Below are positions 1 through 64,000 of a stretch of DNA of 64,000 nucleotides, piece by piece. Source of the stretch: Nocardioidaceae bacterium (GTDB taxonomy: Bacteria; Actinomycetota; Actinomycetes; Propionibacteriales; Nocardioidaceae); the NCBI GenBank assembly GCA_029266455.1, contig JAQSWV010000008.1, positions 1-64,000 on the forward strand. The letters are read 5' to 3'. The translations under genes and the position numbers were made by a program. Each line of letters begins with the position of its first letter. Positions within the stretch are counted from its first letter, which is position 1. Below the pieces are notes generated by a model that saw only the letters and a list, made by a program, of their open reading frames with translations, was not told where the DNA came from and ran no database searches.

Positions 1-663
1 GCGCAGTGCGACCACCATGTGGATGTCTGGCTTCACGTGGTCGACGGCCACCGCGATGGCCAGGCTCTCGTTGTCGTCCCGACCGTCGATCAACGCCGTT
101 CTCGCCCGGTCGACGCAGGCCCGCGTCATCACGTCCACGTTCGCGAGGTCGCCGCGCACGAAGTGCACCGCGGGATGCTCCGGCATGGGGTTCTGGGCGA
201 CGTCGTCCCAGGCGCAGAGGGCGACCTCCAACCGTCCTTCAGCGGTCAGCTCGTTCACGATGCGCTCGGTCCGTCCCGGTAGGTATCCCAGCACCACGAC
301 GTGGTCAGTGAGGTCCAACCCGACGATGCCCCTCATGCGTCTCCCTCTGATCGACTGCACGTAGTCCGCCAGCTGGGTGAAGAGCACGGTCAACGTGACG
401 ATGCCGCCGACGATGACGTACGCACCCACCAGGCGGCCCCCGACGGACTCCGGGAAGAGGTCCCCGTATCCCACGGTGGCGGCGGTGACGACGAAGTACC
501 ACCAGTAGTTCTCGGGCTTGGTGATGGCGTTGCCCGCCGGCTCCAGCAGCCACATGGCCAGCCAGCTGCTGAGAAAGACGAAGACCGCGATGACCAGCGG
601 CAGGCGCCACCCCGTGACCTGGGTCCGTACGTACCGGGACAGCTGGCGGACGAACGTGGGCAA
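1..663 (-). CDS. Potassium channel with RCK/TrkA-N domain (partial, 3' end outside window)
   Basis: Single-pore K+ channel subunit. The selectivity filter TVGYGD is visible at residues 63-68, between an N-terminal helix (about residues 18-37, ending LAMWLLEPAG) and a second helix (about 78-98). A cytoplasmic TrkA-N (RCK) Rossmann domain starts near residue 112 (DHVVVLGYLPGRTERIV) and continues to the window edge. The start is taken as TTG at 663 because an AGGAG ribosome site sits five bases before it and there is no closer ATG or GTG. 221 codons are visible; the C-terminus is missing. It follows the GGDEF-EAL gene on the same strand by 86 bp. The RCK domain suggests gating by a cytoplasmic nucleotide or ion, by family knowledge. 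Confidence 0.85.
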   Translation of the reverse strand, partial: MPTFVRQLSRYVRTQVTGWRLPLVIAVFVFLSSWLAMWLLEPAGNAITKPENYWWYFVVTAATVGYGDLFPESVGGRLVGAYVIVGGIVTLTVLFTQLADYVQSIRGRRMRGIVGLDLTDHVVVLGYLPGRTERIVNELTAEGRLEVALCAWDDVAQNPMPEHPAVHFVRGDLANVDVMTRACVDRARTALIDGRDDNESLAIAVAVDHVKPDIHMVVALR

Positions 664-749
664 CGCGGCTCCTGTCGGGCAGACGGGACGCGAGTCTAGC
701 CGCGAGGACGTTTATGACGTGCCGGCGAGGCGTGGTCGGGCTCGCGGAG

Positions 750-2597
750 TCAGCCGGCTCCCGGTCGTGTAGTGCTCTGCGCGAACTCCTCGAGCCGGTC
801 CTTGGTCAGTGGGTGGCTCAGGTGGTACCCCTGGGCCTCATCGGCGCCCAGACCTGTCATCTGGGTCAGCTCCTGTGACGTCTCGATACCTTCGGCGATG
901 ACCGTGAGGTCCATGCCGTGACTGAAGTCGATCATGGCGCCGATCAAGCGCTGGGTGACCATGTCGGTCTCGGCGTCCGCAGTGAAGCTCCGGTCGATCT
1001 TGACGCGGTCGAAAGGGAATCGGCGCAGGTAGTTGAGTGACGAGTAGCCGGTGCCGAAGTCGTCCAGTGAGAGCCCCACGCCGAGGTCCTTGACGTCCTG
1101 CATGACGGTGACCGCCCTTGACATGTCAGCCAGGAACACGGTTTCGGTGACCTCGAGGCTCAGGCCGTGCGGGTCCACGCCGGTCGCGTCCAGGACACGC
1201 TCGACGGTCTGCGCGAACGCGGGACCCATGAGCTGGTGGGCGGAGACGTTCACCGCGATGACGGGGACGCCGGTTCCGCTGGCCTGCCAGTGCCTGAGGT
1301 CCGTGCAGGCCTGGTGCAGCACCCACTCCCCGAGAGCCAGGATCAGGCCGGTCCGCTCAGCGCTGGGGATGACGACCGCAGGCTCGACGGCACCACGGTC
1401 GGGATGTGTCCATCTGAGCAGCGCCTCGGCCGCCACCATCTGCCGGCTGTGTACGTCGAGGATGGGTTGGTAGGCGAGGGAGAACTCGTTGCGGCTCTGA
1501 GCCTGCTGCAGGTCGAGCTCCAGCTGCTCACGGCGGTCGGAGGCCAGTCGAGCCGCCGGATCGAGGACCTGCATCCGGTCGCCTCCGCCGTTCTTCGCCT
1601 GGTACATCGCGAAGTCGGCGTCGCGGAGGAGCGCTTCCGGGACGTCCTGGCCCGGCCCGGAGAAGGCGATCCCCACGCTGGCCGTCACCGAGATGCGGTG
1701 ACCGTCCAGCTCGAACGGATCCGAGATCGCCGTTGCGATGCGCCGGGCGACGTTCTCGGCGTCCGCGCGCTCGGCAAGGTCTTCGCAGAGCACGACGAAC
1801 TCGTCGCCTCCCATTCGGGCCGCGGTGTCCCCGGGCCTCAACACCCGCGTCAGCCGCCTCGCCACGGCACTGAGCAACCGGTCGCCCATGAGATGTCCAT
1901 GCCGGTCGTTGACTGCCTTGAAACCGTCGAGATCGGCGAACAGCACCGCAGCGACGTTCTGCGAGCGACGCGCCCGTGCGATCGCCTGTTCGAGCAGTTC
2001 CTCGAACAGGGTCCGGTTCGCCAACCCGGTGAGCGGATCGTGCAGGCTGCGGTGGTTCAGTCTCGCCACCGTCGCCGACGCGTCGATGCGGGCCTGCGCG
2101 TTGAACAGGTAGGCCGACGCGACGTCGCCCAGCACCTGGGCCGCCTGCAGGTCCTCGTCGCTGAGCGGACCGGGGGTGTCACGGTAGAGGTCGAGTGCAC
2201 CGAGCCGCTCATCGTCCAGCGTGAGCGGGAAGGTGAAGACCGCCGCCATGCCCTCGGCCAGTCCGCGCGGGGAGAACCGGGGGAAGCGCGTGTCGAGCGA
2301 CAGATCGTCGATCGAGACCGGCAGCCCGAACCGGTAGGCCTCCAGGCAAGGACCCTCGGTCAGCTCGTTCTGCAGGCGCTCGATGGTCATCACCGTGGCA
2401 TCGCTGGCGGCAATGAAGTGCAGTTCTTGGCGGTCGCCCATCAACATCACACCGGCGCCGGTGACCGGAAGGACCTCCACTATGGACTGCACCAGATGGT
2501 CCAGAATCTTCTGAATCGAGAAATCTGTCCCCAATGTGTAGGCGAACTCCACCAGCACCTGCGCCAGCAGATGATCTCTTTCTTCGCCGCGGCCCAA
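750..2597 (-). CDS. GAF-GGDEF-EAL cyclic-di-GMP turnover protein
   Basis: Cytoplasmic c-di-GMP signalling enzyme of about 615 residues. An N-terminal GAF-type sensor covers roughly residues 10-150. The diguanylate cyclase domain has an intact GGDEF motif near residue 262, preceded by an RxxD inhibitory site (RPGD) five residues upstream. The phosphodiesterase domain has EALLRW near residue 390 and DDFGTGYSS near 510. Both catalytic signatures look intact, so the net activity cannot be read from the sequence. No transmembrane segment is seen. The frame stays open to 2723, but that extension would run through a tandem DNA repeat and has repeat-derived residues, so TTG at 2597, preceded by a G-rich ribosome site, is preferred. 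Divergent from the fucP-like gene. Confidence 0.88.
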   Translation of the reverse strand: MGRGEERDHLLAQVLVEFAYTLGTDFSIQKILDHLVQSIVEVLPVTGAGVMLMGDRQELHFIAASDATVMTIERLQNELTEGPCLEAYRFGLPVSIDDLSLDTRFPRFSPRGLAEGMAAVFTFPLTLDDERLGALDLYRDTPGPLSDEDLQAAQVLGDVASAYLFNAQARIDASATVARLNHRSLHDPLTGLANRTLFEELLEQAIARARRSQNVAAVLFADLDGFKAVNDRHGHLMGDRLLSAVARRLTRVLRPGDTAARMGGDEFVVLCEDLAERADAENVARRIATAISDPFELDGHRISVTASVGIAFSGPGQDVPEALLRDADFAMYQAKNGGGDRMQVLDPAARLASDRREQLELDLQQAQSRNEFSLAYQPILDVHSRQMVAAEALLRWTHPDRGAVEPAVVIPSAERTGLILALGEWVLHQACTDLRHWQASGTGVPVIAVNVSAHQLMGPAFAQTVERVLDATGVDPHGLSLEVTETVFLADMSRAVTVMQDVKDLGVGLSLDDFGTGYSSLNYLRRFPFDRVKIDRSFTADAETDMVTQRLIGAMIDFSHGMDLTVIAEGIETSQELTQMTGLGADEAQGYHLSHPLTKDRLEEFAQSTTRPGAG

Positions 2598-2660
2598 CGC
2601 AAACCCCCCGTAAGGTAAACGCCTTTCCAGATGCCCGTCCGTAAAGGCTCGTGTGTTGAC

Positions 2661-2709
2661 GTCGCCCCGCGAGCGACACCGACTTAGTCGCCCCGCGAGC
2701 GACACCGAC
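2661..2709. repeat. Tandem 23-bp direct repeat, each copy with an internal palindrome
   Basis: Two identical 23-bp copies at 2661-2683 and 2687-2709, separated by TTA (period 26). Each copy holds the inverted repeat GTCGC-N7-GCGAC. They lie between the divergent GGDEF-EAL and fucP-like genes. They could be operator sites for a dimeric regulator or a transcription-related hairpin pair; the function is inferred, the repeat is seen. Confidence 0.75.
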
Positions 2710-2867
2710 ACAGCCTGCCACACGTCCTCGGCACACGGGAGCGCCCACTCCCAGCGAAGCGCCCCAGCGACTCGCGGACCGCGGCCGCGCAGCCGTCAGC
2801 CGGCTTCGATACGGTGGCGCGGCGACGAAGGCGCGGCCCGACCGGACGTCGGAAGGCGGTAACGGAC

Positions 2868-4196
2868 ATGACGGCAGCCAGAGGGGCCGTTCCCCCCGCC
2901 CAGGAGCCCACAAGGGCGAGGCTGGTCGATCGACATCTCGTCGTCCCTTTCGTGCTTCTCATCCTGTGCTTCGCCGCCTGGGGAGCCGCCGCGAACCTCA
3001 CCGACATCCTGGTCGGTGTCTTTCGCACGGTGTTCGACATGTCTAACTTCCAGTCGTCATTGGTGCAGTTCGCCTACTACGGGGCCTACTTCACGCTCGC
3101 CATCCCGGCCGCGGTGATCACGAGACGCTTCGGCTACAAGGCGGGAGTGCTCACCGGGCTGGGCCTGGCGGCTTTCGGTGGTCTGCTGTTCATCCCCGCC
3201 AGCCAGCTGCTCGTGTACGAGTTCTTCCTGCTCGCGCTGTTCACGCTCGCGGCCGGCCTGTCGATCCTGGAGACGTCGGCGAACCCGTTCGTGATCGCGA
3301 TGGGCCCCGAGGCGAGCTCGACGCAACGGCTCAACCTCGCGCAGGCCTTCAATCCCGTAGGCGCAAACATCGGCGTGCTGCTCGGAGCCGTGCTGATTCT
3401 GCCGTCGCTGACATCCGAGGCGGCGAAGACGATCATGTCCTCGGAGGAGCTGCGCCAAAGCCAGGAGCAGGACCTGGCGCTGGTGCTCAAGCCCTATCTC
3501 GGAATCGCGCTGGTGCTGGTTCTCATCTGGCTTCTCATCGCATTCCGGAAGATGGACGTCGCGACCCCCGCGGGCGTGGAGGAAGTGCCCGTGCCCACCG
3601 GTAGCGTCGGCAGCCGGCTATGGGCCAATCGCCACTACCGCTACGGGGTGATCGCCCAGTTCTTCAACGTCGCGGCGCAGACCTGCACGTGGACATTCAC
3701 CATCTTGTACGCACAAGACGTGGTGGGGATCTCTCCGGGCGATGCCGGCTGGTATCTCCAGGCCAGCCTCATCCTGTTCCTTGTCTCCCGTTTCGTGATG
3801 ACCTGGCTGCTCGGGCTGTTCCGACCCACGCTGCTGCTCTTCATCATGGCGGTGTTCGGCGTCGTCTGCTGCCTCGTCGCCGTGTTCTCGCTCAACCTGC
3901 TCGGACTACTGGCGGTCGTCGCGATATCGGCGTCCCTGTCGCTGATGTTCCCGACCATCTACGGGGTGGCGCTGCTCGGCCTGGGTGATGACGCCAAGTT
4001 CGGTGCCGCAGGACTGGTGATGGCCATCCTCGGTGGAGCCCTCCTCCCGATGGTGCACGCCGCCGTCATGGACATCGCCGGTCCAGCCCTCGGCTTCGTC
4101 GTACCAGGAGCATGTCTGGCCGTCGTGGCCTGGTACGCGGTGTTCGATCTCCGCACCAATCGGAGCGGCGGCGAGCAGCTTGCGACCGTCGTCTGA
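2868..4196 (+). CDS. FucP-family sugar:H+ symporter (MFS)
   Basis: Integral membrane sugar transporter, 442 residues, close to the usual length of the L-fucose/glucose/galactose permease family. Multiple hydrophobic segments are spread over the whole protein. The family signature region reads TSANPFVIAMGPEAS followed by RLNLAQAFNPVGANIG, as in FucP/GluP homologues. ATG at 2868 is chosen because GGAAGG lies about 11 bases upstream and hydrophobic sequence begins soon after. The next gene, a sugar-binding lipoprotein, starts 22 bp downstream, so the two are probably co-transcribed. Exact sugar unknown. Confidence 0.85.
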   Translation: MTAARGAVPPAQEPTRARLVDRHLVVPFVLLILCFAAWGAAANLTDILVGVFRTVFDMSNFQSSLVQFAYYGAYFTLAIPAAVITRRFGYKAGVLTGLGLAAFGGLLFIPASQLLVYEFFLLALFTLAAGLSILETSANPFVIAMGPEASSTQRLNLAQAFNPVGANIGVLLGAVLILPSLTSEAAKTIMSSEELRQSQEQDLALVLKPYLGIALVLVLIWLLIAFRKMDVATPAGVEEVPVPTGSVGSRLWANRHYRYGVIAQFFNVAAQTCTWTFTILYAQDVVGISPGDAGWYLQASLILFLVSRFVMTWLLGLFRPTLLLFIMAVFGVVCCLVAVFSLNLLGLLAVVAISASLSLMFPTIYGVALLGLGDDAKFGAAGLVMAILGGALLPMVHAAVMDIAGPALGFVVPGACLAVVAWYAVFDLRTNRSGGEQLATVV

Positions 4197-4218
4197 CCAC
4201 TCCGGGAAAGGAGTGCCC

Positions 4219-5241
4219 ATGTCGAATCGTCAGCGGAGCCAGGGGCGCGCCCCTCGGCGGCTGGTCGCAATGGGTGGCGCCATGCTGCTGCTCGGCCTCG
4301 GCCTGGCTGCCTGTGGCGACGACACAGAGCGCGTCACGGTCGGGCTCATCACCAAACAGGAGGACAACCCGTTCTGGGTGACCATGCGGGAGGTGGCGCA
4401 GGACACGGCGGACGACAACAACGTCGAGCTGCTGACGGCGACGGGGGAGAGCGACGTCGATGTCGATGCGCAAGTGGACGCACTCGAGCAGATGACGGAG
4501 GACGGCGCAGACGGCATCCTCATCGCCCCCACCGACTCGGAGGACGTGGTCCCGGCCATCGAGGCGGCACGGGAGGAGGGCGTGATCGTGATCGCCGTCG
4601 ACACGCCCACCGAGCCCGAGTCAGCGGTGGACGCGCTGTTCGCCACCGACAACTTCGCCGCGGGTGAGCTGATCGGCCAGTACGCGCGGGCCAGAGCCGA
4701 CGAGGAGGGGATCGAGCCCGCGATCGCCATGCTGGATCTCGCCCCCGGTATCGCGTCCGGCCAGCTTCGGCGCGAGGGCTTCCTGGAGGGCTTCGGAATA
4801 CCGGAGGACGACCCGCAGATCGTGGGCTCTGTGGACACCGAAGGAGACGAGGACAAGGGCAGGGCGGCGATGGAGGAGCTGCTCACGAGCAACGAGGACA
4901 TCAACATCGTCTACACGGTCAACGAGCCGGTCGCCTTCGGCGCGATCGACGCCCTCGAGGAGGCGGGGACGAGCATGGACGACGTGATCGTGGTCTCCGT
5001 GGACGGCGGCTGCGACGCCATCAAGAACGGCGTCCGGCCCGGCAGCATCGACGCCACGGCCCAGCAGTACCCGGAGAACATGGCCCGGGAGGGCGTTCTG
5101 GCCATCGCCGAAGCCGCGCGGGGCGGCGACGAGCCCAGCGGCTACCTCGACACCGGGCTGCGGCTCATCACCGGCGATCCCGTGGCGGACGTGCCGTCCG
5201 AGGACGTGCCGTTCGGCGTTCGCAACTGCTGGGGCGACTGA
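4219..5241 (+). CDS. Periplasmic-type sugar-binding lipoprotein (RbsB/LacI-like fold), orphan
   Basis: Secreted lipoprotein of 340 residues. A signal peptide ends in the lipobox LAAC (residues 29-32). The mature part is a type-1 periplasmic binding domain of the ribose-binding family: VGLITKQEDNPFWVTMREVA near the start, GADGILIAPTDSEDVVPAI in the first lobe, and VSVDGGCDAIKNG near the hinge. AAAGGAG lies six bases before the ATG. Such proteins normally serve ABC importers, but no ABC ATPase or permease is adjacent; the only partner is the FucP-type symporter 22 bp upstream. It may feed a distant importer, act as a sensor, or assist the symporter. Confidence 0.85.
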   Translation: MSNRQRSQGRAPRRLVAMGGAMLLLGLGLAACGDDTERVTVGLITKQEDNPFWVTMREVAQDTADDNNVELLTATGESDVDVDAQVDALEQMTEDGADGILIAPTDSEDVVPAIEAAREEGVIVIAVDTPTEPESAVDALFATDNFAAGELIGQYARARADEEGIEPAIAMLDLAPGIASGQLRREGFLEGFGIPEDDPQIVGSVDTEGDEDKGRAAMEELLTSNEDINIVYTVNEPVAFGAIDALEEAGTSMDDVIVVSVDGGCDAIKNGVRPGSIDATAQQYPENMAREGVLAIAEAARGGDEPSGYLDTGLRLITGDPVADVPSEDVPFGVRNCWGD

Positions 5242-5259
5242 CGCCCCGTCGGCGGCTAC

Positions 5260-5553
5260 CTAGCGGTTGACCGTCGGAACCACGGTGACCGCTGCGCTCC
5301 TGGTCGCCGGGTACGCCGCGATCTGCCGAGACAGGGTGCTCCGGCTGGCGCGACGGGTTGCGATCGCAGCGCGCAGCGAGGCGAGCCACGAGGTGCGCAC
5401 CGCAGCCGGCGCCGCGGCGGTGCTGTGGGCGGTGCTGTCAGCGGTGCTGTGAGCGGTGCTGTGAGCGGTGCTGTCGGCGGTGCTGTCGACGGTCTGTGCC
5501 GTGCTGCCGGTGGTGTCCATGTCAGGACTGGTCTGCAGGTCGGTGGTAGCCAT
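5260..5553 (-). CDS. Small repeat-containing protein, unknown function
   Basis: Predicted 97-residue protein. The N-terminal part carries six four-residue repeats of the form STAD/STAH, encoded by a 12-bp tandem repeat. The C-terminal part (SWLASLRAAIATRRASRST, then LSRQIAAY) is basic and resembles small DUF1127-like proteins found next to LysR genes in actinobacteria; that resemblance is from memory. It is divergent from the LysR gene, 77 bp apart. No good ribosome site is visible before the ATG. It is supported mainly by the conserved-looking C-terminal segment and by the repeat keeping the frame. Confidence 0.5.
   Translation of the reverse strand: MATTDLQTSPDMDTTGSTAQTVDSTADSTAHSTAHSTADSTAHSTAAAPAAVRTSWLASLRAAIATRRASRSTLSRQIAAYPATRSAAVTVVPTVNR
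5420..5491. repeat. 12-bp tandem repeat, six units
   Basis: Six near-identical units of the form GTGCTGTSRGCG in a row. Twelve bases keep the frame of the minus-strand small protein and encode STA(D/H/A) units on that strand. Copy number would be expected to vary between strains by slippage. Confidence 0.8.
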
Positions 5554-5617
5554 GACGCTCAGTCTTCGCTGTTATTTCCCATGCGTCCAATGACTAGGTC
5601 GCAAGAGATACATGCTC

Positions 5618-5623
5618 TAGCGT
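5618..5623 (+). promoter_or_regulatory. Likely -10 box (TAGCGT) for leaderless lysR-type gene
   Basis: TAGCGT lies exactly 7 nt before the ATG at 5631, and no ribosome site precedes that ATG. This spacing puts the transcript start at the start codon. Confidence 0.45.
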
Positions 5624-5630
5624 CATGGTT

Positions 5631-6581
5631 ATGGACACACATGCGCTGCGCTGGTTCCAGCTGGTCGCTGATGGCGTCACCGTGACGGAGGTGAGCCACC
5701 TGGAACGCACCACCCAGTCCGGCGTGTCCCGAGCGCTCGCCCGTCTCGAGTCAGAGGTAGGCACGCCGCTGCTCTACCGCTCCGGGCGGATCCTGCGGAT
5801 GACCCGCGCCGGCGTGGCCTTCAAGCACCACGTCGATGCTCTCATTCACGAGCTCGACGACGGACTGGCCGCCGTTGACCAGGTCGTCGACCCCGAGACC
5901 GGTCACGTGACCCTGTCCTTCCAGCCCTCGTTGGGCACCTGGCTGGTCCCGGACGTGGTCGGCAGCTTCCGCGCGGGACACCCCGGAGTGCGGTTCGACC
6001 TGCGGCCCAAGCGTGACGAGCTGACGACCGCTGTACGCGCGCGCGGCGACATCGACATCGAGCTGTCGACCCTGCGTCCGCACGACCCGTCGGTGCGCTG
6101 GCGGCGGCTCGCCTCGGAGCCGCTCGTCCTGGCGGTACCGGCGGCACATCCCCTCGCGGCTCGACCGCGGGTCGCCCTCGCCGAGGTCGCCACCGAACCC
6201 TTCGTCAGTATCCGGCCCACCTCGGTGCTCCGGCCCCTGTGCGACGCCCTGTGTGCGGAGGCGGACTTCGAGCCCGAGATCGCCTTCGAGTGCGACGACC
6301 TGCCCACCATGTGGGGGTTCGTGGCAGCCGGCCTCGGCATCGCCATCGTTCCCGCGGACCGGAGCACCGTCGCCGGTCCGCCGCCCGGAGCGGTGCACCG
6401 CCTGGAGATCACCGACGGTGGTGCCGTGCGGGAGGTGGGCATGGCCTGGTCGGCAGAGCGCCGGCCGCTGCCCGCGGTGGAGCTCTTCCGGACTCATGTC
6501 ATGGCGCGCGCAGCGGCCGGGCGTCTCCCCGGACTGCGGGGGGACCTGCCTCAGGGACCGAGCGGCACCGCATCGGACTGA
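5631..6581 (+). CDS. LysR-family transcriptional regulator
   Basis: DNA-binding regulator of 316 residues, normal LysR length. The N-terminal winged helix (about residues 3-60) contains VSHLERTTQSGVSRALARLE, the recognition region. The effector-binding domain begins near residue 92 (GHVTLSFQPSLGTWLVPDVV), with two lobes to about residue 290. ATG at 5631 is favoured over the in-frame ATG at 5625 because of a -10-like box 7 nt upstream. Divergent from the small repeat protein, a classic arrangement for a LysR target; the sugar symporter genes are on the other side of that protein. The effector is unknown. Confidence 0.85.
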   Translation: MDTHALRWFQLVADGVTVTEVSHLERTTQSGVSRALARLESEVGTPLLYRSGRILRMTRAGVAFKHHVDALIHELDDGLAAVDQVVDPETGHVTLSFQPSLGTWLVPDVVGSFRAGHPGVRFDLRPKRDELTTAVRARGDIDIELSTLRPHDPSVRWRRLASEPLVLAVPAAHPLAARPRVALAEVATEPFVSIRPTSVLRPLCDALCAEADFEPEIAFECDDLPTMWGFVAAGLGIAIVPADRSTVAGPPPGAVHRLEITDGGAVREVGMAWSAERRPLPAVELFRTHVMARAAAGRLPGLRGDLPQGPSGTASD

Positions 6582-6607
6582 CCCGCCGGCCCTGACTCTC
6601 CGGCGGG
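6582..6607 (+). terminator. Hairpin after the lysR-type gene
   Basis: Perfect inverted repeat CCCGCCGG / CCGGCGGG with a 10-base loop, starting at the base after the stop codon. No T-run follows, as is usual in very GC-rich genomes. Confidence 0.55.
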
Positions 6608-6687
6608 CGGCGCGCAGACTGGGGTGTCTTGACGGGGCCCGCCGGCGGCGAGACTCTCGGAGGGCGGGGCCTCCGGGGAGGAGTGCC

Positions 6688-7437
6688 ATGGAGTGGTTCC
6701 TTCTCGCCGCCCTGGCAACGGGCGGCAGCGGATACCTGGCCAGGCGGTGGAGGGCGAACACGGCGCGTCGTCGCAAGCAGCAGGTGGAGCTCGACGGCGT
6801 CCGGCACCTGGCCGAGGAGGACGTCACCCTGCTCGGCGAGCAGCTCCAGCGCCTCGACCGCGAGGTCGACGGTCGGCCTCTCGACGAGGCGGCCCGCATC
6901 GACTACCAGACTGCCCTCGACTCCTACGAGTCGGCGCAGCGCACGGTTCCCCACATCCGCGGGCCCGAGGAGATCAGCACGATCACCGACACCCTGGCGT
7001 CCGGTCGTTACGCCCTCGCGTGCGTCCAGGCCAGGGTCGCGGGCCTGCCGGTCCCGGAGCGCCGCGTTCCCTGCTTCTTCAACCCGCAGCACGGCCCGTC
7101 CGTCACCAATGTGCGCTGGAACCAGCCCGCCGCCCGCGGCACCCGCGTCGTGCCGGCATGCGCCCAGGATGCCGCCCGCGTGGCGAACCACGAGCGCGTC
7201 GAGGTGCGTACCGTGACGATCGGCGCCCGGAAGGTGCCGTACTGGGAGGCAGGGAACGCGTACCTGCCCTACGGCCTGGGGTACTTCCAGGGCGCAGCCG
7301 TCATGGCCTGGGCGTTCCAGACGCCGGCGGCGGCCGAGGTCAGTTCAGGCTGGCACGGTGGAGGCGGCCACGGCGGCGGAGGCTTCGAGGGGGGCTTCGA
7401 CGGCGGCTTTGATGGAGGCGGGGGCGGCGGGGACTGA
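6688..7437 (+). CDS. Membrane-anchored protein with glycine-rich tail, unknown function
   Basis: Predicted 249-residue protein of unknown function. Residues 2-16 are hydrophobic (WFLLAALATGGSGYLA) and may anchor the N-terminus. A charged, probably alpha-helical region follows (about residues 20-110, rich in Arg, Glu and Leu), then a soluble domain with a Cys-containing stretch (RRVPCFFNPQHGPS), and finally a low-complexity tail of GGGGHGGGGF / GGFDGGFDGG type from about residue 222. GGGGAGGAG lies five to thirteen bases before the ATG. The Gly/His/Asp-rich tail resembles the ends of TPM-type and other envelope-associated actinobacterial proteins, but no family is assigned. Confidence 0.65.
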   Translation: MEWFLLAALATGGSGYLARRWRANTARRRKQQVELDGVRHLAEEDVTLLGEQLQRLDREVDGRPLDEAARIDYQTALDSYESAQRTVPHIRGPEEISTITDTLASGRYALACVQARVAGLPVPERRVPCFFNPQHGPSVTNVRWNQPAARGTRVVPACAQDAARVANHERVEVRTVTIGARKVPYWEAGNAYLPYGLGYFQGAAVMAWAFQTPAAAEVSSGWHGGGGHGGGGFEGGFDGGFDGGGGGGD

Positions 7438-7527
7438 GCCGACTCCCGGGTCGGGTCCGTCCGATGGGACCCCGCGGCACGCGGGTCGGCGGCACGCCCG
7501 GACCGCACGGCCGGACCGCACGGCCGG

Positions 7528-7713
7528 TCACGCCGGCAGGAGGCCTCCGGCGGCCGACCGCCTCGCGTACTCACGCACGGCCGGCTCGGGCACGACCACC
7601 ACGCCGTCGACGTCTCCCGACGGCAACTGACCCGTCCGGCACAGCTGAGTGACATGGAACGGCGTGGTGCCGAGGATCTCTGCGGCCTGTGCCACGCTGA
7701 TGAGCATGCTCAT
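7528..7713 (-). CDS. Small excisionase-like helix-turn-helix protein
   Basis: 61-residue protein with a MerR/excisionase-type (HTH_17-like) fold: ISVAQAAEILGTTPFHVTQL followed by CRTGQLPS and a hydrophobic wing (VVVVPEPAVREYA). Such proteins bind DNA as small regulators or recombination directionality factors. No integrase or phage gene is nearby, so a free-standing regulator is more likely. ATG at 7713 is preferred because GAGGAG lies about eight bases upstream. Confidence 0.6.
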   Translation of the reverse strand: MSMLISVAQAAEILGTTPFHVTQLCRTGQLPSGDVDGVVVVPEPAVREYARRSAAGGLLPA

Positions 7714-7808
7714 CACCTGCCTCCTCTGCTAGCGAGCGGCCCCCGGATGAGTCCCCTCGTCGCCATCCTGCCCGCGCGCACCGACATTGTCACCGGGCGA
7801 TGTCGACT

Positions 7809-7830
7809 GTTCGCCGACCGTTTGTCAGCC
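7809..7830 (+). promoter_or_regulatory. Possible weak PHO box upstream of the glycerophosphodiesterase operon
   Basis: Two adjacent 11-base units, GTTCGCCGACC and GTTTGTCAGCC, resemble the GTTCACC-N4 direct repeats bound by PhoP in streptomycetes; the first unit fits well and the second poorly. The next genes encode a phosphate-scavenging enzyme, which makes the site plausible, not proven. Apart from this, 7714-7915 holds no convincing gene. Confidence 0.3.
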
Positions 7831-7915
7831 TCGTCAGGTTTCTGCTCCGCCTGACCTACGGCCCCTGGTCGCGACAGGCGCAGGCAGCAGTCGGTGACGA
7901 CGGCGGAATGGACGC

Positions 7916-8101
7916 GTGGCGTTCATCTGGCGCTACGGATCCGGACACCGCCACGTCCACCACAGCGGCGACAGTTCAGTCGTGATCGTCATCGCCGCCC
8001 TCGCCGCCGTCACGTACTGCGGAGTCGTCGTGGTGGTCCTGTCGCTCTGCCGCGCCGCACGCGACGTCGACGGAGCCCCGCGCCACAGGATCACCCGATG
8101 A
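7916..8101 (+). CDS. Small single-pass membrane protein, unknown
   Basis: Predicted 61-residue protein from a GTG start. One strong transmembrane segment (about residues 21-46: SVVIVIAALAAVTYCGVVVV and onward) is followed by a basic tail. Third-codon GC is high. Its stop codon overlaps the next start as ATGA, and that gene overlaps the following one in the same way, so the three are probably translated as a coupled operon ending in a glycerophosphodiester phosphodiesterase. Ribosome site (GGCGGA) is modest. No family recognised. Confidence 0.5.
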   Translation: MAFIWRYGSGHRHVHHSGDSSVVIVIAALAAVTYCGVVVVVLSLCRAARDVDGAPRHRITR

Positions 8102-8241
8102 GGACAGAGCCCATGCCCACGCAGACGCGGATCGCCACCTTCGTCATGGTGGTGATGGCCACGGCAATCGGTTTCGTCCCGCCGGCCGGCTCTGCGGACG
8201 GCACCTCGGACGTTGGCGCACCCACTCACTCGCGCCGATGA
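8098..8241 (+). CDS. Small secreted peptide, unknown
   Basis: 47-residue product, or 42 if the internal ATG at 8113 is used. It is mostly a signal-peptide-like sequence: basic start (MPTQTR), hydrophobic core (IATFVMVVMATAIGFV) and PPAGSADG as a possible cleavage region. ATGA overlaps join it to the small membrane protein before it and the glycerophosphodiesterase after it. It may be a real exported peptide, or the remains of a signal sequence once fused to the downstream enzyme, which itself has no clear signal peptide. No family recognised. Confidence 0.45.
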   Translation: MRTEPMPTQTRIATFVMVVMATAIGFVPPAGSADGTSDVGAPTHSRR

Positions 8242-9083
8242 GTCCGGCGGTGTCGGGCAGCGCCTCGCACCGTGCCGGCGTCGTGACCGGCCGCCGGAGC
8301 CTCCCGCACACCCGAGAGCCCGGCGTCGGTGGTGTGCAGATCATCGGCCATCGCGGTCATATGCGGGCTACCGGCGTCACGGAGAACTCGGCAGCCGCGG
8401 TCGCTGCCGGCCTTGCCGCGGGCGCGGACACGGTCGAGGTGGACGTGCGGCTCACCGCCGACGGCGTTCCGGTCTGCGTCCACGATCCCGACTTGGGGCG
8501 CCTCGCCGGCATGCCGGTCGAGGTCGCCGGCGTGACACACCGCGAGCTGGACGACGCACTGTCTGCCTGCGGTGCACGCGTCGACCGCCTCGTCGACGTC
8601 GCCGACGCGGCGCGGGGTCGTGGTGGCCTGATCGTCGAGGTCAAGCACGAGGGCTGCGGCCGGCCGTCGAACCTCGTGTCGACCGTGGTGAAGACCCTTG
8701 CGGCAGCTCACCCGGACGACGAGCTGGTGATCTCGTCATTCTCCGGCGCCGTCCTGTCCGAGGTCCGCCGGCAGTTCCCGGGCATGCGGAGGGCGCTGGT
8801 GACCCCAGCGGGTAGCACTGCGCTGGCCGGGCTCAACGAGGTGCTGGCCTGGGGGCATCACGAGCTGCACGCCCACTTGAGGTCCGTCATGGTTCAGCCC
8901 CGGGTCGTCGACCTGGCCCGATCCGAGGGACGCGTGCTGCGGTGCTGGGACGTCCAACGTCTCGTCGATGCCCGGCTGCTGGAGGCTGCGGGAGTCTCCG
9001 GTGTGATCGTGGACGACCCGGGCGCGATGAGCCGCGGACTCGCTGGTGTACGCGTGCCGGTTGTCACCGGCTCGGCAAGGTGA
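8238..9083 (+). CDS. Glycerophosphodiester phosphodiesterase
   Basis: Hydrolyses glycerophosphodiesters to glycerol-3-phosphate and an alcohol. 281 residues; TIM-barrel motifs are present in order: HRG near residue 39, ENS replacing the usual ENT near 49, the metal/catalytic pair VEVDVRLTADGVPVCVHDPD near 66-85, and VEVKHE near 134. The first 30 residues are not conserved and carry no obvious signal peptide. It lies in a coupled operon and ends by overlapping, tail to tail (20 bp), the last gene of the pst phosphate operon, so a role in phosphate scavenging is likely. Confidence 0.85.
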   Translation: MSPAVSGSASHRAGVVTGRRSLPHTREPGVGGVQIIGHRGHMRATGVTENSAAAVAAGLAAGADTVEVDVRLTADGVPVCVHDPDLGRLAGMPVEVAGVTHRELDDALSACGARVDRLVDVADAARGRGGLIVEVKHEGCGRPSNLVSTVVKTLAAAHPDDELVISSFSGAVLSEVRRQFPGMRRALVTPAGSTALAGLNEVLAWGHHELHAHLRSVMVQPRVVDLARSEGRVLRCWDVQRLVDARLLEAAGVSGVIVDDPGAMSRGLAGVRVPVVTGSAR

Positions 9084-9897
9084 CGACGGCGTCCGGCCCG
9101 GTGAGCCGATAGCCCACCCCCCGGATCCGGACGAGCTCCACGGCGTCGGCTCCGAGACGGGCACGCAGTCTGCGGGCGTGCAGCGCGATCGTCTTGGTCC
9201 CCACCGTGTCTCCTCGCGCCCCCCACACGGCGGTCCGGATCTGTTCCTCGGTGACGACGTGTCCGGCATTGGCCATCAGGAAGCGCAGCAGCTCGAACTC
9301 GCGCAGCGGCATGGCCATGCGGTGACCGTGCACCCGTACCTCGAACGCAGGGCCGTCCAGCTCGACGTGTCCCACGGTCACGATCGCCTGTTCGGTGTGG
9401 TGGAGATCGGCATCGGGAAGGAACCGGCTGATCGTCTCGGCGATCTCCTTAACGCGATAGGGATAGCCGACGACCGCTGAGGCCCCGGCGGTGAATGCCG
9501 GACGGACCAGCGCGGTCTCGCCCTCGCCCACCGCCACCACCACGGGGGTGGCGCCGTGGCGGCGAACGATGCCGACCGCGTGCGCGGTGGGCAGAACCGG
9601 GTCGGCAGCGCGCAAGATGACGAGGCCCGGCGCACACCTGCCGATCTGGAACAGCGCCTCGGCGGCATCGGCGCAGCATTCCAGGAGGATGCCGTGGGCG
9701 CTGAACTGGCGACGCACGGCGTCGACCGCGGGCCCGTCTGCGTCGACGAGAACAGAGGTCGACGTCACCAGTCCGCGCCAGCGACGTCTGCCTGTTCCTC
9801 CCGGGTGTGGCCCCGTGTGCCCGGTAGGAGGCTCCGTGGACTGATCCCGGGAAGGCGCCGTCGGCCGCACCGTTGCGGCCTGGGACCGCGTCACCAC
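9064..9897 (-). CDS. OmpR/PhoB-type winged-helix regulator with degenerate receiver domain
   Basis: Predicted regulator of up to 277 residues, three bases after pstB and so the last gene of the pst operon. The C-terminal winged helix is complete (MPLREFELLRFLMANAGHVV near residue 197, then TIALHARRLRARLG and VRIRGVGYRL). The receiver half has the fold pattern (VLVDADGPAVDAV; GLVILRAADPVLPT) but the expected phosphoryl-acceptor Asp after LVIL is replaced and the conserved Lys of the KPF region reads YPYR. It is therefore probably phosphorylation-independent. The first ~40 residues are low-complexity; a GTG at 9768 is an alternative start. No histidine kinase is adjacent. Confidence 0.75.
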   Translation of the reverse strand: MVTRSQAATVRPTAPSRDQSTEPPTGHTGPHPGGTGRRRWRGLVTSTSVLVDADGPAVDAVRRQFSAHGILLECCADAAEALFQIGRCAPGLVILRAADPVLPTAHAVGIVRRHGATPVVVAVGEGETALVRPAFTAGASAVVGYPYRVKEIAETISRFLPDADLHHTEQAIVTVGHVELDGPAFEVRVHGHRMAMPLREFELLRFLMANAGHVVTEEQIRTAVWGARGDTVGTKTIALHARRLRARLGADAVELVRIRGVGYRLTGPDAVVTLPSR

Positions 9898-9900
9898 CGG

Positions 9901-10866
9901 TCAGCCGAAGCGACCGGAGATGTACGCCTCTGTGCGCGAATCGGAGGGATTACCGAACATCTTGGCGGTGACGTCGTACTCGACCAGCTCCCCGGTACGG
10001 TCACCGGTCTCTTCGGAGGCCTTGGCGGTGAAGAAGGCGGTGCGGTCCGCGACCCGGGCGGCCTGCTGCATGTTGTGGGTCACGATGATGATCGTGTACT
10101 CCTGCCGCAGCTCGTCCATCAGGTCCTCGATGCGGGAGGTGGCGATGGGATCGAGTGCGGAGCAGGGCTCGTCCATCAGGATGACTTCGGGGTTCACGGC
10201 GATCGTGCGCGCGATGCACAAGCGCTGCTGCTGGCCACCCGACAACCCGTAGGCGGACTCCTTGAGCTTGTCCTTGACCTCGTCCCACAACGCTGCGCGG
10301 GTGAGCGCCTCCTCGACGATGTCATCCATGCTGTCGACCTTCATGCCCACGACCTTCGGTCCGTACGCGATGTTGGCGTAGATCGACTTGGGGAAGGGGT
10401 TCGGCTTCTGGAACACCATCCCGATCCGGCGCCGCACCTCGATCGGATCCACGTCCGAACCGTAGATGTCCTGGCCGTGGTAGGTGATCCGCCCGGTCAC
10501 GCGCGCACCGGGGATGAGGTCGTTCATCCGGTTGAGTGCGCGCAGCACTGTGGACTTGCCGCATCCGCTGGGTCCGATGAGAGCGGTGATCTCGTTGCGG
10601 CCGAAGTCGAGGGAGACCCCGGTCACCGCTCGGAAGCGGCTGTAGAAGATGTCGACGTCCTCGCAGCTGATGACACCGATGGGCTTGTTCGGGAGCTGGC
10701 TCGCCCGGTCGCCCGGCGAGGGCGTGCTCTCTGGCCCGAAGTGCCTGGCCGCGCCCGCCGGCACCGGCCCGCGCGATGCGGCGTCAGCGTCTTCAGAGGT
10801 CATGGGCCGTCCGGTGCTGGTGTAGGCAGTGTGGGCTTCGGCGGTACGGGTGGAGAACGTGCTCAT
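9901..10866 (-). CDS. pstB: Phosphate ABC transporter ATP-binding protein PstB
   Basis: ATPase of the high-affinity phosphate importer. Walker [10 protein letters not shown], signature [13 protein letters not shown], Walker [14 protein letters not shown], switch histidine in [11 protein letters not shown]; all are typical PstB. 321 residues, longer than the usual ~260 because of a ~55-residue non-conserved N-terminal extension rich in Ser/Thr/Ala. ATG at 10866 lies 4 bp after the pstA stop; an in-frame ATG at 10803 would shorten the extension. Fourth gene of the pst operon. Confidence 0.95.
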
Positions 10867-10870
10867 TAGA

Positions 10871-11767
10871 TCACCAATGTCTCTGGTACCGGTTGCGGAT
10901 GATGATGGCCAGCGCATTCATGAGCAGCAGCAGCCCGAGCAGCACGATGATCGCCGCGGAGGCAAGCTCCTGGAACTCCTCCTGCGGCTGCCCCGTCCAG
11001 CTGAAGATCTGGATGGGAAGCGTCGTGAACCCGGACATGAGCCCGTTGGGGTCGTAGCTGACGAAGACAAGTCCGCCGAGCAGCAGCAGCGGCGCCGCCT
11101 CACCCAGCGCCCGGGACAGGGCCAGGATGGTTCCGGTCGCCACCCCCGGCAGCGCCGACGGCAGCGTCTGACGCCACACCGTCTGCAGCGGCGTGGCCCC
11201 TAACGCCAACGACCCCTGCCGGATCTCTGCCGGGACGGCGCGGAGCGCCTCGCGAGTTGTGATGATGATGACCGGGAGGATCAGCAACGACAGCGCGATG
11301 GCTCCGGCCAGCACGACCCGTCGTTCGAGGCCGATGGCCAGCGCGAACCCCGCCGTGAGCATGCCGTAGACGATGGCCGGCACGGCCGCGAGGTTCTGGA
11401 GGTTGACCTCGATGAGGCGGTTGTACCAGCGCTGCTCGTCGGCGAACTCCTCGAGGTAGACACCGGCGGCGATGCCGAGCGGAATGGCGAGCAGGGCGGT
11501 CGTGCCGATCACCCACATCGATCCCAGGATCGCTGCGCGGGCGCCGGCCGTCTCCGGGATCACCCTGGACGAGTACCGGGTGAACAGCGCTCCGTCGAGC
11601 CGCGGGTAGCCGTCCACGAACGCGGTCACGAGCAGCGTGAGCAGGCAGATCATCGCCACTGCGACCGCCACCCACAGCGTGACCAGGAACCCGATGGACG
11701 CGGGACTGTTCTCGCCGGCCTTGCGGGCGCGGAGCGGCGCAGTCGCCACGGCCCCGATGCTGGCCAT
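10871..11767 (-). CDS. pstA: Phosphate ABC transporter permease PstA
   Basis: Membrane subunit of the phosphate importer, 298 residues with six predicted hydrophobic segments. The inner-membrane coupling region ([20 protein letters not shown]) matches the PstA family. Its ATG shares one base with the pstC stop (TGATG), so translation is coupled. Confidence 0.93.
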
Positions 11768-12744
11768 CAGTACGCCTCCCGGAACCGGCGCACGAGCCGG
11801 ATGCTGATGATGTTGATGACGAGCGTGATCGCGAACAGCAGCAGACCTACTGCGAAGAGAGTGTTGTAGGTGAGGGTGCCCGGAGTGCTCTCGCCGGTGG
11901 CTGTCTGCGCGATGTAGCCGGTCATGGTCTGGCCTGGTGTCGTCGGTGAGCTGACCACCTGTGCCTGGGTTCCGGCCGCGAGGGCGACGATCATGGTCTC
12001 ACCAACCGCGCGCGAGAGGCCAAGAACGACCGACGCGGCGATGCCCGAGATCGCCGCTGGGAACACGACCCGCAGGGTAGTGCGCATCCGGTTCGCCCCG
12101 AGTGCCAGCGAACCCTGCCTCAGCGATTGCGGCACGGCCGTGAGCGAGTCCTCGGACAGTGATGCGATCGTCGGGATGATCATGATTCCGAGGACCAGCC
12201 CGGCAGCGAGAACGCTGTAGGTGCCGACCTCGACGTGCAGCAGGTCGTTGAGCAGCTCGGGTGCCACGAACACGAGTGCGAAGTACCCGTAGACCACGGA
12301 CGGGATGCCGGCCAGCACCTCCAGGGCGGGCTTGAGCACCTTGCGGACCCGCGGGTCGGCGTACTCCGCCAGATAGATCGCCGCGGCAAGGCCGATGGGG
12401 ACCGCTACCAGTAGGCCGATGACGGTCGTCCAGATCGTGCCGGTGATCAGGGGCCACACCCCGAAGCTGGGATCGGCGAAGGTAGGCGCCCAGCGGGTCC
12501 CGGAGAGGAACTCCCAGACCGGGATCTCGCGGAAGAAGTCGAGCGCCGGAAAGAGCAGTGCGACCACGATGCCCACCGTGACCACCACGGACAGGGCGCC
12601 CGCGGCCAACAGCAGTGCCATCACCGCGCGCTCGCCGTACCGCGGCGACTGCCGCCGGATGGACGGGCCGTCCGGCGGCCCCGAGCGGCCGGGGCGGAGG
12701 CTCGTCACGGACGAGCCCCCGCCTGACGTGGAGAGGGTGCTCAC
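11767..12744 (-). CDS. pstC: Phosphate ABC transporter permease PstC
   Basis: Membrane partner of PstA, 325 residues. A polar ~45-residue N-terminus precedes the first membrane segment (AVMALLLAAGALSVVVTVGI). The coupling loop [20 protein letters not shown] and the following GIAASVVLGLSRAVGETMIV are characteristic of PstC. It starts 7 bp after pstS and overlaps pstA by one base. Confidence 0.93.
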   Translation of the reverse strand: MSTLSTSGGGSSVTSLRPGRSGPPDGPSIRRQSPRYGERAVMALLLAAGALSVVVTVGIVVALLFPALDFFREIPVWEFLSGTRWAPTFADPSFGVWPLITGTIWTTVIGLLVAVPIGLAAAIYLAEYADPRVRKVLKPALEVLAGIPSVVYGYFALVFVAPELLNDLLHVEVGTYSVLAAGLVLGIMIIPTIASLSEDSLTAVPQSLRQGSLALGANRMRTTLRVVFPAAISGIAASVVLGLSRAVGETMIVALAAGTQAQVVSSPTTPGQTMTGYIAQTATGESTPGTLTYNTLFAVGLLLFAITLVINIISIRLVRRFREAY

Positions 12745-12751
12745 GGCTGGG

Positions 12752-13714
12752 TCAGCTACCGGTGAGCTCTGAGGCTGCCTGCTCCAGCGTGGCCTGCTGC
12801 TCCTCGTTGAGCGGGATGAACTCAGCGGTCTCCGCGATGGAGTCGTCGTTCTGGGCGTAGAAGTCGATGAACGCGCTCACCTGCGGCTTGGTCTCGACCG
12901 CCGCCTTCGACGGGTAGATGAACAGTGGCCGTGCGAGGGGGGTGTAGGTACCGTCCTGCGCACTCTCTGCGCTGGGGGCGACGCAGCCGTCCCCGCTGTC
13001 GATCTCCACCGCCTTCAACGTGTCCGCGTTCTCCTCGTAGTAGGAGAAGCCGAAGTAGCCCAGTGCGTATTGCGAGCCGCTGACCCCCTGGACGATCACG
13101 TTGTCGTCCTCGGACGCGTTGTAGTCGGACCGACTCGCGCCCTCTTCACCGTTGATCTCGTCGGTGAAGTAGTCGAACGTCCCCGAGTCGGTGCCCGGGC
13201 CGTACAGCTCGATCTCCTCGGCGGGGAAGTCGGGGTTGACCTGGTCCCAGGTGGTGATCTCGTCCTCGGCGGCCGGCTCCCACAGCGTCTGCAGCTCGTC
13301 GGTGGTCAGACAGGTGACGAAGTCGTTGTCCGCCGAGACCACGACCGTCAGCGCGTCGTTCGCCACGTGCAGCTCGGTGTAGTCGATCCCGTTCTTCTCA
13401 CAGATCTTCTTCTCGCCGGCCTCGATCGGGCGCGAGGCGTTGGAGATGTCGGTGTCACCGATGCAGAACTTCTCGAACCCGCCGCCGGTGCCGGCCGTAC
13501 CCACCGACACGTTAACGTCCGGGTTCTCCTCCTTGAACAGCTCGCCGGCCACCGCTGTCAGCGGCTCGACCGTGGAGGATCCGTCCGAGACAACCTCGCC
13601 GGACACACCGGATCCCGTGTCGGAGGAGCCCTCGCTCTGCCCACCACAGGCCGCCAGCGTCAGGGACAGGACCGCCGCAGGGACCGCGGCCATGCGTAGA
13701 GTACGTCGGTTCAC
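12752..13714 (-). CDS. pstS: Phosphate-binding lipoprotein PstS
   Basis: Captures phosphate outside the membrane for PstCAB. 320 residues; lipobox LAAC at residues 20-23; phosphate-binding regions VSDGSSTVEPLT near residue 42, GTAGTGGGFEKFC near 75 and the Ser-rich loop GPGTDSGTFDYF near 169. The GTG start has AGAGG about eight bases upstream. First gene of a five-gene operon, with a PHO box about 70-110 bp upstream, so it is expected to be induced by PhoP when phosphate is low. Confidence 0.95.
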   Translation of the reverse strand: MNRRTLRMAAVPAAVLSLTLAACGGQSEGSSDTGSGVSGEVVSDGSSTVEPLTAVAGELFKEENPDVNVSVGTAGTGGGFEKFCIGDTDISNASRPIEAGEKKICEKNGIDYTELHVANDALTVVVSADNDFVTCLTTDELQTLWEPAAEDEITTWDQVNPDFPAEEIELYGPGTDSGTFDYFTDEINGEEGASRSDYNASEDDNVIVQGVSGSQYALGYFGFSYYEENADTLKAVEIDSGDGCVAPSAESAQDGTYTPLARPLFIYPSKAAVETKPQVSAFIDFYAQNDDSIAETAEFIPLNEEQQATLEQAASELTGS

Positions 13715-13782
13715 AGGGGGTTGCCTCTCTCGGCGGACTGCGGAGTGCAGCCTCAGGTGCGGACAGTCAGGACGCTAAGCAA

Positions 13783-13826
13783 GCCCGGTGAAGCGACCGT
13801 CCGATCCAGGTGAACGCAAGATGAAC
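13783..13826 (-). promoter_or_regulatory. PHO box (PhoP site) upstream of pstS
   Basis: Read on the minus strand, two directly adjacent 11-base units, GTTCATCTTGC (13826-13816) and GTTCACCTGGA (13815-13805), match the GTTCACC-N4 direct repeat of actinobacterial PhoP sites. A further unit, CTTCACCGGGC (13793-13783), lies in phase two units downstream. This is the main content of the 325-bp gap between pstS and the lipid kinase gene; the rest of the gap shows only the kinase promoter box. Confidence 0.75.
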
Positions 13827-14026
13827 GGTGACCGACCGTCCACTCCAGCGCGAGCCTCACCGGAGCGAGGGAGGCTGGTCGCGCCGGTTTCAGTGCCTCA
13901 GCGTCACCGCCGGGGCACCCGGAGTGTCCGGGGGATTCCGCGCACGACCGGGTCAGAGGACATCGACCGTGCCGACGTCGGGGCCGATGTTCGGGCTGAC
14001 GTGGAGCCGTCCCGTCCGCCAGCCCC

Positions 14027-14032
14027 TACGCT
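14027..14032 (+). promoter_or_regulatory. Likely -10 box (TACGCT) for leaderless lipid kinase gene
   Basis: TACGCT ends 7 nt before the ATG at 14040, and no ribosome site is present. The frame is open to 13788, but that extension would cross the PHO box. Confidence 0.45.
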
Positions 14033-14039
14033 CAGCACC

Positions 14040-14993
14040 ATGGTGCAGTTCACCCGGGCCGGGCGGGCCACGGTCGTCGTCAACGCGGGCTCACGAGGCG
14101 GCGCGGCGGCCTACCAGCAGGCCATCCGCCTCCTGGCCGGCGCCGGCGTCCCGGTGGTGACGACGCAGGCGGTCAACTCCGTCGACGAGCTGACCGCGGC
14201 GGTGGAGCGGGCGATCTCCGAGGGGCACGACCTGGTGGTCGTGGGTGGTGGGGACGGAACGGTGAGGTGCGCCGCAGGCCTGGTGGCCGGCACGGATGTC
14301 ACCCTGGGCATCCTGCCCCTTGGGACGGCCAACGACTTCGCGCGAACGCTGCAGGTACCGGGCGACCTCGCCGCTGCGTGCCAGGCCGTGGCTTCCGGCA
14401 AGGTGGTCGACATCGATCTCGGCCGGGTCGACGGACGGCCGTACGTGAATGTTGCCTCGGTGGGTCTCTCCGTGGGCGTGACGGAGGCGCTCAGCCCCGG
14501 ACTGAAGCGCCGCCTGGGCCGCTTCGCCTACCCTGTCGCTGCGCTGCGGGCCTACCGGCGTCACGTGCCCTTCCGTGGGCGCATGGAGTTCCCGGACGGC
14601 GACCACGACGTGCTCGACCTCGACGATCTGCTCCAGGTGGCCGTCGGGAACGGCCGCCACTACGGCGGCGGGAACACCGTGTCACCCGGCGCCGGTATCG
14701 ACGACCACATCCTCGACGTGTACGCCATCGAGCGTGGACGGCTGCGTCACCGGGTCAACGTCGCCCGGCTGCTCAAGGACGGGACCTTCGTGGAGCACGA
14801 GGGAGTTCACCACGTCACCACCCGCAAGGTGCGGCTGATCACCGACCCCGTGCTGCCGGTGAACCTGGACGGCGAGATCCTGGCCCGGACGCCGAGCCTC
14901 TTCGAGATCGAGCGGAACGCCGTCCACGTGGTCGTCCCGCAGGACAGCAGCGCCGCCATCCTCGACGGCCGACGCGCCTCCCGTCCCCACTGA
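14040..14993 (+). CDS. Diacylglycerol kinase-like lipid kinase (DagK/YegS family)
   Basis: Soluble or membrane-peripheral lipid kinase of 317 residues, standard family length. The ATP-binding motif GGGDGT is at residues 69-74 and GTANDFAR at 95-102; the C-terminal beta domain includes GNGRHYGGGNTVSPGA and the typical VNLDGEI near the end. The reaction would be ATP-dependent phosphorylation of diacylglycerol or a related lipid. It stands alone; the next reading frame is a broken PIG-L gene preceded by repeats. Confidence 0.85.
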   Translation: MVQFTRAGRATVVVNAGSRGGAAAYQQAIRLLAGAGVPVVTTQAVNSVDELTAAVERAISEGHDLVVVGGGDGTVRCAAGLVAGTDVTLGILPLGTANDFARTLQVPGDLAAACQAVASGKVVDIDLGRVDGRPYVNVASVGLSVGVTEALSPGLKRRLGRFAYPVAALRAYRRHVPFRGRMEFPDGDHDVLDLDDLLQVAVGNGRHYGGGNTVSPGAGIDDHILDVYAIERGRLRHRVNVARLLKDGTFVEHEGVHHVTTRKVRLITDPVLPVNLDGEILARTPSLFEIERNAVHVVVPQDSSAAILDGRRASRPH

Positions 14994-14997
14994 CTCC

Positions 14998-15049
14998 CGA
15001 CGATCCGCGACGATCCCCCCTCCCCCGACGATCCGCGACTTGTGCAGGC
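14998..15049. repeat. Dispersed repeat, two partial copies (CGACGATCCGCGAC type)
   Basis: CGACGATCCGCGAC occurs at 14998-15011 and again at 15026-15039; the second copy continues as TTGTGCAGGC to 15049. The same ~23-base element recurs as an inverted pair at 48014-48037 and 48172-48194. Here it sits exactly where the 5' end of the PIG-L gene should be. Confidence 0.75.
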
Positions 15050-15752
15050 CGTCGAGTACGGCGCCTCGTCGGCGGTCGCGGCCTGGACCGCCGGCGGTGT
15101 AGAGGTCGCCTACCTGCTGTTGACGCGCGGTGAGGCGGGCATGGATTCGACTCCCCCTGAACAGACTGCGGCCCTGCGCATGCGCGAGCAGGTCGAAGGA
15201 TCGTTGGCCGTCGGCGTATCCGAGGTCGAGTTCCTCACCTACCCCGACGGTGTGCTCGAGTACTCGATGCAGATGCGGCGGGACATCGCCCGCGTCATCC
15301 GGCGCTTCCGCCCCGACGCGGTGCTCACCGGCTCATGGGAGGTGGAGTTCGTGGCCGGCCTCAACCAGGCCGACCACCGGGTCGCCGGCATCGCCACCCT
15401 GGACGCCGTCCGGGATGCGGGCAACCGCTGGGTGTTTCCCGAGCTGCTCGAGGAGGACCTGCAGCCGCACTCGACGCGCTGGCTGCTGGTGGTGGGCGAC
15501 CCCAGACCCACCCACGGTGTCGACGTCTCGGGAGCGCCCGTGGAGCGGGGCATCGCCTCCCTGGAGGCGCACCAGCAGTATCTCGCCGGCATCCCCGGGC
15601 ATCCGCCTCCTCGGGCCATGATCAGCGCGATCACTGCCTTGCAGGGTCGGGCCATGAGCGTGCCGAACGCTGTGCTGATGCGCGCCTTCGACTTCCAGGC
15701 CCCGCCCCCGATCGCCGTCGAGGCGATGGAGCAGGTCACACCTGTGGCCTGA
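15042..15752 (+). pseudogene. PIG-L/LmbE-family deacetylase, N-terminus lost
   Basis: The frame encodes the body of a zinc deacetylase of the PIG-L/LmbE (MshB-like) family: EYGASSAVAAWTAGGVEVAY, LLLTRGEAG, the conserved FRPDAVLTGSWE region and the second metal site NQADHRVAG. The family begins with a strand and the metal-binding motif AHPDD directly before the EYGAS region. Here that is missing: upstream of EYG the frame reads through a dispersed DNA repeat back to the stop of the kinase gene without a normal N-terminus. Two of three zinc ligands are therefore absent, and the gene is probably inactive. A GTG at 15042 could still start a ~236-residue product. Confidence 0.7.
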
Positions 15753-15766
15753 CGTGGCCGCAGGCA

Positions 15767-15796
15767 TGACCGGGCATCGGTAGACCCGCCCGGTCA
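15767..15796. terminator. Bidirectional hairpin between convergent genes
   Basis: Perfect 9-bp stem TGACCGGGC / GCCCGGTCA with a 12-base loop between the PIG-L remnant and the aldo/keto reductase gene; the second arm overlaps the reductase stop codon. Confidence 0.6.
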
Positions 15797-16618
15797 CATC
15801 TCCTCGTGCGTGTTCGGGTCTCCACCGAACAGGCGCCCGTCGGGGCGTGCGAGTCCGCTGACCGCCCGCATCTGGTCATCACTCAGCTCGAACCCGAGCA
15901 GGTCGAGGTTCTGCCGTTGACGTTCCGGGTCGGCCGACTTCGGCAGCGGCAGGGTGCCCAGCTGCAGATGCCAGCGCAGGATCACCTGACCCGGCGTGAC
16001 CCCGTGCGCTTTGGCGGCATGCGCGACCGGAGGCTCGTCGAACGGAGCGCTGCGCTTGCCGAGCGGACTCCAGGCCTCTGTCTGGATGCCCAGATCCGCG
16101 TGGACCCTGCGCATCTCCTCCTGGGGGAAGTACGGATGCAGCTCGATCTGGTTGACGGCCGGCGTGACCGCGGAGTCGCTGATGATGTCGTCGAGGTGCT
16201 GCTCGGTGAAGTTGCTCACCCCGATCGAGGTGACCAGCCCGCGCTCGCGGACGTCCACCAGGGCCCGCCATGCGTCGCGGTACTTCCCGACGCTGGGGTT
16301 GGGCCAGTGGATGAGGCACAGGTCGACGTGGTCGAGTTGCAGGCGGCGCAATGAGTCCTCGACCGATCTCACGGCCAGCGCGTGGTCGTGATGCCGGCCA
16401 GGGATCTTCGTGGCGACCTGGATGTCCTCGCGCGCCAGCCCTGATCGGCGGATGGCCTTCCCGACCTCCTCCTCGTTGCCGTAGTTCACCGCAGTGTCGA
16501 GCAGCCGGTATCCGTTCTCCAGGGCGCTGACCATGGCGGTGATGCCGTCGTCGCCCCTGAGGGGGTAGGTGCCGAAGCCCACGCTGGGCAGCTGGTTTCC
16601 GTCGTTCAGCGTGTACAT
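15794..16618 (-). CDS. Aldo/keto reductase (2,5-diketo-gluconate reductase-like)
   Basis: NADPH-dependent carbonyl reductase of 274 residues. The (beta/alpha)8 motifs are present: LPSVGFGTYPL, the catalytic Asp/Tyr in LLDTAVNYGNEEEVG, Lys in VATKIPG, His in LCLIHWPNP, and the cofactor-loop region near PLPKSADPERQRQN. ATG at 16618 is chosen over upstream in-frame starts because the protein family begins here and a TAGGTT box lies 7 nt upstream, suggesting a leaderless transcript. Substrate unknown. It is 64 bp downstream of the cupin gene of the large catabolic operon but appears to have its own promoter. Confidence 0.85.
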   Translation of the reverse strand: MYTLNDGNQLPSVGFGTYPLRGDDGITAMVSALENGYRLLDTAVNYGNEEEVGKAIRRSGLAREDIQVATKIPGRHHDHALAVRSVEDSLRRLQLDHVDLCLIHWPNPSVGKYRDAWRALVDVRERGLVTSIGVSNFTEQHLDDIISDSAVTPAVNQIELHPYFPQEEMRRVHADLGIQTEAWSPLGKRSAPFDEPPVAHAAKAHGVTPGQVILRWHLQLGTLPLPKSADPERQRQNLDLLGFELSDDQMRAVSGLARPDGRLFGGDPNTHEEM

Positions 16619-16625
16619 GCGCGCC

Positions 16626-16631
16626 AACCTA
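16626..16631 (-). promoter_or_regulatory. Likely -10 box (TAGGTT) for leaderless aldo/keto reductase gene
   Basis: On the minus strand TAGGTT ends 7 nt before the ATG at 16618; no ribosome site is present. Confidence 0.45.
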
Positions 16632-16682
16632 GCCACCGGCTCACACGGCGCCCCCGGCGCGTCCCGACCGGCGACCACCCAG

Positions 16683-17078
16683 CTAGCGCAGCGAGGACCA
16701 CGGCTCCTGGTCGGCGACCTCCTCCAGCCCGTACCCGGTCTCGCCTCCCAGCGATGGGGAGATGACGACCTGCAGGTACGCCGTGTCCGCGTCGTCGTTG
16801 AAGGACGCGTGCACGACGCCCGCCGCGACGAACACCGAGTCGCCCGCGGTGAGGGTGGACGACTCCTCCTCCACGTACTGCGTGATGGTCCCCTGCTTGA
16901 CGATGATCATCTCCTCCTGGCCCGGGTGTCGGTGGAAGTCGTGACCACCGCCGGGCTGCAGCTCCACGTCCATGACGACCAGGTGCTGGGCCCCCTGGGC
17001 AGGTACCAGGCGCCAGCCGATCACTCCCCAGTCGAACTGCTCCCGGCGTACGTCGGCCAGTGGGATGAACAAGCTCAT
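16683..17078 (-). CDS. Cupin-domain protein
   Basis: 131-residue single-domain cupin. Motif 1 reads PGGGHDFHRHPGQEEMIIVK with His/His/Glu ligands, and motif 2 is GDSVFVAAGVVHASFN with the last His, so a bound metal is likely. Small cupins act as isomerases, dioxygenases or sugar-binding proteins. The ATG overlaps the stop of the Tm-1-like gene (ATGA) and has GAGGAG just upstream, making it the last gene of the ten-gene minus-strand operon. Its role in the pathway is not known. Confidence 0.8.
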   Translation of the reverse strand: MSLFIPLADVRREQFDWGVIGWRLVPAQGAQHLVVMDVELQPGGGHDFHRHPGQEEMIIVKQGTITQYVEEESSTLTAGDSVFVAAGVVHASFNDDADTAYLQVVISPSLGGETGYGLEEVADQEPWSSLR

Positions 17079-18292
17079 CGGTCTCCTCGTGGTGTCGTGA
17101 TCATCTCGTGCAGACGGTCGGCCATGGCCAGCGCGAACTGCTCGTCGTTGACGTCGAGATCCAGGTCGTGACGCTCGACATCGACCAAGGTCTCCGCCAG
17201 CCCCGCGAGCAGCGCCTCGTCGGCTTGCGGGTCGTGGAACGGCTGTCCTGCGACGGCGATCATGGACACGCCCCTTCGCGGCACGAAGAGCGCTGTCGGA
17301 CCCGTCGCCGCACTCAGCTTGCGCCCCACCTGGCGGCCGAGCTCGCGGCACTCGTCCGGGGAGGTGCGCATCAGCGTGACCGTCGGATTGTGCACATAGA
17401 GGGTGCGATCCTCGAATCGGGGCGGGACGGTCTCCCTCGGACCGAAGTTCACCATGTCCAGAGCGCCGAGCGACACCACCTGCGGCAGACCAGCGGCACC
17501 GGCCGCCTCGAGCCGGTCCGGGCCCGCCGAGAGCACGCCGCCGACGAGCTCGTCGGCCAGCTCGGTCGTCGTCAGATCGAGTACGCCGGCCAGGAAGCCA
17601 CCGGCGGCAAGAGTCTCCATCGACTGGCCACCGGTTCCCGTCGCGTGGAAGACGAGCACCTCGTAGCCGAGCTCCTCGAGCCGCTCCCGCGCACGAGTGA
17701 CGCCGGGCGTCGTCACGCCGAACATCGACGCTCCGACCAGCGGCTTGTGCTCCATCGACGGCATCGACGCGCCGGCCATCCCGGCAATGGCACCCGCAGC
17801 GTTGGTCAGGATCCGTGCCGACATCGAGTTGATCCCGGCGATGTCGACGACGGAGTACATCATCGTCACGTCGACGGCCCCGACGTAGGGACGGGTGTCC
17901 CCGGAGGCCAGCGTGGACACCATCAGCTTCGGCACACCGACCGGGAGCGCCCGCATGGCGGTGGTCACGATCGACGAACCGCCCGACCCGCCGATCCCCA
18001 GCAGCCCCTGCACCCGCCCCTGGGCGTGCAGGGACATCAGCAGCGCCGCCGCCCCACGACCCATGGCCTCGGTCGCTGCGCCGCGGTCCCCGGCGGAGGC
18101 CAGCTCGCCGATGTTCTCGCCCGCCGAGCGGGCGACCTCCTCGCGCGAGATGTCCGGCTCGATCTGCGGCGCGTAGACCCCGACGTCGACGACCAGCACG
18201 TCGACCCCGTGCTCGTGGAGCCGGTCGCGGAGGAAGTCGTACTCATGACCCTTGGTGTCGAGGGTTCCGGCAAGGACGACGGTGGGCATCAC
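17075..18292 (-). CDS. Tm-1-like ATP-binding (UPF0261) protein, copy A
   Basis: 405 residues, the full length of the UPF0261 family related to the N-terminal half of the plant virus-resistance protein Tm-1. The N-terminal nucleotide-binding half begins [20 protein letters not shown] and has [20 protein letters not shown] near residue 98; the C-terminal half contains [17 protein letters not shown] near 215 and [10 protein letters not shown] near 345. The biochemical function in bacteria is not established. It lies between the PEP-hydrolase-like gene (20 bp upstream) and the cupin gene (4-bp overlap). A second copy is in the opposite arm at 29593-30840. Confidence 0.88.
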
Positions 18293-18311
18293 AGGCTCCG
18301 GGCTCGGGCGG

Positions 18312-19136
18312 TCAGAAGGTCACGGCCTTGAAGGACTCGGTCTGCGCCTTGAGAGCCTGCTCGGTGGGCAACCGCTCCATGCTCGAGGCCCCGTAGAAGC
18401 CGTGCACGTCCTTGGCGTTCCGAAGGACGTATGCGGCGTCGGACGGGTCGGCGATGGGGCCACCGTGGCAGAGCACCAGCACGTCGGACCGCACCGCGCG
18501 CGCTGCGGCGCCCCATCGGTCGACGCGGTCGACGCAGTCGTCCAGGGTCAGCGCCGTCTCGGCGCCGATGCTGCCGCCGGTGGTCAGCCCCATGTGGCAC
18601 ACGATGATGTCGGCACCCGCCTCGGCCATGGCCGAGGCGTCGTCCTCGCTGAACACGTACGGCGTCGTGAGGAGGTCGAGGTCGCGTGCCTGTCCGATCA
18701 TCGCGACCTCGAGTGCGTAGCCCATGCCGGTCTCCTCGAGGTTCTGGCGGAAGACGCCGTCGATGAGCCCCACCGTCGGGAAGTTCTGCACGCCGGCGAA
18801 GCCCATCCGCTTCAGCTCGGTGAGGAACATCTCCGGTAGGTAGAAGGGATCCGTTCCGTTCACGCCGGCCAGCACGGGCGTGTGCCGGACCACCGGCAGC
18901 ACCTCGTGAGCCATCTCGACCACGATGTCGTTGGCGTTGCCGTACGCCAGCAGGCCGGCCAACGAGCCGCGCCCGGCCATCCGGTAGCGACCGGAGTTGT
19001 AGATGACGATGAGGTCGATGCCGCCGGCCTCCTCCCACTTGGCAGACAGCCCGGTGCCGGCACCGCCGCCGACGATGGGCTCTCTGCGTGCAGCCATCTG
19101 CTGGAAGCGCGCGACAAGGTCGCCACGGGAACTCAT
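18312..19136 (-). CDS. Phosphoenolpyruvate-hydrolase-family TIM-barrel protein
   Basis: 274-residue TIM barrel of the PEP-mutase/PEP-hydrolase-like family that forms the C-terminal half of plant Tm-1. Visible segments: [75 protein letters not shown] and [11 protein letters not shown]. The reaction is unknown for this family. It is directly upstream of the Tm-1-like gene, so the two halves of plant Tm-1 are here adjacent separate genes, in reverse order. Part of the ten-gene catabolic operon. Confidence 0.85.
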
Positions 19137-19151
19137 GGTGTCGCTGGCTCC

Positions 19152-20396
19152 TCAGCTCCGGAATGCCTCGCGACCGATCCCCTGGACAGGGATGCCCTGC
19201 GCGGCGAGAACCTCGTGCTGCAGCGCGTACATGGCCGCCGCGGCACGGTCGATGTGTCGGGTGAAGTCGATGGACCCGGCGAGGATCGGCCTCAGCAGGT
19301 CCTTGTCCTGCACGCGAGCGGCGGGGTACTCGTGCTCGACGATCAGCGGCATGCTGGCCACGTCGACGTCGAGCAGCTCGCGCGCCGCCAGCTGGTGGTC
19401 GAGCCAGTCGACCGTCCGGTTCTGCAGGTACGCGAGTGGGTCGTGCCGGGCGGTGCCGGGCAGCTCGTGCTCGCACAGCACCGTCTGCTTCTTCCAGGCG
19501 TTGGCCAGGTCGGCGGGATTCTCGGAGACGTGGTCCCCGTCCCAGTCCCCGCGCTGGACGGTCTGGCCTCCGTAGCCCCAGGCGGCGACGCCCCTGGCGT
19601 CGATGACCTGACCCTTCACGTGCATGCCGGCGATGAGGAACCCGTAACCCTCGTCGACGAGGTACTGGAACATCGAGCGCGTGTCCTGACCCATGAGGAT
19701 CGAGTGGGACGGGTCGTAATGGATGCGGAACTGGTCACCCACCCCGTGCCGCTCGCTGATCTTGTGCAGGGCGATCCACATCGCAGGCGTGTAGGCGATG
19801 TTGTTGTGGAAGTTGTCGCCAGGGCTCCAGCCGGGCATCGGGCACTGCTCGACCCGATAGGACAGGCCGCGGTCCTTGGCTTCCTGCAGCAGCGGCACGA
19901 ACCCCTCTTCGAAGTCGATCAGGTTCTGATCCATGGACCGGGACTGGTTGCGCCCGACGAAGCCGGTCACCGCGGGGACGCCCAGCAGCACGGCAGCGTC
20001 CATGACCCGGAGCATGAAGTCGTGCTTCTTGCGGCGAATCACCGGATCCTCGTGCAGCAGGTCGTCGAAGTACGCGACGTCGGCGATGCTCACGCCGGTC
20101 GCCTCGACGGCCGACCGGACCCGCTTGGCCCGTTGCTCGTCGAAGGGGTCGCGCAGGTCCAGCGTGTTGGCGACCGGGTCGAGCATGGCCTCGGGCGGTA
20201 CGTCGGCCAGCGACGGGTGCAAGGCCGCGGAGAGCTCGATGCAGTCTGCGTTCAGCTCCTTCGCGTACTCGAGCCACTGCTCGACGGCCAGATCGGGGTC
20301 GGCGTCACGCTCCTCCCGGGGTGTCAGCTCCTGCAGGGCGGCGGTGAGCACACCCACCGGCATGAAGGTGGGACGGTACTGCTGGGTCTCGGTCAT
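19152..20396 (-). CDS. Sugar phosphate isomerase/epimerase-like TIM barrel (long type)
   Basis: 414-residue protein of the AP-endonuclease-2/xylose-isomerase-like superfamily, longer than the common ~290. Metal-site features of the fold are seen: [10 protein letters not shown] near residue 51, [50 protein letters not shown] and VEHEYP. The ATG at 20396 has GGAAGG upstream and lies 19 bp after the dehydrogenase gene. By analogy with inositol and keto-sugar pathways it would isomerise or epimerise the product of the dehydrogenase; the substrate is unknown. Confidence 0.82.
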
Positions 20397-20415
20397 GGCG
20401 GAGCCTTCCTGAGCG

Positions 20416-21603
20416 TCAGACATCGGCGACGTCGACCGGCGCACGGTTGCGAGCCGAGGCGATCGCCGCGTGGAGGACACGCTGGGTCTTCAGTGCGTCG
20501 GCGAAATCGGGGAGCGCGGCGACGGGCTGGCCCCCGCCGAGGACGGTGAGGATGTCACTGGCCTGGTTCACGAACGTGTGCTCATAGCCGAGGCCGTGGC
20601 TGTCCGGCCACCACGCCTCGACGTAGGGATGCCCGCTGCCTGCGCGGGTGACGTCGATGGTGGTCCACCCCTGCACGGCGGAGTCGTTGTCCAGGTTGTA
20701 GAAGTGCAGCTCGTTCATGCGCTCGAAGTCGAAGCGGAGCGCGCCTCGCTCGCCGTGGATCTCGAAGCGGTTCCCGTTGTGGTAGCCGGTCGCGAGCCGA
20801 CTGGCCTCGAAGCTCGCAAGCGCGCCGCCACTCATCCTGGCCAGGAACAGCACGGCGTCGTCGACGGTGCTGCGTCCCTTGGCCCCGGCGGTTGCCGCGC
20901 CGGCACCTCCGATCTCGCCGCCGGCGGCACCTGCCAGCAGGTCGCGCTCCTCGATGAAGGTGTGCTCGATGGCACCCTCCACCGTCACGATCTCCTCGCC
21001 GGTGATGAAGCGCACCGTGTCGATGATGTGTGCGTTGAGGTCCCCGTGCGCCCCTGAGCCGGCGACATCACCCTGGAAGCGCCACAGCAGCGGGGTGTCC
21101 GGGCCGCCCCAGCTCTGCAGGTAGGCGGCGCGCACGTGGTAGATCCGTCCGAGTGCTCCGGAGGCAACCAGTCGCTGGGCCAGTGCCACCGCCGGTACCC
21201 GCCGGTAGTTGAACCAGACGAAGGTGCTGCCACTGGCGCCCTCCGCCGCATCGGTCATCGCCTGCGCATCCGTGAGCCTGCCTGCCAGCGGCTTCTCGCA
21301 CGCCACGTGCTTGCCCGCCTCCAGCGCCGCGATCGCCTGTTCGGCGTGCACACCGTTGGGTGTGGCGACGTCAACCAGCCCGACGTCCGCTGACTGCACC
21401 ACTGACTGCCAGTCCGTGGAGGTCTGCTGCCATCCCCATCGGTCGGCGAACTCCTGGAGGTCGGACGCCGAGCGCCCCGCCACCGTGTGCATGACCGGCA
21501 GCGGCTCGACCGGGAAGAACTTGCCGACGTTGAGCCAGGCGTTGGAGTGCGCTCGCCCCATGAACTTGGAGCCCAACAACGCCACGTTGATGGTCGTCGT
21601 CAT
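20416..21603 (-). CDS. Gfo/Idh/MocA-family NAD(P)-dependent dehydrogenase
   Basis: 395-residue sugar/cyclitol dehydrogenase. N-terminal Rossmann domain starts [19 protein letters not shown] (one glycine of the usual GxGxxG is changed to GSKFMG). The catalytic motif is [12 protein letters not shown] with the conserved Lys, and the C-terminal domain holds [20 protein letters not shown] with the conserved Asp/His pair. Its start overlaps the livF stop (ATGA). Homologues oxidise myo-inositol, glucose derivatives or similar polyols, which suggests the imported compound is polyhydroxylated. Confidence 0.88.
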
Positions 21604-22361
21604 TCGGTCCTCTCTCTCGACGCCCCGTTCGGGTGGTCCCCGGCCTCTACCGCGGTGCCGACGCCCAGGTATCGGCGCTGGAGCTCAGGATCGGCCTGCA
21701 GCTCGGACGCGGTCGTCTCGGCCTGGATGCGTCCGGACACCATCACGAGCTGGCGTTCGGCCATCGCGGTGGCGGCGCGCAGCTTCTGCTCGACGACGAG
21801 CACGGCCGTCCCCTCGGCGACCAGGCGGTGGACGACGTCCACGAGAACGTCGACGATGGTCGGCGCCAACCCCTCCGACGGTTCGTCCATGAGCACGAGG
21901 GAACCGTTCAGCAGCAGTGCTCTGCCGACCGCAAGCATCTGCTGCTCGCCGCCGGACAGATCCGTTCCGCCGCTGCTCCTGCGCTGCGCCAGGCGGGGGA
22001 ACAGCTCGTACACCGCCTCGGGCGTCCAGCGCTTGCCGCGCGTTCCCTTGGCCAGCATGGCCAGGTGCTCGTCGACCGTCAGCGATGCGAACAGGCGGCG
22101 GCCCTGGGGGACGTAGGAGATGCCGCGCCGTGCGACCTTCTCAGGGGCGCGACCTTCGATGTGCTCCCCGTGCAGGAGCACCTCACCACTGGTGGTGGGG
22201 ACGAGCCCCATCAGCGTGTCGCACAAGGTGGTCTTGCCCATGCCGTTGCGGCCGATGATGCCGACCGCCTCGACGCCCATGCTGAAGCTGATCCCGTCCA
22301 GCACCCGCGAGTCGCCGTAGCCGGAGCACAGACCCCGGACCTCCAGCAGGGGTTCGCTCAT
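21600..22361 (-). CDS. Branched-chain-type ABC importer ATPase (LivF-like)
   Basis: 253-residue ATPase. Walker A GRNGMGKTT, signature DLSGGEQQMLAVGRALL, Walker B LVLMDEPSEGLAPTIVD and VEQ-type switch region (VLVVEQKLRAA) mark the LivF subgroup. Overlaps livG upstream and the dehydrogenase downstream, both by ATGA, so all three are translationally coupled. LivF-type systems import amino acids, urea, amides or aromatic and polar acids, so the name does not fix the substrate. Confidence 0.92.
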   Translation of the reverse strand: MSEPLLEVRGLCSGYGDSRVLDGISFSMGVEAVGIIGRNGMGKTTLCDTLMGLVPTTSGEVLLHGEHIEGRAPEKVARRGISYVPQGRRLFASLTVDEHLAMLAKGTRGKRWTPEAVYELFPRLAQRRSSGGTDLSGGEQQMLAVGRALLLNGSLVLMDEPSEGLAPTIVDVLVDVVHRLVAEGTAVLVVEQKLRAATAMAERQLVMVSGRIQAETTASELQADPELQRRYLGVGTAVEAGDHPNGASRERTE

Positions 22362-23155
22362 GTGTGGGCCTCGCTGCCCAGATAGATCTCGTGGACGAGG
22401 GAGTTGGCCTGGACCTCCTCGGGTGAGCCGGATGCGACGACAAGACCGTCTGCCATCACGACGACCCGACGCCCCACCTGGAACGCGACGTCCATGTCGT
22501 GTTCGATCAGCAGCAGCGTGGTGTGCGCGGGAAGCTGCTCGAGCAGCTCGGTGAGCCGTTCGCGCTCGCCGCGCGAGAGGCCTGAGGCCGGCTCGTCGAG
22601 CAGCAGCACGTCGGGATCGGTGGCCAGGGCCATCCCGATCTCCAGCTGCCGCTTCTGGCCGTGCGACAGGTCGCTGACCCGCATGCCGATCCGGTCCTCC
22701 AGCCAGACCGCGGACGCCGCCGCCCGCGCACGATCGCGAAGGTCGCGACCCACCCGGCCCGGCCACAGCAGGGACATGTGCCGTCCTCGCCTGCCGACCA
22801 GGGCGAGGTAGAGGTTGTCCGCGACCGTGAGCCCCGGGAACGACCGCGCCTTCTGGTACGTGCGGGCCACGCCGAGGCGGGGCCGGTGCCGGGAGGGCAG
22901 CCGAGTGCAGTCCACGCCCTTGATGACCACCGAGCCCTGGGTCGGTACGAGATCACCGGCCACCACGTTGAACAACGTCGTCTTGCCGGCCCCGTTCGGA
23001 CCGAGGATGGCCAGGCGCTGGCCCTGGGCGACGTCGAGGTCGACGCCTCCCAGGGCCAGCAGGCCACCGAACGCCATCGTGACCGAGCTCAGCTGGACGA
23101 CGCTGCTCGTGTCGCCGCCGTCGATGCCGCCCGCCGCGGTGGCGTCCGGTGCCAT
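22358..23155 (-). CDS. Branched-chain-type ABC importer ATPase (LivG-like)
   Basis: 265 residues. Walker A GPNGAGKTT, Q-loop region ARTYQKARSFPGLTV typical of LivG, signature LSHGQKRQLEIGMALATDP, Walker B VLLLDEPASGLSRGE, switch His in LLIEHDMDVAF. The signature has His for Gly (LSHGQ), as in the urea/amide subgroup of this family. 43 bp after the binding-protein gene. Confidence 0.92.
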   Translation of the reverse strand: MAPDATAAGGIDGGDTSSVVQLSSVTMAFGGLLALGGVDLDVAQGQRLAILGPNGAGKTTLFNVVAGDLVPTQGSVVIKGVDCTRLPSRHRPRLGVARTYQKARSFPGLTVADNLYLALVGRRGRHMSLLWPGRVGRDLRDRARAAASAVWLEDRIGMRVSDLSHGQKRQLEIGMALATDPDVLLLDEPASGLSRGERERLTELLEQLPAHTTLLLIEHDMDVAFQVGRRVVVMADGLVVASGSPEEVQANSLVHEIYLGSEAHT

Positions 23156-23198
23156 GGCCCTCCTCGTTCGGTGTGGTCAGTGCATCCCGTCGGAGCGA

Positions 23199-24677
23199 CT
23201 ACTCCTGCGGCTTACCGTCGACCACGGGGATGGCGTTTCCGACCCACGGCAGGTCCGCTTCCTCGCAGGGCGGGAAGTCGCGACTGGGTGGCGGCGTGTC
23301 GGTGCTGAAGGTGCCACCGAACGTCTGGTCCACCTCGGGGATGATCGCCACCGCCTCCTGCACGATCTCGCCGTCCTTCTCGACCAGCTGCGACAGCCCG
23401 ACGTCCACGATGCCGCTGCGGTTCTCGTCGAGGCTGATCGGGCCGTACGGCAGGTCCAGCTCCAGCTCGGCGAGCGCCGGCTGCAGCGCGTCGGGGGACG
23501 GGTCCCCGCCCGTCTCCTCCAGCGCCTCGACCAGCGCCACGCCGGCCGAGTAGTAGCCGTACATGAACCCGAAGCCGGCGGCCGCCGAGGGCGGGCCGGG
23601 CTCACCACCGGTGATGCCGCTGGCCAGGGTGTTCCAGGTCTTGTCCGCGCTGGCGAGGTACTGCTGGATCTCCGGAGTCTGGACGTCGCCTGGAAGCACC
23701 GCGAAGCCGCCGACGTAGGCCCCGGCGATGTCGGTGCCGAGCGCCTGTGCCAGGTCGGGGTTGAAGAACAGGTTGCCGGCGTGCTGGTCACCGGTCAGGT
23801 CACCCTTGGCGTTGACGAACGCCTCCAGCGCCGCCTGCGTCCCGGTGCCGCCGACGGCCCAGAAGTAGCCGTCCACCTCGTCGGGGTTGGGCAGCTGCTG
23901 GATGTACGACGAGTAGTCGGTCGTCCCCAACGGCGGGAAGACCCGGGTGGTGACGTCTCCGCCGACACCGCAGAAGTCGGCGATGAACCCGGCAGCGGAG
24001 GTGTGGCCGAAGCTGTAGTCGTCGGCGATGACCGCGACCGTGTCCCAGCCCTCCTCGTTGTGCAGGATGTCGCCCATCCCGGCATTCCAGATGGCACCGT
24101 CGCCGTGGAACCGGAAGAAGTTCGGTGCCTGCACCTGCAGGGTCGGCTCCTGGGAGCCGGCGATGCCGGACAGCACGGTCAGCTCGGGGTTCGCCTTCGC
24201 GTACTCCGCGACGGCGATCCCCTCGTCCCCCGAGAGCGGACCGATCACGATGTTGGCCCCCTCCTGCTCGACCAGCTGACGGATCTCTTCCGAGATGGTG
24301 TCGGCGGTGTCGTCGCCGCAGCCGATGCCGACGAGCTCGATGGGAGTCCCGTTGACGGTCGCCCCCGTCCAGCCGTCGAGCGCGCTGGTCTTGGACTCCA
24401 CCTTCGCGCCGGCCAGGTTCGACAGGGCGAGGGCCACACCGGCAACGGTGTCCTCGTGGAAGCCGCCGAAGGGTCCCTCGCACTCACCCAGGACGCCGAG
24501 CTTGACACCACTCTCCTCGGTGGCACCTGGCGCGCCGTCTCCACCCCCGCCGCCCGAGCCTCCACTCGAGTCCGACGATTCGTCGTCCGAGCCGCCGCAC
24601 CCGGCGGCCACCAGGGCGATGACCGACACGGCGGTGGCAGGGAGCACCCACCTCGACTTTCGCGATCGACTTCTCAT
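23199..24677 (-). CDS. Substrate-binding lipoprotein of branched-chain-type ABC importer (LivK-like)
   Basis: 492-residue lipoprotein, larger than ordinary LivK (~370). The signal peptide ends with the lipobox VAAGC (Cys27), then a Ser/Gly-rich linker to about residue 55. The binding domain runs from VKLGVLGECEGPFGGFHEDT to the end, with NIVIGPLSGDEGIAVAEYAK in lobe one and YSAGVALVEALEETGGDPSP near the end. AAAGGA is nine bases before the ATG. Amide- and urea-binding relatives have this architecture, but the ligand cannot be read from the sequence. Confidence 0.9.
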   Translation of the reverse strand: MRSRSRKSRWVLPATAVSVIALVAAGCGGSDDESSDSSGGSGGGGGDGAPGATEESGVKLGVLGECEGPFGGFHEDTVAGVALALSNLAGAKVESKTSALDGWTGATVNGTPIELVGIGCGDDTADTISEEIRQLVEQEGANIVIGPLSGDEGIAVAEYAKANPELTVLSGIAGSQEPTLQVQAPNFFRFHGDGAIWNAGMGDILHNEEGWDTVAVIADDYSFGHTSAAGFIADFCGVGGDVTTRVFPPLGTTDYSSYIQQLPNPDEVDGYFWAVGGTGTQAALEAFVNAKGDLTGDQHAGNLFFNPDLAQALGTDIAGAYVGGFAVLPGDVQTPEIQQYLASADKTWNTLASGITGGEPGPPSAAAGFGFMYGYYSAGVALVEALEETGGDPSPDALQPALAELELDLPYGPISLDENRSGIVDVGLSQLVEKDGEIVQEAVAIIPEVDQTFGGTFSTDTPPPSRDFPPCEEADLPWVGNAIPVVDGKPQE

Positions 24678-24763
24678 GCGGTGTGTTCCTTTCGCCTTGC
24701 TGGCGGGGCGACGGTCGCTCCGCGCTTCGTCGTGCCGCCCCGTGGCGACCGGACCGTTCTCTC

Positions 24764-25828
24764 TCACTGCAGTCCTCCCGGGCCCGTTCGAACCGGGCTC
24801 GTGGACGTCGTCGGTGGCTCGACCGAGTGCTGGGTGGGCTTTCCGAGCCCTCTGCCCCGACTGAGGCGCTCGAGTATCCCAGCCAGTCCCTCGGGCGACA
24901 GCACCATGATCAGCAGCACCATCAGGCCGATGACGGTGTTGAACCGGTCGGGCGTCAGCCCGATCTGGTCGATCAGCGGAATCGACTTGGTGTAGGTGTT
25001 GAGCAGGACGTAGACGAGCGCGCCGAGCCACGCACCCTCGAAGTACGAGATCCCGCCGATGACGGCGATGATCAGGATCGCCAGCGTGGGACCGATGTTG
25101 ATCGATGCCGGGTCGATCTGCTTGCGCCACCAGACGTTGAGCAGCCCGGCGACCCCCGCGACCAGTCCACCCAGGGTGAAGGCCAGTGTCCGGTGCAGGG
25201 CGACGTTGAAGCCCAGCGAGCTCATCCGAATGGGGTCGTCACGCACCCCCTGCATGGCCAGCCCGAAATTGGTGCGGCCGATGGCCCGGAACGCGATGTA
25301 GGCCAGCACTGACAGTACGAGGGCGGCGTAGTACAGGTTCACCGGTTCGGTGAACGGCTCGGGAGCCACGATGCTCGTAATGCCGCTCGGACCGGAGATC
25401 GTGACGACCTGGGCGAAGACCGTGTAGCCGATGACGCCGTAGACCAGCGTGAGCATCAGGAAGTAGATGCCGGTCGTCCGGCTCGCCAGTGCTCCCAGCA
25501 GGAAGGCGACGACCGTGGTGACGGCGAGGGCGAAGACGACGGCCACCCAGGGTGACAGGCCGAGATTGAGGCCTCGCGCCCCTTCCGAGAGTGCAGCGTT
25601 ACCGAACATGAACCCGGCCACACCTGCGAGCAGCAGCTGGGCCAGCGAGATCATCCCGCCGTACGCGGTGAGGAACACGATGGTGGCGGCCATCAGCCCG
25701 AGGATCAGCGTCTGGGTCATGATGAAACGGACGAAGAAGTCCGAGCCGAACGCCGGCAGCACCAGCAGCAGCACCACCACCGCCGCCACCACCGCGTTCG
25801 TGCGGGTGAGTGACCTGCGCGAGATCAT
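24764..25828 (-). CDS. Branched-chain-type ABC importer permease (LivM-like)
   Basis: 354 residues with eight or nine hydrophobic segments. LivM features: TAYGGMISLAQLLLAGVAGF, GRTNFGLAMQGVRDDPIRMS (EAA-like coupling loop) and IIAVIGGISYFEGAWLGALV. The ATG overlaps the livH stop (ATGA). The last ~30 residues are a polar, Pro/Thr-rich tail. Confidence 0.9.
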   Translation of the reverse strand: MISRRSLTRTNAVVAAVVVLLLVLPAFGSDFFVRFIMTQTLILGLMAATIVFLTAYGGMISLAQLLLAGVAGFMFGNAALSEGARGLNLGLSPWVAVVFALAVTTVVAFLLGALASRTTGIYFLMLTLVYGVIGYTVFAQVVTISGPSGITSIVAPEPFTEPVNLYYAALVLSVLAYIAFRAIGRTNFGLAMQGVRDDPIRMSSLGFNVALHRTLAFTLGGLVAGVAGLLNVWWRKQIDPASINIGPTLAILIIAVIGGISYFEGAWLGALVYVLLNTYTKSIPLIDQIGLTPDRFNTVIGLMVLLIMVLSPEGLAGILERLSRGRGLGKPTQHSVEPPTTSTSPVRTGPGGLQ

Positions 25829-26880
25829 GCCGGCCGCCCGAACAGGCCGTAGGGACGGACCGCAAGCACCAGCGCCAGCAGGGCGAACGAGAAGATGACG
25901 GAGTAGAAGGTGTACTGCGAGGGAAGGTACGCCGGCGAGAAGGCCACCACCGTGCCGTAGAGGAGGGAACCGGCCACGGCACCCTTGATTGATCCCAGCC
26001 CTCCGATGATGACCACCACCAGCGAGTTCAGCAGCCAGGTGCCGTCCGAACCCGTGGCGGCGCCAGCGAACGAGGCACCCATGACGCCGCCCACCCCGGC
26101 CAGGAATGCGCCCACGAAGAAGGTCACGGCGAAGACGAGCGTCGCGTTGATGCCGAGCGCCCGCACCATTCCCTCGTCGTCGACACCTGCACGGATGACC
26201 ATGCCCATCCGGGTTCTGGTCAGCCACAGCCACAAAGCCACGCCCACCACCAGGGCGACCGCGAGCATGAACAGCCGGCTGGTGGCGTAGCGCTCGCCGA
26301 ACAGCTCGACGAAGTGCGAGACGGCACCGGGCCACACCATGGTCTTGGCCAGGCCGCCGAACTGACGCAGCATCTGGTCGGCAAGGATCACCGAGATGGC
26401 GATCGTGATCAGCGCCTGCCGCAGCTCCTGCCCCTGGTTCCAGCGCAGGAACACCTGGTGCATGACGACGCCGAGCACCGCCACGAGCGCCGCCGCCAGG
26501 AGCAGTGGCCCGATCCAGGACCAGATCGAGACGTCCTCGGGCGCGATGTTGGTGGTCTTGCCGACCATCGACTGCTGGATAGCTATCGCGGTGAAGCCCG
26601 CCAACAGGAACAGGGAGCCGTGCGCCATGTTGACGGTGCGCATCAGCCCGAAGATCAGGGTGAACCCCGAGGCCACGACGAACAGCAGACCCGCGAAGGT
26701 CAGCGCGTCCAGCAGCGTGACCACGAATCTGCCGGGATCATCCACGGCGGGTCCCGCCGATGTGCCCTCCGCCAGGAAGAGCACCCAGACGGCGACAAAG
26801 GCCAGCACCAGCCAGACGGTCAGCGCCGGCAGCCGACGCGCGACGTCACGGGTGGACGTACGCACCGGGGTGTCGACCAA
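25825..26880 (-). CDS. Branched-chain-type ABC importer permease (LivH-like)
   Basis: 351 residues, first gene of the ten-gene minus operon. LivH hallmarks: SGFTLIFGLMRTVNMAHGSL and NSLVVVIIGGLGSIKGAVAG. The coupling loop region includes TRTRMGMVIRAGVDDEGMVR. TTG at 26880 is taken as start because AAGGAG lies seven bases upstream; the frame is open much further (to 27618) but that part is antisense to the FAD oxidase gene. There is an extra ~60-residue N-terminal region with one additional hydrophobic segment. Confidence 0.88.
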   Translation of the reverse strand: MVDTPVRTSTRDVARRLPALTVWLVLAFVAVWVLFLAEGTSAGPAVDDPGRFVVTLLDALTFAGLLFVVASGFTLIFGLMRTVNMAHGSLFLLAGFTAIAIQQSMVGKTTNIAPEDVSIWSWIGPLLLAAALVAVLGVVMHQVFLRWNQGQELRQALITIAISVILADQMLRQFGGLAKTMVWPGAVSHFVELFGERYATSRLFMLAVALVVGVALWLWLTRTRMGMVIRAGVDDEGMVRALGINATLVFAVTFFVGAFLAGVGGVMGASFAGAATGSDGTWLLNSLVVVIIGGLGSIKGAVAGSLLYGTVVAFSPAYLPSQYTFYSVIFSFALLALVLAVRPYGLFGRPA

Positions 26881-26990
26881 CGCCTGCTCTCCTTCTGACC
26901 TCAGGGGTGGGCGATGAAACTCGCCTGGACGAGTGCGGTGGGCGAGTGACGTGGGCCACAAGGTAGCGAATCCGCAGCCGGATTCATAGG

Positions 26991-27055
26991 TGTATCCACA
27001 TTGACATTCACAATGGCACGCCATAGCCTCCGCAGTGCATACGGCCCTGGATACA
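26991..27055. promoter_or_regulatory. Divergent control region of the catabolic locus
   Basis: Between livH and the FAD oxidase gene. A plus-strand promoter is visible: TTGACA (27001-27006), 17-base spacer, TAGCCT (27024-27029). It is bracketed by the inverted repeat TGTATCCA (26991-26998) and TGGATACA (27048-27055), and the -35 box lies inside a second palindrome, CATTG-N7-CAATG (26999-27015). These are candidate operators for the GntR protein encoded at the end of the plus arm. The strip is clearly richer in A/T than its surroundings. Confidence 0.5.
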
Positions 27056-27126
27056 GACCAGCGGACGGCGCGTCGCGTGCTGTGTCCAGCACCTTGCGGG
27101 GACCGACCCGAGAGAGGCAGCGTGGC

Positions 27127-28623
27127 GTGACTCCACTCTCGGCGGGTGCCGCACCAGGGACCGGCGCGGGCGTGACCCGGCCCTTCGTCATGGGCCAGCT
27201 CGCCCGCGACCTGGGCGCCGTGGTCGGCGCCGACAACGTGAGCAGCGACGCCGCCGCACTGGCCGAGCAGTCGGCCGACTGGTCCTGGATGTCGCAGTTC
27301 CTCCGCTACCGCGACCTCCCGCTGCCGGTGGCCGACGTCGTCGCCCGGCCGAGCAGCACCGAGCACGTCGAGGGGATCGTCCGCATAGCCTCCGAGTACC
27401 GCCTGCCGGTGGTGCCCCGGGGAGGCGGCTCCGGGACCCAGGGAGGCACCTTCGCGCTGTACGGCGGCATTGCGGTCGACCTCACCCGCATGGACCGCAT
27501 CGTCGAGATCGACGAACGCAGCCTCACGGTGACGGTGCAGGCCGGTGTGGACGGCTCGGTACTGGAGAAGGAGCTGAACGACCGTGGCCTGACCATGCCC
27601 CACTACCCGGGCTCGCACTTCTTCGGCGCCACCATCGGTGGTTCACTCGCCGCTCGTGGCTCCGGTGTGGTGTCGACCAAGTACGGCAAGGCCGAGCAGC
27701 TGGCCCTCCAGGTGGAGGCGGTCGTTCCACCCGGACGTCGGATCTCGACGCTGCCTGTGCCCAACCACGCGTCCGGCCCCGACCTGATGCAGACGCTCAT
27801 CGGGTCCGAGGGCACGCTCGGCATCATCACCGAGGCCACCATGCGCCTGGACCCGCTGCCGGCCGGGCGACGCTTCCTGTCCTTCCAGTTCGGCACGGTC
27901 GCCGCCGGCCTGGAGACGGCACGCCTGATCATGACGCGCCGGATCGTGCCGGCCGCGATGCGGCTGTACGACGAGGCCGACAGCGCGCGGCTGACGTCGA
28001 TGCTCGACCTCGACACCGCCGGGGTCCTGTTGATTCTCGTTCTCGATGGTCACGAGTCGTCGATGGCGATCGAGGAGGACCGCATCCGCGAGGTCTGCGC
28101 CGTCAGCGACGGCAGGGACCTCGGAGACGGCCCCGCGCGCACGTGGTGGGACGGCAAGTACGAGCCCTTCGCCAAGCACAACGCCCCGGCCCCACCGCTG
28201 GTGTTCGGCACCACGGACACCTGTGCCCGGTTCTCGGCACTGCCGGGCCTCTACGAAGCCAAGAAGCGCACGATCGAAGCGGGATTCGCCGAGTACGGGG
28301 CGCAGTACACGGCGCACTTCTCGCACTGGTTCCCGTGGGGCGGGATGATCTACGACCGGTTCTACGTCGACAACGCCCCCGACGACCCCGACGAGGCCCT
28401 GGCGCTGCACGACCGCCTGTGGAATGCGGCGGTGGAGACCTCACTGGCGAACGGCGGGGTCATCAACGAGCACCACGGTGTCGGACTCAAGCTGGGCCGG
28501 TTCATGCGTCCGCAGTACGGAGCGGCGTTCGACGTCATGCTCGCCGTGAAGAACGCCTGGGATCCCGACGGGATCATGAATCCGGGCAAGCTGGGGTTCG
28601 GGGCCCCCCGGTCTGGTCGGTAA
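27127..28623 (+). CDS. FAD-linked oxidase (glycolate oxidase GlcD/AGPS-like)
   Basis: Flavoprotein of 498 residues of the PCMH/vanillyl-alcohol-oxidase superfamily. The FAD-binding PP-loop is PVVPRGGGSGTQGGTFALYG; GSEGTLGIITEATMRLDP closes the FAD domain; the C-terminal end has the NEHHGVGLKLGRFM motif typical of lactate/glycolate/alkyl-DHAP-type enzymes. It would oxidise a 2-hydroxy acid or sugar acid. GTG at 27127 is chosen: GAGAGG lies upstream and the promoter at 27001-27029 would be lost inside a longer frame. First gene of the five-gene plus arm. Confidence 0.88.
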   Translation: MTPLSAGAAPGTGAGVTRPFVMGQLARDLGAVVGADNVSSDAAALAEQSADWSWMSQFLRYRDLPLPVADVVARPSSTEHVEGIVRIASEYRLPVVPRGGGSGTQGGTFALYGGIAVDLTRMDRIVEIDERSLTVTVQAGVDGSVLEKELNDRGLTMPHYPGSHFFGATIGGSLAARGSGVVSTKYGKAEQLALQVEAVVPPGRRISTLPVPNHASGPDLMQTLIGSEGTLGIITEATMRLDPLPAGRRFLSFQFGTVAAGLETARLIMTRRIVPAAMRLYDEADSARLTSMLDLDTAGVLLILVLDGHESSMAIEEDRIREVCAVSDGRDLGDGPARTWWDGKYEPFAKHNAPAPPLVFGTTDTCARFSALPGLYEAKKRTIEAGFAEYGAQYTAHFSHWFPWGGMIYDRFYVDNAPDDPDEALALHDRLWNAAVETSLANGGVINEHHGVGLKLGRFMRPQYGAAFDVMLAVKNAWDPDGIMNPGKLGFGAPRSGR

Positions 28624-28649
28624 ACCGCACACGAGCCTGAGGAGCACAC

Positions 28650-29534
28650 ATGCACCTGTCGATGCACAACTGGATGCGCGCGGAGCCGCTGGAGGTCACC
28701 CTCGCCAGGCTGGCCAAGTACGGGTACGAGAGCATCGAGATCAGCGGGGAACCGGAGCAGTACAAGCCCGACGAGGTGCGACCGCTGCTCGACAAGTACA
28801 AGCTGCGCTGCTGGGGCTCGGTGACGCTGATGTTCGAGACTCGCAGCCTGGTGGCCGGTGACGAGAACAAGCGCGCGGCATCCGTGCAGTACACCAAGGA
28901 CTGCATCGACCTGGTCGCCGCGCTCAACGGCACGGAGATGACGATCGTGCCGGCGAGCGTCGGGCAGATCACGCCTGACGGCAAGCCCGAGCAGGAGTGG
29001 GAGTGGGCGGTCGCCAGCCTCAAGGAGATCTACGCGCACTCCCAGCCGCTCGGCGTGAAGCTGGCCATCGAGCCGCTCAACCGCTTCGAGACCTACTTCA
29101 TCAACCGCGGGGCGCAGGCGATGGCGCTGGCCGAGGCCGTCGGTGAGGACTGCGGGGTGTGCCTCGACGCCTTCCACATGAACATCGAAGAGGACGACCT
29201 CTACCAGACCATCGTCGACTGCGGGCCCCGCCTGACCGACTTCCACGTTGCCGACAACAACCGGATGCCGGCCGGGATGGGCCACTACGACTGGAAGCGG
29301 GTCGTCGAGACCCTCAAGTCGGTCGGCTACGACGGCGCGCTCACGGCGGAGTTCGTCGCACCGGTCGACCGGACGCCGGCCAACCCCTACCCCAATGCGC
29401 TGGAGACCAAGCCGGTCGACATCAGCGCCGACCAGATGAAGTTCATCGAGGACCACGGCTCCACCACGTTGAGCGAGGAGTTCTACGACTGGCTGGTGGA
29501 GAAGAACGCCGACCACCTGCTGCCGCTGATCTAG
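28650..29534 (+). CDS. Sugar phosphate isomerase/epimerase-like TIM barrel
   Basis: 294-residue protein of the xylose-isomerase-like/IolE-DTE superfamily. Likely metal ligands are in LAIEPLNRFE (Glu), VCLDAFHMNIEED (Asp/His), LTDFHVADNNRMPAGMGHYD (His) and ALTAEFVAP (Glu), in the order expected for tagatose-3-epimerase/hydroxypyruvate-isomerase-like enzymes. GAGGAG lies before the ATG, 26 bp after the oxidase gene. It is a partner or paralogue of the isomerase in the minus arm. Confidence 0.87.
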   Translation: MHLSMHNWMRAEPLEVTLARLAKYGYESIEISGEPEQYKPDEVRPLLDKYKLRCWGSVTLMFETRSLVAGDENKRAASVQYTKDCIDLVAALNGTEMTIVPASVGQITPDGKPEQEWEWAVASLKEIYAHSQPLGVKLAIEPLNRFETYFINRGAQAMALAEAVGEDCGVCLDAFHMNIEEDDLYQTIVDCGPRLTDFHVADNNRMPAGMGHYDWKRVVETLKSVGYDGALTAEFVAPVDRTPANPYPNALETKPVDISADQMKFIEDHGSTTLSEEFYDWLVEKNADHLLPLI

Positions 29535-29592
29535 GAGGACGGAGGGGAGGCGCACGGTCCGTCACCACCGGCTCTGCGCCTCCGCCACCATC

Positions 29593-30840
29593 ATGCAAGC
29601 GACTATCGCGGTGCTGGCCACGCTGGACACCAAGGGCCCTGAAGCGGCCTACCTCCGGGACCGGCTGATCGACCACGGACTGAACGCTCTGGTCATCGAC
29701 TGCGGGATCCTCGAGGGACCGCTCGACATCGTCCCCGGCGTGTCCAGTGACGAGGTGGCCCGGCACGCCGGCTCGTCGATCGACCAGCTGCGGAAGTCCG
29801 GAACCCGCGGCAGTGCCGTCGCGGCGATGCGAACCATGCTGGCCGACTTCGTCGAGCACTTGTACGCCCAGGGGAGGATCTCCGGCGCGATCGGGATCGG
29901 TGGCGCGGAGGGCGCCGTGATGACCGCCAGCGCCATGATGCGGCTGCCCATCGGCGTGCCCAAGGTCGTGGTGTCCCCGATCGCCTCGGGGCGTCACGAG
30001 TTCGGACCGCTCGTCGGCACCCGCGACATGATGGTCGTCCACTCCGTGGTCGACATCCTCGGCCTCAACCAGGTCGCGCGAGCCGTCTTCGACAACGTGA
30101 CGGCCGCCGTGGCCGGCATGGTCGAGCGCGGTGCGAGCAGCGATCACGACAGCGGGAGCGGGAGCGGGAAGGCGGATCACACCGTCGCGGTGACGATGCT
30201 CGGAAACACCACGCGCGCCGTCATGGCGTTGCGCGACGAGCTCACGACCGCCGGCTTCACCACGATGGTGTTCCACTCCAACGGCGTCGGCGGGCCGGCG
30301 ATGGAGGAGCTGGCGGCGGAAGGGTACTTCCAGGGCGTCATCGACTTCACGACGAACGAGGTCACCGACCCGTTGGTCGGCGGCATCCACGACGGCGGGC
30401 CGGATCGGCTGCGGGCCGTCGGCCGGCTCGGGCTGCCGCAGGTGGTGGTCCCCGGCTGCATCGACTTCGCGGTCTTCGAACCGTCGAGGATCCCCCCGGC
30501 GCTGGCCGAGCGGCCAAGCTACGACCACAACCCCGAGTTCCGGCTGATCCGCACGTCACCCGAGGAGATGCTCACCGTCGCGCACGTGTTCGCCGAACGG
30601 CTCAGCTCGGCGCAGGGACCGGTGCAGGTCGCGATCCCCACCGGCGGCCTGTCCATACCGAACGTGCCCGGCGGGCCGTTCTGGGATCCCGATGCAGACA
30701 GCGGCTTCCGCGACCTGCTCCGCCGTGAGCTCCGACCGGACATTCCCATCAGTACGCACGACCACCACGTGAACGATCCTGAGTTCGGTCGCTTGGTGGC
30801 CCGACTGTTCCTCGACCTGATCCAGGAGGCTCACCCATGA
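29593..30840 (+). CDS. Tm-1-like ATP-binding (UPF0261) protein, copy B
   Basis: 415-residue UPF0261 protein, paralogue of the one at 17075-18292. Same landmarks: IAVLATLDTKGPEAAYLRDR at the start, GAIGIGGAEGAVMTASAMM, TTMVFHSNGVGGPAMEELA and IPTGGLSIPNVPGGPFWDPD. An inserted Ser/Gly-rich stretch (about residues 181-195, from a GGGAGC hexamer repeat) lies before the second domain. No PEP-hydrolase gene accompanies this copy. It overlaps the creatininase-family gene by ATGA. Confidence 0.87.
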   Translation: MQATIAVLATLDTKGPEAAYLRDRLIDHGLNALVIDCGILEGPLDIVPGVSSDEVARHAGSSIDQLRKSGTRGSAVAAMRTMLADFVEHLYAQGRISGAIGIGGAEGAVMTASAMMRLPIGVPKVVVSPIASGRHEFGPLVGTRDMMVVHSVVDILGLNQVARAVFDNVTAAVAGMVERGASSDHDSGSGSGKADHTVAVTMLGNTTRAVMALRDELTTAGFTTMVFHSNGVGGPAMEELAAEGYFQGVIDFTTNEVTDPLVGGIHDGGPDRLRAVGRLGLPQVVVPGCIDFAVFEPSRIPPALAERPSYDHNPEFRLIRTSPEEMLTVAHVFAERLSSAQGPVQVAIPTGGLSIPNVPGGPFWDPDADSGFRDLLRRELRPDIPISTHDHHVNDPEFGRLVARLFLDLIQEAHP

Positions 30841-31754
30841 CGTCCACCATCCCCCGCGACGTCCCCCGGCTGACCAGTGACGACGAGCAGTTCCGGAACA
30901 AGTTCCGCTCGTGGGCCCTGGCCGACCTCTCGTACGTCGACATCCGGGAGTACCTCGCGGCCAAGGACACAGTGCTCGTTCCCATGGCCAGCACCGAGCA
31001 GCACGGCCCCCACCTGCCGCTGTACACGGACACCATTACGGCCGTCGAGGTGAGCGCGCGTGTCTCGGAGCACATCGGGGTCCTTCACACGCCCCCGCTG
31101 TGGGCGGGGTACTCCCCACAGCACATGCACGAGCCCGGTGAGGGGCGGGGCACCATCACGCTGCGCTCCAGCACGCTGCTCAACCTCATGTACGACGTGG
31201 CCCGCAGCCTGATCCATCACGGCTTCAACCGCATCATCTTCGTCAACGGGCACGGGTCGAACACCAAGGTGGTCGACCCGGTGCTGCGTCGGCTGAGGTA
31301 CGAGACCGGGGCGATGATCGGCTTCGTCAAGCCCTACATGGAGCGCTACGTCGGCATTCTCGACGGGCTCATGGAGAACCCTCCCGAGGAGACGCCTGGT
31401 TGGCACGCCTCTGAGCTCGAGACCTCGCAGGACATGGCGTGGAACCCCGAGCTGGTCCGCATGGACCGGGCGTCGGACACGCGGGCCAGCGTTCCCGGCT
31501 TCCTTCCCGAGTCGTTCCGCAAGACGGACGGAGCCCCGGACGTCGAGTTCGAGGGCTACCAGTACTTCAGCTTCCCGATGGACCACCACGAGTTCATCGA
31601 CAGCGGCACGATCGGCAACCCCATGCGCGCGACGAAGGAGAAGGGTGAGGAGGCGTTCCGCCGTTACTCCGAACACGTCGCGCGTGCCCTGCTCGAGCTC
31701 ATGGACGTGCCCGTGGCCGTGCACGACCGGGAGTTCGTGGACAGGGTCATGTGA
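30837..31754 (+). CDS. Creatininase-family metal-dependent amidohydrolase
   Basis: 305 residues. The family's metal and catalytic motifs are intact: PMASTEQHGPHLPLYTDT (Glu, His, Asp), IIFVNGHGSNTKVV (His) and GWHASELETSQDM (Glu). Family members open lactam or amide rings or cleave formamide groups (creatininase, MftE, ArfB types). In this operon it is the only obvious C-N hydrolase, which suggests the substrate contains an amide, lactam or similar bond. Coupled to the Tm-1-like gene upstream and to the GntR gene downstream. Confidence 0.9.
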   Translation: MTSTIPRDVPRLTSDDEQFRNKFRSWALADLSYVDIREYLAAKDTVLVPMASTEQHGPHLPLYTDTITAVEVSARVSEHIGVLHTPPLWAGYSPQHMHEPGEGRGTITLRSSTLLNLMYDVARSLIHHGFNRIIFVNGHGSNTKVVDPVLRRLRYETGAMIGFVKPYMERYVGILDGLMENPPEETPGWHASELETSQDMAWNPELVRMDRASDTRASVPGFLPESFRKTDGAPDVEFEGYQYFSFPMDHHEFIDSGTIGNPMRATKEKGEEAFRRYSEHVARALLELMDVPVAVHDREFVDRVM

Positions 31755-32503
31755 TGCTCGACGGTGTCCGGGGTGACGGCACGTCGTCCTCGATGGTGGA
31801 CGAGGTGTACGCGGCCCTGCTGTCCGCCATCGTGGAGGCCCGGCTCGGCGCGGGCACACCGCTCTCGCAGAACAAGCTGGCGGCCCGCATGGGGGTCAGC
31901 CGCACGCCCGTCCGCGAGGCACTGCTGCGTCTCGAGCGCGACGGCCTGGTCCAGCGCATGCCGGAATCCGGATTCGCCGTGGCCACGATCACGGCCGCCG
32001 AGGTGCACGAGGCCTGTGACGTGTTGAGCCTTCTCGACACCTACGTGTACAAGCGCGCAGCCGAGGCCTTGCCCCGGACCGAGCTGGAGGGTCTTCTCGA
32101 GCTGGCCTCCAGCCTGGTTGCCAGTGCCGACTCCGGAGACGCCGAGGCCTGGCGGCACGCCGATAAGCGCTACCACGCCATCGTGATGGAAGCGGCCCAG
32201 AACCGCTTCGTCGCACAGTTCCTCGAGCAGACGCGTCGTCGGGTCCAGCGGTTCTGGCTACAGACTCCGCACTTCGACGGCCGGCTGCGCACCTGCTCGC
32301 AAGACCATGTCAGGCTTGCGGACGCCATGCTCGCCGCCGATGAGGCGCTACTGTCACAGACCGTTCACGCCCATATCGAGCGGCTCCGGGCCAGTGTGCT
32401 TGCCCGGCTGGAGAGCGCCGGCCCGCTGCTTCCGGCCGCGGATCCGCTCGCCGCCGTGGTCGGTCGGAACGAGCTGCCCGCCGAGAGCACCGACGGCTAC
32501 TGA
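31754..32503 (+). CDS. GntR-family regulator with FCD domain
   Basis: 249-residue regulator. N-terminal winged helix with LSQNKLAARMGVSRTPVREA and LLRLERDGLVQRMPESGFAV (residues ~38-78); the C-terminal helical FCD ligand domain follows with DKRYHAIVMEAAQNRFV carrying the usual Asp/His metal residues. Its start shares one base with the creatininase stop (TGATG). It most likely controls both arms of the locus from the central control region, repressing until a pathway metabolite binds. Confidence 0.88.
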   Translation: MLDGVRGDGTSSSMVDEVYAALLSAIVEARLGAGTPLSQNKLAARMGVSRTPVREALLRLERDGLVQRMPESGFAVATITAAEVHEACDVLSLLDTYVYKRAAEALPRTELEGLLELASSLVASADSGDAEAWRHADKRYHAIVMEAAQNRFVAQFLEQTRRRVQRFWLQTPHFDGRLRTCSQDHVRLADAMLAADEALLSQTVHAHIERLRASVLARLESAGPLLPAADPLAAVVGRNELPAESTDGY

Positions 32504-32869
32504 ACCCACGCGGTGAGTGTCTGTCAATGCCTGCCGGCACGGGGCGGGACCGCCACCGGACTATTGCGGACAACGGAATAGTGGAGTTTCGGTGACAATC
32601 GCATCGCGCTAGTCCCGGGCATCGAGGCTTGCAGCGCCTCACCGGCACTTCTCGGGTGGGACGGCGATGCTTCCCCCATCGCTGCCCGCTGGCCTGAGAA
32701 CCCAGGCCTGGTGGAGAATCAGCGAATGACGTACTCCCCTCAGGGACGCTGCGGACGGGCCTCGACCAAGCGCCGGGCCGAGCCTCCATTCGACCCTGCC
32801 TTTGAGAACCTGTTCTGCGCATGTGTATCGTTTATGCAGTCCCCTACGAAGACCACACTGGAGCAAGTA
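32504..32869. other. Intergenic region upstream of lsr2
   Basis: No gene seen. It holds an AT-rich palindrome, ACTATT-N11-AATAGT (32560-32565 and 32577-32582), and a GGCCTG/CAGGCC hairpin near 32692. An AT-rich strip at 32820-32845 just before lsr2 probably contains its promoter. An open frame continues upstream of the lsr2 ATG to 32711, but that part has no Lsr2-like sequence. Confidence 0.4.
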
Positions 32870-33217
32870 ATGGCTCGCAAAGAAATCGTGCTACTCACCG
32901 ACGACCTCGAGCCGGAGTTCGAAGCCGACGAGACCGTCCGGTTCGCGCTCGACGGCACGACGTATGAGATCGACCTCTCCGAGGCCAACGCGATCGCCTT
33001 TCGCGAGATGCTCGCTCCCTATGTCGCCCAGGGCCGCAGGGCGGCAGGCACCGCACGCGGACGCACCGGCCGGTCCGCGCGTGCCGCGGAGTCCTCCGGG
33101 ACAGGCCCCGACCCGAAGGCGGTTCGGGCCTGGGCGGCAGCCAACAATGAGCCGGTGTCGTCGCGTGGACGTATCCCTGCCGACCTCGTCGCGAAGTTCC
33201 AGGCTGCCGGCAACTGA
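32870..33217 (+). CDS. lsr2: Lsr2 nucleoid-associated protein
   Basis: Actinobacterial H-NS analogue that bridges AT-rich DNA and silences foreign genes. 115 residues: N-terminal dimerisation domain (VLLTDDLEPEFEADETVRFA then LDGTTYEIDLS), a linker rich in Arg/Ala/Gly, and the C-terminal DNA-binding domain with the AT-hook-like RGR (VRAWAAANNEPVSSRGRIPA). ATG at 32870 matches the normal family start and has GGAG seven bases upstream. Confidence 0.93.
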   Translation: MARKEIVLLTDDLEPEFEADETVRFALDGTTYEIDLSEANAIAFREMLAPYVAQGRRAAGTARGRTGRSARAAESSGTGPDPKAVRAWAAANNEPVSSRGRIPADLVAKFQAAGN

Positions 33218-33234
33218 CGGTCAGCACGGTGGGT

Positions 33235-33251
33235 GGTCGGCTGCACCGACC
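33235..33251. terminator. Hairpin between lsr2 and convergent gene
   Basis: GGTCGG-CTGCA-CCGACC, a perfect 6-bp stem with a 5-base loop in the 40-bp convergent gap. Confidence 0.5.
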
Positions 33252-33257
33252 TCGTCA

Positions 33258-33665
33258 TTAGCCGGGACGGACATCGAAGCCGGGGAGGGTGCGCGGCTCA
33301 TGGCCGTCGACGACCTCGGCGATGCTGCTGGGCGCACGCATGCGCCAGGCGTCGACCACCAGCTCCTCCAGGCGACCGGTGTCCACCGGCGCCAGCCGCA
33401 GTAGCACCAGCGGCAGGCCGTCATAGGCGGGCGTGGTGAAGAACAGGTCCGGCTCTCCGAGGAGCAGGGCCTGCTTCTCGGCCTCGTCGCCGACGAAGAG
33501 CACGGCGATGTCGGTGCGGATGACCCGCGGGCCGCCCGACCTACGCTCCGGGTAGGACCAGACGAAGCCTCGGTCGCCGACCCTGAAGTCGAAGCCGGCG
33601 CTGTCGATCTCCGTGACGGACGGCAGGGCGAGCGCGACCCGGCGCACGTCGTCGGCGTCAGCCAT
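33258..33665 (-). CDS. MmcQ/YjbR-family protein
   Basis: 135-residue small protein of the MmcQ/YjbR family: DADDVRRVALALPSVTEIDS at the start, GFDFRVGDRGFVW and the C-terminal RLEELVVDAWRMRAP. The fold is known but the cellular role is not established. The ATG at 33665 is the family start; longer in-frame starts add unrelated sequence. Convergent with lsr2. Confidence 0.8.
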   Translation of the reverse strand: MADADDVRRVALALPSVTEIDSAGFDFRVGDRGFVWSYPERRSGGPRVIRTDIAVLFVGDEAEKQALLLGEPDLFFTTPAYDGLPLVLLRLAPVDTGRLEELVVDAWRMRAPSSIAEVVDGHEPRTLPGFDVRPG

Positions 33666-33800
33666 CGAGGGCCCAGCCGGTGTGGGGCACCCGCATGACC
33701 ACACAGTAGGTGCCGCAAGACGTAGTCCGATCGGCTGGTTCGGCAGCCTGCGCGCGGCGTGTCCGGCCGGCCTGGACGCCGGGGCGGGATCATCGCTGAC

Positions 33801-34703
33801 ATGACCCGCAGCACCGGCCCCAGCGACACCACCAGGGACACCACCAGGGACACGACCAGGGACAGCACCGGCACCAGCGCCGGCGTGCAGACCTGCTGGG
33901 AGCTGGCTGTCTCGCTAGCGGCGCATCATGCCCCGCACGCGACGAGGTCCGACCCCCGTAGCGGGGACATCTTCCAGGTGTCGACGGTGCGAGCCCTGCT
34001 GGCCGGCTCCTTCGACGGGGACACTCCGTACGCGGAGGTCATGTGCCACGGCGACTTCGGGGTCGGCACCTTCAACGCGCTCGACGGGGAGATGGCGGCC
34101 CTCGACGGCCACTTCTACCACCTGCACTCCGACGGAAGCGTGGGCGATGTCGACCCCACTGACCTGACGCCGTTTGCGGCCGTGTGCTTCTTCCGCGCCG
34201 ACGCCGAGATCGACATCGAGAGCCCGTGCAGCCGTAGTGACCTGTTCGCGCTGGTGGATGCGACCATTCCGTCCTCCGACACGTTCTACGCGATCCGCAT
34301 CGACGGCCTCTTCGGCGCGGTGACCACGCGGACGGCTGTTCGCCAGACCAGGCCCTATCCGCGACTGGTGGAGACCACGAAGTCCCAGGTGGAGCGCACG
34401 GTGCAGGACGTCCGGGGCACCGTCGTCGGCTTCCGCTCGCCGCAGTACGCACAGGGGAAGACCGTCGCGGGATATCACCTGCACTTCCTGGATGACTCCA
34501 GAACCCTCGGTGGGCATGTGCTCGACTTCCAGCTCGAACGTGGCCGGATCACGCTCGACCAGAACACCGACCTCCACCTCCAGTTGGCAACGACGGCCGG
34601 TCCACTCGGAGTCGACATGGTGGCTGCGGATGTCGCCGCCGAGATCGAGCGTTCCGAGAACTCGACCCGGGCGGCACCGAACCGGACGAGCCACGCTCCG
34701 TGA
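33801..34703 (+). CDS. budA: Alpha-acetolactate decarboxylase
   Basis: Converts acetolactate to acetoin. 300 residues. The fold-specific segment IFQVSTVRALLAGSFDGDTP begins near residue 54, followed by HGDFGVGTFNALDGEM; the zinc-binding His-x-His is in AGYHLHFLDD near residue 225 with further ligands downstream. The first ~25 residues contain TRDT repeats from a 12-bp tandem repeat and are unlike the family. No acetolactate synthase or butanediol dehydrogenase is next to it. ATG at 33801 has no clear ribosome site. Confidence 0.85.
   Translation: MTRSTGPSDTTRDTTRDTTRDSTGTSAGVQTCWELAVSLAAHHAPHATRSDPRSGDIFQVSTVRALLAGSFDGDTPYAEVMCHGDFGVGTFNALDGEMAALDGHFYHLHSDGSVGDVDPTDLTPFAAVCFFRADAEIDIESPCSRSDLFALVDATIPSSDTFYAIRIDGLFGAVTTRTAVRQTRPYPRLVETTKSQVERTVQDVRGTVVGFRSPQYAQGKTVAGYHLHFLDDSRTLGGHVLDFQLERGRITLDQNTDLHLQLATTAGPLGVDMVAADVAAEIERSENSTRAAPNRTSHAP
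33831..33866. repeat. 12-bp tandem repeat, three units
   Basis: Three units of ACCAGGGACACC (last bases vary) inside the 5' end of the acetolactate decarboxylase gene, encoding the four-residue unit TRDT/TRDS. Same period as the repeat at 5420-5491 but unrelated sequence. Confidence 0.75.
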
Positions 34704-34785
34704 GCGAACCATGCGAAAAGGGTGATATCGACGTCATCCGGAGCTGTCGTGCTGAACGCTGATCACCGGGACAACCAACGGGGAG

Positions 34786-36093
34786 ATGATCAGAGTGGCA
34801 CGACGTATCCGCGCTCGCACGGTGCTGGCAGTGGTGACTGCCGCCGGCGTCGGCGTACTAGGGCTCACGGTGCCGGCCACCGCGTCCATCAACCAGCCAT
34901 CGGTGACATCCGAGGTTCCGTCCACGAAGACCCCGCACGCCGTGGATGACGGCGTGGTGGCAAACGCCGCCGTGCATACGTTGTCGAAAGTGGGCTCCGT
35001 CATGTACGCCGGTGGTCAGTTCCACAGCATCCAGGACCCGGCGCGAAACACGACGAGCACACGACACAACCTGTTCTCGTTCGATATTCCCACGGGAAAT
35101 CCGACGTCGTGGGCGCCGCAGGTCGACGGTGAGGTGTTCCGCACGTTGTACGTCGCGCCGTACCTGTACGTGGGCGGCTCGTTCACGACAGCGGACGGCG
35201 TGGCCGGGCACCTCGTCCGCTACCAAGTGGACTCCGGCACACCGGCCATCGACACGGCTTGGAGTGCCGAGCGCGTGACAGCACCGGTGACAGACCTTGA
35301 CTACACCGGCGGACGCCTGATCGTCGCTGGATCCTTCAAGAAGCGGCTCGTGGCGCTGGACCCGGCCACAGGCCGGGACACCGGCTACCTACGCCTCGAC
35401 ATCGCGGGCACGGTCAAGACCAACGGCGCGGGGCCGACCGCGGTCTACCGCATCGCGATCAGCCCCGACGGCCGCCGTCTCGTCGCGATCGGCAACTTCG
35501 CCACAGTGGGGACGGTCAGCCGCCCACGTGCCTTCATGGCCGACCTAGGCACTGACTCGGCGAGCCTTGCCGCGTGGAGCTACCGGCCCCTGAAGAACGT
35601 CTGCAGGGCCACCAGCCTCGGCGCCTATCTGCGCGACGTCGACTTCAGCCCCGACGGCTCGTACTTCGTCTTCGTCGCCACCGGCGGAATGCCCCAGACG
35701 GTGCTCGGCGTGGGCAGGGACATCTGTGACGCGACGACTCGCTTCGAGACGGGAATCGCGGAGCCGTTCCGGCCGACCTGGATCAACTACACCGGGGGGG
35801 ACACCCTGCACTCCGTCGCCGCCGTCGGGTCGGCCGTCTACGTCGGCGGCCACCAACGTTGGCTCGACAACCCGGAGGGAAGGAACAGCGCCGGCCCGGG
35901 TGCGGTTCCCCGAAAGGGGATCGGAGCCATCAACCCGGTCAGCGGCAAGGCGCTCGCCTGGAACCCGACCAAGACCCGCGGTGTGGGGACGAAGTTCATC
36001 TATCCCACGCCGGGCGGGGTGTGGTTCGGCTCGGACGGCAGGCGGTTCGCCGGCCAGGTTCACGACTCGATCGCCTTCACGCCCAAGACCTGA
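34786..36093 (+). CDS. Secreted beta-propeller protein (DUF5122-like)
   Basis: 435 residues with a signal peptide (basic start, hydrophobic core TVLAVVTAAGVGVLGLTVPA, cleavage near ATAS). The mature protein has repeated blade motifs of the type VMYAGGQFHSI, LYVGGSFTTADG, LIVAGSFKK, LVAIGNFATV, AVYVGGHQRW, each followed by a short strand ending in LFSFDIPTG or VALDPATG, as in DUF5122/delta-60 propellers. An exported or surface protein of unknown function. It stands alone. Confidence 0.8.
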   Translation: MIRVARRIRARTVLAVVTAAGVGVLGLTVPATASINQPSVTSEVPSTKTPHAVDDGVVANAAVHTLSKVGSVMYAGGQFHSIQDPARNTTSTRHNLFSFDIPTGNPTSWAPQVDGEVFRTLYVAPYLYVGGSFTTADGVAGHLVRYQVDSGTPAIDTAWSAERVTAPVTDLDYTGGRLIVAGSFKKRLVALDPATGRDTGYLRLDIAGTVKTNGAGPTAVYRIAISPDGRRLVAIGNFATVGTVSRPRAFMADLGTDSASLAAWSYRPLKNVCRATSLGAYLRDVDFSPDGSYFVFVATGGMPQTVLGVGRDICDATTRFETGIAEPFRPTWINYTGGDTLHSVAAVGSAVYVGGHQRWLDNPEGRNSAGPGAVPRKGIGAINPVSGKALAWNPTKTRGVGTKFIYPTPGGVWFGSDGRRFAGQVHDSIAFTPKT

Positions 36094-36266
36094 CTGTCGC
36101 TCGCGATGCAAGGTGGGCCGGCCGTCCGGACGCGATGACCGGAGGTCGTCCCACCTGCGTGCCGGGCGCGTGGCGTGAGAGCGTGACGTCGAGGGGCGGC
36201 AACGACGGGCGGTGACCTCTGCCGTGCGGAGATCGGCCGGCCGTTCTGCCAGGACGCCGAGCCCAC

Positions 36267-36272
36267 TAGCGT
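36267..36272 (+). promoter_or_regulatory. Likely -10 box (TAGCGT) for leaderless methyltransferase gene
   Basis: TAGCGT ends 6 nt before the GTG at 36279; no ribosome site precedes that start. Confidence 0.45.
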
Positions 36273-36278
36273 GGCGTC

Positions 36279-37286
36279 GTGCGAATAGCTGCGGCACTGC
36301 GCCTGGCCCGCGATGGGGACGTACGTTCCCGGCTCGCGGCGGCCCGAGACGGACAGGCCGCCGTCCGGGTGGCAGCCGCTGCTGCCGGGCTCCGGACGGG
36401 CCTACTCGACCTGCTCGGCCAAGGGCCCGCCACGACCAGTGCGCTGGCCACCCGTCGCGGCTGGTCCGACGAGAGTCTGCTGGAGTCGTTCCTGCAGACG
36501 CTGGCGCAGCTGGGTCTGGCCCGCACCTCACGTGGGCAGTGGCAGCTCACCCGTCGCGGCCGCTCGGTGCTGGCCGACGATGTGGTGAGAGCGATGTACG
36601 AGGCCTTCGACGGCTACCACACCGGCCTCTACCGCGAGGTGGAGAAACAGCTCAGCGGCGGTGACGGCCGCCATGACGTCGCCGAGAACGGGCAGCTGAT
36701 CGCCCGGCTCTCGCGGGCGATGGACCCCTTCGTCACCGACTTCCTCACGCATCAGCTCCAGACGGTGCAGCCTCGAGCAGTCCTGGACATCGGCTGTGGA
36801 GCGGGTTCCCACCTCGTGCACATGCTCCGGATGGCGCCGGACGCGTCGGGGACGGGGATCGAGAGCGACTCCGCAGCCGCTGCCCTGGCGCGGACACGGG
36901 TCTCCGACGAGGGTCTGGCACACCGAGCCGGCATCGTCGAGGGCGACGTCCGGCAGACGCTCGGCTCGATGACCGACAGCTTCGATCTCGTCCTGCTCGC
37001 GAATATGATCTACTACCTGCCCGTCGGCGAGCGGGTTCCACTGCTACGGGCGGTAGCCGAGCGCGTGCAACGTGGCGGCACCGTCGTGGTGGTGACCACG
37101 GCGCTCACCGATGCGATGTTCAGCCGCCACTTCGACCTACTGCTACGTGCTCAGACGGGCGACATGGAGCTTCCCACCCTCGCCGACCTGTCCGGCCAGC
37201 TGCGTGCCGCCGGGCTGGCGCCGGGCCGGCCGCGGCGGATCGCGATGGGGGAGCCATTGGCGGCCATGATGGCGACGCGGCCGTAG
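36279..37286 (+). CDS. SAM-dependent methyltransferase with winged-helix N-terminus
   Basis: 335 residues. An N-terminal dimerisation/winged-helix-like part (to about residue 105) includes TTSALATRRGWSDESLLESF, as in small-molecule O-methyltransferases. The class I SAM site is VLDIGCGAGSHLVHM near residue 170, followed by FDLVLLANMIYYLP. It probably methylates a small molecule; the substrate is unknown and there are no biosynthetic neighbours. GTG start, apparently leaderless. Confidence 0.82.
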   Translation: MRIAAALRLARDGDVRSRLAAARDGQAAVRVAAAAAGLRTGLLDLLGQGPATTSALATRRGWSDESLLESFLQTLAQLGLARTSRGQWQLTRRGRSVLADDVVRAMYEAFDGYHTGLYREVEKQLSGGDGRHDVAENGQLIARLSRAMDPFVTDFLTHQLQTVQPRAVLDIGCGAGSHLVHMLRMAPDASGTGIESDSAAAALARTRVSDEGLAHRAGIVEGDVRQTLGSMTDSFDLVLLANMIYYLPVGERVPLLRAVAERVQRGGTVVVVTTALTDAMFSRHFDLLLRAQTGDMELPTLADLSGQLRAAGLAPGRPRRIAMGEPLAAMMATRP

Positions 37287-37297
37287 GGCTGGCTGCC

Positions 37298-37918
37298 TCA
37301 GAAGTCCACCCGCATGACCGCACGGCGCAGCGTCGGACGACTGACCTCGAGAAAACCGGCTTCGGCGAACATGGCGATGGTGCCGACGTGGAGCTCCTCG
37401 AGGAGTGCGGTCGTCGTCGTGGTCATCGGGTAGCCCTCGACGGCGCGGGCGCCGCGCTCGCGAGCGAAGCCCACTGCGGCATGCACGAGCGCCCGGCCGA
37501 CACCGTGCTTCCGGAAGCCCGCACGGGCGAACAGGCAGGTCACCGCCCAAACCTTGTCATCGGCCTTGTCCTCCGCGCGATCGACCCACGGGACGCGGCT
37601 GTTTCGCACCAGGCCGATATACGCGGTACGCGGCTCGACCGCGCACCAGCCGACAGGCTCGCGGTCCAGAAAGGCGACGAGCCCGCTGGTCGTACGGGAA
37701 CGGGGCTCTCCGCAGTGGGCCTGCTCCCGCAGCCGCCGCGCGCGTTCCTCGACGGGGAACGACGCGAAGGACTCCCGAGGCCGCAGCTTGTACCGCTGAC
37801 ACTGGCACCTGCACGCAGTTCCGCGCGTGCCGAGAACCGCCTGCAGGTCCTCCCAGGTCGCCTGGTTGGCAGGCTCCACGGAGAATGCAGGGGGGATGCC
37901 GCCATGAGCTGCCGTCAT
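37298..37918 (-). CDS. GNAT-family N-acetyltransferase
   Basis: 206 residues. The acetyl-CoA-binding core is VTCLFARAGFRKHGVGRALV near residues 124-143. The N-terminus has a Cys cluster (RGTACRCQCQRYK) found in one GNAT subgroup. The substrate is unknown. Convergent with the methyltransferase gene, 11 bp apart. Confidence 0.8.
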   Translation of the reverse strand: MTAAHGGIPPAFSVEPANQATWEDLQAVLGTRGTACRCQCQRYKLRPRESFASFPVEERARRLREQAHCGEPRSRTTSGLVAFLDREPVGWCAVEPRTAYIGLVRNSRVPWVDRAEDKADDKVWAVTCLFARAGFRKHGVGRALVHAAVGFARERGARAVEGYPMTTTTTALLEELHVGTIAMFAEAGFLEVSRPTLRRAVMRVDF

Positions 37919-37963
37919 GAGCGTGATTGTGCCGGTCGACGGGACGTGCAGAGCGGGCCGCAG

Positions 37964-38548
37964 TCAGCGAGTCGGGCGGTACGTGGTGAGCAGCACCCCG
38001 GTCGTCGTCGGCGTGACATCGAGCAGCTGCAGTCTCCGGAGCTGAGCACTGCTCCGGAACAGCTTCTTGCCGCTCCCCAGCACGACCGGGTGGATGGCCA
38101 GTACGTACTCATCCACCAGGTCGTGGTGCATGAGCGTCTGGGCGAGAGCGACGCTGCCCAGAACCGAGATGGTGCCGCCCTCCTGCGCCTTGAGCTCGCT
38201 GACCTGAGCAGCCACGTCGCCATTCAGAACGGTGGTGTTCTGCCAGGTCGCCTGGGTCATGCTGCGCGAGGCGACGTACTTGTCCACAGAGTTCAGGTGC
38301 CTGGCGAACGGGTCCTCGTCGCCAGCGGTCGGCCAGAACGACGCCATCTTGTCGTAGGTCTTCCGACCGAACAGCTGCGCGTCGGTAGCCGCCATCCCGC
38401 CCGCGGCCTCCCGCATGAACACGTCGTCGAAGTACGGCCGCTGCCAACCCCCGTGCACGAAACCCGCTTCGGTGTCCTCTTGCGGATCGCCGGGAGCCTG
38501 TACGACGCCGTCGAGGGACATGAACTCGATCACTACGAGTTTGCGCAT
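37964..38548 (-). CDS. Dihydrofolate-reductase-like (RibD C-terminal) protein
   Basis: 194 residues of the RibD-C/YwjB group: starts KLVVIEFMSLDGVVQAPG, has FGRKTYDKMASFWP near residue 62 and GGTISVLGSVALAQTLMHHD near 125, and ends with VTPTTTGVLLTTYRP. A probable NADPH-dependent reductase of unknown substrate; not the housekeeping DHFR. GGAAGG lies eight bases before the ATG. Confidence 0.83.
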   Translation of the reverse strand: MRKLVVIEFMSLDGVVQAPGDPQEDTEAGFVHGGWQRPYFDDVFMREAAGGMAATDAQLFGRKTYDKMASFWPTAGDEDPFARHLNSVDKYVASRSMTQATWQNTTVLNGDVAAQVSELKAQEGGTISVLGSVALAQTLMHHDLVDEYVLAIHPVVLGSGKKLFRSSAQLRRLQLLDVTPTTTGVLLTTYRPTR

Positions 38549-38656
38549 GTGCTGGGCCTTCCGTGGGAACCACCTCTGTGCCCCTAGGGACCCTCGTGAT
38601 GGCGGGAAGTCATCGGTACCGTGCCGGCCGGGTCGGGCAGGTGACTCCTGGAACGA

Positions 38657-39397
38657 CTAGCAGGGCGTCGAGGACAGTGCCAGCTCCCGAGCGCCGGCGC
38701 CGATGACCCAGACCGAGCAGTCGTTGCTGCCGAAGTGCTGATCGGCCCAGTTCCCTTCGGCGGCCTGGTTCCCGATGCGCACGGGTTCGTCCGTCGTGAT
38801 CGACCCTGGGTCGAAGTCCATGGTGAGGGTCTCACCGTCAACCGTCAGCCCGATGGTGACGTCCTCCCGCCAGCAGACCGCGGTGTGATAGTCCCCGTCG
38901 TCGATGATCACCTTCGACTTCAGCAGCTGGTACCCGTTGGTTCCCTTCACCCGACAGAACGTGGCGCCACCCAGCGGGGTCGGCAGGGCCGACAGCTTCA
39001 CCTGACCCTGCTCGTTCGCCCGCCCCTTCTGCATGATGTTGCCGCTGAAACCCACACCTGCCTCGGGGGGTTCGCTGGTGAACGTCACGCCCATGGCGAA
39101 GTCCTCCGTGCCGGCGTTGTCGCTCTCGCTTCCGTGGGCGATGCCGAACGCCGTGGACTTGTCGTAGAACTCGACCGCATCACCGGCCACGCCATCCACC
39201 GATCGCCAGAGGCCGTGCAGTGTGAGGTCCTCGGTCCCGATCAGGCTGGGAACCGTGGCGCCCTGCGTGGTCATCGACCAGTGCCCGTACAGCTCCGCCG
39301 CAGGACGCTGCCTGGCCTGACCCAGCGTGGTGGCAGCGCCGACTGCCGCTGCGATGACAACCAGGCCGGCCACGGCGGTGATGACGGCGCGGCTCAT
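38657..39397 (-). CDS. Secreted LamG/concanavalin-like domain protein
   Basis: 246 residues. The N-terminal hydrophobic segment (AVITAVAGLVVIAAAVGAAT) is a signal peptide or anchor. The rest looks like a jelly-roll lectin-type domain (HWSMTTQGATVPSLIG, then DAVEFYDKSTAFGI, CWREDVTIGLTVDGE). Three Cys residues are present in the mature part besides a near-terminal one, so disulfides are possible. Function unknown. Confidence 0.65.
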   Translation of the reverse strand: MSRAVITAVAGLVVIAAAVGAATTLGQARQRPAAELYGHWSMTTQGATVPSLIGTEDLTLHGLWRSVDGVAGDAVEFYDKSTAFGIAHGSESDNAGTEDFAMGVTFTSEPPEAGVGFSGNIMQKGRANEQGQVKLSALPTPLGGATFCRVKGTNGYQLLKSKVIIDDGDYHTAVCWREDVTIGLTVDGETLTMDFDPGSITTDEPVRIGNQAAEGNWADQHFGSNDCSVWVIGAGARELALSSTPC

Positions 39398-39403
39398 CCG
39401 ATC

Positions 39404-39409
39404 ACTGTA
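39404..39409 (-). promoter_or_regulatory. Likely -10 box (TACAGT) for leaderless gene 38657-39397
   Basis: On the minus strand TACAGT ends 6 nt before the ATG at 39397; there is no ribosome site. Confidence 0.45.
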
Positions 39410-39529
39410 TGAGCAGTTCCACCGCCGGGGAGGAGAACGGCAACACCGCCAGTGCTTGGCAGGCTCTGCGGATTACGCTGACGCGGGCGCCCGACGGACC
39501 CTCTCGTCGGTGTCAGGAGAGGCTGCCTC

Positions 39530-40726
39530 GTGTTCACGACCTACCGCCGGGTGCTGGCTCTCCCCGGAGCGCTGATGTTCTCAGCGAGTGGTCTGGTCGC
39601 TCGCCTGCCCATCGCGATGGTCAGCCTCGGCATCGTGCTGCTGGTGTCGACCCGCACCGGCTCCTACTCGTCCGCCGGCATCGTCGCGGCGGCGTACCTG
39701 ATCGCGAACGCGCTGTTCGCCGTGCCGCAGGCCCGCCTGATCGACACCCTCGGTCAACGTCGAGTGCTTCCTGTCGCTGCCGCCGTGTCCGCGACCGGGC
39801 TGGTGGCGATGATGGCTGCGGTCGAGTCGGACAGCTCCGCTCCATGGCCGCACCTGTGGGCGGCGGTGGGCGGGGCGACGATGCCGCAGATCGGATCCGC
39901 CGTGCGCGCCCGCTGGTCGAGTCTGGTGCCGAACAAGCGGGACCTGCTGACAGCGTTCGCCTTCGAGTCGGTCGTCGACGAGATGGTGTTCATGCTGGGC
40001 CCTGTCCTCGTCACCGTGCTCGCGACAGCCGTGCATCCCCTTGCCGGACTGTCGAGCGCGGTCGTGGCGACGGTAGCGGGGACGGCGGTGCTGGTCAGCC
40101 AGAAGCGGACGGAACCGGCACCCACCGGCCCGACGCGCCGGGACGCGCGCGGCGGGGCCCCCATGCCATGGGGTGTGCTTGCGCCGCTCGTCGTCTGTGC
40201 GTTCGCCATGGGGGGGTTGCTCGGTGGCGCTGAGGTGGCAACCGTGGCACTGTCCGAGGAGTTCGGCGCCAAGGAACTGTCCGGGCTGATGCTGGCGATA
40301 TGGGCCGTCGGAAGCCTTGTGGCCGGTGTGATCACCGGCGCCGTGCACCTGACGGCGTCGAACGCCATCCGGTTCCGCTGGGGCATGCTCGCCCTGGGGT
40401 CGCTGATGCTGCCGCTCCCCTTCGTCGACGGGTTCGTGACGCTCGCGTTGTTCCTGTTCCTGTCCGGTCTTGCGATCGCGCCCACGCTGATCGCGAGCTT
40501 CGCCTGGATCGAGGAGATCGTGCCACCGGGCCGGATCACTGAGGGCATCACCTTGTTCATCACCGGGCTGGGCGCCGGCCTGGCTCCGGGCGCTGCACTG
40601 GTCGGCCTCGTGGTCGACACCGCCGGCGCGTCGTCGAGCTACTGGCTGACCGCCGTGGCCGGGCTCTTCGGGGCGGCTGTCGCCTTCGTCGCCGCCAGCA
40701 TCGCCCGGCGAACGGCCACGCCGTGA
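39530..40726 (+). CDS. MFS transporter, probable efflux type
   Basis: 398 residues, about twelve hydrophobic segments. The loop 2-3 signature reads PQARLIDTLGQRRVLP. No sugar-transporter motifs are seen; the sequence resembles small-molecule exporters such as those related to SetA-like or drug-efflux MFS proteins. GTG at 39530 follows AGGAG by about eight bases. Single gene; the next gene encodes a YciI/DGPF protein on the same strand, 76 bp away. Confidence 0.8.
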   Translation: MFTTYRRVLALPGALMFSASGLVARLPIAMVSLGIVLLVSTRTGSYSSAGIVAAAYLIANALFAVPQARLIDTLGQRRVLPVAAAVSATGLVAMMAAVESDSSAPWPHLWAAVGGATMPQIGSAVRARWSSLVPNKRDLLTAFAFESVVDEMVFMLGPVLVTVLATAVHPLAGLSSAVVATVAGTAVLVSQKRTEPAPTGPTRRDARGGAPMPWGVLAPLVVCAFAMGGLLGGAEVATVALSEEFGAKELSGLMLAIWAVGSLVAGVITGAVHLTASNAIRFRWGMLALGSLMLPLPFVDGFVTLALFLFLSGLAIAPTLIASFAWIEEIVPPGRITEGITLFITGLGAGLAPGAALVGLVVDTAGASSSYWLTAVAGLFGAAVAFVAASIARRTATP

Positions 40727-40802
40727 GCACCACGATGTCGAAGAGCGACGGCCCCGTTCGACGTGAGGATGACAGGCAACTCCCACAGAAGGGTGCAAGC
40801 AC

Positions 40803-41180
40803 ATGCACTACATGGTGTTCGTGAAGATGTCCGAGGCCGACCTCGAGCCACCCGCGGCTCTGGTCGAGGCGATGGGTGCCGAGATGGAGGCCGGATTCGC
40901 GAACGGGACGCTGGTGCAGGTCGGCGGCCTGTACGCCACGTCCTGCCGGACGGAGTTCCGCGTCCGTGCCGGCGAGGTGACCTCCACCGACGGCCCGTTC
41001 ACCGAGGCGAAGGAGGAGGTGGGCGGCTTCGCGATCATCGATGTCCGTGACCACGCAGAGGCGGTCGAGAACGCGCGGCGGATGGCCGAGCTGCATGCGA
41101 AGCACTGGCCCGAGTGGGTGGGCGCCGTCGAGGCCCGCCGCATCTCCGGACCGGGCGACAACCCGTCTCCGGGCGCCTGA
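40803..41180 (+). CDS. YciI/DGPF-domain protein
   Basis: 125 residues with the dimeric alpha/beta-barrel YCII fold; the characteristic DGPFTEAKEEVGGFAIIDV is present at about residues 62-80. Such genes are regularly found beside ECF42-type sigma factors, as here (sigma gene begins 47 bp downstream). Proposed roles include sensing or oxidative-stress response, but the activity is not established. Confidence 0.85.
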   Translation: MHYMVFVKMSEADLEPPAALVEAMGAEMEAGFANGTLVQVGGLYATSCRTEFRVRAGEVTSTDGPFTEAKEEVGGFAIIDVRDHAEAVENARRMAELHAKHWPEWVGAVEARRISGPGDNPSPGA

Positions 41181-41215
41181 CGCCGCCACCGCCGAGCGGG
41201 TCGGTCGGCGCGGCC

Positions 41216-41221
41216 TACTCT
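41216..41221 (+). promoter_or_regulatory. Likely -10 box (TACTCT) for leaderless sigma factor gene
   Basis: TACTCT ends 6 nt before the GTG at 41228; there is no ribosome site. Confidence 0.4.
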
Positions 41222-41227
41222 GCACGA

Positions 41228-42577
41228 GTGGGCGAGCCGACCGATTCTGCCGATGGCGGCGCCGCTGCCGGCGCCGCCATGGCCTCCGAGGCGGCCAGGG
41301 CTGACGAGGCGGCCAGGGCTGGCGAGGCGACCAGGGCAGCGGTCACGGCGGCCTGGCGCCGGGAGTCCGCAGCTCTGGTGGCCGCGCTCACCCGCATGAC
41401 CCGTGACGTGGCCGTCGCCGAGGACCTGGCGCAGGATGCGCTGGTAGCCGCGTTGGAGCAGTGGCCGCGCCGCGGCATCCCGAGTAGTCCTGCGGCCTGG
41501 CTGATGACCACGGCGAAGCGGCGTGCCGTCGACTACTTCCGCCGCACCGAGACACTGCGGCGCCGCACGGCCGAGCTCGGGCGCGGCCTGGTCGAGATGG
41601 AGGTGCCCGACCTGGACGCGCAGGTCGATCACATCGAGGATGACCTCCTGCGGCTGATGTTTCTCTGCTGTCACCCTGCCCTGACACCCGACACACGCGC
41701 AGCGCTGACGCTGCGGCTGGTCGGCGGGCTGACGACTGCGGAGGTCGCCCGGGGCTTCCTGACCACCGAGACGTCGATGGGGCAGCGGTTGTCGCGCGCC
41801 AAGCGGACCCTGTCGGAGTCCAGTGCCGGCTTCGACATGCCGTCCGGCGCGGAGCGGCTGCAGCGCCTCGATGATGTGATGGCGGTGATCTACCTCGTCT
41901 TCACCGAGGGGTACTCCGCGACTGCCGCCGCGGAATGGACGCGCCCCGACCTGTGCCACGAAGGGGTACGGCTGGCGCGGATCCTCGCCCGCCTTGTCCC
42001 CGGGGAGCCGGAGGTACACAGCCTGCAGGCGCTGCTGGAGCTGCAGGCATCGCGGCTGCATGCCCGGTCGGACGCCCAGGGTCAGCCCCTACTGTTGGAG
42101 TCCCAGGACCGGCGGCGCTGGGACCTGCTGCTGATCCGGCGAGGCCAGGCGGCGCTGACCCGGGCTGAGCAGCTCGCTGCCAGTGGGCGGCCGATCGGCC
42201 GCTACTACCTACAGGCCGCGATCGCGGAACGGCATGCCAGCGCCGCTCGGGCTGCGGACACGGACTGGACCACGATCGCCCACCTCTACGACGTGCTGGC
42301 TGAGGTGGCACCCGGTCCCGTGATCGAGGTGAACCGTGCTGTCGCCCACGGTCGGGCACACGGACCCGAGGCCGGGCTGGCCGTGCTCGAGGCCATTCCC
42401 ACCGACGCGCTCGCCGGCTCTCCGATGCCGTCGGCTGTGCGCGGAGATCTGCTGTCACGACTGCACCGTTCCGACGAGGCAGCCGACGCGTTCCGGGCCG
42501 CGGCAGCAGCGACCCGCAACGTCGCAGAGCGAAGACTGCTGTCCCGCCGGGCTGAGGAGGTCGCCTCGGGCGCGTAG
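41228..42577 (+). CDS. ECF42-type RNA polymerase sigma factor with C-terminal extension
   Basis: 449 residues, far longer than a minimal ECF sigma (~180). Region 2 is seen in VAVAEDLAQDALVAALEQWP and PAAWLMTTAKRRAVDYFRR, and region 4 in LVGGLTTAEVARGFLTTETS followed by MGQRLSRAK. The ~250-residue C-terminal part is helical with TPR-like content (GRYYLQAAIAERHASAA and following), typical of the SigJ/ECF41-42 relatives partnered with DGPF proteins rather than anti-sigma factors. The N-terminus holds an Ala-rich stretch with (E)AARADEAARAGEA repeats. Confidence 0.85.
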   Translation: MGEPTDSADGGAAAGAAMASEAARADEAARAGEATRAAVTAAWRRESAALVAALTRMTRDVAVAEDLAQDALVAALEQWPRRGIPSSPAAWLMTTAKRRAVDYFRRTETLRRRTAELGRGLVEMEVPDLDAQVDHIEDDLLRLMFLCCHPALTPDTRAALTLRLVGGLTTAEVARGFLTTETSMGQRLSRAKRTLSESSAGFDMPSGAERLQRLDDVMAVIYLVFTEGYSATAAAEWTRPDLCHEGVRLARILARLVPGEPEVHSLQALLELQASRLHARSDAQGQPLLLESQDRRRWDLLLIRRGQAALTRAEQLAASGRPIGRYYLQAAIAERHASAARAADTDWTTIAHLYDVLAEVAPGPVIEVNRAVAHGRAHGPEAGLAVLEAIPTDALAGSPMPSAVRGDLLSRLHRSDEAADAFRAAAAATRNVAERRLLSRRAEEVASGA

Positions 42578-42588
42578 GGCCGCGGCCG

Positions 42589-44205
42589 CTAGGCGTGGTG
42601 AGCGGCCTTGGCGGCGTACATCGTGTTGTCGGCGCGGTCCAGAAGGTGCGCGCTGCATTCGCCCACCTCCGGCGATACATGACCGAGACTCAGGGTGGCG
42701 ACCAGCATCTGGTCCTCCACCATGTACGGCGCGTCCAGCAGCTCCCGCAGGCGGTTCACCGCGACCTGTGAGTCGGGCGGAAGGTCCTCACAGATGATGG
42801 CGAACTCGTCGCCACCGAGTCGCCCTATCGTGTCCTCGGCACGGAAGTGCGTGCGCAGCCGGGAGGCGATCTGGCAGAGCACGGAGTCGCCGACGGCATG
42901 CCCGTAGGTGTCGTTGATCGCCTTGAAGTGGTCCACGTCGCCGAAGATGACGTCGAGCTGCGTACCGTGTCGGACTGACCGGGAGTGTGCGCGGTGGAGT
43001 GCGTCCATGAACGCGCGGTGGTTGGACAGTCCGGTCAACGAGTCGGTGAGCGCCATCAGTCGCAGCTGTTCCTCGGTCTCCCGGAGCTCTGCCTCGACGA
43101 GCTCCCGCCGTCCGATGTCCGCGCGCAGTGCTGCGGTGGCTCGCTCGACGCGCTGCAAGGCCCTGTCGCGAGAGGTGGACAGAGTGCCCACCAGCACGGC
43201 GATCAGCACGGTGAACAGGACGCCGGCTGCCCCTGCCGGAATGCTCAGCGAGGGACCGGTCAAGTCCGCGAACTGCGTCGTCGGCTGAAGCAGGAGCCTC
43301 CAGGTGCGGCCGGCAACCTGCACGCTGACCTCGCGCCGTAGGTCATCGTTGTCGAGCACCGGGCCGGGGGTGTTGTGCGCGACCGGCACCCCGTCACTGC
43401 GCGAGGTCGACGTCTCCAGCAGGGTGGCTGCGACGTTGTCCTGCGAAGCCACCTGCAGCGTCTCGGCAAGGAAGTCCTCGCCGCGCATGCTCATCACGAA
43501 CCAGCCGCGGAAGAGCGCCGCATCAGGAGTGCCGACGCCGGCATAGATGGGCGCGGCGAGGATGAAGGACAACTGTTGCTCAGCAGCAGGCAGCAGCCTG
43601 TCCCCCGGCAGCACATAGGTGGCGCTTGCTGTCACCTGCCCGTCGCTACGACCAGTGCGCAGCGCCTGAGTCGGCGCGGCATCCCCGCCGAGATCCTTGC
43701 CCTTCCTCGTGGCGGCCCCGTCCATGGGGCGGCTCATCACGATGAAGAGATGCTCGGACGTCGATTTCGCTGGGTCCAGGCGCAGGCGACCGTTGCCGAG
43801 CGCTCGCCACTGCCGCTGCACGCGGCCGAGCTCACGGTCTGTCGCGGGCACCACCAGTGCCGCTCCACTCACTCCAGGCAGCCGCTGTGGGGTCAGCGTC
43901 GCCGTGAGGGCATTGAAGTCGGAGCCGGTCAGGGTGGTCTGCGCACCCACTCCGGCCGCCAGATCGGTGGCCGCGTCGAGATAGCGGCCGATCTCGGCGG
44001 CCACCGCGTTCTCGATGACCTGGACGCGCTGGTCCATCACCTCCGACCGGTGCTGGTCCTGCTCGCCCTCCACCGCACCGACAAGTGCCCATGAGCCGCT
44101 CAGGCCGACGACCAGCACCGAGCCCACCAGCAGGACGCTGACGCGCCACCGTGCACTCGTGTGTGGAGGACGGTGCACCGATGCCGTTCGTGAAGCAGTC
44201 CGCAT
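42589..44205 (-). CDS. Membrane diguanylate cyclase with CHASE sensor (CHASE-GGDEF)
   Basis: 538 residues. Two transmembrane segments (about 22-42 and 318-340) bracket an extracytoplasmic CHASE domain that includes LPGVSGAALVVPATDREL. The cytoplasmic cyclase domain has LTDSLTGLSNHRAFMDALHR, an RxxD inhibitory site (RAED) five residues before GGDEF (RLGGDEFAII), and ends near residue 530. All residues for c-di-GMP synthesis look intact; no EAL domain. It probably senses a small external ligand. Convergent with the sigma factor gene. Confidence 0.88.
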   Translation of the reverse strand: MRTASRTASVHRPPHTSARWRVSVLLVGSVLVVGLSGSWALVGAVEGEQDQHRSEVMDQRVQVIENAVAAEIGRYLDAATDLAAGVGAQTTLTGSDFNALTATLTPQRLPGVSGAALVVPATDRELGRVQRQWRALGNGRLRLDPAKSTSEHLFIVMSRPMDGAATRKGKDLGGDAAPTQALRTGRSDGQVTASATYVLPGDRLLPAAEQQLSFILAAPIYAGVGTPDAALFRGWFVMSMRGEDFLAETLQVASQDNVAATLLETSTSRSDGVPVAHNTPGPVLDNDDLRREVSVQVAGRTWRLLLQPTTQFADLTGPSLSIPAGAAGVLFTVLIAVLVGTLSTSRDRALQRVERATAALRADIGRRELVEAELRETEEQLRLMALTDSLTGLSNHRAFMDALHRAHSRSVRHGTQLDVIFGDVDHFKAINDTYGHAVGDSVLCQIASRLRTHFRAEDTIGRLGGDEFAIICEDLPPDSQVAVNRLRELLDAPYMVEDQMLVATLSLGHVSPEVGECSAHLLDRADNTMYAAKAAHHA

Positions 44206-44356
44206 CTCGGCGCCCCCGAGTCCCTGGCCGGCGTGGCTCAGAGGCCACGCGCCATGGGAACACGCCAGACGACCTGCTCGCGTGCCCGGGCCGCCGCCGG
44301 GGCCGTTCGGCGGCGAGAACCGCCGGGATGGACGAGTCGGCTGCCTCTGGCCCAGA

Positions 44357-44965
44357 TCAGCCGGGCGCGCTGAGCCAGGGATCGCGCAGGTCGTAGTAGG
44401 CCGGCTCGCCGATGGACAGCGCGTCCATCTCGGCCATCATCTCCTGCAGCTCAGGTGGAGGCGGCTTCTGCTCACCTTCGCGGGCCTCCTCTTCGGAGGT
44501 GAAGTAGATGGCCATCGTCCAGCCGTCGCCGTCGTGCCCGACAGAGACGGTCCCGAGGATCTCCGGCCGGAACGACTCCCAGTCGGTCGGGTCGTTGGCC
44601 ATCAGCTCACGTACGCGGTCCGGGTCGCTCGAACGGCCCTGCATCACCTGCACGAATTGCGCCTGCGAAGGATCACCAGGTGTGTCCACCACGACGGATG
44701 AGCTGTCGTGGAACACCGGCGCATCGGTGAACACAGTCGCCATCTGCTCCCACCACGCAGTCTGCTCCGGGCGATCGCTGTTGCGCCGCGCCGCCTCCTC
44801 CGACTCGAAACGCGCGAGCGTGACCATGTACCCGTCGTCAGTCACACCGGACGTGCTCCCCAGCCATCCCGCGGCGCCGGGCGCCACCTCCGTCTGCCAT
44901 GTCTCCAGGTGCCTCCTCACCTGGGCAGCATCGGAGACGTGTCCCTGGATCACCTGAATGAACAT
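44357..44965 (-). CDS. Tandem ABM-like (antibiotic-monooxygenase-fold) protein
   Basis: 202 residues made of two similar ferredoxin-like halves: FIQVIQGHVSDAAQVRRHLE ... YMVTLARFESEEAARR and FVQVMQGRSSDPDRVRELMA ... WTMAIYFTSEEEAREG. The internal duplication is plain. Function unknown; the fold is used in monooxygenases and stress proteins. AGGTGA stands five bases before ATG at 44965; a GTG three codons earlier (44974) is an alternative. Confidence 0.7.
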   Translation of the reverse strand: MFIQVIQGHVSDAAQVRRHLETWQTEVAPGAAGWLGSTSGVTDDGYMVTLARFESEEAARRNSDRPEQTAWWEQMATVFTDAPVFHDSSSVVVDTPGDPSQAQFVQVMQGRSSDPDRVRELMANDPTDWESFRPEILGTVSVGHDGDGWTMAIYFTSEEEAREGEQKPPPPELQEMMAEMDALSIGEPAYYDLRDPWLSAPG

Positions 44966-45161
44966 GTCGCTCACCTGACTTTCACCCCCCGGGCAATGGT
45001 CGGACCGGGCACCCCGACGCTACTCCGCGACAAAGGCGCCGACCAGCCTCGTGAGGGAGACTCTTGGGCACCTCTCGACCTCTTGCGTCTGGGCCTTGTG
45101 CGCGTCGTCGACCGGGAGGATATTGCGTGCCCAGGGCCCACCCGGTCGGGCCGGAGGGAGC

Positions 45162-46283
45162 ATGGTGACCACACCGAACGCGGCCACAACCAGCCGACGC
45201 GCAGGTGCAGGTGGCAAAGCCGTCACACGCAGCTCCGTTGCCTGCATCGTTCCGCCTTTCGTCCTCGACGACTTTGCGCGGAACGGCGACAGCGATCAGC
45301 GCGCGGCAGCTCTCGAGGCTCTCGCGCTGGACATGTCCCTGCGTGATCGCCGCTCGACCGCCGCTGCCGTTCGCTTTGCCAGCGGCGCCGTGGACAACCG
45401 GCTGCTGGTGGAGCAACTGGGGTCGCCCGGTCAGCCGCATCGGCTGATCTATGACATCGCCAACGCCACGTCCGGGTCGGCGACGCTCGTCCGGGCCGAG
45501 GGCCAGGACCCGGTGGGCGACGATGCGGCGAACGAGGCCTACGACGGCTTGGGCGACACCTACACGTTGTTCTGGGATGTCTTCCAGCGTGACAGCATCG
45601 ATGACCACGGCATGGATCTTCGAGCGATCGTCCACTACGGCGTCGGCTACGACAACGCCTTCTGGAACGGCGAGCAGATGGTGTTCGGCGATGGGCGCCT
45701 GTTCAAGCGCTTCACCCTCTCGCTCGATGTGATCGGCCACGAGCTCCAGCACGGCGTCACCGAGCACGAGTCAGGCCTGCTCTACCAGGACCAGTCCGGC
45801 GCCCTCAATGAGTCCCTCTCCGACGTCTTCGGCTCGCTGGTGAAGCAGTACAAGCTGCGCCAACCGGTGAGCGAGGCCGACTGGTTGATCGGCGCGGACA
45901 TCGTCGGGCCCACCTTCCCGGGCAGGGCACTACGCGACATGGCTGATCCCGGCACCGCATGGGAGCGTGATCCCCAACCAGGACACATGGACGACTTCGT
46001 CGTGACCATGGACGACCACGGCGGCGTTCACATCAACTCGGGTATCCCCAACAAGGCGTTCCACACGCTTGCCATGAGCCTGGACGGGTACGCGTGGACG
46101 GATGCCGGCACCATCTGGTACGAAGCGCTACGGCACTACCGCCTTCAGCCGGAGTCGACCTTCCGAGCGTTTGCGCGGCTCACCACTGTGGTGGCCCGTC
46201 GCCAGTTCGGCAGGCAGAGCACCCAGGCGACCGCCGTGCAGGACGCCTGGCGAGCCGTCGGCGTGTCCAGAGCCGACTCATGA
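45162..46283 (+). CDS. Protealysin-like M4 metalloprotease
   Basis: Thermolysin-family zinc protease of 373 residues without a signal peptide, as in the protealysin subgroup. A short propeptide contains CIVPPFVLDDFARNGD. The zinc site is GHELQHGVTEHE with the third ligand in GALNESLSDVFG; the catalytic His region is HGGVHINSGIPNKAFH. GGAGG precedes the ATG; GTG at 45165 is an alternative start with better spacing. The stop overlaps the emfourin-like gene by ATGA, making the standard protease-inhibitor operon. Probably intracellular, or released by a non-classical route. Confidence 0.9.
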   Translation: MVTTPNAATTSRRAGAGGKAVTRSSVACIVPPFVLDDFARNGDSDQRAAALEALALDMSLRDRRSTAAAVRFASGAVDNRLLVEQLGSPGQPHRLIYDIANATSGSATLVRAEGQDPVGDDAANEAYDGLGDTYTLFWDVFQRDSIDDHGMDLRAIVHYGVGYDNAFWNGEQMVFGDGRLFKRFTLSLDVIGHELQHGVTEHESGLLYQDQSGALNESLSDVFGSLVKQYKLRQPVSEADWLIGADIVGPTFPGRALRDMADPGTAWERDPQPGHMDDFVVTMDDHGGVHINSGIPNKAFHTLAMSLDGYAWTDAGTIWYEALRHYRLQPESTFRAFARLTTVVARRQFGRQSTQATAVQDAWRAVGVSRADS

Positions 46284-46594
46284 CGGCTCCGTCGTTCAGG
46301 CTCCTCCTGGAGAGGCACGGCGGATTCGCCGGTGTCCCCTTGCGTGCGGAGCTGAAGAGCGCCGACATGGCCGCGGACGCCTCTCAGCGGCTGTGGACCC
46401 TGGTCGAGAGGGCGTTGCGCTCCCCACCCGGCGGCACAGCGCCGGGCCAGGTGCGTCCGCCAGCAGACTCCTTCACCTACCGGCTCACCGTGGTGACACC
46501 GGATCAGCACGACGAGTACGCGTTCGACGAGTCCACCGTCGGGTCGGAGCTTCGCCCCCTCGTGCAACAGCTGGAACAGCATCTGACGATGTGA
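46280..46594 (+). CDS. Emfourin-like protealysin inhibitor
   Basis: 104 residues, translationally coupled to the M4 protease by an ATGA overlap. It matches the emfourin pattern: a start of the type FRLLLERHGGFAGVPLRAEL, a central helix (SQRLWTLVERAL) and DSFTYRLTVVTPD, then a C-terminal helix. Emfourin in Serratia is a slow-binding inhibitor of protealysin encoded in the same operon. Assignment rests on the operon position and these short segments. Confidence 0.8.
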   Translation: MTAPSFRLLLERHGGFAGVPLRAELKSADMAADASQRLWTLVERALRSPPGGTAPGQVRPPADSFTYRLTVVTPDQHDEYAFDESTVGSELRPLVQQLEQHLTM

Positions 46595-46624
46595 CGAGGT
46601 CCCGCTGCCCTGACCGGCTCCCTA

Positions 46625-47053
46625 TCAGGACGCCGACCACGACACGGTCGATCGCACCGTGAGCGCGATCACCGCGCCCGTGGGGAGCGCCTGGCGGTAG
46701 GGCGCGTACTTGGCGGCCAGGGGTGCGAGGAGCTCTGTCCGACGGGGCTCGTCGCGGACGATCTGCGCCTCGCCGTCCAGCCGCACCCACCACAGCCTCG
46801 ACCAGTCGTCGTCGTAGTGATCGACGAGCACGGACGCGGCCGGCCGCTCCTCGAGGTTGCGGAGGCGCTGCAGGTCCTGGCTGCGCTTGGGCTTGTCATC
46901 GACCGCGGAGACCACCGTGTCGCCGTGGAGAGCGAAAGTCACGACCACGAGATGGGGGGTGCCGTCGGACCTGACGGTGGCGAGCCGGGCGACTCGGGCC
47001 TGCCCGACCTTCAGTCGCTCCTCGGAGGAGAGGGTGCCCTCGCCGGTCGTCAT
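46625..47053 (-). CDS. PPOX-class (split-barrel) F420-type oxidoreductase
   Basis: 142 residues with the split beta-barrel of the TIGR03668/Rv1155-like group: VARLATVRSDGTPHLVVVTF, DDKPKRSQDLQRLRNLEERP and SRLWWVRLDGEAQIV. It probably binds F420 or a flavin and reduces an unknown substrate. The ATG at 47053 has a TAGCGT box 6 nt upstream and no ribosome site. Divergent from the LLM gene, 52 bp apart. Confidence 0.83.
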   Translation of the reverse strand: MTTGEGTLSSEERLKVGQARVARLATVRSDGTPHLVVVTFALHGDTVVSAVDDKPKRSQDLQRLRNLEERPAASVLVDHYDDDWSRLWWVRLDGEAQIVRDEPRRTELLAPLAAKYAPYRQALPTGAVIALTVRSTVSWSAS

Positions 47054-47059
47054 GCGCGC

Positions 47060-47065
47060 ACGCTA
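47060..47065 (-). promoter_or_regulatory. Likely -10 box (TAGCGT) for leaderless PPOX gene
   Basis: On the minus strand TAGCGT ends 6 nt before the ATG at 47053. Confidence 0.45.
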
Positions 47066-47105
47066 GTACGGTCTCCACTCGCACCATCAAGGCGGAGGTT
47101 TCACA

Positions 47106-47972
47106 GTGGACGTGGGCATCGGCATCCCCAACTCGCTACCCGGTACCACCGGGACAGACCTGCTGGAGTGGGCTCGCCGCGCCGAGAGTGCAGGGTTCTC
47201 CACACTGGCAAGTATCGGAGCGGTCTCCTACCCCAGCCACGAGGAGCTGACCGTCTTCGCGGCCGCGGGTGCGGTGACGGAACGCATCCGCTTCTTCAGC
47301 AACGTGCTCATCGCCCCGGCCCGCAGCACCGCCGAGCTCGCCAAGCAGGCCGCCACCGTGGACCAGCTCACCGGCGGTCGCCTGACCCTCGGCATGGGTG
47401 TCGGCTGGCGCGAGGCCGACTACACCCTCACCGGCCGCGACTTCGAGGGCCGAGGCGCGGTCTTCGACCAGCAGATCACTGAGCTGCGGCGGGCGTGGGC
47501 AGGCGAGGCGATCGCAGAGGGGACCAGGCCGGCAAACCCGACGCCTGCCCAGCAGACCATTCCCGTGCTCGTGGGCGGGACCACGGAGGCCGCCATCCGG
47601 CGGGTCGTGGAGCTCGATGCGCAGGGCTGGACCGCGGGGGGGATGCCCCCCGACGCCGTCAGCCAGTTCGCGGGCAGGGTCAAGGAGGCGTGGCGGGCTG
47701 CGGGTCGCGCCGGGTCGCCGCGCATCGCCGCTCTGGTCTACTTCGGGCTGGGTGACACCGACGAGGAGTCGCGTGGCTACCTGCGCGACTACTACGCCGC
47801 CATGGGTCCTGAGGTCGCCGACATGATCGCGGACAGCGCCCTCCGGTCGGCCGACGCCGTCAGGGCCGCACTGCCGGCGTACCGCGAGGCGGGGGTCGAC
47901 GAGCTGATCCTGGACCCGACGGTGAGCGATCCGGGGCAGGTCGACCTGCTGGCGGAAGCCGCCCTGACCTGA
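47106..47972 (+). CDS. LLM-class flavin/F420-dependent oxidoreductase
   Basis: 288-residue luciferase-like TIM barrel: VGIGIPNSLPGTTGTDLLEW, FSTLASIGAV, FFSNVLIAPARSTAELAKQA and LTLGMGVGWREADYTLTGRD are family landmarks. The cofactor is FMN or F420; the substrate is unknown. GTG start with GGAGG seven bases upstream. The last 81 coding bases plus 21 bases after the stop are duplicated 341 bp downstream. Confidence 0.87.
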   Translation: MDVGIGIPNSLPGTTGTDLLEWARRAESAGFSTLASIGAVSYPSHEELTVFAAAGAVTERIRFFSNVLIAPARSTAELAKQAATVDQLTGGRLTLGMGVGWREADYTLTGRDFEGRGAVFDQQITELRRAWAGEAIAEGTRPANPTPAQQTIPVLVGGTTEAAIRRVVELDAQGWTAGGMPPDAVSQFAGRVKEAWRAAGRAGSPRIAALVYFGLGDTDEESRGYLRDYYAAMGPEVADMIADSALRSADAVRAALPAYREAGVDELILDPTVSDPGQVDLLAEAALT

Positions 47973-48334
47973 GCGGCTGACGGCGCCGACGCGTTGTGCA
48001 GGCAGCCCCCAGGGGACGATCCGCGACGTGTGCACGGCGACATGCAACCGCTTGCGACTCTTCAGGCTGGCTGGCTACGAAACGGCGGGCAGGCGATACG
48101 GGAAGCTGTGGGTCGCCGGTGCGGTTTCCCCGCCAGCTCGGGCCGGCGGCGGGCACCTGCGCATCGGTACGCCTGCACAAGTCGCGGATCGTCCGCGGTA
48201 CGCCGGCGGAGCGGCATCCCCCCTGGGAAGGCGGGGTCGACGAGCTGATCCTGGACCGGACGGTGAGCGATCCGGGGCAGGTCGACCTGCTGGCCGAAGC
48301 CGCCCTGACCTGAGCGGCTGAGGGCGCCGGCGCG
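47892..48334. repeat. 102-bp direct duplication of the LLM gene's 3' end
   Basis: Bases 47892-47993 (last 27 codons of the LLM gene, including its stop, plus 21 bp) recur at 48233-48334 with four differences. The copies are 341 bp apart, and the 239 bp between them contains an inverted repeat pair. The second copy has no gene body. This 400-bp gap between LLM and the amidohydrolase contains nothing else recognisable. Confidence 0.85.
48014..48194. repeat. Inverted pair of dispersed repeats (GGACGATCCGCGAC type)
   Basis: Left copy at 48014-48037 reads GGACGATCCGCGACGTGTGC and onward; right copy at 48172-48194 is its inverse complement with small differences (GGACGATCCGCGACTTGTGC on the minus strand). 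They enclose about 135 bp without a gene, like a small non-autonomous (MITE- or REP-like) element. The same element lies at 14998-15049. Confidence 0.7.
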
Positions 48335-48372
48335 CACAGGCCGGAAGGAGCGCCGAACGAGGTGCTACGCCG

Positions 48373-49800
48373 CTACTGCCCGTGGGTCGAGCCGGTGCGG
48401 AAGTCGGTGTAGGTGTACGGGTTGTCGAGGATCTTGGTCTCCGGGACATCCGGGTTCATCCCCTGCTCCCACGCCTCCTGCCCCAACGTCGTCCGCAGGT
48501 GAGCCACCGTCTCCTCCACCGCGCGACGGGAGGCGTCGAGGTCGATGTCGACGAGTCGGTGGTCGCGCTTCACGACCCGGCCGTTCACCACCACCGTGTG
48601 CACGTCTCCGCGCTGCGCCTGGAGCGCCACGTGGCCGTAGGGGTTGATCATCGGGAACATCGCCGGCGAGTGCTCGTTCTTGATCAGCACCACGTCGGCC
48701 TTCTTGCCGGGCTCGAGACTGCCGATCACACTGTCGAGCCCGAGCGCCCGTGCCCCGCCGGCGGTTGCCCACTCGACCACGTGCTCGGCGCGCAGGTGGC
48801 AGTGCGTGACCGTGTCGCCCTTCGCATGCGCCTCCAGGTGCTCACGCGAGCGGTCGGCGCCGAGGGTGGTGCGCATCGCGCTGAACAGGTCCCCGCTCCA
48901 CCACACGCTGGTGTCCATCGACAGCGACACCGGCACGCCGTACGAGCGCAGGTTCCAGGTCGGGGGATAACCCTGCCCGCAGCTCTGCTCGCTCTCGGTG
49001 GACACCGACACCGAGCCGCCGGTCGCGGCGATCCGGTGGTACGAGTCGGCGGCAAGCGTGGCCGCGTGCACATAGATGTTGCCCGGCACCGCGAAGCCGT
49101 TGTCGTACATGAGCGTGATGCCGGCGTCGTTGGTGGCGCCCCAGACGCCGGCGTGGGTCGTGACGGGCACGTCGAGGTCGCGCGCGACCTCGAACGCCGC
49201 TCTCTCGGGGAAGGCGGGGTCGCCGGTCACGTCGAACGCCATCTGGAAGCCGAGCATGTCGTTGCCCGGCTGGATCCGGCGCTCGACGAAGTCCCGGAAC
49301 TCCGGGCGGGTCGCCCATTCCCACGGTCCCTGCTGGATGTTGCCGTATCCGAGCACGAACCGCCCGGGCACGGACTCGAGGGCATCCACGGCGGCGTCCG
49401 CGTGCTCGGTCGTCTGCAGCCCGTGTGACCAGTCCACCGTCGTGGTGACGCCCGCGTCGAGGGACTCGATCGCGGACAGGACGTTGCCCGCGTGGACGTC
49501 CTCCGGCCGGAACGCCTTGCCGTGCTCGAGGTAGTACCAGACGAAGTACTGAGTGAGCGTCCAGTCCGCACCGTAGCCACGCATGGCCGTCTGCCACATG
49601 TGCCGGTGGGTGTCCACCATCCCTGGCATCACGATGCCACCGCTGGCGTCGATCTCGTCCGTGCCCTCAGGCACCGACAGCGAGGGGCCGACCGCCTCGA
49701 TCCGTTCCCCGTCGACGAGCACGTCGGCGCCCGACAGGACGGTCCTGGACCCGTCCATGGTGAGGACCGTGCCATTGCGGAAGACCAGTGACCTGCCCAT
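48373..49800 (-). CDS. Metal-dependent amidohydrolase (AtzA/TrzN/SsnA-like)
   Basis: 475 residues, amidohydrolase superfamily subtype with one metal. N-terminal beta-sandwich start LVFRNGTVLTMDG; metal site MVDTHRHMWQT (His-x-His), third His in VTTHAGVWGATND, catalytic His region YVHAATLAADSYHR, and Asp in SLSMDTSVWWSG; C-terminal IGSLEPGKKADVVLIK. It would deaminate, dechlorinate or hydrolyse a heterocycle or amide. GAGAGGA precedes the ATG at 49800. Divergent from the CoA-transferase operon, with which it probably shares regulation. Confidence 0.88.
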   Translation of the reverse strand: MGRSLVFRNGTVLTMDGSRTVLSGADVLVDGERIEAVGPSLSVPEGTDEIDASGGIVMPGMVDTHRHMWQTAMRGYGADWTLTQYFVWYYLEHGKAFRPEDVHAGNVLSAIESLDAGVTTTVDWSHGLQTTEHADAAVDALESVPGRFVLGYGNIQQGPWEWATRPEFRDFVERRIQPGNDMLGFQMAFDVTGDPAFPERAAFEVARDLDVPVTTHAGVWGATNDAGITLMYDNGFAVPGNIYVHAATLAADSYHRIAATGGSVSVSTESEQSCGQGYPPTWNLRSYGVPVSLSMDTSVWWSGDLFSAMRTTLGADRSREHLEAHAKGDTVTHCHLRAEHVVEWATAGGARALGLDSVIGSLEPGKKADVVLIKNEHSPAMFPMINPYGHVALQAQRGDVHTVVVNGRVVKRDHRLVDIDLDASRRAVEETVAHLRTTLGQEAWEQGMNPDVPETKILDNPYTYTDFRTGSTHGQ

Positions 49801-49894
49801 GCCTGTCCTCTCGGGTCCGACCCCGCGGGTGGACGAGTGTCCGCACAGCGGTCGATCTCGTGTGGCCGCCACGATGGCCCGGCGCTCTTCGGAG

Positions 49895-49948
49895 TGTCAA
49901 GCCGGTCGCCGTAGGCCTTACGGGGCGGGAGCTGCCGCCGCCTTGACA
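49895..49948. promoter_or_regulatory. Divergent promoter region with inverted TTGACA boxes
   Basis: TGTCAAG (49895-49901) and CTTGACA (49942-49948) form a perfect inverted repeat in the 219-bp gap between the amidohydrolase and CoA-transferase genes. Each arm contains a consensus -35 hexamer facing its own gene. Neither has a strong -10 at 17 bp. A shared operator or back-to-back promoters are possible. Confidence 0.4.
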
Positions 49949-50019
49949 GGCTCGTGCGGCGGGGTCAAGACTCCACCGCGGACACTCGTCCGGACCCCGA
50001 ACGGGAGCGTGCACGAAGC

Positions 50020-51210
50020 ATGGGCCGCGAGTCAGCTGCCGGAGGGCCGCTGCAGGGGTTGCTCGTCGCCGACTTCTCCCGGGTTCTCGCGGGGCCCTAC
50101 GCCTCGATGCTGCTCGCCGACATGGGTGCCGAGGTCGTCAAGGTCGAGAGCCCTGGGGGCGATGACACCCGCACCTGGCGCCCACCGGTTCACGACGGCG
50201 TCTCGACGTACTTTCTCGGGGTGAACCGCAACAAGCGGTCAGTCGCCCTGGACCTCAAGGACGAGGGTGACGTCGGCCTGGCGCAGGAGCTGGCTCGCCG
50301 GGCCGACGTGGTGCTCGAGAACTTCAAGCCGGGCGGGCTCAGACGCTTCGGGCTCGACTACGAGACGGTCGCGGAGACCAACCCTGCCATCGTGTACGCC
50401 TCGATCAGCGGGTTCGGGACCGGCGGCGGCGCGAGTCTTCCCGGCTATGACCTGATCGTCCAGGCGATCTCCGGCCTCATGAGCCTCACCGGCGACCCCG
50501 ACGGCTCGCCGTACCGCGCCGGCATCTCGGTGTTCGACGTCATGGCCGGCATGCACGCCACGATCGGCGTCCTGGCAGCGCTGCACAAGCGGTCCGAGAC
50601 CGGCGACGGCCAGCACGTCGAGGTCAACCTGTTGTCGTCGGCGCTGTCCGGGCTGGTGAACCACGCCAGCGCGGTCGTGACGGCGGGGGTCGTCCCGTAC
50701 CGGATGGGCAACTCCCACCCGAGCCTGTTCCCGTACGACGCCCTGCCCGCCGCCGATCGCGAGCTGATCATCACGGCGGGCAACGACATCCAGTTCCGCA
50801 AGCTGTGCGACGTGCTGGAGGTCCCTGAGCTGGTGGACGACCCACGCTTCCGCCACAACCATGACCGCACTGCCAATCGCGATGAGCTGCGGCCGCTGCT
50901 GGTCGACCGGCTCGCGACCCGCACTGCCGACGAATGGTTCGAGCGCCTCATCACCGCGGGGGTCCCCTGTGGCCCGATCAACACCGTGGACAAGGGGGTG
51001 GCGTTCGCCGAGGAGCTCGGCCTCGACCCGGTCGTGCAGGTGAGCAACGGGGACCGTGTCGTCCCGTCCGTCCGGCACCCGATCACGTTCTCGTCCACGC
51101 CGGCCGACTACCGGCTGCCGCCGCCCTTGCTGGACGAGCACGGTGACGAGATCCGCGCCTGGTTGACCGAGCGCCCGGCCGACGAGCAGGGGAGGTCGGC
51201 CACGCCGTGA
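50020..51210 (+). CDS. CaiB/BaiF-family (class III) CoA-transferase
   Basis: 396 residues. Family landmarks: GLLVADFSRVLAGPYASMLL, DMGAEVVKVESPGGDDTRTW, FLGVNRNKRSVALDLK and the catalytic Asp in ISVFDVMAGMHATIGVL. It would move CoA from an acyl-CoA donor to a carboxylic acid, activating a pathway acid. ATG at 50020 begins the conserved part. Its stop overlaps the next start (GTGA), so it is coupled to the citryl-CoA-lyase-like gene. Confidence 0.9.
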   Translation: MGRESAAGGPLQGLLVADFSRVLAGPYASMLLADMGAEVVKVESPGGDDTRTWRPPVHDGVSTYFLGVNRNKRSVALDLKDEGDVGLAQELARRADVVLENFKPGGLRRFGLDYETVAETNPAIVYASISGFGTGGGASLPGYDLIVQAISGLMSLTGDPDGSPYRAGISVFDVMAGMHATIGVLAALHKRSETGDGQHVEVNLLSSALSGLVNHASAVVTAGVVPYRMGNSHPSLFPYDALPAADRELIITAGNDIQFRKLCDVLEVPELVDDPRFRHNHDRTANRDELRPLLVDRLATRTADEWFERLITAGVPCGPINTVDKGVAFAEELGLDPVVQVSNGDRVVPSVRHPITFSSTPADYRLPPPLLDEHGDEIRAWLTERPADEQGRSATP

Positions 51211-52004
51211 GCGACGCGACCCGGAGCTATCCCACCGCGCTCGGCACGTCCGACGCCGACACCATCCGCCTGCTGGGCCACGACCTCGCAGGCGAGCTGA
51301 TGGGCCAGGTGGGCTTCGGTGAGCTGGCGTACTGGCTGGTGGCGCGACGACGCCCGACACCCGGGCAGACCCGCGTTCTCGAGGCGGTCCTGGTCGCGCT
51401 GGCAGACCACGGCTTCACCCCGACAGCCATCGCAGCACGGCTCACGTATCTCAGTGCGCCGGACTCCCTGCAGGGGGCGCTCGCCGCCGGACTGCTCGGC
51501 GGCGGCTCCCGCTTCCTCGGCGTCACCGAGGACGCCGGCCGGTTTCTCGCCGAGGCGCTGGCCGCGCACGACGGTCCGTTTCCGGGCGACGACGACGGAT
51601 GGGACGCCATCGCGCTGCAGGTCGTCCGGGAAGCACGGAAGAGCAAGCGATATGTGCCCGGCCTCGGTCACCCCGTGCACAAGGAGCGCGACCCGCGCAC
51701 TCCGGTGCTCATGCGGATCTGCGAGGAAGAGGGGCTGCGCGGTCGCCACCTGCGGCTGTACGAGGCCATCGGGCGGGTCCATCCGCAGGTGCTGGGCCGG
51801 ACGCTGCCGCTCAACGGCGCCGGCGTCTGCGGAGCCGCGCTCGCCGACCTCGACCTGCCCGTGGAGATGCTGCGTGGCTTCGCGCTGCTGGCGCGCACCG
51901 CTGGGCTGCTCGGCCAGCTGGCCGAGGAGCGCGACCGTCCGGTGGGAATGGACATCTACACCGAGGTCGACCGGCACGCGACGTACGTGCCGGGCTCTGA
52001 CTGA
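51207..52004 (+). CDS. Citryl-CoA lyase-like (citrate synthase superfamily) protein
   Basis: 265 residues, much shorter than citrate synthase (~430) and the size of stand-alone citryl-CoA lyases. The active-site region is YVPGLGHPVHKERDPRTPVL, matching the GHP-(Y/H)-K-x-x-DPR signature. It should cleave or form a carbon-carbon bond in a beta-hydroxyacyl-CoA, releasing acetyl-CoA or a similar thioester. Next to a CoA-transferase, it suggests activation of an acid to its CoA ester followed by cleavage. Confidence 0.85.
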   Translation: MSDATRSYPTALGTSDADTIRLLGHDLAGELMGQVGFGELAYWLVARRRPTPGQTRVLEAVLVALADHGFTPTAIAARLTYLSAPDSLQGALAAGLLGGGSRFLGVTEDAGRFLAEALAAHDGPFPGDDDGWDAIALQVVREARKSKRYVPGLGHPVHKERDPRTPVLMRICEEEGLRGRHLRLYEAIGRVHPQVLGRTLPLNGAGVCGAALADLDLPVEMLRGFALLARTAGLLGQLAEERDRPVGMDIYTEVDRHATYVPGSD

Positions 52005-52018
52005 GCAGGGAGATATCC

Positions 52019-52882
52019 ATGGCTGAGCTCGCCGCCGTCATCGCGTCGACGCACCACCCGTTCTACTACAAGGCCAGCACGGCACCCCCCGACCAGGCGC
52101 CGCCGTTCGCCGCGGAGTGGGTCCGCAAGGTGGAGTCCTTCCGCGAGACCCTCACCCGCGCCGAGCCGGACGTGCTCGTGATGGTCGGCTCCGACCACTT
52201 TCATCAGCTGTGGTTGGACAACATGCCGCAGTTCCTCGTGGGCAACGCCGAGGAGTACGACGCCAACTGGTACAACGAGGAGCGCGAGTTCGGCCTGCCA
52301 CGGATGCACATGCGTGGTCAGAGGGACCTGTCGACGCACATCCTGCGCAACGGCCTGGACGCCGACTTCGACCTGGCGTTCAGCAACGAGCTGCGGATCG
52401 ACCACAGCGTGACCTGTCCGATCATCACCCTGCGCCCGCAGAACGACCTCCCGATAGTCCCGGTCTACACCAACATCTTCGCGCCACCGCTCCCCCAGCC
52501 GAAGCGCTTCGTGCAGCTCGGCAGGGTGATCCGACAGCTGGTCGAGTCGTGGCCGAGCGACCAGCGGGTGGCGGTGATCGGCACCGGGCACCTGTCCCTC
52601 GAGCTGGGCGGGCCCCGCCAGTTCGGTCCGCACGGACCCGATCCGGAGTTCGACGCCAAGGCGGTCGACTGGATCAGCAACGGTGACCTCGAAGGGTGCC
52701 TGTCCGAGGTGACGCTCGACAGCCTGCATGCTCCGGGCAACGCCACTCACGGCTTCATGGACTTCATGCTGATGATGGGCGTAGCGGGTGAGAACGCCAA
52801 GGCCGACTACGTCGACACCTACGACCTGTTCCACACCATGGAGGCCTATTTCACCTGGTACCCGAACGGAGCACCGGCATGA
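52019..52882 (+). CDS. LigB-like class III extradiol dioxygenase, catalytic subunit
   Basis: 287 residues. Non-haem Fe(II) ring-cleavage dioxygenase fold: N-terminal ASTHHPFYYKA (metal His), VGSDHFHQL (His), AFSNELRIDHSVTCPI (acid/base His) and VIGTGHLSLELGG. It probably opens a catechol- or protocatechuate-type ring. The ATG is 14 bp after the lyase gene; the LigA-like subunit follows with an ATGA overlap. Confidence 0.87.
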   Translation: MAELAAVIASTHHPFYYKASTAPPDQAPPFAAEWVRKVESFRETLTRAEPDVLVMVGSDHFHQLWLDNMPQFLVGNAEEYDANWYNEEREFGLPRMHMRGQRDLSTHILRNGLDADFDLAFSNELRIDHSVTCPIITLRPQNDLPIVPVYTNIFAPPLPQPKRFVQLGRVIRQLVESWPSDQRVAVIGTGHLSLELGGPRQFGPHGPDPEFDAKAVDWISNGDLEGCLSEVTLDSLHAPGNATHGFMDFMLMMGVAGENAKADYVDTYDLFHTMEAYFTWYPNGAPA

Positions 52883-53241
52883 GCAAGTACCTCGTGAACA
52901 AGTTCCTGTTCACGGTCGATCGCGACCCGGCACTCGTCGAGCGGTACCGGGACGATCCCCGGGGCACGGTCGAGTGGTGGGAGGCCGAGCGCGCGAACGT
53001 CATCCTCAACTGCACGACCACCGAGTCCAGCACGTGGCTGCGCTTCGACGACGACGAGCGCGACGCCCTGATGACCCACGACTACCCCGCGCTGTTCGCG
53101 ATGGGGGCCCACCCGTTCCTCACTCTCACGCTGTTCATCGCGATGTTCGAGCGCGACTATGACGAGCCACTGGGCTTCCAGCTCGAGTACGCGAGGAAGC
53201 TCGCGCAGTTCTCGCTCCCCTACGCCGACATCACGACCTGA
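52879..53241 (+). CDS. LigA-like small subunit of class III extradiol dioxygenase
   Basis: 120-residue helical protein resembling LigA (protocatechuate 4,5-dioxygenase alpha): YLVNKFLFTVDRDPALVERY, MTHDYPALFAMGAHPFLTLT. It forms the lid over the LigB active site in related enzymes. It contains no metal site. Coupled to the catalytic subunit gene by ATGA. Confidence 0.82.
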   Translation: MSKYLVNKFLFTVDRDPALVERYRDDPRGTVEWWEAERANVILNCTTTESSTWLRFDDDERDALMTHDYPALFAMGAHPFLTLTLFIAMFERDYDEPLGFQLEYARKLAQFSLPYADITT

Positions 53242-53244
53242 CCG

Positions 53245-54231
53245 ATGGTCACTGGCGCCTTCGTCACCACCCACGGACATCCGCCGGAGCTACGCCCGTA
53301 CGACGTCCCCGTCCCCGGCGCCGGACAGTCCCGGATCCGGGTGACCGCCGCACCGGTCACCCCGCTCGATCTGCTCTGCGCCGGAGGCACCTCGTACTTC
53401 GGCCCCCCCGTGCTGCCGTACGTGCCCGGAGTGCAGGGCGTGGGCGTTGTCGATCAGGGCGAGCGCGCCGGTGCCCGCGTGTGGTTCAACACCGACGCGG
53501 GGATGCGCCCGGGCGACGGCAGCCTCGCCGAGGCTGCCGTCGTCCACGACCTCGAGACGGTCGACCTGCCCGACGGCGTGTCGGACGTCGACGCCGCGGC
53601 GCTGGGTCTGTCGGCCGTCGCGGCGTGGATGGCCCTGACCTGGCGCGGCCGCCTCCGGGCCGGCGAGCGGGTGCTGGTGCTCGGCGCCGGCGGTGCCGTG
53701 GGTCAGGTGGCGATCCAGGCGGCGACGGCGCTGGGAGCGGGTGCGGTCGTCGCCGCCAGCCGGCGTCCCCGCGGTCGCGACCGCGCCCTCGAACGCGGCG
53801 CCACCGCAGCCGTCGATCTCTCCGACGCCGATGCCGACGAGGTCACGGCACGCCTGAGGGCCGCGGCCGACGGCGGCGTGGACGTGGTCGTCGACCCGGT
53901 CGGGGGAGCGACCACCACCGCGGCCCTCCGCGTGCTCGCCGAGCACGGCCGGCTGGTCCATCTCGGCAGCAGTGGCGGTACGGAGTCGACGTTCTCCTCG
54001 GCCACGCTACGCAGCGGCTCGCACAGCATCCTCGGCTACACCAACAACTCGCTGACCCGGCAGCAGCGCGCCGACGCCCTGGCCGAGATCTTCGCCCTGG
54101 CTGCCGACGGCCGCTGCCAGGTCGAGCACCGTGCGTACCCGCTGTCCGAGGTGACGGCCGCCTGGCAGCAGGCTGCCGGCACGCCGGACGCTCGCGTCGT
54201 GGTGACGCCGACCGACGATCCTACGAGGTGA
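53245..54231 (+). CDS. Zinc-less MDR-type NAD(P)-dependent dehydrogenase/quinone reductase
   Basis: 328 residues. GroES-like N-terminus (PYDVPVPGAGQSRIRVTAAP; LPYVPGVQGVGVV) and Rossmann site VLVLGAGGAVGQVAIQAATA near residue 152, then VDVVVDPVGGATTTAALRVL. The structural-zinc Cys cluster is absent, as in quinone oxidoreductases and crotonyl-CoA-type reductases. It begins 3 bp after the LigA-like gene and 4 bp before the MetE-like gene, so it belongs to the same operon. Confidence 0.85.
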   Translation: MVTGAFVTTHGHPPELRPYDVPVPGAGQSRIRVTAAPVTPLDLLCAGGTSYFGPPVLPYVPGVQGVGVVDQGERAGARVWFNTDAGMRPGDGSLAEAAVVHDLETVDLPDGVSDVDAAALGLSAVAAWMALTWRGRLRAGERVLVLGAGGAVGQVAIQAATALGAGAVVAASRRPRGRDRALERGATAAVDLSDADADEVTARLRAAADGGVDVVVDPVGGATTTAALRVLAEHGRLVHLGSSGGTESTFSSATLRSGSHSILGYTNNSLTRQQRADALAEIFALAADGRCQVEHRAYPLSEVTAAWQQAAGTPDARVVVTPTDDPTR

Positions 54232-54235
54232 ACGC

Positions 54236-55303
54236 GTGCCGCTGACTCTCCCGATGTTCCCCACGACGCTCGTCGGCAGCTATCCGCAACCCGAGTGGCT
54301 GATCGACCGCGCCCGCCTCGCTGGCCGCTTTCCCCCGCGCGTGCGCGCCAAGGAGCTGTGGCGGCCCTCGGCCGAGCATCTCCGCGAGGCGCAGGACGAC
54401 GCCACCGCGCTGGCGGTGCGCGTCCAGCTGGACGCGGGCCTGGACATCGTCACCGACGGCGAGATCCGCCGGGAGAGCTACTCCAACCACTTCGCCACCG
54501 CGCTCGACGGCGTCGACGTCGATCACCCGGGCGAAGCACTCGACCGCAGCGGCACACCCACGCAGGTGCCGCGGGTGACCGGGCCCATCAGCCGCCCGGG
54601 GCCGATCCAGCGCGCCGATGTCGAGTTCGTGCGGGCTCACACCGACCGGGTGGTCAAGGTGACCGTTCCCGGACCCTTCACGATGTCGCAGCAGGCTCAG
54701 GACGACCACTACGGGGATCCTCGCGCGCTCGCCCTGGCGTACGCCGAGGCGTGCAACGAGGAGGTGCACGACCTGTTCGCCGCCGGTGCGGACATCGTCC
54801 AGCTGGACGAGCCGTACCTTCAGGCCCGCCCGGAGGCCGCCAGGCAGTACGGCGTCGAGGCCGTCAACCGGGCCCTCGAGTCGGCGCCCGGCACGACGGC
54901 CGTCCACCTGTGCTTCGGCTACGCGGCGATCATCCACGAGCGACCGTCGGGCTACTCCTTCCTTCCCGAGCTGGCCGAGTGCGTCTGCGACCAGATCTCG
55001 ATCGAGACGGCACAGTCCGGGCTCGACCCCGCGGTGTTGGAGACCCTGCCGGGCAAGGCGATCCTCGTTGGCGTCTTGGACCTGTCCACGCCCGCGGTCG
55101 AGTCAGCAGCGACAGTCGCCGCTCGGGTGCGGCGCGTTCTGCCGTACATCGACGCCGAACGCGTCGTGCTCGCTCCCGACTGCGGCATGAAGTACCTGCC
55201 CAGAGCCGCGGCCGAGGGCAAGCTACGGAGCATGGTGGCCGCCGCCCGCATCCTGCGCGCCGAGCACGAGAGCGCCGGTGCGCCCGACCCCAGCGTCGCC
55301 TGA
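54236..55303 (+). CDS. MetE C-terminal-domain-like zinc methyltransferase
   Basis: 355 residues, corresponding to only the catalytic C-terminal half of cobalamin-independent methionine synthase. Zinc ligands are seen as His-x-Cys in AVHLCFGYAAI and Cys in LAPDCGMKYLP; the family start FPTTLVGSYPQPEWLIDRAR and QLDEPYLQARPEAA are clear. Such short proteins act as methyltransferases or as epoxyalkane:coenzyme-M-transferase-like enzymes. In an aromatic-degradation operon it could accept a methyl group from a methoxylated substrate; this is inference. GTG start preceded by GAGGTGA. Confidence 0.85.
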   Translation: MPLTLPMFPTTLVGSYPQPEWLIDRARLAGRFPPRVRAKELWRPSAEHLREAQDDATALAVRVQLDAGLDIVTDGEIRRESYSNHFATALDGVDVDHPGEALDRSGTPTQVPRVTGPISRPGPIQRADVEFVRAHTDRVVKVTVPGPFTMSQQAQDDHYGDPRALALAYAEACNEEVHDLFAAGADIVQLDEPYLQARPEAARQYGVEAVNRALESAPGTTAVHLCFGYAAIIHERPSGYSFLPELAECVCDQISIETAQSGLDPAVLETLPGKAILVGVLDLSTPAVESAATVAARVRRVLPYIDAERVVLAPDCGMKYLPRAAAEGKLRSMVAAARILRAEHESAGAPDPSVA

Positions 55304-55330
55304 GCCACCGGCTGCCCCCCAAGGCGAGGG

Positions 55331-55648
55331 TCAGCCGCCAGCCATCGCACCGATGATCCGGAACGGCTCCTCGGCCTGGACGACCCGCTCCGGCAGCGGC
55401 GCGTCCGGTTCCTCGTGGGACAAGTCCTCTCCGCAGGCGAAGAAGCGGACGAAGGCGCGACGTCGTGCGGTCGCCCGGTCGCGGATCGTGCCGCGCAACA
55501 TCGGGAACTCCGTCTCGAGCGCGTCGAGCACCGTCCGTTGGGTCACCGCACCCGATACGTCGACTCGCACCTCGCCCTGGATCCGGGCGATGGCGCGCAG
55601 GTGTGCGGGCAGCACCACCCGCACCGAGTCACCTCCGATGTCGTTCAT
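55331..55648 (-). CDS. MoaD/ThiS-like ubiquitin-fold protein ending in Gly-Gly
   Basis: 105 residues with a beta-grasp pattern ([54 protein letters not shown]) and the C-terminal sequence GAMAGG, i.e. the Gly-Gly needed for adenylation and thiocarboxylate formation or conjugation. It lacks other molybdopterin genes nearby. The ATG overlaps the stop of the BNR-repeat gene (ATGA), so the two are translated together. Role unknown. Confidence 0.83.
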
Positions 55649-56760
55649 GGCAACGTCTGCACCTCCACGGAGAGCACGGCCGGCAGGTCGCGCACGATCG
55701 GCGACCACGAGTCGCCGGAGTCCCTGGACGCATACACCTGCCCACCGCTCGTACCGAAGTAGACGCCACACGACTCGTGCTGGTCGACGGCCATCGCGTC
55801 GCGCAGCACATTGACGTAGCAGTTCTCCTGCGGCAGACCGTCGGTCAGGGCCTCCCACTCGTCACCGCCGGTTCGGCTGCGGTAGACGCGCAGCCTGCCG
55901 TCCGGCGGGAAGTGGTGGGAGTCGCTGAGGATCGGGACCACGTAGACGGTCTCGGGCTCGTGGGCGTGCACGGTGATCGGGAAGCCGAAGTCGGAGGGCA
56001 GGTTTCCACTCACCTCATGCCAGGTGTCACCGCCGTCCTTGCTGCGCATCACGTCCCAGTGCTTCTGCATGTAGAGGACGTCAGGGTTGGCGGGATGCAT
56101 GTCGATGCGGTGCACGCAGTGGCCGACCTCGGAGTCCTCGTCGGGTATCTCGCCGGAGCGAAGCCCCTTGTTGATCGGCTCCCAGGTGCGCCCGCCGTCG
56201 GTGGTGCGGAAGGCGCCGGCGGCGGAGATCGCGACATAGAGCCGGTCCGGGTCAGTGGGATGCTGGACGATGGTGTGCAGGCACATGCCACCGGCGCCGG
56301 GCTGCCACTGCGGGCCGGTGTCGTGCTGGCGCAGGCCGGACAGCTCCGCCCACTGTGCGCCGCCGTCGGTGGACTTGAACAGCGCTGCGTCCTCGACCCC
56401 GGCATAGACGGTCTCGGCGTCGTGCAGCGATGGCTCGAGGTGCCAGACCCGGGTGAAGGCCCAGGGTCGCAACGACCCGTCGTACCACTGGTGCTCGCCC
56501 GGGACGCCGTCATAGGTGAAGTCGTTGCCTACGGTCTCCCAGGACGCGCCCCCGTCGTCGGAGCGCTGGATCACCTGGCCGAACCAGCCGCTGGTCTGCG
56601 ACGCGTAGATGCGGTCGGGATTCACCGGCGACCCCTTGAGGTGGTAGACCTCCCACCCCGGGAAATGCGGGCCGTCGACCGTCCAGTCCGATCTCCCGCC
56701 GTCAGAGGTGAGGACGAAGGCGCCCTTGCGGGTCCCGACTAGTACACGTGTGCCACCCAT
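55645..56760 (-). CDS. BNR/sialidase-type beta-propeller protein
   Basis: 371-residue propeller without signal peptide. Asp-box motifs recur: [54 protein letters not shown] and [11 protein letters not shown], each in a blade with a preceding DRIYA/DRLYV-type strand. Catalytic residues of true sialidases are not evident, so it is more likely a scaffold or binding protein (WD40/YVTN-like). GGAGG precedes the ATG. It is coupled to a MoaD/ThiS-like gene; this pairing is the main clue to its role. Confidence 0.85.
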
Positions 56761-56957
56761 GCGCTCAACCTCCGACGATCGGTTGTTCGGACGCTACTCG
56801 CCCGGTCCGACACTAGGACTCCGGAGCGGTCCGGAAGTCATCGGTCGACGCGATCACGACGTGCGCCCACCGGGACAGACGGCGTCGGCCGGGCGGGGCG
56901 GCGGGTGGATGCGATGATGGCGCCTCGCGCACGCCGGAGCGCGGTGGACCACTGCAA

Positions 56958-58555
56958 GTGACCCGGTTGGTGGTGAGCTCCTCCTCGAGTGCGGACCGCA
57001 CCGTGTCGGCACGCAGTCGTGGCATCGTTCTCGCGTCCATGACCGTGGCCAATGCCATGGTGCTGGTGGACCAGACTGCTGTGCCGCTCGCCCTGCCCAG
57101 CATCATGGGCGAGTTCGGGATCGACTCGCAGCTGGCGCAGTGGGTGCTGAGCGCGAGCCTGCTGCCCCTGGCCGGGCTGCTCGTGCTGGGCGGCAGGGTC
57201 GGGGACCTGCTCGGTCGCCGACGCGTGTTCGTCTGGGAGCGGTCGTGTTCGCCGGCGCGTCGGCGCTCGCCGGGTTGTCCCCACCATCGAGATGCTGCTG
57301 GCGTTCCGTGTCCTGCAGGGTGCGGCGGGGGCGCTCATGCTGCCGACGACGATCGCCATCGTCACCGCCTCCTACTCCACCACGGACCGCGGACGCGCTC
57401 TGGGTCTGATGGGACGCGGCGCCGCCGTGGCGGGTGCGTTCGGCCGCGTCCTCGGCGGGGGCCTGACGTCGGTGTTCGGCTGGCGGTCGGTGCTGCTGGT
57501 CAACGTGCCGCTGGCTCTCATAGCCGTCGCCGTGGCTCGTCGCGCCATCCCGAAGGACCCGCCACGGCGCGACCAGTCCTCCGTCGACGTGCCTGGGGCG
57601 ACGCTGCTGTGCCTGGCGCTGGTGGGTCTGATCGTCGGCCTCGCCCAGTCGCAGGACTGGGGCTGGACATCACCCGGCGTCCTCGTCTCGCTGACGGCGA
57701 GCGCTGTGGCGGCGGCAGCGTTCGTCGTCGTCGAGCGCCGGACGGCCGACCCGCTCATGGAGTTCGCCCTTCTGCGGCGTCACCGCAACTACCTGGCGGC
57801 CACGATCAGCCAGGCCCTCGGGGGCATGGCCGAGATGGGACTCGGCCTCATCCTCCCGCTGGTGCTCATCCTGAACCTCGGTACGGATCCCGGCCTTGCC
57901 GGACTGGCGCTGATTCCCACGACCCTGCCCATGATCGTCGTGGCACCGCTGGCCGGCCGATGGTACGACTCCGTCGGTGGCCGGATGCGCTCGTCGTCGG
58001 GTTCCTCATGCTGGCCTCGCCGGAGTCGCCCTGGCTGCAGGCACGACATTGTCGGCGACCACCTACTGGAGCCTGCTGCCCGGGCTGCTGGTGTTCGGTA
58101 CGGGGCTGGCCGTCGTCCTGACCGTCAACGATCCGGTGTCCTTGGACATGGTGCCCGTGCAGCATCACGGTCAGGCCTCCGGCGTGTCGGCCACGGCCGA
58201 ACAGTTCGGCGGCGCGCTCGGCATCGCGATCTTCTACCTCGTCTTCCATGCGACGTACGTGGACCGGTTCGTGTCCAACGTCTCCAAGAGCTCTCTGGCC
58301 GACCTCAGCGACGCGCAGGTGGAGCGCTTCAGGCGAGACATCCAGGACGCGGAGCAGACCGGCCTCCACCCTGACACCTTCGACCCTGCTCTGAACGCCT
58401 ACCTGGATGCCGCGCGGGACGGCTCGTACTTCGGCTACACGGTCGTCTTCACCCTGCTGAGCGGGCTCGCGATCGCGGCCGTGATCGTGATGGCGAGGCT
58501 CGTTCGCCGGCCGGAGCCGGCGCCCGGCGGCGACGACGCCACCGGGTCTCCATGA
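56958..58555 (+). pseudogene. MFS transporter (EmrB/QacA-like), four -1 frameshifts
   Basis: The conserved protein can be followed across five segments in rotating frames: start to GDLLGRRRVFVW; GAVVFAGASALAGLSP; MLLAFRVLQGAAGALMLPTT to GRWYDSVGG; DALVVGFLMLAS; AGVALAAGTTLSATTYWSLL to the stop at 58555. Each switch is explained by loss of one base, near 57233, 57273, 57985 and 58020, the second in a C-run. Restored, it would be ~530 residues with 14 membrane segments, including the DHA2 exporter motif RVLQGAAGALMLP. Either a dead gene or a cluster of sequencing errors. Confidence 0.85.
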
Positions 58556-58649
58556 CGTGTCTCGACAAGGGGCGTTGCGCGGCGTACAACCGGGGCCCCG
58601 ACCCCGGCCACGACGAGGACGTCCGCGGCGCGGATCGAAAGGACGACGG

Positions 58650-59738
58650 ATGCCCATGCACGGGAAGCGCGACGACACGGTGGTGCACGAGAGGGAGCCG
58701 TTCAACGCCGAGCCGTCCCCGGCTGCCTTGGACGGTCAGCGGGTCACTCCCACCGACAGCTTCTTCAGTCGCAATCATGGCCCGATCCCGGAGATCGATC
58801 CGCGGAGCTGGCACCTGCGGGTGGACGGGGCCGTGGACCGGACTCTCGAGCTGTCCCTGGACGAGCTGCGGAGGAGCTTCGCTGCACGGAACGAGACCGT
58901 CACCCTCCAGTGTGCGGGCAACCGCCGCGACGGGCTGATCCAGGTCCGGGACATCCCGGCCGAGCACCCGTGGGGCCGTTGTGCCATCGGCACCGCGCGC
59001 TGGACCGGTGTCCTCTTGGCCGACGTGCTGGACGCAGCCGGTGTGCAGCCCGAGGCTCGCCACATCGCCTTCGCCGCTCCGGACGTGTCACAGATCGCTC
59101 ATCCGCCGCAGCCGTACGGAGGCTCCGTACCGGTCTCCAAGGCGACCGCCGGTGAGGTCCTCCTCGCCTGGGAGATGAATGAGGAGCCCCTCTCCCCGGT
59201 TCACGGAGCACCACTTCGCGCCGTCGTCCCCGGCTACATCGGCGCGCGCAGCGTCAAGTGGCTGGAACGTGTCACCGCCCAGCGAGAACCGAGCGCCAAC
59301 TACTTCCAGGCCGTCGCCTACCACCTGCTGCCCGCGACGGTCGAGCCGAGCCAGACCGGCGCTCCGGAGGGTATTCCGCTCGGTCCCGTCAGCCTCAGCT
59401 GCGAGATCCTGCGCCCCGGGGACGGAGAGGTTGTCCGGGCGGGACGGACCGCGGTGAGCGGCTACGCGCATGTCGGTGCCGACCGGACCGTGGCACGCGT
59501 CGACGTCTCGGCCGACTCCGGTCGGACATGGCACCAGGCCGATCTCAGCGAACAGCACCACCCCTGGACCTGGCGGCTCTGGCAGGCCACGGTCGTCGTC
59601 GCACCCGGACCGCTGCACATCGTCGCCCGAGCATGGGACGACACCGGTTCCACGCAGCCCGAGTCGACTGAGCAGATCTGGAACCCCAAGGGCTACATGA
59701 ACAACTCATGGGCGCGGGTCCGCCTGTCCGTCACCTAG
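58650..59738 (+). CDS. Sulfite-oxidase-type molybdopterin oxidoreductase
   Basis: 362 residues. Mo-cofactor domain: FFSRNHGPIPEIDPRSWHLR, then VTLQCAGNRRDG carrying the molybdenum-ligating Cys near residue 88, RWTGVLLADVLDAAGV and VVPGYIGARSVKWLERV. The C-terminal dimerisation domain has GYAHVGADRTVARVDVSAD and the closing NPKGYMNNSWARVRLSV. No signal peptide or haem-binding site is visible, unlike SorAB or SoxCD systems. ATG at 58650 begins the family sequence after AAGGACGACGG. The only molybdoenzyme in the window. Confidence 0.87.
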   Translation: MPMHGKRDDTVVHEREPFNAEPSPAALDGQRVTPTDSFFSRNHGPIPEIDPRSWHLRVDGAVDRTLELSLDELRRSFAARNETVTLQCAGNRRDGLIQVRDIPAEHPWGRCAIGTARWTGVLLADVLDAAGVQPEARHIAFAAPDVSQIAHPPQPYGGSVPVSKATAGEVLLAWEMNEEPLSPVHGAPLRAVVPGYIGARSVKWLERVTAQREPSANYFQAVAYHLLPATVEPSQTGAPEGIPLGPVSLSCEILRPGDGEVVRAGRTAVSGYAHVGADRTVARVDVSADSGRTWHQADLSEQHHPWTWRLWQATVVVAPGPLHIVARAWDDTGSTQPESTEQIWNPKGYMNNSWARVRLSVT

Positions 59739-59816
59739 TGGCTCCGCGCGACCAGCGCAGCGCTCGTCGGGATGCAGCGGTGAGGTGCCGCGAAGCGCCC
59801 ACCGGTCTTGTGCGCG

Positions 59817-60221
59817 ATGCTGGCGTTCGTGACGGAGCGCAACGTCCTCGGAGGCGACCTGCAGGCGTGTGGCACCGATCCCGTGACCGGCTTCTTCCGC
59901 GACGGCTGCTGCAGCACGGGACCGGAGGATCTCGGGAGCCACACCATCTGCGCCGTCGTGACGGCCGAGTTCCTCGCCCACCAGCGCAGCATCGGCAACG
60001 ACCTCTCGACACCGATGCCGCAGTACCGCTTTCCCGGGCTCGTGCCCGGCGACCGCTGGTGCGTCACCGCAGCGAACTGGGCGCGGGCCCATCACGACGG
60101 CGTGGCTGCTCCAGTGGTGCTGGCCTCCACCAACGAGGCGGTGCTCCAGATCGTCCCGCTAGAGGTGCTGAGACCGCATTCCATCGACGTCCCCGGTGAC
60201 CCCGGCTCACTCGAGGGTTAG
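59817..60221 (+). CDS. DUF2237-family protein
   Basis: 134 residues matching the conserved DUF2237 pattern from end to end: ERNVLGGDLQACGTDPVTGF, FRDGCCSTGPEDLGSHTICA, STPMPQYRFPGLVPGDRWCV and NWARAHHDGVAAPVVL. Five or six conserved Cys residues suggest metal binding or redox chemistry. Function unknown. No ribosome site before ATG 59817; GTG 59829 is an alternative start. Confidence 0.82.
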   Translation: MLAFVTERNVLGGDLQACGTDPVTGFFRDGCCSTGPEDLGSHTICAVVTAEFLAHQRSIGNDLSTPMPQYRFPGLVPGDRWCVTAANWARAHHDGVAAPVVLASTNEAVLQIVPLEVLRPHSIDVPGDPGSLEG

Positions 60222-60263
60222 ACGGTGGTGCGGCAGACAGCTGCCCGCTGGCGGAGCGCAAGC

Positions 60264-61255
60264 CTAGTGGCCAGCCGGATGAACGATCAGCCGACCGCGG
60301 ACGCCGCCAGCCTCCATCCGCTCGTGGGCGGCAGCCGTCTGCGCCAGAGGGAGCCGATCGGCGATCCGCGCCGTCAGTGTTCCGCTGCTGAGCATCAGAT
60401 TGATCAGCTCCGCAGCGGCAGCAAGGTCGCTGACGGTGGCCCTGCTGATGACGAACCCGATCACACTGACGTCGCGCGTGTAGAGCCTCGACATCGGCAC
60501 ATCCACCCGCGCGAACGGAGCGGCCGTCGTCAGGATGCGGCCACCCACGGCGACGATCTCGGACGCGACCTCGAGCGGCAGATGCCCCCCGCAGTCCCAC
60601 ACGACCGCCACGCCGTCGGGGGCGTGCTCGATCACCCGCTCGACCAGTCCGTCCTCGGCGTGGTCGACCGTGACGTCCGCACCGTCCTGTCGGCACCTTT
60701 CGTGCTCAGCCGGGTTGGCGGCAGCGATGACACGGGCGCCGGCCTGCGCCGCCATCCGGACCGCCGCGGTCTCGACGTTGCCGCCGGCGCCGCCGACGTA
60801 CACGACTGGCCGGCACGCAGCCCGGCATGGACGAACCACCCGAGGAACGCTGTCGCGGCCGGGTGCACGACGGCCACTGCCGTGTCGGGGTCGACGGTGT
60901 GAGGAAGTCGGTAGACCCGGTCGGACGGTGCGACGACAAGTCGGGCGAACGACCCCTGCCGACCCGCATGGCCGAGGCTGTTGCACCACACGCGGTCACC
61001 GGGCGCGCACGACGTCGTCCCCGCGCCCGTCTTCACCACAGTGCCGACCAGGTCCCGCCCGACGATGAAGGGGAGCGGCACGGCAGTTCGGAAACGACCG
61101 GATCGCACCAGGATGTCGACGGGGTTGACGACCAGCGACTGCACGTCGATCAGGACATCGGTAGGGCCGCAGGGAGGAACGGGGAGGGAGCCCACCCGGA
61201 TCGAGCTCGCCGGTCCCACAGCCTCGATGAAGGCAGCGGTCGTTGTCGTGTCACC
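60264..61255 (-). pseudogene. MDR-type alcohol dehydrogenase, frameshifted
   Basis: The N-terminal GroES-like half (AAFIEAVGPASSIRVGSLPV to VHAGLRAGQ) and the Rossmann half (VVYVGGAGGNVETAAVRMAA to the stop at 60264) are in different frames. One missing base near 60805, just before the nucleotide-binding loop, accounts for this. The 5' end is also irregular: the first half has no in-frame start close to the conserved sequence, whereas a GTG at 61254-61252 is off by one, so a second -1 change is likely. Same error type as the MFS gene nearby. Confidence 0.75.
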
Positions 61256-61310
61256 CGATCGCCCCGGTGTCAACGCCCGCCCCTGCCCGCCACCGGAGCA
61301 TTCAACCAGG

Positions 61311-61492
61311 ATGGACGTCATCGCGGCGCAGGGTCTGGCCGGCGTGGACACCGTGGGCAGCTCGATGGGGACCCGCACCGTGCTCGAGCTCGCTCGTCGC
61401 GGCGTCGGCGGCGACGCTGTCGCACTGGATCCGGGTGGGGTCTGGAGGTCCGGCGGGCGGCGTTTCTCAGCACCTCGCAGTCCGGTTCATGA
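61311..61492 (+). pseudogene. Alpha/beta-hydrolase fragment
   Basis: About 50 residues with a nucleophile elbow: AAQGLAGVDTVGSSMGTRTV, LELARRG, AVALDPGGVWRSGG, then FLSTSQ in another frame. The N-terminal ~90 residues and the whole C-terminal lid and His regions are absent. It overlaps nothing functional on the plus strand and is best read as the remnant of a deleted hydrolase gene. Confidence 0.55.
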
Positions 61493-61652
61493 CCCACGTG
61501 TCACGAAGGGGCGTACCGTCCTGGCCTGTGGTCGTCGCCAGCACCGCTTGCCGGTGCCGGGTGCCGGTGCCGACGGCGGGTTGCTGCCGGACATGCGGTG
61601 GCGGGTCCATAGGGTGTCCGTACCGCGTGCGACGCGGGTGGAGGCGGGCACT

Positions 61653-62594
61653 GTGTCGTTGATCCGGACCGACGGTCTGACCAAGCGCTTCGGTTCGGTG
61701 ACCGCCGTGACCGACCTGACGGTCGACGTGTCGACTGGGGTCACCGGCCTGGTGGGTGCCAACGGCGCCGGCAAGTCCACGCTGCTCAAGATCCTTCTCG
61801 GGCTCCTGCCGGCCACCGCGGGCAGTGCGAGCGTTCTGGGCCTCGACGTGGCAACCGACGGCCCGTCCATCCGAGAACGCGTCGGCTACATGCCCGAGCA
61901 CGACTGCCTCCCGCCGGACGTCTCGGCCACCGAGTTCGTGGTGCACATGGCCCGGATGTCCGGACTGCCGACCACGTCGGCACGTGAGCGAGCCGCCGAC
62001 ATCCTCCGCCACGTCGGCCTGTACGAGGAGCGGTACCGGCCGATGGGCGGCTACTCCACGGGCATGCGACAACGGGTCAAGCTCGCCCAGGCGCTGGTTC
62101 ACGACCCCAGCCTCGTACTGCTCGATGAGCCCACCAACGGCCTGGACCCCGCCGGTCGCGACGACATGCTGGGGCTGATCCGGCGCATCGGCAGCGAGTT
62201 CGGAATCTCGGTGATCGTCACCTCCCACCTGCTGGGCGAGCTCGAGCGCGTCTCCGACGGCATCGTCGTGATCGACGGAGGCCAGCTGCTGCGGCACTCC
62301 ACCACCGCATCGGTCACTGCCGAGACCGCACTGGTCAGCGTCGAGGTCGACGACAACCAGGCCGGTCTCCACGCCCGGCTCACCGCGGCGGGAATCGCGG
62401 TACGCAGCGACGGGAGGCTGCTGTACGTCGACGTCCGCGACACCACCGTCTACGACACGGTGCGCGACGCCGTCGCCGAGCTCGGCCTCGGGCTCGTGCG
62501 GATCGAGCGCCAGCGGCACCGGATGACCGAGATCTTCACGGCGAGCCCGGACAGCTCCCGGAGTCCGAGCGGCCACGGAGATGCCCATGTCTGA
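61653..62594 (+). CDS. ABC transporter ATPase (ABC-2 exporter type)
   Basis: 313 residues. Walker A GANGAGKST, signature YSTGMRQRVKLAQALVHDP, Walker B LVLLDEPTNGLDPAG, switch His in IVTSHLLGEL; a ~90-residue C-terminal extension follows. GTG at 61653 with GGAGG eight bases upstream. It overlaps the permease gene by 8 bp. This subfamily exports lipids, peptides or drugs, or serves membrane proteins; the cargo is unknown. Confidence 0.9.
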   Translation: MSLIRTDGLTKRFGSVTAVTDLTVDVSTGVTGLVGANGAGKSTLLKILLGLLPATAGSASVLGLDVATDGPSIRERVGYMPEHDCLPPDVSATEFVVHMARMSGLPTTSARERAADILRHVGLYEERYRPMGGYSTGMRQRVKLAQALVHDPSLVLLDEPTNGLDPAGRDDMLGLIRRIGSEFGISVIVTSHLLGELERVSDGIVVIDGGQLLRHSTTASVTAETALVSVEVDDNQAGLHARLTAAGIAVRSDGRLLYVDVRDTTVYDTVRDAVAELGLGLVRIERQRHRMTEIFTASPDSSRSPSGHGDAHV

Positions 62595-63483
62595 GCCCAG
62601 CACGCCGAGGGCGCCGACAGGCGCCATCCATGACATCGGCTACCGGCACTACGACGGGGCCCGGCTGGGCGCGTCTTACATCCGTCGCTCCCTGTTCGTC
62701 GACACGCTGCGCGGCGCGTACGGCCTCGGCCGCTCGGCGCGGTCGAAGATCATGCCGTTCCTGCTTCTCGGGGTGATGGTGATACCGGCCGTGGTCGTCG
62801 GCATCGTCACCAGCTACATCCAGTTGTCGTCGCTGCCGATCGGCTACACCGTGTACGTCGTCACCTTCCAGGTCGCGGTGACGGTCTTCCTGGGCTCGCA
62901 GTCGCCGGCCGTGACGTCGCGCGACCTTCGCTTCCGGGTGACGGCCTTGTACTTCTCCCGACCCTTGAGCCGCCAGCAGTACGTGCAGGCGAAGTACGCC
63001 GGAATGACGGCCGCGCTCTTCCTGCTGATGGGGGTACCGCTCACCCTGTTGCTGGCGGGCGCGCTCCTCGCGGAGCTGCCGCTCGGCGAGCAGCTGCCTG
63101 ACTACCTGCGCGCCATGGCCGGCGCCGCCATCTACGCACTCGTCCTCGCCGGCATCAGTCTTGTCGTCGCGGCGATGACCCCTCGTCGTGGTGTGGGAGT
63201 GGCCGCCGTGGTCGGGGTGTTCCTGGTCCTGTCCGGGCTGCAGGCCACCGTACGGGCAATGGCGGACGAGTTCGGCAACGACGTGTTCAGCGGCTATACC
63301 GGCCTCATCTCGCCGTACACCCTGGTCGACGGTGTGGTCGCCGGCCTGTTCGGCGCCGACTCCTCGGTCGGCCAGGGGCCACCAGGCGCCGTGGGGACCG
63401 CCGTGTTCTCCGCCGTGGTCGTGCTGGTGGTCGTGGGCTGTTACGCCGCCCTGGTCGCCCGCTACCGGAAGGCGCTGTCGTGA
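62587..63483 (+). CDS. ABC-2-type transporter permease
   Basis: 298 residues with six predicted membrane segments (for example IMPFLLLGVMVIPAVVVGIV, GVAAVVGVFLVLSGLQATVR and AVFSAVVVLVVVGCYAALVA). Large polar loop with RDLRFRVTALYFSRPLSRQQ near the second segment is typical of this family. ATG at 62587 (GGAG six bases upstream) is preferred to 62581. The stop overlaps the next ATPase start (GTGA). Confidence 0.87.
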   Translation: MSEPSTPRAPTGAIHDIGYRHYDGARLGASYIRRSLFVDTLRGAYGLGRSARSKIMPFLLLGVMVIPAVVVGIVTSYIQLSSLPIGYTVYVVTFQVAVTVFLGSQSPAVTSRDLRFRVTALYFSRPLSRQQYVQAKYAGMTAALFLLMGVPLTLLLAGALLAELPLGEQLPDYLRAMAGAAIYALVLAGISLVVAAMTPRRGVGVAAVVGVFLVLSGLQATVRAMADEFGNDVFSGYTGLISPYTLVDGVVAGLFGADSSVGQGPPGAVGTAVFSAVVVLVVVGCYAALVARYRKALS

Positions 63484-64000
63484 GCACCCTCGAGCTGGCA
63501 CAGGTCTCCCGGTGGTTCGGCAACGTGGTGGCGGTCAACGACGTCACCATGCACCTCGGTCCGGGTGTCACCGGTCTGCTGGGGCCCAACGGCGCCGGCA
63601 AGTCCACGCTGATCCACATGATGGCCGGGTTCCTGTCGCCGTCAGCGGGGAGCGTGACACTCGACGGGCGACCGCTCTACCGGGACCCGGAGATCTACCG
63701 TGACGTCGGGTTGGTGCCCGAGCGTGAGGAGATGTACGACGCGCTCACCGGCTGGAGGTTCGTCCTCGCGAACGCCCGGCTGCACGATCTCCCCGACCCC
63801 GAGGCCGCCGCACGGCGGGCGATCGCCACCGTCGACATGACGGAGGCGGAGGAGCGTGACATCCGCACCTACTCGAAAGGGATGAAGCAGCGGATCAAGA
63901 TGGCGACCGCGATCGTGCACGACCCCGCGGTGCTGCTGCTCGACGAACCTTTCAACGGGATGGACCCACGGCAGCGCCTGCACCTGATGGAGCTGCTCCA
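63480..64000 (+). CDS. Second ABC transporter ATPase (partial, runs off window)
   Basis: 173 codons visible. Walker A GPNGAGKST, signature YSKGMKQRIKMATAIVHDP and Walker B VLLLDEPFNGMDP are present; the C-terminal end lies outside. The two ATPases in this cluster are clearly different proteins, so the exporter may use an ATPase heterodimer, or there is a second permease beyond the window. Confidence 0.9.
   Translation, partial: MSTLELAQVSRWFGNVVAVNDVTMHLGPGVTGLLGPNGAGKSTLIHMMAGFLSPSAGSVTLDGRPLYRDPEIYRDVGLVPEREEMYDALTGWRFVLANARLHDLPDPEAAARRAIATVDMTEAEERDIRTYSKGMKQRIKMATAIVHDPAVLLLDEPFNGMDPRQRLHLMELL

Follow-up and report, generated by a model that had tools for sequence, protein, structure and literature searches.

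A lineage-restricted family of intergenic repeat arrays in a Nocardioidaceae genome, one of which abuts a truncated PIG-L deacetylase gene

A truncated deacetylase gene next to a repeat array

In the 64,000-nucleotide stretch of DNA that we analysed (the window), a lipid kinase gene is followed by a short array of repeat units and then by an open reading frame for a PIG-L deacetylase, and a second array lies near 48 kb, downstream of a luciferase-like monooxygenase gene (Table 1).

Table 1. Features at the two arrays of the window
Feature	Position	Strand	Evidence or remark
Lipid kinase gene (YegS/DAGK family)	13788..14993	+	Pfam PF00781 and PF19279; NCBIfam NF009604 above cut-off
Stop codon of the lipid kinase gene	14991-14993	+	4 bp ahead of the repeat
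Incomplete repeat unit, first half only (CGACGATCCGCGAC)	14998..15011	+	Second half absent
C-rich spacer between the half unit and the whole unit	15012..15025	+	A C-rich head side is a property of the family
Complete repeat unit CGACGATCCGCGACTTGTGCAGG, tail adjoining PIG-L	15026..15048	+	Ends in ...TTGTGCAGG
PIG-L deacetylase reading frame without the N-terminal AHPDD part	15042..15752	+	Start GTG inside the repeat unit; PF02585
Luciferase-like monooxygenase gene, preceding the second array	47106..47972	+	PF00296
107-bp direct duplication, copy 1 (3' end of the gene at 47106-47972 plus flank)	47887..47993	+	95.3% identity to copy 2
Half unit TTGTGCAGG	47994..48002	+	Sequence
Repeat unit, right-pointing arm of the tail-to-tail pair	48014..48036	+	Sequence
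Repeat unit, left-pointing arm of the tail-to-tail pair	48172..48194	-	Sequence
107-bp direct duplication, copy 2	48229..48334	+	95.3% identity to copy 1

The PIG-L reading frame lacks the N-terminal AHPDD zinc motif of active PIG-L deacetylases, which is kept in four other PIG-L genes of the same genome. Its homology to relatives begins at residue 4, the codon directly after GTGCAGG-CC, and its Pfam PF02585 alignment covers the profile from position 11 onward only. The residues directly before the homology start in relatives are A-H-P-D-D at 10 of 11 loci and A-H-R-D-D at the other. The first-pass annotation had reported that the motif is gone, and because all 11 relatives examined carry it at this point, we conclude that the truncation is real and that the gene is missing its AHPDD end. 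In the stretches examined, none of the relatives combined this upstream gene with an intact PIG-L gene.

That annotation had also counted two copies of the repeat at this place. A pattern search of the window does find CGACGATCCGCGAC at both 14998-15011 and 15026-15039, but the first copy breaks off into GATCCCCCC, so what stands here is a half unit followed by a whole one. The only ATG, GTG or TTG start in the PIG-L frame after the kinase stop is the GTG at 15042, inside the repeat motif. Read in the PIG-L frame, the repeat (window 15024-15050) places P-D-D six codons ahead of the homology (S-P-D-D-P-R-L-V-Q-A/V-E-Y-G, the slash marking the start of the homology), and this S-P-D-D mimics the lost motif, but without the histidine. 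By a curious coincidence, the CCCCGACGA formed by the C-tract and the start of the unit also provides the H-P-D-D codons in several relatives, which allows the junction to be described as an in-frame insertion of 18 nt following PDD as well.

At the second array, the inverted pair described in the first reading is indeed present, with each arm matching the 14-mer at one mismatch. The 107-bp direct duplication brackets this tail-to-tail pair, and its first copy ends exactly where the half unit TTGTGCAGG starts. Among the BLAST matches listed, this is the only pair bracketed by a non-repeat duplication.

Copy number and anatomy of the repeat family

Below, G000 is the genome of the window, G001 a genome of the same genus, and G064 a genome of another genus. 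The window alone is insufficient to reveal a family, with 8 matches at two mismatches where 3.99 are expected; the matches at 55478-55491, inside an open reading frame and without the second half, and at 34355, inside a called gene, were rejected as members. A genome-wide count, which the first-pass annotation had called for, gave 38 exact copies of CGACGATCCGCGAC and none of the reversed pattern. An 18-mer core at no more than one mismatch occurs at 122 places (control 0), 100 of which we list. The element is thus dispersed, as had been proposed, and the family has clearly spread within the genome.

The repeated word is 20 nt long and can be written CGATCCGCGA[C/G]TTGTGCAGG; the unit with its second half is CGACGATCCGCGA[C/G]TTGTGCAGG. 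Across 109 aligned copies the word is nearly invariant, with C or G at a single position; it has a sharp edge at the tail and is preceded by 10-18 nt rich in C. The head CGACG reads CGTCG on the opposite strand in most copies, with no tag beside a stem. A single unit is not palindromic and has no stem-loop (fold -1.4, vs -4.7 for shuffled sequence).

Units follow each other head to tail in tandem, most commonly at a spacing of 41-42 bp. Among neighbours within 200 bp, 73 are head to tail, 13 tail to tail and 2 head to head, and opposed neighbours within 1.5 kb stand tail to tail in 19 of 21 cases. Several opposed pairs fold into one stem, and two (L030 and L031) have long uninterrupted stems with a 9-nt gap. 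The partners of opposed pairs can be as much as 1 kb apart, and many arrays are of a single orientation only. No interior common to the inverted pairs of different loci, such as MITEs have between their terminal inverted repeats, was found among the all-against-all BLAST matches listed. The counts of arrays rest on patterns allowing up to 2-4 mismatches.

The word is better conserved than the sequence between the words. When copies were picked on the first half only (CGATCCGCGA, 137 copies), the second half was kept at no less than 0.8 in 120 of them. In 30 pairs of neighbours 38-46 bp apart, picked in the same way, the second half agrees at 0.91 and the spacer at 0.60; in 16 pairs of neighbours in G064 the corresponding values are 0.97 and 0.62. 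If whole units were duplicated and then drifted, word and spacer should decay equally, which suggests that the word is either under selection or itself the part that is copied.

Position of the arrays in the genome

About 60 array clusters are spread over the 3.4-Mb genome, mostly in intergenic regions and most often just past the end of a gene. We called 64 arrays in 42 stretches of the genome chosen for carrying the motif, the window included, with genes called by a codon-usage script rather than taken from an annotation and gene starts accordingly rough. In 31 of the 64 arrays a same-strand stop lies no more than 120 bp from the C-rich head (no more than 80 bp in 28 of these 31), and in 13 the head is near a divergent start; tails are near a 3' end in 12 arrays and near a 5' end in 9. 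Because of the 13 heads near divergent starts, we dropped the stricter idea that arrays always follow same-strand stops. The position of heads after stops is a bias and not a rule, and some arrays are at contig ends. In the chosen stretches the motif is found in 13/20 convergent, 18/52 tandem and 6/28 divergent intergenic regions, so 31 of the 37 regions that bear it are convergent or tandem.

Ten genes adjoining arrays were scanned, and nothing evident was common to them. Array-bearing genes encode FtsQ, YbjN, DapB, LytB, Nramp, two short-chain dehydrogenases (SDR), a DUF1232 protein, a sulfatase-modifying-factor-like protein and a luciferase-like protein. Between ftsQ and ftsZ (L013:1905-2089) there is a seven-copy array made mostly of half units, with ACGGCC replacing TTGTGCAGG.

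Arrays also lie at about 10 contig ends of the 128-contig assembly, being within ~100 bp of the ends of contigs C6, C8, C9, C15, C18, C35, C56, C61, C66 and C92, so the true copy number is probably higher. In the other direction, L010 and L037 are the ends of two contigs with a 72-bp overlap and are therefore probably a single locus counted at two ends.

The array next to the deacetylase gene begins 4 bp past the lipid kinase stop, which is an ordinary site for this family. Nine arrays have a tail within 120 bp of a called gene start, and only the PIG-L array touches the start; the remaining eight are 51-115 bp away. It is also the only array found to abut a truncated gene, the PIG-L gene being the one of these nine that was examined for truncation.

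Distribution and words of relatives

The word is restricted to the lineage of this genome. The exact 20-mer occurs at 79 places in G000 and is missing from all 57 relatives searched, G001 among them. At two mismatches it occurs at 136 places in G000 and at no more than 4 in any other of 120 family genomes, and CGASTTGTGCAG occurs 96 times in G000 and at most 5 times in any of the 119 other family genomes. Scans of genome contigs and of IMG/VR, which may omit records from the genome of the window or from a very close one, gave one match in an Ilumatobacter MAG (L053) and two in IMG/VR (L066 and L067), all of them single copies without an array that we judged to be due to chance.

In 97 kb of the same-genus genome, a k-mer count brought up the hairpin CCGA[G/C][T/C]TGTCACCG-loop-CGGTGACAACTCGG, which occurs at 19 places at no more than one mismatch (control 0), several of them in gene flanks. 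Of 16 G001 spots listed, four (L132-L135) resemble single chance matches without a partner arm. In G064, a generic hairpin pattern found seven hairpins, six of them from one family, and the word CCGAG[C/T]TGTCGCGTCTGCA there forms tandem arrays with a 32-bp period and opposed blocks, all seven opposed pairs being tail to tail. The architecture of the G000 arrays is thus found in another genus, with spacers that are not C-rich. In 14 stretches of 20 kb of G064 taken irrespective of the repeat, there are 12 copies at three places (reversed control 0). An eight-unit array in this genome (L167:12771-13011) fills a 246-bp convergent gap, leaving 2 and 3 bp between its heads and the ends of the flanking genes.

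The words of G000, G001 and G064 have CGA[G/C][T/C]TGT in common, in the same orientation. A family-wide search for a hairpin with this shared core remained at the background or control level in most of the 120 genomes, so a common ancestor of the three words is a lead rather than a result.

Other palindromic or tandem repeats were seen in intergenic stretches of relatives. G064 has a second dispersed repeat, GTTGCGGTGTCAGCGACAGG (L154, L159 and L160), with opposed copies in L159. In G023, near-perfect palindromes GTCGGTTTCACTAGGTACCTAGTGAAACCGAC adjoin a GGCGCTTCCCG hairpin (L181 and L184), and tandem CGCGAAGCGTCAC-GTGTGTA units form opposed blocks (L182 and L184), one of which starts soon past a possible stop codon and a C-rich tract. 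Palindromes GCGCGTTTACGTGGGGCCCCACGTAAACGCGC occur at several intergenic places in G019 (L171 and L175). The same k-mer count found no comparable repeats in samples of G007 (60 kb) and G005 (100 kb).

Comparison with known repeat systems

Mycobacterial interspersed repeats of the MIRU type are tandem, intergenic, non-palindromic and oriented with transcription, and the present family is like them in all these respects, but its sequence and unit length are different. To our knowledge, opposed blocks arranged tail to tail are not a feature of MIRUs. DNA uptake sequences, which have species dialects, are short species-specific words that form opposed pairs after genes. The present family shares these properties; unlike uptake sequences, its ~120 copies are tandem and clustered as well as mostly intergenic, and a role in uptake would be putative.

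The closest likeness in behaviour is to the REP/BIME/REPIN elements (GTAG and CGTC superfamilies), described as species-specific words in dozens to hundreds of extragenic copies (PMC3733652, PMC2817692, PMC3116915), near gene 3' ends, in gaps between convergent or co-directional genes, and in opposed pairs that are able to fold. According to PMC3733652, REPs are mostly downstream of coding regions and between convergent or unidirectional genes, some being species-specific, they occur as opposed dimers, and those of the CGTC type have no dedicated transposase. The present family has high-copy extragenic dispersal, with its 122 core copies in intergenic clusters, a preference for positions downstream of genes, and opposed pairs of which several make a larger single stem. 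Unlike REPs, its unit is not even an imperfect palindrome, has no stem-loop bearing an unpaired GTAG or CGTC tag, and forms head-to-tail arrays. In addition, REPs can be mobilised by RAYT, and G000 has no Y1_Tnp or RAYT gene: there is no match to PF01797 (Y1_Tnp) in this assembly, which is 97% complete, whereas 5 of 14 control genomes have one. The family therefore behaves like REP/BIME but we do not file it as one, since it has neither the palindromic unit nor the tag, both of which define REPs.

Intergenic direct repeats with the sequence TAACTGA in Beggiatoaceae also form many short tandem sets, and a post-transcriptional role has been proposed for them (PMC4679880); they are located just before start codons, whereas the present arrays are mostly after stops. 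Nineteen stretches gave no Rfam match above the gathering score, hence no known structured RNA. Searches of the open-licence literature for REP/RAYT in actinobacteria and for Nocardioides repeats found no description of such arrays among the matches listed, judged by title or the start of the abstract, and searches with the motif words returned only papers that appear unrelated by their titles. The word "actinobacteria" is absent from the main text of PMC3733652 and PMC2817692, and these REP papers name no example from that group, to which the present family belongs.

Origin and possible role of the arrays

We consider it probable that the element is a member of a lineage-specific, REP/BIME-like intergenic repeat family that has spread to ~60 sites and been amplified in tandem. 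The 20-nt word, sharply bounded at its tail and C-rich at its head, would have reached intergenic sites mostly just after stops, pointing away from them, and tandem amplification at each site with a 42-bp period, commonly facing an opposed block, would have produced arrays of the form (->)n(<-)m. The word may be recognised by a protein or RNA that is responsible for copying or maintaining it, gene 3' flanks may be favoured because insertion there is least harmful, and local growth is presumably by tandem duplication. Against spread by copying, a conserved word could also stem from direct selection without mobility, and the search for a mobiliser, which covered the Y1_Tnp transposase family, found none.

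A different and rather unlikely reading is that the arrays are functional 3'-end signals, in which C-rich, G-poor, unstructured RNA with a conserved word would aid Rho-dependent (or other factor-dependent) termination or set mRNA 3' ends, opposed arrays serving convergent genes. The composition and predicted folding of the flanks are those expected of a Rho utilisation site: the first 20 nt past the stop are 0.55 C and 0.23 G in 28 motif-bearing genes, vs 0.37 C and 0.34 G in 69 genes without the motif. Heads lie a few to ~60 bp past stops, and the preference for convergent regions and the conservation of the word over its spacers are also consistent with this. However, only ~60 sites in a 3.4-Mb genome would be served, the head is near a divergent start in 13 arrays, one would hardly expect strong termination at the array between ftsQ and ftsZ, and the G064 arrays are instead strongly folded. 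Since these also lack C-rich spacers, composition fails to explain the shared layout. Another reading, to which we give little credence, takes the arrays as intrinsic terminator hairpins that have been copied and homogenised, with tail-to-tail words as the stem. The long stems of L030 and L031 would suit it, as would the compact hairpins of G001 and G064, and in G064 the 3' flanks with the motif (10) fall below shuffled sequence by 25.9 kcal/mol vs 7.2 for those without (101). In G000, however, the single unit folds less than shuffled sequence, 3' flanks with the motif fold no more strongly than the rest (-58.6 in 28 flanks vs -64.3 in 59), and the many single-orientation arrays and the partners up to 1 kb apart also speak against it.

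The first-pass annotation had tied the repeat to the broken gene, supposing that it promotes deletion or moves, and this is partly supported: the repeat is dispersed and its edge meets the PIG-L break, but a role as the cause of the deletion, or an insertion into the gene, is not supported. We regard it as improbable that the repeat drove the deletion, or inserted at the CCCCGACGA of the AHPDD codons. The PIG-L homology does begin 2 bp past the tail of the unit, the match of CCCCGACGA to the HPDD codons would allow the in-frame insertion described above, and the 107-bp duplication also brackets the 48-kb pair. On the other hand, the sequence upstream of the unit belongs not to PIG-L but to the kinase gene's 3' flank and carries another half unit; PIG-L lies beyond an array in the family's usual place. 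The other eight gene starts faced by a tail within 120 bp are at least 51 bp away, and a bracketing duplication was seen at one pair only among the matches listed. A false join of two loci at the repeat during assembly is very improbable; arrays do break this assembly, as the contig ends bearing them attest, but the array at 14998-15048 is short, its first unit is an unusual half unit, and the PIG-L frame is open to its stop. Judged from the sequence, the simplest history would be one local event, a deletion or some other rearrangement, through which the array at the kinase gene's 3' end came to adjoin the deacetylase at the V codon of AHPDD/VEYG.

By itself the truncation of the PIG-L gene is of little importance. 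The genome has ~60 clusters, and a relative in another genus arranges a different word in the same way, so it is the repeats that deserve study and the broken gene is secondary. More tentatively, and as a possibility that we would not yet call likely, each lineage of this bacterial family may keep its own ~20-nt word in (->)n(<-)m arrays by gene ends, with the words turning over from species to species while the layout and the CGA[G/C][T/C]TGT core stay. Such repeats would make up a non-palindromic, RAYT-free class whose mobiliser or binding factor, sequence-specific and as yet undiscovered, evolves together with the word. Provided that the word is a recognition site, every species would be a natural experiment on the joint change of a sequence-specific factor and a genome-wide array, and the arrays would be natural tools for asking what defines gene 3' ends in GC-rich bacteria.
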